Shown here piece by piece: positions 1 to 21,972 of a stretch of 21,972 bases of DNA; the stretch's first letter is position 1, and every line of letters begins with the position of its first letter. The notes under the pieces were generated by a model. The model searched no databases, was not told where the DNA came from, and saw only the letters and a program-made list of their open reading frames with translations. This DNA is from a virus: positions 1 to 21,972 of the IMG/VR virus record IMGVR_UViG_3300021085_000252. The stretch is one strand, 5' to 3'. The position numbers were made by a program, and so were the translations under genes.

Positions 1-613
1 TAGCAATCTTAGCTTTGCGTGGTGATAGTAGTGCAGCACATTCTTGAGCTGCTGCTTGTCCCACCTCGTCCATGTCAAACATAAAGACTACTGATTCAAA
101 CTTCTCTAACCACTCGATAGATTTTTTAATATCTCTCTTGGCTCCTGCTGCGCCTGTCTTGACAGATACTACTGCCCATTTATGATCAAAGGCTTGCGAC
201 ACAGACATAGCATCGATCTCGCCTTCCGTAATTACACAAGTACGTCCTCCATCTCGCCATAAGCTTTGACCAAAGAGACCAGCTTCTTTCAGATCACCCA
301 CGACAGCAAATGTTTTATCAGGATAACGAAGCTTCTGCGCTACAGTCTTACCATTCCTATCTTTATAGTTGGCAACCTGTACTCCGTCACCTGTCTGGTA
401 ATCCCAAAAGCGTGTAGTCTTTTCAGTTAAACATCTTTTAACTAATGGTTTATATTCACCTGTCTTGAAGTTAACTTCTCTAACTACATTATCCACTATT
501 CTCTCCTGTTCATCTGCTTGTCCGTAGTGCTTACAACTAAAACAAAAGGTGTGACCATCAGAGTACAAACTATTTGCATCCGATGAGCCACACTTCTTGC
601 ATGGAGTGTGCAT
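1..613 (-). CDS. T7 gp4-like DNA primase-helicase, N-terminal part (cut by window edge)
   Basis: The reading frame starts with ATG at 613 and is still open at base 1, giving 204 codons of what should be a protein of about 550 residues. The N-terminus has the primase zinc finger, with C5, C8, C24 and C27 in the CxxC...CxxC pattern, followed by SDGHTFCF as in T7 gp4. The TOPRIM core follows: TEGEID with E130, then FDMDE with D180 and D182, matching the metal-binding acidic residues of T7-type primases. The visible part therefore makes RNA primers at the replication fork; the helicase half is expected beyond the window. A GGAG sequence lies about 11 nt before the ATG. It follows endonuclease I closely, as in the T7 class II gene order. 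The family call is firm; helicase motifs cannot be seen here. Confidence 0.93.
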   Translation of the reverse strand, partial: MHTPCKKCGSSDANSLYSDGHTFCFSCKHYGQADEQERIVDNVVREVNFKTGEYKPLVKRCLTEKTTRFWDYQTGDGVQVANYKDRNGKTVAQKLRYPDKTFAVVGDLKEAGLFGQSLWRDGGRTCVITEGEIDAMSVSQAFDHKWAVVSVKTGAAGAKRDIKKSIEWLEKFESVVFMFDMDEVGQAAAQECAALLSPRKAKIA

Positions 614-620
614 TATAAAT

Positions 621-998
621 TCACTCTCCGTTGATCCATCCATCTGGTATGATTTCCTCTGCCCATATAAAATTGTGTTTGTCAGCCCATTCACCGCAAG
701 TCATCTTCGTTCCATCCTTGCGTTTCTTTGCACCTTGCACTGGACTGTTCGCTCGTTGAAATAAGAATCTAATGTCTAACTCTGGGTGTTGCTCTTTCAT
801 GTTACGCATCTTGCGCTGTGCGTCCTGCCGAAAGTATCCCTTCACCTCGATGTACGTTTCACCAATCTTAAGATCAGGTGTGTAGTTCCTAGTCACCGTG
901 TAGGGTAGCTTACAAGGTTCATACTCATAAGCTACTCCACGGTTTTTGAGGTTGAGTTGCACTCGTTCTTCTAGGGTCGATCTAGAAGTCAGCGGCAT
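621..998 (-). CDS. T7 gp3-like endonuclease I (Holliday-junction resolvase)
   Basis: A 125-aa protein, against 149 aa for T7 gp3. It matches gp3 through most of its length, including KEQHPELDIR and the IIPDGWI end. The four catalytic residues of the family are all present: the early Glu in TLEERV (E10), Asp in YTPD (D42), and Glu and Lys in YIEVKG (E51, K53). In T7 the enzyme cleaves branched DNA and helps degrade host DNA. I start it at the ATG at 998, because AGAGGAG lies 7 nt upstream, rather than at a TTG two codons earlier that sits almost on the SD. It overlaps the 3' end of the SSB gene by 17 nt, which suggests translational coupling. It is shorter than T7 gp3 at both ends. Confidence 0.93.
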   Translation of the reverse strand: MPLTSRSTLEERVQLNLKNRGVAYEYEPCKLPYTVTRNYTPDLKIGETYIEVKGYFRQDAQRKMRNMKEQHPELDIRFLFQRANSPVQGAKKRKDGTKMTCGEWADKHNFIWAEEIIPDGWINGE

Positions 999-1608
999 CT
1001 GCAAACTCCTCTGTTACTTCAGAGTCGTTAGACGCTGTGTTGCTAGGAGGGGGTGCAACATAGCCGTCTTCCTCATCAAAGACACTAGTCGCAGAGTTAC
1101 CATACTCAACTAGGTCTATTACTTGTACTGCCTTTAGTCTTAAGGATACGCCCACCTTCTTGGTTGACTGCATGATGTAAGGAAACGGTTCAAACGCTAC
1201 CTTAACTCGTGAGCCATTACCAATTAACATATCTTTTGGCAGTGGTTGTTTCTTTGCATCTAGTACAGCAGGAGCTTGTTCATAATAGCTTCCGTCTTTA
1301 CGCTGTACCTTTGCTTTTAGTTTAAACTTAAATTCTACTTTACCAGTATCGTCACCAGTGTCTTTATCGTAGACTGTTTGCACTACATCCTGAGTGGTCA
1401 GAGTATTCTTCAGTGGTGGCTTTTCTTTCACTGCTCTTTTAAATTCCTCTTGGACTATTTGTTCTAGTCGCTCACTCATCTCTGCCGCTTCCTCTTGAGA
1501 AAGCTGAAGGTTGATACTGTAGTCACCTAATGGATTCCACTTTGTATCTGGCTCAAGAACTTTTGCCCATTGCGCTGAACCTTCGAGTACCATAATATTT
1601 TTCGCCAT
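982..1608 (-). CDS. T7 gp2.5-like single-stranded DNA-binding protein
   Basis: A 208-aa protein of the gp2.5 type: a mixed beta body (about residues 1-165) with the pattern of T7-like SSBs, then a low-complexity Pro/Ser/Asn linker and an acidic C-terminal tail ending in EEFADAADF. The acidic tail with a terminal Phe is the feature of gp2.5 that docks on the DNA polymerase and primase-helicase. Its place between RNA polymerase and endonuclease I agrees with T7 order (1, 2.5, 3, 4). The start ATG at 1608 has AGGAATAT upstream. A 15-bp motif that may be a phage promoter (1653-1667) lies about 45 bp upstream. Identification rests on tail, length, general similarity and context. Confidence 0.85.
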   Translation of the reverse strand: MAKNIMVLEGSAQWAKVLEPDTKWNPLGDYSINLQLSQEEAAEMSERLEQIVQEEFKRAVKEKPPLKNTLTTQDVVQTVYDKDTGDDTGKVEFKFKLKAKVQRKDGSYYEQAPAVLDAKKQPLPKDMLIGNGSRVKVAFEPFPYIMQSTKKVGVSLRLKAVQVIDLVEYGNSATSVFDEEDGYVAPPPSNTASNDSEVTEEFADAADF

Positions 1609-1652
1609 AAATTATATTCCTATATGTTTAAGTTTTAGTTTGGACTGCTTAT

Positions 1653-1667
1653 GGGGCATGACCTTTT
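1653..1667 (-). promoter_or_regulatory. Candidate phage RNA polymerase promoter, copy B
   Basis: The minus strand reads AAAAGGTCATGCCCC here, followed by ATAAGCAG. The same 15 bp occurs once more at 11058-11072 and nowhere else I could find. This copy lies just after the RNA polymerase stop codon and before SSB, where T7-like phages place promoters for class II genes. No promoter of this sequence is known to me, so this is inference from repetition and position. Confidence 0.45.
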
Positions 1668-1668
1668 T

Positions 1669-3327
1669 CTATGCAAAAAAGTAGTCACTTTTTAACACCT
1701 CCTCGATGTCAAGTTCCCCTTTGGTTGGAGGTAGTGGCACATCCGTTCCCTCCGTTAATGTTGTTACTGCGCTATCGTAGAGATTTTGCAGCACATCATG
1801 TTCTTTGTACATCTCCACAAACGCCTCTCTTAACTTATCGTTAAGCTTTGGCATGTTTGGTGAGTGTGTTCCGTAGCTATCGTGTACCATTGCGAAATCA
1901 GTAACACCGCTCTCTACGCACTTCCCTACTGTAAAGGTTAAAGCCGCAGCATCTAATGAATGCACAAGGTTAGGACTAGCCCCTGACGCTGCTTTGCGCG
2001 CATCTACGGAGTCATCTATTGGCTTAGAATAGTTAAGCCTAACTACTGATCCGTTAAGGTGTGTAGCTATCCTTAGTTTCCTTTGCTCATTATATGTCTG
2101 CCTTACCAGTAAGCCTGTTGGTGTGTGCCACTCAAACATCTTACCTTGTTTTGCATACAGCCTAGCAATTTCTTTAACGTAATCCATCACTGAGTGTGCT
2201 GAGACAATAACCTCATTGATTGCTTGCCATACAAAACCTGACAGATACATTGAAGGCTTGAAGAAATCATCATTCCAAGGGTTACGCCCCTTACACTTTT
2301 CTTCTAAAGATTCCTTAATGTATTCTGTACAAGCGTGTCGTGTACCTGAGTACGGCACAATCATCACTGGTCTCTTAGTTAACTTCCTGCATACACCTAC
2401 ATCAAGTAACTGTTTCGCCAACTGTGTGTCTTGTTGTTGTAACAACTCTGTTGCGCGTTTTGCTACGTCTGTGTAAATGTCCTGCGGTACTTCACTTGGT
2501 AGTAAGTTAACTGCCCTACCTCCCTCTTTGTCCCTGAGCATTGCTGAGAGGTGTTGTAAGCCATTGCACGAGCCATCACTAGCACAGGGTAGGTGCGTCT
2601 CAAAGTGCTCCCCAAACTGCCTAGCGTTGCTGTACAATGCCCACTCATAACACCATGCAAGTGCTTGCCAAGGTTTATCTGCTTCCTGCCACCATCTGTT
2701 AGTTAAGGGATCGTTATAAACATCGACAGCGTTCTCTACGTTCATGTACGCCCACATCTCTCGATCTTCTAAACTTACCTTATCTACTCCAAATACATTA
2801 GCACCATGTATAGCCAACCATCTAGCTTCTTCGTCATTCGTGATAGTAGCTGGGTTAGCAAACTCTAACAATGCTTTGCTGTAGTCAGCGTTCTGTGGTG
2901 AAAGGAAAGACTCTACTGGATACTTACGTCCACGAAAGTCTAACTGCCATACATACCACATCTTCTCTCTATGTGCATACTCTTCTGCAAGTTGTATTGT
3001 ACGTTCAACCTGTATGCGTTTAGACATAGATTTGTTATTGAAACTGTGAATCTTGTTTCGCTCTCTTTTAAACTCCTTAAACTTAATCTTCTCTTCGTCA
3101 TTAAGAAACTTAGGCTCTTTACTAAAAGGATATTTAGGTAGCGACAGGTTATCTTTAGGAGGCAAACCCTCCCAAGTCTGTCCACTGTCCCAACACTGCC
3201 TAATTGTCTGCGCGACAAACCCATTAATACGCCAAGGTGTTTGCTGTATAGCGTTTACACAAGCGTACTCATGGGTAAGGTCGCACTGTTGCAGCTTATC
3301 TACGTAGTCCTGTACAATCTGCCTCAT
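1669..3327 (-). CDS. T7-like single-subunit RNA polymerase, C-terminal catalytic part (separate ORF)
   Basis: A 552-aa protein covering T7 RNA polymerase from about residue 300 to the end. Counting from a possible GTG two codons earlier, the catalytic residues are all present: D253 in ASDGSCNGLQH (T7 D537), K320 in LTKRPVM (T7 K631), Y328 (T7 Y639) and D485 in VHDSYGT (T7 D812). The C-terminus SDYFFA matches the T7 SDFAFA foot. The fingers and palm are complete, and the region equivalent to the promoter-specificity loop (about 400-436) differs from T7, so it should read a different promoter. The N-terminal domain is encoded by the preceding ORF in another frame. I choose the ATG at 3327, which forms ATGA with the upstream stop and has GAGG 8 nt before it. 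Confidence 0.95.
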   Translation of the reverse strand: MRQIVQDYVDKLQQCDLTHEYACVNAIQQTPWRINGFVAQTIRQCWDSGQTWEGLPPKDNLSLPKYPFSKEPKFLNDEEKIKFKEFKRERNKIHSFNNKSMSKRIQVERTIQLAEEYAHREKMWYVWQLDFRGRKYPVESFLSPQNADYSKALLEFANPATITNDEEARWLAIHGANVFGVDKVSLEDREMWAYMNVENAVDVYNDPLTNRWWQEADKPWQALAWCYEWALYSNARQFGEHFETHLPCASDGSCNGLQHLSAMLRDKEGGRAVNLLPSEVPQDIYTDVAKRATELLQQQDTQLAKQLLDVGVCRKLTKRPVMIVPYSGTRHACTEYIKESLEEKCKGRNPWNDDFFKPSMYLSGFVWQAINEVIVSAHSVMDYVKEIARLYAKQGKMFEWHTPTGLLVRQTYNEQRKLRIATHLNGSVVRLNYSKPIDDSVDARKAASGASPNLVHSLDAAALTFTVGKCVESGVTDFAMVHDSYGTHSPNMPKLNDKLREAFVEMYKEHDVLQNLYDSAVTTLTEGTDVPLPPTKGELDIEEVLKSDYFFA

Positions 3328-4103
3328 GCCCACACCCTCACGAAAGGTAATTGATTAATATGTTCTGAGTAGTAACCACCACCCCAGAAGTCATCCCAAT
3401 CTTTAGGCTCAATAACGCAGGGGCTGTACCTTGGTAACGCTACGCTGTTTGTTTCGTTAAAAGCTTTTACCCATTCTTCAGTCTCTGGTGTTGGTACTAC
3501 AAGGTAAGTGGTTTTCTTTTTCGTTACCTTTTTCTCTAGCCTGACTATGCCTGTTTCTTTAATAATTAAATCAACCAACTTAAGACCTACGTGTATTCTA
3601 TTCTCACTGCTCCAGTGTGGTATATCTAATCCATCAGATTTTATCTTGTGGTCAAGACCGTACCGCTTGTGGTCAAAACCTTTATCTGATTTTTTGTTAG
3701 CTAGTGTAAGTACATTGGTTGCTACTTCTTTATCTAGCTCTAGCCACTTGTCTAACCTCATCTGTGTTTCTATTTGTATTCCTATAAACTTAGCTACGCC
3801 TAAAAGTGTGGGCTTCCTGACCATGTTATCTACTAAAGATATTAAAGCTAAGTAAGCCATCTGCCCTTCGTCACAACCTTTAGTTAAATTCTTAAAGGCT
3901 GACTTTGTTATCATCTTGTGGTTGTTGTACTCAACTATCGCATCCATTAATGGTTCGACAATACCCTTGATGATGGTGCGCCCGTGCTTAGTCTTTGATC
4001 CTAAATCTTTAGATAATAAATCTTCTAAACTTTTATTGTAGCGGTGTATCCCTGACTGTACCATGCGGTACTCTAAGTCTATTTGATCATCCAATGTTGC
4101 CAT
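3324..4103 (-). CDS. T7-like RNA polymerase, N-terminal part (separate ORF)
   Basis: A 259-aa protein matching the N-terminal domain of T7 RNA polymerase: WSSENRIHVGLKLVDLIIKE aligns with T7 WHKEDSIHVGVRCIEMLIES, and WGGGYYSEHINQLPFVRV aligns with GGGYWANGRRPLALVR. The ORF ends just after this segment, and the next ORF begins at the equivalent of T7 HSKKALMRYEDVY, so nothing large is missing at the break. In T7 this domain binds the promoter upstream region and early transcript. The second of two adjacent ATGs is used because AGAGG is 6 nt upstream. Either the polymerase is a heterodimer, as in N4 RNAPII, or a frameshift or sequence error lies at 3324-3345. The two parts sum to about 811 aa, against 883 for T7. 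Confidence 0.9.
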   Translation of the reverse strand: MATLDDQIDLEYRMVQSGIHRYNKSLEDLLSKDLGSKTKHGRTIIKGIVEPLMDAIVEYNNHKMITKSAFKNLTKGCDEGQMAYLALISLVDNMVRKPTLLGVAKFIGIQIETQMRLDKWLELDKEVATNVLTLANKKSDKGFDHKRYGLDHKIKSDGLDIPHWSSENRIHVGLKLVDLIIKETGIVRLEKKVTKKKTTYLVVPTPETEEWVKAFNETNSVALPRYSPCVIEPKDWDDFWGGGYYSEHINQLPFVRVWA

Positions 4104-4115
4104 CATTTACCTCTC

Positions 4116-4124
4116 TTACGCCAC
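4116..4124. repeat. Integrase arm-type site (distal, polymerase side)
   Basis: TTACGCCAC, identical to the copy at 4342-4350. It lies just before the SD of the RNA polymerase N-terminal gene, so integrase bound here could affect polymerase expression (inference). Confidence 0.45.
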
Positions 4125-4143
4125 AATTCTGTGGGGTTGGTGG

Positions 4144-4177
4144 CTTTGCTAAAACTAACTACGTTAGCGGAGCAAAG
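4144..4177. other. Strong hairpin between attP core and RNA polymerase gene
   Basis: CTTTGCT (4144-4150) pairs with AGCAAAG (4171-4177), and inside it CTAAC (4155-4159) pairs with GTTAG (4163-4167) around a 3-nt loop. No T-tract follows on either strand, so it is not a standard intrinsic terminator. It could be an RNA processing site, an attenuator before the polymerase gene, or a DNA structure of attP. Confidence 0.45.
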
Positions 4178-4228
4178 GATTATGTAGATTGTGTTGTACA
4201 TTCCAGTATATATATTAATCTTGTTACG

Positions 4229-4237
4229 GTGGCGTGA
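4229..4237. repeat. Integrase arm-type site, inverted copy
   Basis: GTGGCGTGA is the exact reverse complement of the TCACGCCAC copy at 4323-4331. It lies 15 bp from the tRNA-like core, on the opposite side from the four tandem copies, giving the inverted flanking arrangement expected in an attP. Confidence 0.5.
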
Positions 4238-4252
4238 TAAGGTTTCAAGGGC

Positions 4253-4290
<38 letters not shown>

Positions 4291-4322
4291 ATCTAGGTTT
4301 CGAGCCGTTTTTAAAATCTATC

Positions 4323-4360
4323 TCACGCCACTTAAGCCACATTACGCCACACTGCGCCAC
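4323..4360. repeat. Four tandem integrase arm-type sites
   Basis: Direct repeats with 9-10 bp period: TCACGCCAC (4323), TTAAGCCAC (4332), TTACGCCAC (4342) and CTGCGCCAC (4352). All end in GCCAC, so bound proteins would sit on one face of the helix. They lie between the tRNA-like core and the end of the integrase gene. Confidence 0.6.
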
Positions 4361-4363
4361 AGG

Positions 4364-5377
4364 CTATGCTTCGAGTAAATTAGACCCGCCAACCATAGTT
4401 GAAGTGTCCCATTTAGCATACTTAAGAGTGGTTGCAATATTTTTATGACCCATGTAACGCATGATGTTAGCAGTGTCCCAACCCTTCTCAGTAAGTCGTG
4501 TTGCCGTAGTATGTCTCCATGTATGCCAACACTTATTTGTTAGACCTAAGTTCTCACGAACCTTGTCCCAAGCAAACCTATGCTTGTATAATTCAGAGTT
4601 AAAAGTTTTACGCCTACGCAGTATCTCTTCTACTCTTTTTGTTACAGGCATCAGCAGTGCTTCACCATTCTTCCTGTCTGGTATGTAAGCACCATACACT
4701 TGCGAACCATCTTCTCTAGTTTGCTGCAACTTGATTAACTTATCGCCATCAACCTTCAACACCTCAGAAGCTCGCATACCTGTGTCTACTGCCACGATAG
4801 CATAGTCATGTAGGTAGTCTTCACCTAACCTCTCAAACTCGCTTAGAATGGCATTCTCTTCGTCCTTCGTAAAGTATTCAAGCCTCTCTCTGCCCTGCTC
4901 ACTTTGACGTTTAAATTTAGGTACAGAAGTTAAAGCTCCTTCATCAACAGCATTGTCTAAACAACGCTTAAGACATGAGATATGTCTGTTTACTGTTGAA
5001 GGTGCATACCCTTGGTTCTCTCGCATCCACTTGATCCAGTCAAAGACTGTAGTAGTGCTGATACGATTGATGGGTGACTTCTCGCCCCAATACTTACAGA
5101 CAATACTTTGAATAAACATTACTTGTCTTTCATTCTTAGTATTAGCCCAGTAGTTTTCATGGCATCGATCAAACGCATAGCGTAGCGTCCATCCTGATGC
5201 CTTACCAGTCTCTCTGTTTACCTCCATAGCTGTAGGCATATTACCCTGAGCTATGTCTCGCTTCCACATAGCCTCCAGTAGCGAAGCATCTTCCTTAGTG
5301 GAGAGAGTTTTTCTGAAGCGTTTGCCTTTGAAAGTAACGTAAGCTTCCCAACCGCTACCTCTTTTAGTTACACTCAT
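4364..5377 (-). CDS. int: Tyrosine-family phage integrase
   Basis: A 337-aa tyrosine recombinase. The N-terminus (GSGWEAYVTFKGKRFRKTL) looks like an arm-binding domain. Residues about 60-160 form the core-binding SAM-like domain, and the catalytic domain has R202 in DTGMRASEV, K236 in the beta hairpin, H285 and R288 in HTWRH, H311 in YMGHKN and nucleophile Y320 in LKYAKWD. The R-K-H-R-H-Y set is complete, so it should be active. I start it at the ATG at 5377, which has AGGAGG 6 nt upstream and overlaps the stop of a 29-aa ORF as ATGA; an upstream in-frame start would lack this and read through the small ORF. attP lies right downstream. In the phage it is followed, across attP, by the RNA polymerase. 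Confidence 0.96.
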   Translation of the reverse strand: MSVTKRGSGWEAYVTFKGKRFRKTLSTKEDASLLEAMWKRDIAQGNMPTAMEVNRETGKASGWTLRYAFDRCHENYWANTKNERQVMFIQSIVCKYWGEKSPINRISTTTVFDWIKWMRENQGYAPSTVNRHISCLKRCLDNAVDEGALTSVPKFKRQSEQGRERLEYFTKDEENAILSEFERLGEDYLHDYAIVAVDTGMRASEVLKVDGDKLIKLQQTREDGSQVYGAYIPDRKNGEALLMPVTKRVEEILRRRKTFNSELYKHRFAWDKVRENLGLTNKCWHTWRHTTATRLTEKGWDTANIMRYMGHKNIATTLKYAKWDTSTMVGGSNLLEA

Positions 5378-5463
5378 GCTATGCCTCCTGTTAAAAATAC
5401 TGCTACGCAACCAATCGCATAACAAGCACCGCAATATAACGCGCCTTCTATTAAAAAATTCAT
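5374..5463 (-). CDS. 29-aa membrane microprotein between regulator and integrase
   Basis: A 29-codon ORF that begins MNFLIEGALYCGACYAIG and ends GGIA. It is mostly hydrophobic and long enough for one transmembrane helix, with three cysteines. Its ATG has AGGAGG 8 nt upstream. The start overlaps the stop of the winged-helix gene as ATGA, and its own stop overlaps the integrase start as ATGA, so all three genes look translationally coupled. The SD of the integrase lies inside it, so it could also act mainly as a coupling leader. No known family recognised; function unknown. Confidence 0.6.
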   Translation of the reverse strand: MNFLIEGALYCGACYAIGCVAVFLTGGIA

Positions 5464-5771
5464 AGTCTTATCCTCCTTGCTAAGGCTCTGCCTCGCTTTG
5501 TTACCTCGATAAACTTCTCAATACGTCTATCGGGATTCTCATATAGTTTAACTAAATCGTGATCTACTAGCACTCGTAAGTTTCTACTTGCACTAGCACT
5601 GGACGTATCCATAAACTCACCTACGTCCATAACCCTCAGCGTCTCTGCGTTAACGAAAGTACGTTGAGCGATAATTAAAAAGGCATACACAGTTTGAATG
5701 TGCATCCATGCGTCAATCTTTCTGAACTCTGTTAGTATTCTTATGTGTTCTTTTAAGTCTCGACCAGACAA
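5460..5771 (-). CDS. MarR-like winged-helix regulator
   Basis: A 103-aa protein with a winged helix-turn-helix pattern: helices at about 24-45, a recognition-helix segment around FMDTSSASASRNLRVLVDHD (about 53-73), then a wing (LYENPDRRIEKFIEV) and a last helix TKRGRALARRI. The SxSRNLRxLVxxxLV pattern is typical of MarR-type folds, though the dimer helices are short. The start is a TTG at 5771 with GGAGG about 5 nt upstream; no better ATG keeps the domain intact. It sits directly upstream of and is coupled to the 29-aa ORF and int, so it is a likely regulator of lysogeny or excision (inference). A perfect palindrome at 5961-5975 is a candidate operator. It is not a CI- or Cro-type repressor by sequence. 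Confidence 0.75.
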   Translation of the reverse strand: MSGRDLKEHIRILTEFRKIDAWMHIQTVYAFLIIAQRTFVNAETLRVMDVGEFMDTSSASASRNLRVLVDHDLVKLYENPDRRIEKFIEVTKRGRALARRIRL

Positions 5772-5892
5772 TACACCCTCCTAACCAACTGACCATGAAG
5801 TCAGCTTTTGTTTTACAAATCCTTGGCAGTTTGTACCATCCCCACAGGCACTTACCCAAAGATATTTCATAACGATAAAACTTTAATAGCAT
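5713..5892 (-). CDS. Small ORF upstream of the winged-helix regulator
   Basis: A 59-codon ORF starting MLLKFYRYEISLGKCLWGW and ending basic (KRTHKNTNRVQKD). Its ATG at 5892 has a good SD, AAGGAG, 5 nt upstream. It overlaps the start of the winged-helix gene by 59 nt in another frame, and the SD of that gene lies inside it, so it may couple translation. It has one Trp-rich and fairly hydrophobic stretch, but not a clear membrane helix. No known family. The long overlap is unusual in this genome, so it may be a leader ORF rather than a functional protein. Confidence 0.45.
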   Translation of the reverse strand: MLLKFYRYEISLGKCLWGWYKLPRICKTKADFMVSWLGGCIVWSRLKRTHKNTNRVQKD

Positions 5893-5922
5893 TATAACTC
5901 CTTTGTCAAGTTTCTACGTTAG

Positions 5923-5952
5923 CGTATATAGTTGTATCAGGTGGATAATCAA
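5923..5952 (-). promoter_or_regulatory. Possible sigma70 promoter of the lysogeny module
   Basis: Minus strand TTGATT (5952-5947), an 18-bp spacer, and TATACG (5928-5923); each hexamer matches consensus at 4 of 6 positions. It would start RNA near 5916, before the 59-aa ORF, the regulator and int. Weak by sequence, but supported by the adjacent palindrome and the lack of coding sequence here. Confidence 0.35.
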
Positions 5953-5960
5953 GAACTATC

Positions 5961-5975
5961 GATTCAATTTGAATC
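5961..5975. promoter_or_regulatory. Perfect 7-1-7 palindrome, candidate operator
   Basis: GATTCAATTTGAATC is a perfect inverted repeat of GATTCAA around one T. It lies about 8 bp upstream of the candidate -35 box of the lysogeny module and overlaps the stop codon of the preceding 52-aa gene. The size and position fit a dimeric winged-helix regulator, such as the one encoded downstream (inference). Confidence 0.5.
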
Positions 5976-6122
5976 ACCTTTTTTACTTGACTTGGATTCA
6001 GGATTCACTTTCTCTGTGGGTAACTTTTTCTTCCCAAAGATAGCATCCCAGTTAGACTCAAACTTTTCTTTATCTACTTTTCGGGGGCGTGAGCCTTTAC
6101 CCCCATGCGTTGCTTCACTCAT
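5964..6122 (-). CDS. Small conserved-type phage protein (GGKGSRPR motif)
   Basis: A 52-aa basic protein starting MSEATHGGKGSRPRKVDKEK and containing NWDAIFGKK. The GGKGSxPR...W/YDxIFG pattern recurs in small uncharacterised proteins of many phages, so it is probably a real conserved gene. The ATG at 6122 overlaps the stop of the previous gene as ATGA. The Lys-rich tail (about residues 30-52) is probably disordered. Function unknown. Its 3' end carries the palindrome at 5961-5975. Confidence 0.7.
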   Translation of the reverse strand: MSEATHGGKGSRPRKVDKEKFESNWDAIFGKKKLPTEKVNPESKSSKKGDSN

Positions 6123-6310
6123 GCGCCTTGTTTCTCCATTTCTTTAATCATAATATCTAGGTAGTCCCTGCCACCCTCTCGTACTACTTTCTGTAGGGCT
6201 TCCTGCTTGGCTCTACCTTTTTTGTATACGCCATGGTCATCGCTATGATAGTACAGCATATCGTGCTTACGGCACTGCTCCTCAAATTCCTTTAGTGTTG
6301 GTAGGCTCAT
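6119..6310 (-). CDS. Small early protein of unknown function (63 aa)
   Basis: A 63-aa, mostly helical, charged protein (MSLPTLKEFEEQCRKHDMLY...). It overlaps the stop of the upstream gene as ATGA and the start of the downstream gene the same way, so it lies in a coupled run of three genes (6570-5964). No membrane segment or known motif seen. Function unknown. Confidence 0.75.
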   Translation of the reverse strand: MSLPTLKEFEEQCRKHDMLYYHSDDHGVYKKGRAKQEALQKVVREGGRDYLDIMIKEMEKQGA

Positions 6311-6570
6311 GTCCAGTTCTCCTCTAATTTTATTTCTTTCATTTCGTTGCCGTGAAACTGGTTGTAGTCATTGCACTGGTGCGCTATTACTTTCCATTCC
6401 TCATCCTGCTCTTGGTAGTAGACAACAACCTCTATTTCACTGTTCCAGTTAAACTTGTATTCACAATCACCTAAGACCTCGCTTCTAGTCTTCCCTGCAA
6501 TTGAGATACCCGCGAAGATGCCCTGTACAAACTCTCGAATCAAGAGCATCTTTTTCATGTTAATCCACAT
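6307..6570 (-). CDS. Small early protein of unknown function (87 aa)
   Basis: An 87-aa protein. An N-terminal mildly hydrophobic helix (about 1-28) is followed by beta-prone sequence (YKFNWNSEIEVVVYYQEQDE) and an acidic C-terminus. The start at 6570 has GAGG 9 nt upstream and overlaps the end of the previous gene by 11 nt. A second ATG at 6558 is possible. No family recognised. Confidence 0.7.
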   Translation of the reverse strand: MWINMKKMLLIREFVQGIFAGISIAGKTRSEVLGDCEYKFNWNSEIEVVVYYQEQDEEWKVIAHQCNDYNQFHGNEMKEIKLEENWT

Positions 6571-6754
6571 CTTTAAATTCCTCGTAGTGTACTTCTTCTT
6601 CTGATGGATAATGTACTAGCTCGAACCCTGCGTAGCCTGTGCCATCGTCATTGAGCCTGAGTACAATGTCATAGTCGAGTAGCTGTTTGATTACATTGCC
6701 GTCATTATCTTTTAGCTCTATTTGTACGTGTTGATCTTCTAATTGATGATCCAT
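6560..6754 (-). CDS. Strongly acidic small early protein (64 aa)
   Basis: A 64-aa protein with about 18 Asp/Glu against 4 Lys/Arg (net about -14). It has alternating beta-like sequence (HVQIELKDNDGNVIKQLLDY) and the tail EEEVHYEEFKDVD. AGAGG lies about 6 nt before the ATG. Very acidic small early proteins in T7-like phages can mimic DNA (T7 Ocr is the model), but no similarity to Ocr is visible. Function unknown. Confidence 0.7.
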   Translation of the reverse strand: MDHQLEDQHVQIELKDNDGNVIKQLLDYDIVLRLNDDGTGYAGFELVHYPSEEEVHYEEFKDVD

Positions 6755-6763
6755 GTTACACCT

Positions 6764-6943
6764 CTATAGGTTAGTTACTAATTGTGTCACACCGCGAGCC
6801 TTCTCAGCTTCGAGGTAGTCTAGCCAATGGTAGCTAGGGTCTTGATCGTCATCTTCCATGTCCCACAACCTTGCGCGTTCCTTGCGTATGGCTGTGTTTA
6901 TATCTTCAAACTTTGCTTCTACTACTGGGTTAGCTGTTAGCAT
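6764..6943 (-). CDS. Small early protein of unknown function (59 aa)
   Basis: A 59-aa protein (MLTANPVVEAKFEDINTAIR...), highly charged and probably helical, with RKERARLWDMEDDDQDPSYH in the middle. CGGAG lies 7 nt before the ATG, inside the 3' end of the 24-aa ORF, which it overlaps by 7 nt. The good SD and tight packing between neighbours support it as real. Function unknown. Confidence 0.68.
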   Translation of the reverse strand: MLTANPVVEAKFEDINTAIRKERARLWDMEDDDQDPSYHWLDYLEAEKARGVTQLVTNL

Positions 6944-7011
6944 TGAAATACTCCGTTAGTGTAGATAAAAAATATTATAACCGATACTGTCAACCATTGC
7001 CAAGTGCACAT
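6937..7011 (-). CDS. 24-aa hydrophobic microprotein
   Basis: A 24-codon ORF, MCTWQWLTVSVIIFFIYTNG followed by VFQC, with one clear membrane-spanning stretch (about residues 6-17). GAGG lies 5 nt before the ATG; it starts 2 nt after the preceding stop and overlaps the next start by 7 nt. Such packing argues that it is translated. It is too short for family recognition. It could be a membrane peptide or only a coupling leader. Confidence 0.42.
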   Translation of the reverse strand: MCTWQWLTVSVIIFFIYTNGVFQC

Positions 7012-7013
7012 GC

Positions 7014-7145
7014 TTACCTCGCTAATAAGTTAAACAATAAATTACTACGTAGTGTCTTAAGGTCTGCCTCCCCGATAGAGTGCAACTCGTGCAACTCTAT
7101 GCGGAACATTTGGCAAAGTCTCATATCTAGTTCTTTATCAAACAT
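7014..7145 (-). CDS. Small early protein (43 aa)
   Basis: A 43-aa, probably all-helical protein (MFDKELDMRLCQMFRIELHE...). I use the ATG at 7145, with AAGGAG about 7 nt upstream, rather than a longer reading frame to 7217 that would overlap the upstream gene by 80 nt without an SD. It overlaps the end of the 90-aa gene by 8 nt. Function unknown. Confidence 0.62.
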   Translation of the reverse strand: MFDKELDMRLCQMFRIELHELHSIGEADLKTLRSNLLFNLLAR

Positions 7146-7410
7146 TAGCTGTCTCCTTATTGTACTCGCGCCAGATGCTGATGAACCCTGCATGGTATCC
7201 TTTCTTGCTGTTACCATAGACTACTTCAGGCTCTCTGCGCTTACGGAATCTAGATGCGATAATGTATTGTCTGCGCTTAGTCTTAATCCAATAGCGGTTA
7301 ACATCTTTATCTTCCACTACATACGCGCCAAGTTTCTCCGCTAGTGTAGCAATTAGGTTTACTGCTCGCGCACAAGTACGCGGTGATGCCTTACTGATTA
7401 ACTTTAACAT
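7138..7410 (-). CDS. Small basic early protein (90 aa)
   Basis: A 90-aa basic protein. Residues 1-30 look helical (LISKASPRTCARAVNLIATL), then a beta-rich, positively charged part (NRYWIKTKRRQYIIASRFRK) and GYHAGFISIWREY near the end. The charge suggests nucleic-acid binding, but no named domain is visible. AAGAGG lies about 8 nt before the ATG. It starts 12 nt after the upstream gene ends. Confidence 0.72.
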   Translation of the reverse strand: MLKLISKASPRTCARAVNLIATLAEKLGAYVVEDKDVNRYWIKTKRRQYIIASRFRKRREPEVVYGNSKKGYHAGFISIWREYNKETANV

Positions 7411-7422
7411 TGGTATTACCTC

Positions 7423-7770
7423 TTAGTTATTTGAACGTGAAAAATGTTTATTAATTGGATACTGCTTACAATGCGCGGTATAGTCTGCATCCCACGCTAT
7501 ACTTACTTCATTGATACCCCAGTCGCTGATAATCTCATCAGGCGATTGGTCGTATTCAAGAATGTAACTAAACCCTGCTATATACTCTACCTCATCTTTT
7601 AAGTCTGTAGGGTTGGTAAAGTATACCACACCTATATCGCAATCTTCAACTGCTCCGACTGCATCGTCAAAACTAGTCCCTACGTAGTCAGTGTAGCCCT
7701 CGCATTCTACCTCGACAGTGTAGCCCTGCTTCAAGCCCCATCTGATTAGGTGTTCATGTGCCTTTTTCAT
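7423..7770 (-). CDS. Acidic early protein (115 aa), function unknown
   Basis: A 115-aa acidic protein (about 21 Asp/Glu against 8 Lys/Arg). The order GTSFDDAVGAVEDCDIGVVY, then EYIAGFSYILEYDQSPDEII and SDWG resembles a loose family of early podovirus proteins in which a short DAVxxVxE helix precedes a G-containing beta strand and a late DxxxDW segment; that likeness is from memory and not secure. I use the ATG at 7770, 7 nt after GAGGAG, instead of an in-frame TTG at 7785. It starts 1 nt after the stop of the 55-aa gene. Function unknown. Confidence 0.72.
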   Translation of the reverse strand: MKKAHEHLIRWGLKQGYTVEVECEGYTDYVGTSFDDAVGAVEDCDIGVVYFTNPTDLKDEVEYIAGFSYILEYDQSPDEIISDWGINEVSIAWDADYTAHCKQYPINKHFSRSNN

Positions 7771-7771
7771 T

Positions 7772-7939
7772 CTATCGCTCCTCAAGATCTTCTAAAAATA
7801 ATATAACATCATCTAAGCACATACCTATTGTAGCCTCTGTGCCATCGTCACTGACTGGTCTTGATTTAGTATAGCCTGACAGTGCCATTTTTACGTCATA
7901 CAGGTTAAATAAAGCATTGTTTAAATTGTCGTTGTTCAT
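7772..7939 (-). CDS. Small acidic early protein (55 aa)
   Basis: A 55-codon ORF starting MNNDNLNNALFNLYDVKMAL and ending in an acidic helix (LFLEDLEER). GGAGG lies 7 nt before the ATG, in a leader (ACGGAGGCGATAAC) much like that of the 65-aa gene (ATGGAGGCAATAGC), which suggests duplicated gene starts. It directly precedes the 115-aa gene, whose SD lies in its last codons. Function unknown. Confidence 0.65.
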   Translation of the reverse strand: MNNDNLNNALFNLYDVKMALSGYTKSRPVSDDGTEATIGMCLDDVILFLEDLEER

Positions 7940-7981
7940 GTTATCGCCTCCGTTGGCGTTGGTTAAATAATTATAATAGAA

Positions 7982-7998
7982 CCACCTCAGCGAAGTGG
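7982..7998 (-). terminator. Conserved intergenic hairpin 1 (terminator or processing site)
   Basis: The minus-strand RNA folds as a 7-bp stem, CCACUUC with GAGGUGG (one U-G pair), and a GCU loop. It is flanked by AUCGAG before and UUCUAUUAUA after. The flanks are identical at 9482-9499, but the stem bases differ while pairing is kept. The U-rich tail fits a weak intrinsic terminator between the 65-aa and 55-aa genes. Confidence 0.55.
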
Positions 7999-8008
7999 CT
8001 CGATGTAA

Positions 8009-8206
8009 TTACTTAGACTTAAGTGTAGATTCCAATAGCTTGTTTATTGCCTGCCTAGTGCAAGCGTATTTTGCCGAATAATTAGCCTCCTCCCCTTCGT
8101 TGTATAATTCCAAGTCATTGATTAAACCATTAACAGTTTGAATGATTTGTTTAGGTTCATCATCTACTAAAATGTTGTAGCCAAAAAGTTTAAGTTCAAT
8201 TTCCAT
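8009..8206 (-). CDS. Small early protein (65 aa)
   Basis: A 65-aa protein (MEIELKLFGYNILVDDEPKQ...), an N-terminal beta part followed by two helices. I use the ATG at 8206, which has GGAGG about 7 nt upstream, rather than one 8 codons earlier that lacks an SD. It has the same general make-up as the 64-aa protein at 9746-9940: both start MxLHI/MEIEL and go on to a predicted helix with ND/DL, so they may be distant paralogues (inference). Two Fur-box-like sites lie 150-220 bp upstream. Function unknown. Confidence 0.68.
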   Translation of the reverse strand: MEIELKLFGYNILVDDEPKQIIQTVNGLINDLELYNEGEEANYSAKYACTRQAINKLLESTLKSK

Positions 8207-8357
8207 GCTATTGCCTCCATAGGCGTTCATTAAGTTAGTGATACTATGGTCTCACATCCTGACCCTGCTGTCTAGCCCTGCTCCTACCCTTTCACCGCAG
8301 AAAATGCCCCTCTTATCTCAAGCGTCAAAACTGCCGTCAAAATACTATCATGTTGTT

Positions 8358-8376
8358 GCGAATGATTCTCATTAAC
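8358..8376. promoter_or_regulatory. Fur-box-like site 1
   Basis: GCGAATGATTCTCATTAAC matches the 19-bp E. coli Fur consensus at about 14 positions. It shares AATGATTCTCATT with sites 4 and 5. It lies upstream of the 65-aa gene and 33 bp from site 2. Binding is inferred from pattern only. Confidence 0.45.
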
Positions 8377-8408
8377 ATCTGGCGTAGTGGTGCTTGCCAA
8401 ATGCAAAT

Positions 8409-8427
8409 GAGAATCGTTATCATTATC
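8409..8427. promoter_or_regulatory. Fur-box-like site 2
   Basis: GAGAATCGTTATCATTATC matches the Fur consensus (GATAATGATTATCATTATC form) at 16 of 19 positions and extends into further NAT triplets on both sides. It lies immediately after the 49-aa gene and before the 65-aa gene. Together with site 1 it occupies a 200-bp gap (8231-8429) that has no supported gene. Confidence 0.5.
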
Positions 8428-8429
8428 AT

Positions 8430-8579
8430 TTAGGTTAACGCTGTAACCAGTACCGCTACAACTAGCCCAGTAGCTAGACTCAATACAAAAATGGATTGTA
8501 AACGCTCGTTCGCTTGCTCACGTTCAAATTGTTTTTTGGCTATGTAACGCCTTGCTCGCGCTTGCTGTAAATGTTGCAT
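8430..8579 (-). CDS. 49-aa tail-anchored-type membrane protein
   Basis: A 49-codon ORF. Residues 1-27 are basic and helical (QQARARRYIAKKQFEREQAN), and residues about 30-48 form one membrane helix (FVLSLATGLVVAVLVTAL) that ends at the C-terminus. The topology is a cytoplasmic basic helix with a C-terminal anchor. AGGAG lies about 8 nt before the ATG. It follows the Gp88-family gene by 11 nt. No family recognised; a membrane-acting early protein is possible. Confidence 0.65.
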   Translation of the reverse strand: MQHLQQARARRYIAKKQFEREQANERLQSIFVLSLATGLVVAVLVTALT

Positions 8580-8590
8580 ATTATCTACTC

Positions 8591-9442
8591 CTATGCTGAT
8601 ATAAGTTTAGTCAGTTTGACTAGATTAGACTGGTTGAAAAAGAACCCGTTTTTAGTTTCATCTTGGGCGCGTTCTGCCTTGTTCGATCCTTTACGCTTTA
8701 AGACCCCAACACTACCCTCGGGATCTAAAAAGCGTGCGTCCGTATCGTCCATATTGATTAGAGGTATTAGATCTAGCTTATCAGGCATTTTATATTCGCC
8801 CTTGGTCTCAGCAGTGTTAACTGCTAGAACAGTCTTAAACCCGCTTTTAATAGCCCTAGCAGTCATTGCCATTGTTTTAGTATTGTTAGCACTACCGCTA
8901 AAAGTTAGATCATAATTATCTAGCTTGTTAGACTTCACGCGAAAATAAACCTTAGTGTAATCGTAGAACCTAATAGATGGCATTGTCTCAATGAAGTTTG
9001 AAAAATCAATATCAGTAGTACCATTTAATCTAACCGCTAGCGTATCGCCATAGTTTGCGGAGTGTAAAAAGATTTCCGCGCGTAGTGTATCGGCAAAACG
9101 TGTTGGCTCTAATAGATAGCATAGCGTGCGCTTAGTCACTGCCTTTTGTGCCTGAGTCATTCCCAACTGCCCGCTAGAAATTAGGCAGTCAGGCTTACAA
9201 CCAAATAAATCAGCGCCCGCGCATAGCGTTTTGGTTGCTACTTTATCAGCGGGTTGCATGTACAGAATAGCGGTGTTTATCTTGAGCTTTATACCCTTAG
9301 AGGTTTTGGTGCTACTGTTAACGTTAACTAATGGCGTATTAACCTTGGTTAGATAGTCCCAGTTTTTAATTGCCCAGGCTTTAACTGCTGGATTGATAGC
9401 AGTAGATGCTAGTAATTGCTTTTTAGATACTTGAAGTTTCAT
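8591..9442 (-). CDS. Gp88-family phage protein (unknown function)
   Basis: A 283-aa protein with the landmarks I associate with the Gp88 family (named for mycobacteriophage gp88): a Cys cluster CAGADLFGCKPDCLISSGQ (C74, C82, C86), C108, VRLNGTTDI (137-145), RFYDYTK (158-164), YDLTFSGS (177-184), and late FLDPEGSVGVLKRKG. The function of the family is unknown; the conserved Cys, Asn/Asp and Tyr residues suggest an enzyme or metal site (inference). The start ATG at 9442 has GGTGA about 6 nt upstream. It is the largest early gene apart from the int and polymerase region, follows hairpin 2, and lies between Fur-like sites 2 and 3. Confidence 0.8.
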   Translation of the reverse strand: MKLQVSKKQLLASTAINPAVKAWAIKNWDYLTKVNTPLVNVNSSTKTSKGIKLKINTAILYMQPADKVATKTLCAGADLFGCKPDCLISSGQLGMTQAQKAVTKRTLCYLLEPTRFADTLRAEIFLHSANYGDTLAVRLNGTTDIDFSNFIETMPSIRFYDYTKVYFRVKSNKLDNYDLTFSGSANNTKTMAMTARAIKSGFKTVLAVNTAETKGEYKMPDKLDLIPLINMDDTDARFLDPEGSVGVLKRKGSNKAERAQDETKNGFFFNQSNLVKLTKLISA

Positions 9443-9481
9443 AAGATCACCATATAGGTTGAGTTAATTAATATAATAGAA

Positions 9482-9499
9482 CCCGCTAGTTTTAACGGG
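9482..9499 (-). terminator. Conserved intergenic hairpin 2 (terminator or processing site)
   Basis: The minus-strand RNA forms CCCGUUA paired with UAGCGGG (one U-G pair) and an AAAC loop, again between AUCGAG and UUCUAUUAUA. The stem differs from hairpin 1 by paired changes, which supports function as RNA. It separates the 77-aa gene from the Gp88-family gene. Confidence 0.55.
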
Positions 9500-9512
9500 C
9501 TCGATATATTAA

Positions 9513-9746
9513 CTAGATGAAATCAACCCCGCGCATTCTAATGCGTAGGTCGTGTAGCACCATATTAAAAAGCACATTATCTTTTAGGCTATTCAATGGC
9601 ATGATGCTTAATAGGTAATCGTCGACGGCATCTGCCCGCACATAGCCTTTTAGGTTGTAATCAATAATGGCTTTATTTTGCGTCATTTTGGAATAATAAG
9701 TATATGGACTTAGTAGTTTAGATTGAGATAGTTTAGTTAATAACAT
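9513..9746 (-). CDS. Small early protein (77 aa)
   Basis: A 77-aa protein (MLLTKLSQSKLLSPYTYYSK...), probably helical, with a basic C-terminus (HDLRIRMRGVDFI). It begins at TAATG, overlapping the previous stop by one base, so translation is probably by coupling; no clear SD is seen. No known family. Confidence 0.65.
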   Translation of the reverse strand: MLLTKLSQSKLLSPYTYYSKMTQNKAIIDYNLKGYVRADAVDDYLLSIMPLNSLKDNVLFNMVLHDLRIRMRGVDFI

Positions 9747-9940
9747 TATTTAGACTCCCTATCAAAGCACAGATATTCTAGCAATTCATCAAATGCTATT
9801 TGCGTTTGGTCGTGCTCATCATCCATGTTCATATTGCTATAATGTTGAAGGTCTGCCGCCAGTGATTGAGTTAAGCGATAAAGGTCGTCGCCGTCGTGCT
9901 CCGCTAGATCGAAAATGTTAACGCCAATGTGTAATTTCAT
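9746..9940 (-). CDS. Small acidic early protein (64 aa)
   Basis: A 64-aa protein (MKLHIGVNIFDLAEHDGDDL...) with about 15 acidic and 4 basic residues, mostly helical after a short N-terminal strand. AAGAGG lies 7 nt before the ATG. It is coupled by TAATG to the 77-aa gene. Function unknown. Confidence 0.68.
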   Translation of the reverse strand: MKLHIGVNIFDLAEHDGDDLYRLTQSLAADLQHYSNMNMDDEHDQTQIAFDELLEYLCFDRESK

Positions 9941-9979
9941 GTTGTAGCCTCTTAGGTAGTTTAATAATTAGTTTAACAA

Positions 9980-10001
9980 ATGCCCCTATTGCTAAGGGCA
10001 T
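9980..10001 (-). terminator. Intergenic hairpin 3 (terminator-like)
   Basis: ATGCCC and GGGCAT pair around a 10-nt loop. On the minus strand the stem is followed by TTGTTAAACTAATTATT, a broken U-rich tail. It lies between the 79-aa and 64-aa genes and resembles hairpins 1 and 2 in place, not in flanking sequence. Confidence 0.5.
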
Positions 10002-10012
10002 CTATAAAGTAA

Positions 10013-10252
10013 CTATTTATTTAGCTCTCGCTCAGCCTCCCAAATCATAGTTTTTAATTCTTTAATCTCAAAATATTCAGTCATAAAACCAGTAAGGCGG
10101 AAATCATCATCTGCCGTCCAATCCTCAGCGAGTGCCCGTTTACAAGTTTTTTGCGTATTAACTGATGATTCTAATGATCGCGATCTAGTAGATAGTGCTA
10201 GGCTTATTTGGTGCAATTGATCGCTGTTAAGTTTTAGGGTTGAAGTAGTCAT
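10013..10252 (-). CDS. First early gene, small helical protein (79 aa)
   Basis: A 79-aa protein (MTTSTLKLNSDQLHQISLAL...), predicted to be two or three helices with mixed charge, without a recognisable domain. GAGG lies 9 nt before the ATG. It is the first gene after the 830-bp non-coding region, hence the first early gene in T7 terms, where anti-host functions are common (inference). A Fur-like site ends about 25 nt upstream of its start codon. Confidence 0.68.
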   Translation of the reverse strand: MTTSTLKLNSDQLHQISLALSTRSRSLESSVNTQKTCKRALAEDWTADDDFRLTGFMTEYFEIKELKTMIWEAERELNK

Positions 10253-10277
10253 AAGATGTAGCCTCTAATATGTAAAT

Positions 10278-10296
10278 GATAATGATTCGCATTTGC
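10278..10296. promoter_or_regulatory. Fur-box-like site 3
   Basis: GATAATGATTCGCATTTGC, 15 of 19 matches to the Fur consensus, in an imperfect palindrome with AAATG and CATTT ends (10274-10294). It ends about 25 nt before the start codon of the first early gene and about 9 nt before its SD. Confidence 0.5.
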
Positions 10297-10590
10297 GATT
10301 GGGTAGCCCATTGCTAGCCCGTTGATTGGATCTTAACAAATAACGCACATAAATAGTATAGGTAGGGCTGATTGATCGTGACTGGTTCCGCTAATCTAGT
10401 CATATTAGGTGATTTTAGGCTGTTTTTAAAAATGCAAAATCGCTTGTAATAGGTCTAGTTTGGCGCGTGTTGGACGATCTTTTTATGAATAGCGTGATAT
10501 TGCTTTTTTTAAATGGCGTTAGGCGTGCATTGTGCACCCTTAGCGTTGATTTTCTAAAATGAAAAAAACAGATAAAGAGAGACATAAACA

Positions 10591-10606
10591 CTGTATAAAT
10601 ATCCAG
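10591..10606. promoter_or_regulatory. LexA-box-like site 1 (one mismatch)
   Basis: CTGTATAAATATCCAG has the CTGT-N8-ACAG layout of the gammaproteobacterial SOS box with one mismatch in the right half and an A/T-rich centre. It starts 22 bp before site 2. Confidence 0.5.
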
Positions 10607-10612
10607 TAGTTA

Positions 10613-10628
10613 CTGTATGAATGTACAG
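10613..10628. promoter_or_regulatory. LexA-box-like site 2
   Basis: CTGTATGAATGTACAG fits CTGT-N8-ACAG exactly and is preceded by TA, as in the E. coli extended consensus. It is separated from site 3 by one base. Confidence 0.6.
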
Positions 10629-10629
10629 C

Positions 10630-10645
10630 CTGTATGTATATACAG
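10630..10645. promoter_or_regulatory. LexA-box-like site 3 (near-consensus)
   Basis: CTGTATGTATATACAG differs at one position from CTGTATATATATACAG and is followed by TA. It is the best of three tandem sites. In known SOS-controlled phages such sites let host LexA repress and DNA damage induce; here that is inference. Confidence 0.65.
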
Positions 10646-10736
10646 TAGTAGAGCTGCAAGCAGTGGTTTTTATATCCTCTGTAATATCAGCAGTAGCGCG
10701 GTGAGATTCCATCCCGTGGCGTAGGTTGTGGCAAAT

Positions 10737-10755
10737 GATAATGATTCTCATTTAC
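10737..10755. promoter_or_regulatory. Fur-box-like site 4
   Basis: GATAATGATTCTCATTTAC matches the Fur consensus at 16 of 19 positions. In the 7-1-7 view, TGATAAT-G-ATTCTCA has one mismatch. It starts 34 bp before site 5, about three helical turns. Confidence 0.6.
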
Positions 10756-10770
10756 AAACCCGTGATAGAT

Positions 10771-10789
10771 GATAATGATTCTCATTCGC
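10771..10789. promoter_or_regulatory. Fur-box-like site 5
   Basis: GATAATGATTCTCATTCGC matches the Fur consensus at 16 of 19 positions, with the same 15-bp core as site 4. It lies about 28 bp downstream of the inferred start of a possible host promoter. Confidence 0.6.
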
Positions 10790-10823
10790 ATCCATACGGG
10801 GGTAACGCCACCGCCCCACATAC

Positions 10824-10851
10824 GATATACCACCTCAGATTTTTGTAACAA
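10824..10851 (-). promoter_or_regulatory. Possible host (sigma70) early promoter
   Basis: Minus strand TTGTTA (10851-10846), a 16-bp spacer and TATATC (10829-10824), each 4 of 6 to consensus. It follows the terminator-like hairpin and precedes the Fur-like and LexA-like sites, where an early promoter would be expected. Weak on sequence alone. Confidence 0.3.
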
Positions 10852-10852
10852 A

Positions 10853-10910
10853 ATTAAGACACCCCCAGACAAAGGTAGCGAAGCCCGTGCAAGTTCTAGG
10901 GGGTCTTAAT
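10853..10910 (-). terminator. Long hairpin with T-rich tail, probable late terminator
   Basis: A 12-bp inverted repeat: ATTAAGAC-A-CCCCC (10853-10866) and GGGGGTCTTAAT (10899-10910), one bulged base, 32-nt loop. On the minus strand the stem is followed by TTTTGTT, so it can stop late transcription before the early region. A role in end processing or packaging is an alternative. Confidence 0.55.
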
Positions 10911-10949
10911 TCATTAATAAAGGAGGTGCTGGTGGTGGTATCCCTTACC

Positions 10950-11003
10950 GATGTTAAGGTAATATTCATCACTCTTTAACATCCCTTAACATCCTTAAAC
11001 ATA
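10950..11003. repeat. Tandem 10-bp repeats and matching inverted repeat near the genome end
   Basis: Three units in a row with exact 10-bp period: CTTTAACATC (10974), CCTTAACATC (10984) and CTTAAACATA (10994). The middle unit has a perfect inverted copy, GATGTTAAGG, at 10950-10959. T7 has arrays of short repeats (CCTAAAG type) beside its terminal repeats, and these may be the counterpart (inference). Confidence 0.5.
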
Positions 11004-11024
11004 CTTCTATATACTATAGGTATG
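11000..11024. other. A/T-rich hairpin next to a G-rich tract
   Basis: CATAC pairs with GTATG, and inside, after a TT bulge, CTATA pairs with TATAG around TAC. It is followed at 11029-11042 by seven G, one A and six G on the plus strand. A structured boundary element near the genome end is possible; no specific function can be assigned. Confidence 0.4.
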
Positions 11025-11057
11025 TAAAGGGGGGGAGGGGGGTCTGTATTCCTATAA

Positions 11058-11072
11058 GGGGCATGACCTTTT
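11058..11072 (-). promoter_or_regulatory. Candidate phage RNA polymerase promoter, copy A
   Basis: Minus strand AAAAGGTCATGCCCC followed by TTATAGGAATA, so a TATAGG start region like that of T7 promoters. It lies directly after the last late gene, where T7 has the phiOR replication promoter. Copy B at 1653 shares the 15 bp, but its putative start is shifted by one base. Confidence 0.5.
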
Positions 11073-11080
11073 AAACCCAG

Positions 11081-11434
11081 TCATAGCAAGGGATTCTCAC
11101 TTAGCTTTTTAAGGCTTCTTTTAACGCCTTTAACTTGTTCTTTAAGGACAACCACATCTTTCTCAATGTCGCTTGTGCTTGGGATTTCAATGCTGCTAAC
11201 TTTCTCAGCCAAGTTATCAATCCTGCCACGTAGCTGTTCAATTTCTTTTCCAATCTTTCCAATGTCATTATCTTCTACCCTTGTTTCTAGTTTAACTAAC
11301 CTACCTTCTAGCTGTGTAGGAGCGTTTGTCTTCTCTAAGGAAGCTACCTTCTCTGTTAGTGTTCCATAACCTATGGCTGCACCACCTATTGAACTAGCTA
11401 TTCCTATCCATAGTGCTACGTCTTGTGGTTTCAT
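11081..11434 (-). CDS. TM plus coiled-coil protein at the end of the late block
   Basis: A 117-aa protein with one N-terminal membrane helix (about 7-25, ALWIGIASSIGGAAIGYG) and a long heptad-like coiled coil (about 27-112). This topology fits an inner-membrane spanin or a similar envelope protein, but no partner lipoprotein is visible, and it lies away from the holin and endolysin genes. It overlaps the preceding stop as ATGA. Last gene of the late block. Function unknown. Confidence 0.7.
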   Translation of the reverse strand: MKPQDVALWIGIASSIGGAAIGYGTLTEKVASLEKTNAPTQLEGRLVKLETRVEDNDIGKIGKEIEQLRGRIDNLAEKVSSIEIPSTSDIEKDVVVLKEQVKGVKRSLKKLSENPLL

Positions 11435-12222
11435 CTTAACATTGCCTCCATGTCTGGGATAGGTGCATAAGCATAATACATATCACTATAGACATCTTGA
11501 GCATACCCTTCCCACTCTACAGTTAGCATTGCGGGACTCATGTCGCTTATATTTATAGTAACAGTGTCAAAGAATGCTTGAGTAGACTGAGTGTTAATCA
11601 CTAGGTCAGCTATAGTGTCTATAACTTGTATGTCTTGAGCGTAAGCTTCAATCATGTTCTTAGTAATAGAAGCCTCTAGCATAGCATCAATACTGGTGTT
11701 GTACTGTTGTACATCTTCCTGTTTGATTTCAACTAGATCATTCTCTACTGCATAGTCTTGAGCTGCTATAACGGTTGACTCATTACCTGTAGCAATCATT
11801 TCTGCTACTTCTGTTACTTCCATTATATCGCCCGCAGCTTCGATTAGAGACTCTTTAGCTTCTTGGTAGTCATGTTGCTTATCTTCTATGAGATCGTCCA
11901 GTACAACGGAAACTAGAGCCTCTGGTGTACTGTTTTGTAAGCCTTGAGTGTACAAACTATTAAACTGGTCTACTTGTTGTTGTGTAAGCTTATACTTATC
12001 GCCTGTATACTTATTATATATAACAGTAGTACCAGCTTCCATAGACCAAGCGGTAAAGTCACCAAAGTCGAACAAGCCACTAGCTAAAGTACTGTTAATG
12101 TCATCTATGCTTTGCACCAAGGATTCCGTGTCGTATGGGCTTTGGCTTTTCGCTTCGTTTGACAACAGGAAGATCAGGCACAATGCTAGGGTGCTCTTTA
12201 TAATATTTAATTGCTTTATCAC
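11431..12222 (-). CDS. Secreted or periplasmic protein of unknown function (263 aa)
   Basis: A 263-aa protein with a signal peptide (hydrophobic STLALCLIFLL, likely cleavage near AKS-QS at about 26). The mature part is acidic and mostly helical, without a domain I recognise; it ends YAYAPIPDMEAMLR. The start is a GTG with AGGAGG 8 nt upstream, so strongly supported although it lies 122 nt inside the preceding gene in another frame. There is no lipobox (ALC lacks a small residue before Cys). The late position suggests a role in the envelope during release or in superinfection, both inference. Confidence 0.75.
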   Translation of the reverse strand: MIKQLNIIKSTLALCLIFLLSNEAKSQSPYDTESLVQSIDDINSTLASGLFDFGDFTAWSMEAGTTVIYNKYTGDKYKLTQQQVDQFNSLYTQGLQNSTPEALVSVVLDDLIEDKQHDYQEAKESLIEAAGDIMEVTEVAEMIATGNESTVIAAQDYAVENDLVEIKQEDVQQYNTSIDAMLEASITKNMIEAYAQDIQVIDTIADLVINTQSTQAFFDTVTINISDMSPAMLTVEWEGYAQDVYSDMYYAYAPIPDMEAMLR

Positions 12223-12634
12223 CGATTAGTCCTCCTATCGGGCATGGGGTTTTTGCGTTTAACATCGCATGAAATACTCTAGGGTCATTGCACAGAACAC
12301 TGGTAGCAGCAACCTTAAGACCTAGTTGTTCTAACTGTCTAGATAGCTTTAACATCTCACATACCTCATCTCTAGTGGATGAACCGTAAGATATACCTAT
12401 CTGTAATGTTTGAACACCTCGTCCATTAGATACAACACAGACATCTTGGTTGTATACTGGGGAAGCTGCACCGACTGCTGTGGGTACTGGTGTACCTTCT
12501 TGACTTACTACAGTGCTTGTTGTTGTGGTTATAGTCTCTGCTTGTGTGTTATTACTAAAGTCACCCTGATTTGCATCATTAGCAAGTACAGGGGAACTTA
12601 AGAACACGAGCATTATTAGTTTTTTTAAATCCAT
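12101..12634 (-). CDS. Exported protein of unknown function (177 aa)
   Basis: A 177-aa protein with an N-terminal signal peptide (LIMLVFLSSPVLA-ND), then a Thr/Ser-rich linker (about 25-60) and a compact part with four spaced cysteines (about C66 to C130) around GVQTLQIGISYGSSTRDEVC and LGLKVAATSVLCND. The Cys pattern suggests disulfides in the periplasm. The basic C-terminus is encoded in DNA that also encodes the signal peptide of the next gene. The ATG at 12634 overlaps the end of TerL by 10 nt. No named family recognised, although the central block looks like conserved phage sequence. Confidence 0.72.
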   Translation of the reverse strand: MDLKKLIMLVFLSSPVLANDANQGDFSNNTQAETITTTTSTVVSQEGTPVPTAVGAASPVYNQDVCVVSNGRGVQTLQIGISYGSSTRDEVCEMLKLSRQLEQLGLKVAATSVLCNDPRVFHAMLNAKTPCPIGGLIGDKAIKYYKEHPSIVPDLPVVKRSEKPKPIRHGILGAKHR

Positions 12635-14307
12635 GTGTTAGCTCTTTTGGGTGAATTAACATTATAACCGTTAACGAACTTATCTATCTCGTCCATCAGC
12701 AGCTTGTTCTTTCTATCTTGCATCTCTTCTTCTACATCAGCAGCCATCTGTTCTACCCAATACGCTACACCCATCGCTAGTGCATCTAATCTATCGTCAT
12801 GCGCTAGAGATCCCCTATCCTTCGTTATGCGAGTCATCTGGTACGTTAACATATACCTCTGAGCTTTCTCAGGGGGATGGTGTTGAACGCTGTCAAAGTC
12901 CTTTTGAATAACTTTAGGATCGAAGACGAGCTTGTGCTGGTTCATTACAGGCTCTAGTGTATCAATAATACGTAGTTCTTTCTGCTTACTGTGTCGTACT
13001 TCCTCAGTAGTAACTGGATATATCTTTTTCAAGAAAGGTTTCAGTAGTTCTGTAAACATACCGTCACCAAAGTTACTCTCCACCAGTACAGCGTTTACTT
13101 TATGTTCCTTCGCTATGTTACATAACTTCGTTAGCGTAGTTTCATCGTAACCGCCTTGAATACCTGAACAGTCTGAGACGTACAAGTAACCGTTTAACAT
13201 CTTAACAACTGCGTAAGCGGTTTCATCCTGACCTCTACCAGATGGATCAATCACTAATACCGAACCATCATACTCTATGTAGTCCCCTAGAATCGCTTCT
13301 GGGGCGTAATACTTGTCACCCGCTAGTCCTACATTAGGTAGGTCGCTAACTGGCTTCATAACGCCATACACGAGCTTCTCGGGTGCTTTATCATTGTCTA
13401 TCGACATCACCATAAGATCATTTAGCTTCAATGGGTATCTATCCATATCTGCTAAACTTGTGTCTAACATAAACTGCAATGCAAAACCTGAACGACCATA
13501 AGATAGTTCACGTTCTAATAAGTCCTCATCATCAAACCGCAGAGGATCTACTGGATTGCCGTCTAAGGGACTTTGTGCTTCATGCATAGCATCCCATAGG
13601 GTAGGTGCTAAACGTGCGCCATACGACTTCTCAGCCTTCTCTATGGACGGATATCTAGCAGTCCAGACTCTCATCTGGTATCCACGCTCTGTGAGTGTAT
13701 TATAAAGACTCATTTCACATTGTGGTGTACCTAGGTAAAGAATCTTACCCTCTGGTTTTAGTACAGCATCAAATTCCTTAACAGCTTCACCTAATTTCTC
13801 GCGCATCATTTGCGTCATAGAATTGTTAGGTACCTCGATGTCATCGGCAATGATGATGTCTGCCCGACTGCCCGTTAACTGACCAGTGATACCTACTGAT
13901 TTAACAGAAGGGCTACCACTAGCCAGCGCGGGTCTTACATCAAACGCAATCTTACTCCACCTTTGCTCACTTGTTGCTATGAGATGTTGGCATATTGGGA
14001 GTTCTAGGATTAAACGTTGTGTGAATGTCGAAAAATCGTCAGCTCTTTGTTTTGATGCTGACACTACCATGAACTTCTTTTGTGGGTCTAGAAGTAATTG
14101 GTGTACGACAAAAGCGGCTGTAATGTAGGACTTACCTACACCACGAAATGCTTCAATAATTGCTCTACGAGGGCAGTTCTGAATATAGTCTGCCATATCG
14201 TATTGGACAGGAGTAGGGTCAGGCAAGTTGAGATGCTTCCACACTATATACATAAAGTTACGGAAGTCTTTTAGTTGCTCTGGCATCTTTTCCATTATGC
14301 TTTCCAT
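12625..14307 (-). CDS. terL: T7 gp19-like terminase large subunit
   Basis: A 560-aa packaging motor, close in length to T7 gp19 (586 aa). The ATPase domain has Walker A EAFRGVGKS (52-60), VMVVSASKQRADDFSTF-like motif Ia, the conserved VGITGQLTGSRAD (138-150) and Walker B IIIADDIE (151-158), then motif III YLGTPQ. The nuclease domain has VIDPSGRGQDETAYAV and the late AHDDRLDALA with its acidic metal-binding residues. All match T7 gp19 in order. The protein cuts concatemers and pumps DNA into the procapsid. A second ATG at 14295, forming TAATG with the preceding stop, is an alternative start. Confidence 0.96.
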   Translation of the reverse strand: MESIMEKMPEQLKDFRNFMYIVWKHLNLPDPTPVQYDMADYIQNCPRRAIIEAFRGVGKSYITAAFVVHQLLLDPQKKFMVVSASKQRADDFSTFTQRLILELPICQHLIATSEQRWSKIAFDVRPALASGSPSVKSVGITGQLTGSRADIIIADDIEVPNNSMTQMMREKLGEAVKEFDAVLKPEGKILYLGTPQCEMSLYNTLTERGYQMRVWTARYPSIEKAEKSYGARLAPTLWDAMHEAQSPLDGNPVDPLRFDDEDLLERELSYGRSGFALQFMLDTSLADMDRYPLKLNDLMVMSIDNDKAPEKLVYGVMKPVSDLPNVGLAGDKYYAPEAILGDYIEYDGSVLVIDPSGRGQDETAYAVVKMLNGYLYVSDCSGIQGGYDETTLTKLCNIAKEHKVNAVLVESNFGDGMFTELLKPFLKKIYPVTTEEVRHSKQKELRIIDTLEPVMNQHKLVFDPKVIQKDFDSVQHHPPEKAQRYMLTYQMTRITKDRGSLAHDDRLDALAMGVAYWVEQMAADVEEEMQDRKNKLLMDEIDKFVNGYNVNSPKRANTWI

Positions 14308-14540
14308 TTTACCTTGTTAGCCCAGTACGCTGCTGAGGAGTTACCCTTAGCTATGTTTGTTGCGTGTCTTGCTCTAAAGGCTGCACGTTGTTCTGCGCTT
14401 CGGTTGGTCTCTGCACCCTGCTCACCAAACCTAATAATCTTTTCTTTGCCATTAACTTTTGTTTTGACAACGTGTGATTTGGTTTTGTGTTTGGGGGTAC
14501 GCTGTGGTTGGTTGATTCTTAAGTTATCAAAAGCACCCAT
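14295..14540 (-). CDS. Small basic phage protein (81 aa) before terminase
   Basis: An 81-aa basic protein. KSHVVKTKVNGKEKIIRFGE is followed by AAFRARHATNIAKGNSSAAY and WANKVKW. The KxIRFG...FRARH pattern occurs in small uncharacterised proteins of several phage groups; I recall this only generally. The charge suggests DNA or RNA contact. It starts 1 nt after the 44-aa ORF and overlaps the terminase start. Function unknown. Confidence 0.75.
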   Translation of the reverse strand: MGAFDNLRINQPQRTPKHKTKSHVVKTKVNGKEKIIRFGEQGAETNRSAEQRAAFRARHATNIAKGNSSAAYWANKVKWKA

Positions 14541-14541
14541 A

Positions 14542-14676
14542 TTATGTATCCTTCTTCTTAAAACCTATCTTAAGTTTAGCGTAAGCTTTAGGAGAGACGG
14601 TTGAGTTCTTTTTAGATCGACTAATGCCTTTCTTTTTTCTTGCGTTAATATTTGCGTATAAACCTTTACTAGCCAT
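14542..14676 (-). CDS. Very basic small phage protein (44 aa)
   Basis: A 44-aa Lys-rich protein starting MASKGLYANINARKKKGISR and ending KIGFKKKDT. The pattern GLYANI..RKK.G.SRSK..S is a recurring form of small phage proteins of unknown function, often near packaging genes. It overlaps the HNH-like gene by 8 nt. Likely nucleic-acid binding by charge only. Confidence 0.72.
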   Translation of the reverse strand: MASKGLYANINARKKKGISRSKKNSTVSPKAYAKLKIGFKKKDT

Positions 14677-14890
14677 TTCTGCTCCTATTCTTTTTCTTAC
14701 TTTGTATTCTTAAGTTACTTGTAGATTTGTTTTGTGGGTTTCTGTCTTTATGGTCTACATCCTTACCAGCGACAGCCGCAGCACCCCTCTTCTTGATCAT
14801 TAACGACCTCGATGTGTTACGCGCTGCTCTTCTTTTCTTTTGCTTATCGCTGCTGTGGTAGTTAGCGTATTCTTTCTTATAGTTTCTCAA
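14669..14890 (-). CDS. HNH-like small protein beside the terminase genes
   Basis: A 73-aa very basic protein. The C-terminal half, DVDHKDRNPQNKSTSNLRIQ then SKKKNRS, has the D-H...N...N spacing of HNH endonuclease motifs, but the protein is much shorter than usual HNH enzymes and lacks visible zinc-binding cysteines. Phage HNH proteins often lie next to terminase genes and assist packaging. It may be a minimal nickase or a DNA-binding remnant. It overlaps the TerS candidate by ATGA. Confidence 0.72.
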   Translation of the reverse strand: MRNYKKEYANYHSSDKQKKRRAARNTSRSLMIKKRGAAAVAGKDVDHKDRNPQNKSTSNLRIQSKKKNRSRNG

Positions 14891-15093
14891 TGGGACATCT
14901 CCTCGAAAGGTAATGCCTCCAGTAAGTTAGCCATAGGAGACTCTGACGTTACAACCTCGTGAACAGCTCCGTTATCTTTTAGGAACTTAGTTGCTACTGA
15001 CAATTCTGATGCAGTTGCTTCACCTGATTTAACTTTCTGTAACAAGTCTTTAGCTACACTGTCGTGCAGCTCGTCTAATATTTTAGTATCCAT
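14887..15093 (-). CDS. Probable terminase small subunit (TerS)
   Basis: A 68-aa helical protein (MDTKILDELHDSVAKDLLQK...). The segment VKSGEATASELSVATKFLKD NG matches the pattern of small packaging proteins of marine T7-like phages, in which an ATASEL helix precedes KFLKDN. It should bind DNA near the packaging start and recruit TerL. The ATG at 15093 has GGAG 6-7 nt upstream and forms TAATG with the endolysin stop. It is shorter than T7 gp18 (89 aa). Assignment is by pattern and position. Confidence 0.65.
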   Translation of the reverse strand: MDTKILDELHDSVAKDLLQKVKSGEATASELSVATKFLKDNGAVHEVVTSESPMANLLEALPFEEMSH

Positions 15094-15437
15094 TAGTAAC
15101 TCCAAACTACGGGGTAAGATTGTCTAAGATCAACATGGATAAACGTCTTAGCAACGCCTATGCCGTTGAAACCTAACTTAATAGCTTCCTCAATGATCTT
15201 ATATTTCTGTACTCCGTTCATTACTTGTATGTCGGCAGCTATGCCTCGTGCATGAGTGCCAGGATTTTGTTTCTTAGCTTCGATAGGGTGTCCTTCAGGG
15301 TCTCGATAACCACTTGTAATTGTAAAAGGAAAACCACAAGCTTCTCGAAGAGCATCTAGTTTTTCTAGAAACTCCTCGTCCATCTCGTTGTTGCCTGTAA
15401 AGCTACAATCAAATTCGCTTATGTCAAAATACTTCAT
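15093..15437 (-). CDS. Endolysin, peptidase M15A-type
   Basis: A 114-aa single-domain peptidase. The zinc site is complete: SGYRD, then H62 and D69 in THARGIAADI, and H101 with D103 in FIHVDLR. M15A-type enzymes cut peptide cross-links in peptidoglycan. No signal peptide, so it needs the adjacent holin to reach the wall. It overlaps the holin stop as ATGA and the TerS start as TAATG. It replaces the amidase of T7. Confidence 0.9.
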   Translation of the reverse strand: MKYFDISEFDCSFTGNNEMDEEFLEKLDALREACGFPFTITSGYRDPEGHPIEAKKQNPGTHARGIAADIQVMNGVQKYKIIEEAIKLGFNGIGVAKTFIHVDLRQSYPVVWSY

Positions 15438-15805
15438 CGACCTACTCCCTTAACTCGTTCCATTGTACGTAGACCACCAAGACCAAGCATACCCATTAGT
15501 ACAGGTAACATGGTTGATGTATCTGCCTGTGGCACGACAACACCAAAGGGTGCTGCAAGTGGTGATATAAGAAAGTTCACCATGAACCCTAATACACATA
15601 CCCAAGCTGTTGCGGGTCTCCACGAAGACTGAAACCAATTCCCTTTGGCTTCTGCTTTATTGACTTCGATCTGAGCTAGAGCAATTTGTTGTGCGTGTTT
15701 CTCCGACATCGTAGCAATTTCATGTGCTATCTTTTGCTTTGTATCTGCATCGGGGATAAACTTATCTAGCAACCCAGTTACAGGTGCTATCAATTGCTGT
15801 ATCAT
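15434..15805 (-). CDS. Holin, three-TM type
   Basis: A 123-aa membrane protein. A charged helical N-terminus (about 1-55, with AQIEVNKAEAKGNWFQSSWR) leads into the motif SWRPATAWVCVLGF, then hydrophobic segments at about 66-84, 86-95 and 98-112, ending GLGGLRTMERVKG. WRP at the first TM helix and LGLGGLRTxE at the end are marks of the 3-TM holins found in gene transfer agents and marine phages. It would form the lesion that releases the M15 endolysin. AGGAG precedes its ATG. Confidence 0.85.
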   Translation of the reverse strand: MIQQLIAPVTGLLDKFIPDADTKQKIAHEIATMSEKHAQQIALAQIEVNKAEAKGNWFQSSWRPATAWVCVLGFMVNFLISPLAAPFGVVVPQADTSTMLPVLMGMLGLGGLRTMERVKGVGR

Positions 15806-15806
15806 A

Positions 15807-16028
15807 TTATACTCCTAGTAATTTAAGGGCTGAGAACAATCCCATAGACTGACCCCAATAAACAACAGCACCGCCCACAACTAACCACTTGATTTGTAGC
15901 AGGGTGCGGTTGATGCTATCCAGCATCCCTCTAAGCTCATTGGCGTTAGCCGTAAGCATCTTAAGTTGTTCGTCCTGTAAATCGACTCGCCATTCCAAGC
16001 GATCTACTTGTTGTTTTAGTTCTTCCAT
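15807..16028 (-). CDS. Small coiled-coil/TM protein, holin-associated (XhlA-like form)
   Basis: A 73-aa protein: a coiled coil (about 1-45, with LEWRVDLQDEQL) and one TM helix (about 48-66, WLVVGGAVVYWGQSMGLF). The form is that of XhlA-type proteins, which act with holins in lysis. AAGGAT precedes the ATG, and it ends 1 nt before the holin gene, so it is part of the lysis cassette. A second holin is an alternative. Confidence 0.7.
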   Translation of the reverse strand: MEELKQQVDRLEWRVDLQDEQLKMLTANANELRGMLDSINRTLLQIKWLVVGGAVVYWGQSMGLFSALKLLGV

Positions 16029-16037
16029 TGGTTATCC

Positions 16038-16619
16038 TTAGTTTAAATCGTCAATGCGGAATCCACTGAAACCAGCATTGGCGTTGTTTGCATGTATAGT
16101 CACAGAACTCCCTGAATTTTGCCATACATTCACATGAACAACATCACCTTCATTTAGTTTTTGCAACGTATGTGTTCTAAGAAAATGGTCTGCAAAAGAC
16201 CCTCCCCCTGTTGGTGCAATCACGGAGCGGTTACTAACATCAGTATTATTAACTCTTATGGCTATTTGAACCTGTGTGCCTGCACTAATTGTTCCCGTAA
16301 AATACAAACCAGCAGATAAGAAATAGAAACCAGCTTTACCTGTAGGAATTGTGTAGTTTTTATTCGTCGTATCGTATGCAGTATCGCTATCTAAAGAGTC
16401 TCTTAATGTATTAAAGTTTAAATCAGTGTTAGAGTTGTGAGTTATTACTTGAGTAGAAGTACCCTTCGCTGAAAAATAAGGAGTGTTGCCACCCCCAACA
16501 TCCGCAAGGAGTGCTGAGGGAATTGTACCTGTTGAGTCTAAGTTAGCTGGGTTGATTGTAGAGGTACTCGTAAGTACCCCCGCTGCGTTAAAGTCTGCTA
16601 GGTTTCTTGCCCTAGTCAT
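16038..16619 (-). CDS. Fibre-tip-like protein, C1q/TNF-type jelly roll (probable)
   Basis: A 193-aa protein. The N-terminus MTRARNLADFNAAGVL is common to secondary fibre proteins of marine phages. Residues about 48-193 look like a beta jelly roll of C1q/TNF type: NYTIPTGKAGFYFLSAGLYF, then QVQIAIRVNN, LNEGDVVHVNVWQN and a closing GFSGFRI strand. Such domains trimerise and often form receptor-binding tips. It lies downstream of the main fibre gene and before the lysis genes, so it is likely a second receptor-binding protein. AGAGG precedes its start. Confidence 0.72.
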   Translation of the reverse strand: MTRARNLADFNAAGVLTSTSTINPANLDSTGTIPSALLADVGGGNTPYFSAKGTSTQVITHNSNTDLNFNTLRDSLDSDTAYDTTNKNYTIPTGKAGFYFLSAGLYFTGTISAGTQVQIAIRVNNTDVSNRSVIAPTGGGSFADHFLRTHTLQKLNEGDVVHVNVWQNSGSSVTIHANNANAGFSGFRIDDLN

Positions 16620-16639
16620 AATGAGTTACCTCTATTAAA

Positions 16640-16846
16640 TTATCGTGGTATTTCGTGTACTACGTTATAAACCACATCATCGCCATATCTTGTACCCCGA
16701 TAAACTTCACCGACAGTTTCATCGTCAATAGAGGCTGTAACAAGGGCTTCGGCTACTTGTAGTGATTCTTCTTCTGTAGAGCATTCTTGATGTATAACAT
16801 CTACCACTCTACCCTCGCTGTTTAGTTTACTATATCCAACAATCAT
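16640..16846 (-). CDS. Small protein between the fibre genes (68 aa)
   Basis: A 68-aa protein with a compact alternating strand/helix pattern (MIVGYSKLNSEGRVVDVIHQ ... YGDDVVYNVVHEIPR). It starts 2 nt after the fibre gene stops, with AGGAAT about 8 nt upstream. It could be a fibre chaperone or a minor virion protein, from context only. No family recognised. Confidence 0.65.
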   Translation of the reverse strand: MIVGYSKLNSEGRVVDVIHQECSTEEESLQVAEALVTASIDDETVGEVYRGTRYGDDVVYNVVHEIPR

Positions 16847-16848
16847 AC

Positions 16849-19800
16849 TTATATTCCTGTGCTTGTTATTCTTACTTGTGCATCTTTGACCTGAGCCGAA
16901 TCAGTTGAAGACAGTTCTTTAACATATAACTTGTAAATTAAAGTATCATCGGTGTAGGGTAGTTTAAAGCTAACATTATGTCGTTCAGCCCCTGACCTAT
17001 ATCTTTCTGCAATGTCTTTATAAACAAGAAGCTGTGCGTTTGCGTTTTGCCACGCATAAGGGTGTAAATAAACAGTATCGCCAGTCGCTATAGGTGCTGT
17101 AGTATTTGTAGCGCAGAAGTATGTTCTATCCGCACTAGCTTGATACTGTACTGCTACAACTTGCTGTTTAATACCGCCTGAACTAGATTGAGATATTCTA
17201 CAGAACTCTGTGAATAAGTGTTCGTAATTTCCTGTAACGTAATACCACTGCTCATTACTATTTCGTGCGCTATAATAGGATGAAGATGAAAAAGCATTAG
17301 CAGTTCCTATACTAACGGCTGAGACAGTGCTTGGTACAGTAAGATATAAAGAAAGCCTAATGTCGTTATTGCTACTGCTGACATAACTCCAAACTGTACT
17401 CCACTCGATATCAATAAAACGCATAGTCTCTACAGGAGTGCTAGGGTGATATAGATTTAGATATTGCCCTAAGTTTTGATTTGATGTTGTTAAGTCAAGT
17501 ATCCGATTAAAAGAACTTAACCTCTCGTCTCTTACCCTATGATAAGGAATAGTATCTAATCTAGCACCATCTGTGGCTACGTTTCTACCGTCTACTGTAC
17601 CTGTTACATCTACATTACCATTAAGATTAATCTGCTTTGTGGTTGTAGAGCTGGTAGGTGCTATATTAACTGTTGTTGTGCCGCCTGTACCATATCCTGT
17701 ACCTATGTTAACTGTCTTAGTATTGCCTGAACCGCCAGAACCAGTCGCAATATTAGTAGTAACGCTACCTGTAGTGCTTATGTCTACATTAGATGCAGTT
17801 AAATCACCACCAATATTGATAGTGCCTGTACCAGTAATATTACCTGTTACATCAAGACCGCCTTGAACACCACCATACAAAGTAGAAGAGCCTGCTACAG
17901 TCAACGACTGTGTGCCTGATGGTGGTAAGCCTATATTCACATTACCAGTAAAGGTAGCACCTGATAGGTTTGCTTTTCCTGTGATGTCAGATGCTGTAAG
18001 GTAAGTACCTAAATCACTAATCTGACTTTCAGTAATACTTAATGCCGCTTGGTGCTGAGTAACACTAGTTTGAGTAATGTTTGCATCTGGTACGTTTGCC
18101 CATGTAACAGTTGTTGCTAGGTCGTTAGCCTCTGCTGTTAAGTAACCCACGGCATCGTGGTCTCCCCAACTATAGGCTGTATCCCAGTTAAGAATCTTAG
18201 TCGCATCTTCAGTCCACTTAGTGCCAATGCTATTAGTCACTGTAGTAGAGAAGTTAGCATCATCGCCTAATGCAGATGCAAGTTCGTTTAGAGTGTCTAA
18301 AGTAGCAGGGGCAGAATCTACAAGACCGCTTACTACTGTGTCTACATAGGTTTCAGTTGCGTAGGTGCTAGAGTCAATAGTGTAAGTTCCTGCACCAGTG
18401 CGCTTCATAAGACCGTTGGATGTAAAGTCCCCGTCCATTACTGCACCAGCAGCTTCAACATTAGTAGTTGTTACAGTTGCATCAGAACCAGCAGCACCAG
18501 TTGCTCCCGTTGCACCAGTTGCACCAGTTGCTCCAGTTGCTCCCGTATCGCCACGAGGTACTGTTATAACACCTGTTACGGAGTTATAGGAAGCATCCGT
18601 GCCAGCAGCTCCTGTTTCAACATCAACGATGGGAGACAAGCTATCGGCTACTATTTCAATAAGATCACCAGCAGCAACTCCAGAAGTTAAAATTACCGAA
18701 GTACCATTGTAAGCCGTATAGTCGTTAGCTGAGGGTACTGCGATTCCAGAGTTTGGAAGGATGCACGCACCGTAGGCATCAGTTATGTCTGTTACATATA
18801 CACGAGCATTGTAGTCATTGGTAATAAAGTCAGAGGCGCAAGAACCTGCCTGTAACAAAGTTAAGTTTTCTGCCCCACCAGTGCCAATAAAATCAGTATA
18901 AGCAGTCCATTTGTACCTAAAGGAGCTTCCAGCAGGAACTTGATAAGTCCAAACCCAGTCACCATTAGAATCTTGGGTAGCTTCACCTTCTGTCCACATG
19001 CTTTCAGCAGCACTATTACTAGCTACCCAACCCCAAAGATCAGAATTTACATACACGCTCTGATAATTATTATCCGTTAGCTTAATAGTAACAGTCGCAG
19101 GAGTACTGGTTGAGATTCCAGAACTTGCCAAGTGACAAGCGTTAAAAGTATCAGTGATGTCTCTATGGTAGATGCGGGAGGAAGCATCGCTGGTTATAAA
19201 GTCAGAGGCACACAATGAGCTATTAGTAGTAAGATCTTCAAAACTAGTAACGTCATTAGAAGTAGTAACAAGCCATCTATAGCGAAAGGTAGATCCAGCG
19301 GGAACTTGATAAGTCCAAACCCAGTCACCCTCATCATTTAGTGTGGCTTCACCATCAACATCCATATATCCTGACGTATTGTTAGCAATCATTTCAGACT
19401 CTGTTTCTGACCAACCCCAAAGATCAGAATTTAAATAAACGTCAGTATAATTATTATTCGTTAGTTTAATAGTAGCAGTCACGTTGCCATTAGCGTCTGC
19501 CTGTTGACTAGCTGTAGCTTGACTAAGTGGTATTGTACTTTCTACAAGTTTAACACCGTTGAGATACACATCTAAGTGACCAGCTTGGTAGTCCATTGGG
19601 AATGCTGTTTGTCCCGATGTAGCCACAAAAGACTTTCGATTAACAGGGTTAGAGATGCCAAGGGCTGCGTTTTGCCATCCGTTAGCTTGGTATACTTTTA
19701 GTATGTTAACACCAGAGTCAAACCAAAATGCACCAACTCCTATCGAAGCACCGTCTGAATGGACAGTGGGTGCTGTCGTGCTTGACCCTAAAAAGGTTTT

Positions 19801-20499
19801 ACCGTAGTGGTTTATCCCTGTAGCGTTTTCTGCCGCAGTTTCCACCGCATTAGAAATCCCTGCAACCGTACTTACATCTGTATCAATGGCTGCCACAGCT
19901 GCCACATCGGCTGAAATCCCATCAATGAGTGAGACGTTTGTCGCCACAGTTTGTACTTCACTTGAAATTCCAGCAACCGTGTCTATGTTGGCTTGGTCTG
20001 CAGTAGTGAATGTTAAAGCACTCCACGATGATGCAGAGGCGTTATAAACCTTCATTACATCATTAGAGGTGTCAAACCACAAATCACCATCAGAAGGTGA
20101 AGGAGTTGTAGGCGCAACGAGAGTAGCACCGTAGTACCTAGCGTTGTAGTCTCCACCAATCATCTCAGCTTTATCAAGGGCTTCTTGAGCTATGTTAAAG
20201 ATTTGATTAGAGTCTTGATCTAACGTCTCTGCCTTAAGCATTGAGCCAGAAGCAAAGTCTACTTGTCTGGCTGCGGATGCTGTCTCACGCCTTATGCTTA
20301 TCTTATCCCCGTTTGAAGGAGTGAAGCCTGTATTGAAAATTACCAGACTACTACCTGTTAGGATATAATCTGTATCTTGTGTTTTGACAACATCGTTTAC
20401 CAGAACAACAATGTCACTGGCTTGTTGGTGACTGGGGGCAACAAAGACGCTTTGCCCTGTGTAGTCGTACTCATTTATAGAGTGTAAAGTGTTTGTCAT
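16849..20499 (-). CDS. T7 gp17-type tail fibre with duplicated insert and collagen-like segment
   Basis: A 1216-aa fibre, about twice the length of T7 gp17. Residues 1-112 are the T7-type virion-binding domain (INEYDYTGQSVFVAPSH ... LDQDSNQIFNIAQEALDKAE). Two WFDxxxxxxKVY modules follow (about 120-165 and 235-280), separated by a Val/Ala/Asp heptad-like stretch. A module starting FVATSGQTAFPMDYQAGHLD, VYLNGVKL (291-318) is resumed at NDYTAYNGTSVILTSG (592-607); between them lie two related repeats of about 115 aa (340-456, 467-581). A collagen-like (GAT)n segment is at 649-671, then beta-helical repeats and a C-terminal tip to 1216. It should recognise the host surface. AGGAAAAT precedes the start. 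Confidence 0.93.
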   Translation of the reverse strand: MTNTLHSINEYDYTGQSVFVAPSHQQASDIVVLVNDVVKTQDTDYILTGSSLVIFNTGFTPSNGDKISIRRETASAARQVDFASGSMLKAETLDQDSNQIFNIAQEALDKAEMIGGDYNARYYGATLVAPTTPSPSDGDLWFDTSNDVMKVYNASASSWSALTFTTADQANIDTVAGISSEVQTVATNVSLIDGISADVAAVAAIDTDVSTVAGISNAVETAAENATGINHYGKTFLGSSTTAPTVHSDGASIGVGAFWFDSGVNILKVYQANGWQNAALGISNPVNRKSFVATSGQTAFPMDYQAGHLDVYLNGVKLVESTIPLSQATASQQADANGNVTATIKLTNNNYTDVYLNSDLWGWSETESEMIANNTSGYMDVDGEATLNDEGDWVWTYQVPAGSTFRYRWLVTTSNDVTSFEDLTTNSSLCASDFITSDASSRIYHRDITDTFNACHLASSGISTSTPATVTIKLTDNNYQSVYVNSDLWGWVASNSAAESMWTEGEATQDSNGDWVWTYQVPAGSSFRYKWTAYTDFIGTGGAENLTLLQAGSCASDFITNDYNARVYVTDITDAYGACILPNSGIAVPSANDYTAYNGTSVILTSGVAAGDLIEIVADSLSPIVDVETGAAGTDASYNSVTGVITVPRGDTGATGATGATGATGATGAAGSDATVTTTNVEAAGAVMDGDFTSNGLMKRTGAGTYTIDSSTYATETYVDTVVSGLVDSAPATLDTLNELASALGDDANFSTTVTNSIGTKWTEDATKILNWDTAYSWGDHDAVGYLTAEANDLATTVTWANVPDANITQTSVTQHQAALSITESQISDLGTYLTASDITGKANLSGATFTGNVNIGLPPSGTQSLTVAGSSTLYGGVQGGLDVTGNITGTGTINIGGDLTASNVDISTTGSVTTNIATGSGGSGNTKTVNIGTGYGTGGTTTVNIAPTSSTTTKQINLNGNVDVTGTVDGRNVATDGARLDTIPYHRVRDERLSSFNRILDLTTSNQNLGQYLNLYHPSTPVETMRFIDIEWSTVWSYVSSSNNDIRLSLYLTVPSTVSAVSIGTANAFSSSSYYSARNSNEQWYYVTGNYEHLFTEFCRISQSSSGGIKQQVVAVQYQASADRTYFCATNTTAPIATGDTVYLHPYAWQNANAQLLVYKDIAERYRSGAERHNVSFKLPYTDDTLIYKLYVKELSSTDSAQVKDAQVRITSTGI
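18487..18555 (-). repeat. Short tandem repeats encoding collagen-like (Gly-Ala-Thr)n
   Basis: About seven GXY triplets coded by near-identical 9-bp units (plus strand GCACCAGTT, GCTCCAGTT and GCTCCCGTT). Collagen-like rods keep fibre trimers in register. The tandem DNA can slip in steps of 9 bp without losing frame, so length may vary between isolates. Confidence 0.75.
18757..19101 (-). repeat. Fibre internal repeat, copy 2
   Basis: Codes for residues about 467-581. It shares with copy 1 the strings VYVNSDLWGW/VYLNSDLWGW, WVWTYQVPAGS, FRYKW/FRYRW, ASDFIT and DITD. At DNA level 29 bp (18935-18963) are identical to copy 1 (19301-19329), so the duplication is fairly recent. The fold looks like a beta-sandwich carbohydrate-binding module (inference). 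Confidence 0.75.
19132..19482 (-). repeat. Fibre internal repeat, copy 1
   Basis: Codes for residues about 340-456. Each copy starts TxTIKLTxNNY and has a pair of cysteines late in the repeat (C430 and C455 here), perhaps a disulfide in an extracellular binding module. Both copies lie inside a shorter fibre module that otherwise reads continuously across them. Confidence 0.75.
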
Positions 20500-20511
20500 T
20501 TGATTTTCCTA

Positions 20512-21972
20512 TTATTCGCCTGTTAATGAGATGTTCCCACGATTAGTGGAACCACCAGATTGTAGTAATAATTCAAAGTAGTTCTTATCTTGAACTTGAC
20601 TGTTAAGTTTGTCGTTCTGAAGAATTACAGTATCAAGCGCACGGTTACGTGCATCATTAATTGCTTTTTTAGTTTCAGTTACACGCATACCGTGTGTCTT
20701 AGTATTTAAAGGAGAACCCATAGGTAAGTTGTTTGCTTTAGAATAGAACAGTACGTTCTCAACCAACACCTTATCTTGTGAAAGTTCCTGCATCATTGCA
20801 TCAAACAATGACATATTTTTGCCGTTATAAACGATCTCGATTGTTCGTAAGTCTTTATCAGGGAAACGATCATCTCTTATCTTTTGACGAGTGAAGTTAC
20901 CGTAACCTAGATTTTCTAACTTAGCTAAGTAATCAAGAGCTGCCATGTGGTCTTCACTTCTACCCTGTGCTAAATCTTCAGGAGTAGCTGCACCAAAACC
21001 AGTAACTTGAGCATAAGATATTTCACGCTCCATAGCCCACCCAAACGTATCGTAACGTCTTGGTAGGGTTGTACTGTAAGGGTTAACAGACTTGATTATT
21101 TTATCTTTAATCCCATTAGGCTGTGTTAAAGGTGCATTACCTCTCGCAGCTTCTTGGAACTTACTAATAGAACTAGGCACTACTTGTAGGATTTTATCAA
21201 AGATGAAGTTACCCGCTAAGTCTAGTGCCTTAGCTTTATCTTCACCTTCAGGACTTTCCATCAGACCAGTAAAGCGTACCGCTGTGCCTACTGTATCAGA
21301 CACACCTTGTGTTAAGGCAGAGTCACGAATTGCAGAGATAGCTGTAGCAAATCCTACACCAAAGGTAGCCATGATTTCATCAGGGATTCCACCCTCATCA
21401 CCAGCAACACCGTCCATGTTCTTCTTCTCTTGATAATCTAAGTAACCTTCAAGAGCGTTCGTTACAATCGTAGCAGGAATACGTAAAGGTTCCCACCTAG
21501 CGAATGTTACTTCTTTACCGCCATCGAGGAAGAACGGGTCTTTAATGGTCAACGGACGCATTGTAGATTTATTCTTTTCCCCTGTCATGGTGTAGTCAAC
21601 GTTAGGACTGCCTGAGATAGAACCTTCGGCATACTTAGTGATGACGTATAGCATCCATGAGTACGCTACTGCTGCTTCTGTTTTAGCTCTTGCAGCTCTA
21701 GCAGCGCCATTAATACCAGCCATGTCATTTCTAAACTGTGGTAACAGACTGTTCACTGCTGGTGTTAAACGCATAGACTCATGGAACAACCATGCTGGTG
21801 TTCTAAAGAATAAGTTACCGATAACACGAGACCAAGCTTTATCTCTTGTCCAGTCCTCGTAAGCTTTCGCCATACGCTCTGGTAACGCTCCGTCTGCACT
21901 AAAGTCTTTCTTGTACAATAACGTCTGTACAGAATCTAAAGCAGCTTCACCTGTCTCTTGTATACTATCAGC
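20512..21972 (-). CDS. Internal virion protein (T7 gp16-like), C-terminal part (cut by window edge)
   Basis: The frame is open from the window edge (in-frame ADSIQETGEAALDSVQTLLY precedes the first possible start at 21918), so this is the C-terminal 486 residues of a larger protein. It is helical, with membrane-interacting stretches (RTPAWLFHESMRLTPAVNSL, GVGFATAISAI) and an acidic-basic mixed C-terminus. T7 gp16-type ejection proteins are over 1000 aa, form the inner core and are ejected to build a channel through the envelope; they lie just upstream of the fibre gene, as here. No catalytic motif is visible in this part; a transglycosylase domain, if any, would lie upstream. Confidence 0.75.
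   Translation of the reverse strand, partial: ADSIQETGEAALDSVQTLLYKKDFSADGALPERMAKAYEDWTRDKAWSRVIGNLFFRTPAWLFHESMRLTPAVNSLLPQFRNDMAGINGAARAARAKTEAAVAYSWMLYVITKYAEGSISGSPNVDYTMTGEKNKSTMRPLTIKDPFFLDGGKEVTFARWEPLRIPATIVTNALEGYLDYQEKKNMDGVAGDEGGIPDEIMATFGVGFATAISAIRDSALTQGVSDTVGTAVRFTGLMESPEGEDKAKALDLAGNFIFDKILQVVPSSISKFQEAARGNAPLTQPNGIKDKIIKSVNPYSTTLPRRYDTFGWAMEREISYAQVTGFGAATPEDLAQGRSEDHMAALDYLAKLENLGYGNFTRQKIRDDRFPDKDLRTIEIVYNGKNMSLFDAMMQELSQDKVLVENVLFYSKANNLPMGSPLNTKTHGMRVTETKKAINDARNRALDTVILQNDKLNSQVQDKNYFELLLQSGGSTNRGNISLTGE

Follow-up and report, generated by a model that had tools for sequence, protein, structure and literature searches.

Candidate T7-type promoters, probably read by a two-part phage RNA polymerase, in a group of uncultured phages

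What is the function of a 15-base block that stands twice in the genome of a marine T7-like phage, each time between genes? The window, i.e. the whole stretch analysed here, is a virus record of 21,972 bases (IMG/VR IMGVR_UViG_3300021085_000252), and its minus strand is the coding strand of the phage. The block, AAAAGGTCATGCCCC, was proposed to be a promoter of the phage RNA polymerase. An exact search of the window confirms both copies, which lie at 1653–1667 and 11058–11072 only, on the minus strand. Both are intergenic and point in the coding direction, as described, with copy A behind the last late ORF and copy B ahead of the SSB gene. The continuations also agree with the description, copy A running into TTATAGGA and copy B into ATAAGC. 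The features of the window are as follows.

11054..11072, minus strand: copy A, −19 to −1, AAAAGGTCATGCCCC followed by TTAT
11053, minus strand: predicted +1 of copy A, an A, reading AGGAATACAG and onward
1649..1667, minus strand: copy B, −19 to −1, AAAAGGTCATGCCCC followed by ATAA
1648, minus strand: predicted +1 of copy B, a G, 40 nt ahead of the SSB ATG
1669..3333, minus strand: RNA polymerase C-part, T7-type, 554 aa (PF00940)
3324..4106, minus strand: RNA polymerase N-part, 260 aa (Pfam RPOL_N), overlapping the start of the C-part
982..1608, minus strand: T7 gp2.5-like single-stranded DNA-binding protein (SSB; Pfam SBB_T7), the first gene behind copy B
11081..11434, minus strand: last late ORF, 117 aa, with its stop 8 bases ahead of copy A
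12625..14307, minus strand: terminase large subunit, T7 type, in the late region upstream of copy A
11010..11019, minus strand: CTATAGTATA, within a palindrome, at about +35 to +44 relative to the predicted +1 of copy A
10855..10908, minus strand: stable hairpin, at about +146 to +199 relative to the predicted +1 of copy A

Copy B sits in the 60 bases that separate the genes of the polymerase C-part and SSB. The junction of the late and early regions is contained within one contig. Upstream of the polymerase are a tyrosine integrase gene (4364–5434, minus strand, Pfam) and a MarR-like ORF (5460–5771, minus strand), the latter a weak Pfam match below the cut-off.

Judged on the window statistics alone, the repeat is weak evidence and suggestive only, because one or more exact 15-mer direct repeats also turn up in 65 of 200 sequences drawn from a first-order Markov model at the window's length. 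Two further sites match AAAAGGTCATGCCCC at 3 mismatches, and the window has 4 matches within 3 mismatches where 0.32 would be expected, for a repeat that was not preselected before the significance was estimated. There are 30 repeated 15-mers in the window overall, mostly inside the tail-fibre gene. This 1216-aa tail-fibre-like gene carries direct repeats at 18935–18963/19301–19329 and at 19027–19049/19411–19433. The window statistics were thus rejected as proof. An exact scan of IMG/VR was also set aside as evidence. It returned 57 stretches, namely 10 with the B setting, 7 with the A setting as in the window and 40 in other settings, and it missed the third copy described below (copy C), which escapes the full 15-mer match because one of its first bases differs. 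The pattern CCCWTAWGCNNNNC, tried over 20 contigs, was dropped as too narrow (6/20). What gives the repeat its significance is the presence of elements of the same design in the relatives of the phage.

The polymerase C-part identified 67 related loci in IMG/VR, of which 63 hold the 3′ end of the polymerase gene (L058, L059, L063 and L069 do not). In all 63 the element lies directly or shortly behind the polymerase stop codon. L056 has the same element, yet it was omitted from the register and covariation analyses. The element consists of a variable stretch of about 12 bp, a C (rarely G) at −5, a melting box of four bases and the start. Its endings behind the polymerase include CCCC-ATAA-GC, CCCC-TATA-GC and GACAC-TATA-GC, and the sequence upstream of the box depends on the lineage; the window-type element AAGGTCATGCCCCATAAG, for instance, stands against a CCACCCC-type element of another type. 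After removal of near-duplicates, 26 loci with 16 different promoter types (−12 to −6) remain.

A single register fits all 63 B copies (62 relatives and the window), the register pattern being drawn from the variants already observed in these loci. At −5 the window and almost every relative have C; L044, L045 and L046 have G. In each of the 43 listed copies, whether A, B or C, the four bases behind −5 are followed by a purine start (A or G). The readings are ATAA|GCAG for window B, TTAT|AGGA for window A, ATAG|GAGA for the C of the near relatives, and mostly TATA|G for the others. The melting box departs from TATA in the window's type (ATAA, TTAT, ATAG) and in L055 (ACTT). With CCCC-N4-(+1) fixed, the start is an A in copy A and a G in copies B and C. 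The A start of copy A is ordinary, since phiOL (CTATA|AGG) and phi2.5 (CTATT|AGGG) in the annotated T7 record both start at A. The original prediction regarded the one-base shift of copy B as a weakness. The shared register with a purine start shows that the shift is a difference in the melting box and not in the spacing, and the weakness disappears. Thus the elements have the C at −5 and, at a fixed distance, the melting box and purine +1 of T7-class promoters.

The copies occur at three places: A behind the late genes, B between polymerase and SSB, and C before the structural module. Copy C is outside the window and known from relatives, where it is flanked by a ribonucleotide-reductase-like gene and by the small ORF with which the structural module begins. 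The gene names at this junction derive from translations and from the gene order of LUZ100 and HTVC019P. The search for further copies ahead of structural genes, which had been called for, was successful in the near relatives L007 and L066, which carry AAGGTCATGCCCC-ATAG-GAGAA just ahead of the first ORF of the module. The C junction is present in 18 contigs, with +1 always 10 or 11 bases ahead of the ORF ATG, and in 17 of them the C element is of the genome's own type. The C-junction entries include an unrelated contig that lacks the element (L117), a spurious minus-strand row (L047) and a duplicate of L066 (L113). The genome's own element recurs on the coding strand in 18/19 genomes (window included; contigs searched piecewise). 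Several intergenic copies per genome on the coding strand, two of them in the window, are as found with T7-class promoters.

The B and C copies of a genome match each other. Over 10 lineages they differ at 0.3 of 9 positions within genomes and at 4.7 of 9 between genomes, a concordance matched by 0 of 100,000 permutations. Of the 18 contigs that have both copies, 10 entered the permutation: one for each type, and L035 in addition. L005 was kept out of it and is treated separately below. A second copy on the same strand, at no more than 1 mismatch, was found for 10/10 elements versus 73/3000 random 13-mers from the same loci.

The counter-example is the L005 contig (G002, IMGVR_UViG_3300025645_000213; 35 kb), which has the polymerase type and the B of the window, but a C of the L022 type. 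Its first 10 kb are 99.85% identical to L003 and its last 3.7 kb 99.95% identical to L022, with a further 100% identical block between these two parts. We read such a patchwork of near-identical blocks as either an assembly chimera or the product of a very recent recombination.

The same genome encodes a cognate T7-family polymerase (PF00940, E 1.7e-107; PF14700, E 3.2e-11). The T7 catalytic residues D537, K631, Y639 and D812 are conserved in the C-part of the window, which has A at the position of T7 N748. The genes of the N-part and C-part overlap. Alignment would place the split point near T7 residue 295. The split is kept in the relatives examined (window and 40 loci), in most cases with the overlap ATGA, a count in which several loci have the N-part running off the contig and L046 has a slightly different junction.

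In T7, N748 contacts −10 and −11 (PMC5937735). The column aligned with it ranks 1 of 206 variable columns for −11 over the 16 promoter types, 6 for −10, and 3 for −11/−10 together. All seven types with G at −11 have K at 748, and 7 of the 8 K types have G; the exception is L044, with K and A at −11. L020 has D748 with CC at −11/−10, as has T3 with its annotated promoters. Relatedness inflates such column scores, and path-disjoint tree pairs were therefore used. Of 10 such pairs, the 5 that agree at −11 to −9 all keep 748 unchanged, and 748 changes in 4 of the 5 that differ there (p 0.024; three more of the 233 columns, including loop position 755, attain this value). The 748 signal is therefore modest after relatedness is handled. 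Position 758 gives no clear signal (rank 121/206 for −11, 21/206 for −8). Specificity-loop residues thus change with promoter bases, as expected of a T7-class pair. The loops of SP6, LUZ100 and Pasto were aligned and not used as support, the register at 748 or +1 being uncertain. SP6, with R at 748 and a motif that has G and T at −11/−10, does not fit a simple one-to-one code at 748.

The repeats within genomes, the covariation with the loop and the fixed register all favour the proposal of a phage polymerase promoter. We consider it highly probable (roughly 93%) that the elements form a T7-type promoter set read by the phage's own polymerase, with AAAAGGTCATGCCCC covering about −19 to −5. The two-polypeptide polymerase would bind the element, its specificity loop reading the variable bases from about −17 to −6. 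The AT-rich box (−4 to −1) would then be melted, and RNA synthesis would begin at the purine. Three promoters may serve the genome. Copy B, with its predicted start at 1648, would drive SSB and the replication genes, and copy C, outside the window, the structural genes. Copy A, predicted to start at 11053 and placed like T7 phiOR, may give a short RNA for replication or packaging.

The part played by copy A is the point on which another reading survives best. Early genes lie behind it in the same direction, so that copy A might be an ordinary early-gene promoter. We hold this to be unlikely, though still a serious option, for the first clear early ORF starts only at 10252, beyond the stable hairpin and about 800 bases without a clear gene. 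In T7, T3 and LUZ100, moreover, the terminase gene is followed by a phage promoter, and copy A holds that position at the late end of the genome. The best reading of copy A is, by analogy, a phiOR-like replication or packaging promoter that would yield a short RNA. The hairpin at 10855–10908 (−22.4 kcal/mol, z −3.24, 0/200 shuffles) was not called by a scan for consensus terminators; it may possibly be the end of the copy A transcript. Host sigma-70 promoters near copy A are at the chance level, with 4 found against 4.3 expected.

Some 12–45 bases behind the start of copy A are a conserved poly-C stretch (11029–11042) and the palindromic CTATAGTATA. The latter is found in 12/13 A-bearing records, several of them near-identical. 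Together they are a possible origin or packaging signal.

Further downstream, the sites 10736–10750 and 10770–10784, 34 bases apart, are each one mismatch from TGATAATNATTATCA, a form of the Fur box. A third such site, 10277–10291, has 2 mismatches. The pair is kept in 9/9 A-bearing records of the window's type (two from one contig) and was not seen near A in 4 other lineages. These Fur-box-like sites hint at a possible iron control of the early region.

A second alternative is that the repeat binds another protein, such as the MarR-like regulator, a replication-origin protein or the terminase. The MarR-like gene is present, if on a weak Pfam match, and copy A lies where packaging or origin signals are expected, with the poly-C and palindrome behind it. 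The binding of MarR at a phage promoter was proposed for LUZ100 (PMC10134795). However, the element changes together with the specificity loop of the polymerase, keeps the design of −5, melting box and +1, and precedes SSB and the structural genes in lineage after lineage. A site for another protein is thus very improbable.

Still less credible are a terminator and the core of an attachment site for an integrase. A tyrosine integrase is encoded by the phage and copy A is near the genome-end region, but the window has no tRNA gene, and the copies in relatives precede SSB and structural genes. Neither copy forms a stable hairpin: compared with shuffled sequences, no clear gain in folding was seen (z −0.84 for B, +0.64 for A). 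Searches of the window for terminators, tRNA or attachment sites and known RNAs gave no match. A functionless 15-mer repeated once in 22 kb, by chance or as leftover similarity of gene ends, would suit the Markov sequences and the 40 IMG/VR matches in other settings, but it is already refuted by 10 lineages having different, internally matching sequences at the same places and by the rarity of recurrence among the control 13-mers.

The promoter reading allows a wider picture, which we offer tentatively, at somewhat less than even odds. The entire lytic programme would run from only three promoters and a natively two-piece T7-type polymerase. Promoter and loop would have co-diverged into at least 16 types among close relatives, possibly as orthogonal pairs. 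Copy A would make only a short replication or packaging RNA and, in the window's species group, would be followed closely by two Fur-box-like operators where the early region begins.

In the openly licensed literature searched, no description of this promoter set was found, and among part of the matches to two 11-mers of the motif there was no phage context. The best listed isolate relative in the phage collection has 40% polymerase identity. The elements provide likely start signals for an uncultured phage group. The 16 promoter types are matched to polymerases that are often 80–90% identical, a natural polymerase–promoter series, and the residues for promoter choice are therefore testable by single swaps. 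The pairs might also serve as orthogonal expression parts, among them a polymerase that is naturally in two pieces.

The set shares with T7 and T3 a specificity stretch, the C at −5, the AT-rich −4 to −1 and the purine +1. It also shares the promoter positions before SSB (phi2.5), before the structural genes (phi6.5/phi9) and behind the terminase gene (phiOR). The predicted A start of copy A resembles phiOL and phi2.5 of T7. Unlike in T7 and T3, the specificity sequence is unrelated, and three promoters per genome were found, versus their larger annotated sets.

The promoter set belongs to a known kind, because Pseudomonas phage LUZ100 has promoters at the same three places, mapped by ONT-cappable-seq: phi2 behind the polymerase, phi6 at the RNR/structural border and phi8 behind the terminase. 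LUZ100 also has an integrase and a MarR-like gene upstream of its T7-type polymerase, an arrangement discussed as a lysis–lysogeny switch (PMC10134795). LUZ100 differs in having eight promoters of another motif, with an additional phi1 ahead of the polymerase gene, and a one-piece polymerase, 40% identical in the C-part. Unusual here are the low promoter count, the diversity of types between closely related phages and the two-piece polymerase.

The Pelagibacter phages HTVC019P, HTVC031P and their relatives have the same order of polymerase, SSB and endonuclease, and RNR ahead of the structural genes; HTVC019P also has a regulator and an integrase upstream. Their polymerase, in contrast, is in one piece and about 37–39% identical, and their records carry no promoter annotation. 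A T7-family polymerase of two polypeptides is found in N4, whose RNA polymerase II consists of gp15 and gp16 (PMC4496689). The N4 enzyme, recruited by gp2, uses an AT-rich minimal promoter at −7 to +2, whereas the phages described here look T7-like in promoters and gene order.

Follow-up and report, generated by a model that had tools for sequence, protein, structure and literature searches.

Tandem Starch-Binding-Fold Domains, Probably Glycan-Binding, Nested in the Tail Fibre of a T7-Like Phage

The tail fibre of a T7-like phage was found to carry two tandem domains, R1 and R2, inside one of its shaft modules. By profile and model comparison, these domains were shown to be distant homologues of modules that occur in tandem in secreted Bacteroidota proteins, and a predicted beta-sandwich fold of the CBM20/CBM48 superfamily is well supported by modelling. 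We consider it probable that these CBM-like domains in a fibre loop serve in glycan binding and add a weak, multivalent adhesion. Among close relatives with near-identical terminases or neighbouring proteins, the same loop holds zero, one or two copies, a series which offers a natural test of a nested sugar-binding-type domain in a T7-type fibre. The window, that is, the whole stretch of DNA analysed, comprises 21,972 nucleotides of a metagenomic virus record.

The Tail Fibre Gene and Its Insert

The features of the fibre gene are listed in Table 1. The N-terminal domain was identified with an E-value of 2.8e-9 and 37.3 bits, above the Pfam cut-off of 25.2, and residues 1-120 are 94% identical to those of the relative L003. 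Families of tail fibres in PHROGs match residues 648-826.

Table 1: Features of the tail fibre gene in the window.
Feature	Residues	Positions	Strand	Basis or remark
T7-type tail fibre gene	1216 aa	16849..20499	minus	Pfam Phage_T7_tail PF03906 and PHROGs tail-fibre families
N-terminal tail-attachment domain, T7 gp17 type	27-111	20167..20421	minus	PF03906
Interrupted shaft module, half 1 (FVATSGQ...VYLNGVKLV)	291-319	19543..19629	minus	Continuous with half 2 in L004, L006, L007, L008, L009
Linker at insert start	320-338	19486..19542	minus	
R1, starch-binding-fold domain 1	339-462	19114..19485	minus	Cys 430/455; conserved Trp 363
R2, starch-binding-fold domain 2	468-586	18742..19098	minus	Cys 554/579; conserved Trp 491
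Interrupted shaft module, half 2 (ANDYTAYNGT...GDLIEIVA)	591-618	18646..18729	minus	
Collagen-like G-x-y stretch, fibre shaft, downstream of insert	650-671	18487..18552	minus	PF01391, E 0.003, under curated cut-off

The shaft module has a strand-loop-strand pattern and reads FVATSGQTAFP (residues 291-301) and VYLNGVKL (311-318) in its first half, and ANDYTAYNGTSVILTSG...GDLIEIVA in its second, with NDYTAYNGT at 592-600 and GDLIEIVA at 611-618. It is split after VYLNGVKLV (residue 319). The initial annotation had proposed a duplicated module of about 268 residues inside a common fibre module; both copies were indeed found there on the minus strand, and the size was essentially right, since 271 residues (320-590) separate the halves. 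Its motifs were also located, with NSDLWGW at residues 357-363 and 485-491, DWVWTYQVPAGS at 392-403 and 514-525, and a pair of cysteines in each copy. FRYKW, however, occurs in R2 only, and R1 has FRYRW. The end of the linker, D-x-N-G-N-V-T, is also present in the single-copy inserts of L003 and L010. The initial annotation had suggested a new sugar-binding head; the domains, however, lie within the fibre shaft, apart from the region of the C-terminal tip.

Homology to Modules of Secreted Bacteroidota Proteins

No family above cut-off was identified for the phage modules in Pfam, NCBIfam or PHROGs. R1 scored 13.8 bits for CBM_20 in Pfam, against a cut-off of 23.3 (E 0.05), and the other phage copies gave nothing relevant in Pfam. 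Searching the PDB with phmmer gave no match for the modules, a genome scan with the phage alignment found no relative, and an Rfam search gave nothing relevant. With a profile of the four phage sequences, the two best PDB matches, both non-significant, were chains with starch-binding domains.

The lead to the bacterial homologues was a consensus of a common marine Bacteroidota module, which was searched in genomes and then tested for homology. The consensus identified 80 loci, mostly in Bacteroidota, with up to 9 copies per protein. Against the bacterial ORFs, the best matches of the phage-only profile were L078 (E 3.4e-8), L108 (5.2e-7) and L110 (3.1e-4), and the 12 ORFs at E<0.1 were read as module-bearing. 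In the reverse direction, the three insert-bearing fibres ranked top among the virus-side ORFs when searched with the bacterial profile, with E-values of 0.0014 for the fibre of the window, 0.02 for L010 and only 0.54 for L003 (search size Z = 10,000). Comparison of the phage with the bacterial profile by hhalign gave a probability of 94.8%; restricted to match columns, the probability was 78.8% at a score of 32.3, which was reached in 0 of 200 column permutations (22.7 at most) and compares with 11.4 for the reversed profile.

In an alignment of 37 phage and bacterial sequences, columns of Trp, Glu, Cys, Arg and Cys are invariant, and the cysteine pair, within an E...C...R...C pattern after the Y-K-F strand, is present in the phage and Bacteroidota copies. 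The tandem V-T-F-x-V-D-M-type modules of the secreted Bacteroidota proteins, some of which have T9SS sorting tails, thus share with the phage modules the cysteine pair, the invariant Glu and Arg and the tandem layout. They differ in that identity is only about 20-30%, that the phage modules form a clade of their own (support 100) on a long branch, and that the phage modules belong to a fibre rather than to secreted proteins.

The bacterial module proteins exceed the Pfam cut-offs for CBM_48, AMPK1_CBM, X25 and CBM_20. Independently of this, the sole match of the phage profile in 296 Bacteroidota genomes was the CBM_20 domain of a GH57 protein; here, both GH57 and CBM_20 are above cut-off, and the CBM_20 region carries a matching V-P-A-G-x-x-x-Y-K segment. 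The profile comparison with carbohydrate-binding families that had been suggested at the outset was therefore negative for a direct match at cut-off, and positive through Bacteroidota homologues that lie above the CBM cut-offs.

Predicted Fold

A model from the four phage sequences was of low confidence (pLDDT 62, pTM 0.59), and Foldseek placed starch-active enzyme chains first for it at E-values of 0.016 and worse, which is suggestive only. The model of R2 with bacterial homologues reached a pLDDT of 82 and a pTM of 0.76; as these homologues were part of its alignment, its likeness to CBMs partly restates the homology described above. Foldseek ranked a glucoamylase (E 3.6e-4) and the CBM20 of STBD1 (3.8e-4) highest for it, and chains related to starch or glycogen made up almost the whole of the top 50. 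The VIA Z-score was 8.2 to both CBM25 and CBM20 (rmsd 2.5-2.9 over 84-86 residues), where a Z of about 8 is not far from values that are called common between unrelated folds. A search of the PDB with the combined profile, whose alignment includes the bacterial homologues, matched 45 sequences, all 45 being starch- or glycogen-type proteins or CBM48-bearing esterases. The prediction thus agrees with the initial annotation, which had expected a separate domain with a starch-binding-like beta-sandwich, since the R2 model matches starch- and glycogen-binding domains almost exclusively.

The Putative Sugar Site

For AMPK beta1, we take the glucan-site residues to be W100 as the first platform Trp, W133 as the second and K126 as the conserved Lys. 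The first position corresponds to Trp 363 and Trp 491, which is invariant in all aligned copies (37 of 37) and aligns to F-N-N-W via the combined profile. The second platform Trp is absent from the phage copies, and at the position of the Lys in the Y-K-F strand, K, R, E or Y is found across the four phage copies in the profile alignment to AMPK. With one of the three classical residues considered kept, an alpha-glucan ligand should not be assumed. All four copies retain Trp/Tyr positions in L-W-x-W, G-D-W-V-W and Y-x-W.

With the CBM20/CBM48/AMPK-beta superfamily (PF00686, PF02922, PF16561), the phage domains have in common the predicted fold, the Trp of G-S-F-N-x-W and the P-A-G-x-x-x-Y-K strand, and they are tied to it through the bacterial homologues that pass the Pfam cut-offs. 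In contrast to this superfamily, the phage copies lie under every cut-off, are without the second platform Trp and vary at the Lys; in addition, they carry an extra cysteine pair, which comes with a C-terminal extension, and their loop after W-x-W is longer. Because of the fold and the relatives, glycan binding is the best guess for the function, and by this analogy the phage domains likely bind glycans. The cysteine pair likely forms a disulfide in the secreted bacterial proteins, and in the phage such a bond could probably arise only once the particle has been released from the cell.

Zero, One or Two Copies among Relatives

Relatives were fetched with the N-terminal 320 residues of the fibre, and the insertion site was then read in each. 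In the same loop throughout, no copy was identified in L004, L006, L007 and L008, one in L003 and L010, and two in the window. The empty site reads VYLNGVKLVASSGSTANDYTATNGTSVVL in L006 and L007 and YLNGVKLVARLDANTPNDYTADDGTTFTL in L008; the shaft module is likewise continuous in L004 and in L009, a more distant relative (upstream gene 42%). The terminases of L003, L006, L007 and L008 are 97.5-98.6% identical to that of the window, and neighbouring proteins are 97-100% identical in L004, L006, L007 and L010. The joined flanks were matched as a single piece in all 60 phage records among the matches listed. The initial annotation had named, as a result that would speak against it, relatives in which the sequence is always continuous and single-copy; since empty as well as single-copy sites were found, this objection falls away. 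It thus appears that a part which probably grips sugars is acquired by the fibre and multiplied there.

When all virus contigs were searched at the DNA level for the pattern GDWVWTxQ[VI]P, only the two contigs of L003 and L010 were found besides the window. No match to the module was obtained in named phages, and the closest bacterial subfamily was not found in virus contigs or named phages. Within reach of these searches, the module is therefore rare. The C-terminal tip also varies between relatives, with 26% identity to L003 and 55% to L010.

Origin and Age of the Duplication

R1 and R2 share 57% identity over 116 aligned residues, and when the proteins of the record were searched with R1, R2 was recovered at an E-value of 1.3e-35. 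In the tree, R1 and R2 are sisters beside the copies of L003 and L010 (support 92). Sequence comparison shows a common origin of the phage modules, and from the sister placement the simplest history would be a single acquisition followed by a tandem duplication, not a recent one, in the lineage of the window.

The initial annotation had taken a 29-bp identity between the copies as a sign of recent duplication. The 29 bp were confirmed as the longest exact DNA match (the next being 23 bp), but the conclusion was rejected. The copies share 64% identity in aligned codons with a dS of 0.95, which exceeds the values of the flanks between the window and L003 (0.54 and 0.72; attachment domain 0.23), and the 29-bp segment lies within a slowly changing core, with 32 of 36 bases in its surroundings common to L003.

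Proposed Role and Alternative Explanations

T7-type fibres are trimers, and six are present per virion. In the mechanism we favour, the two CBM20/CBM48-like domains occupy the loop between two strands of the repeated shaft module, a position from which they should project sideways from the trimeric fibre without breaking the shaft. Two domains per chain would amount to 36 copies per particle, a number that would suffice for weak multivalent binding. The glycans bound might be those of host capsule, LPS or exopolysaccharide, or glucan on particles, and the adhesion would supplement the C-terminal tip in adsorption, the tip presumably remaining the main receptor binder. A more specific version, in which an alpha-glucan or exopolysaccharide module was captured from marine Bacteroidota and its copies, tuned in number and separate from the tip, let the phage hold on to particles or capsules rich in polysaccharide at the feeding places of its hosts, is rather doubtful.

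It is somewhat unlikely, though to be taken seriously, that the insert is structural decoration, either as CBM-fold spacers which stiffen or lengthen the fibre, or as passengers that a permissive loop tolerates, and that it has no specific ligand. Ig-like beta-sandwiches of phage structural proteins are often without a proven ligand. Such a role would fit the partial conservation of the canonical sugar site, and also the copy number of zero to two among close relatives, from which the domains are dispensable. The Trp/Tyr positions kept in four of four phage copies argue against it, as does the faster change of the modules between the window and L003 (44-47% amino acid identity, against 75% for the flanks and 94% for the attachment domain), a pattern which is expected of a binding surface and is no proof of one.

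That the fold serves instead as an Ig-like scaffold binding a protein receptor or another virion protein is improbable; beta-sandwich domains in phage virions are established to make protein contacts too, but in sequence as well as in fold, the modules that come nearest are those which bind starch and glycogen. That the insertion or duplication stems from an assembly artefact or a chimera, for which the metagenomic origin of the record could speak, can hardly be credited, since the frame is open over 1216 residues, R1 and R2 differ at 43% of their residues, and the module is present at the same site in two independent contigs.

Comparison to Known Phage Adhesion Systems

CBMs in the loops of phage adhesion proteins are already known, and it is the present combination which is new. 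In the "evolved Dit" proteins of Gram-positive siphophages, loops of the Dit galectin domain contain inserted CBMs, and some of these proteins are reported to bind hosts (PMC7291167). As for the fibre insert, a CBM is grafted into a loop of an adhesion device, in one or two copies and in only some relatives; the difference is that the protein is Dit and not a fibre, that the CBM is BppA-like and that the phages belong to a different group. For crAss-like phages, tail proteins with tandem BACON repeats were described, a Bacteroidota-type, putative carbohydrate-binding domain that arose there by duplication and transfer (PMC6949934). These repeats resemble R1 and R2 in being Bacteroidota-type, tandem and tail-associated, but the domain family and the phages are others, and the parts of that report considered here describe no insertion nested within a fibre hairpin. 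A search of open-access papers for CBM48 or starch binding combined with phage fibres gave no relevant report. The present case ties phage adhesion to a large family of Bacteroidota modules and extends the theme of a CBM in a loop from the Dit of Gram-positive siphophages to a T7-like phage; among named phages, those nearest to it mostly infect marine bacteria.

The Phage and Its Other Genes

The terminase is closest to those of Roseobacter phages and other marine or T7-like phages (about 62% and below). The genome encodes a T7-type RNA polymerase, a single-stranded DNA-binding protein, an integrase, a holin and an M15-type lysis protein. The RNA polymerase is present in two overlapping ORFs on the minus strand, 1669-3333 and 3324-4106, with RPOL_N and RNA_pol; the split is either a real frameshift or an assembly error. 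At 4364-5434 (minus), a tyrosine integrase was identified, which in a T7-like phage suggests a temperate or integrating life. An HNH endonuclease-like ORF (14669-14890, minus) has the lysis genes on one side and the terminase gene on the other.

Downstream of the fibre, a gene at 16038-16619 (minus) codes for a small protein, possibly a second adhesion protein. Its product is only 37-41% identical in L004, L006, L007 and L010, despite the 97-100% identity of the neighbouring genes, and its match to L008 is limited to the first 39 residues (85%).

The sequence AATGATAATGATTCTCATT occurs with 0-1 mismatch at four sites (8406-8424, 10275-10293, 10734-10752 and 10768-10786), against a chance expectation of 0.01 sites at up to 3 mismatches. 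All four sites are conserved in L003 (18245-18263, 18279-18297, 18738-18756 and 20212-20230). It resembles the bacterial Fur box of the iron regulator, and phage genes may respond to the iron status of the host.
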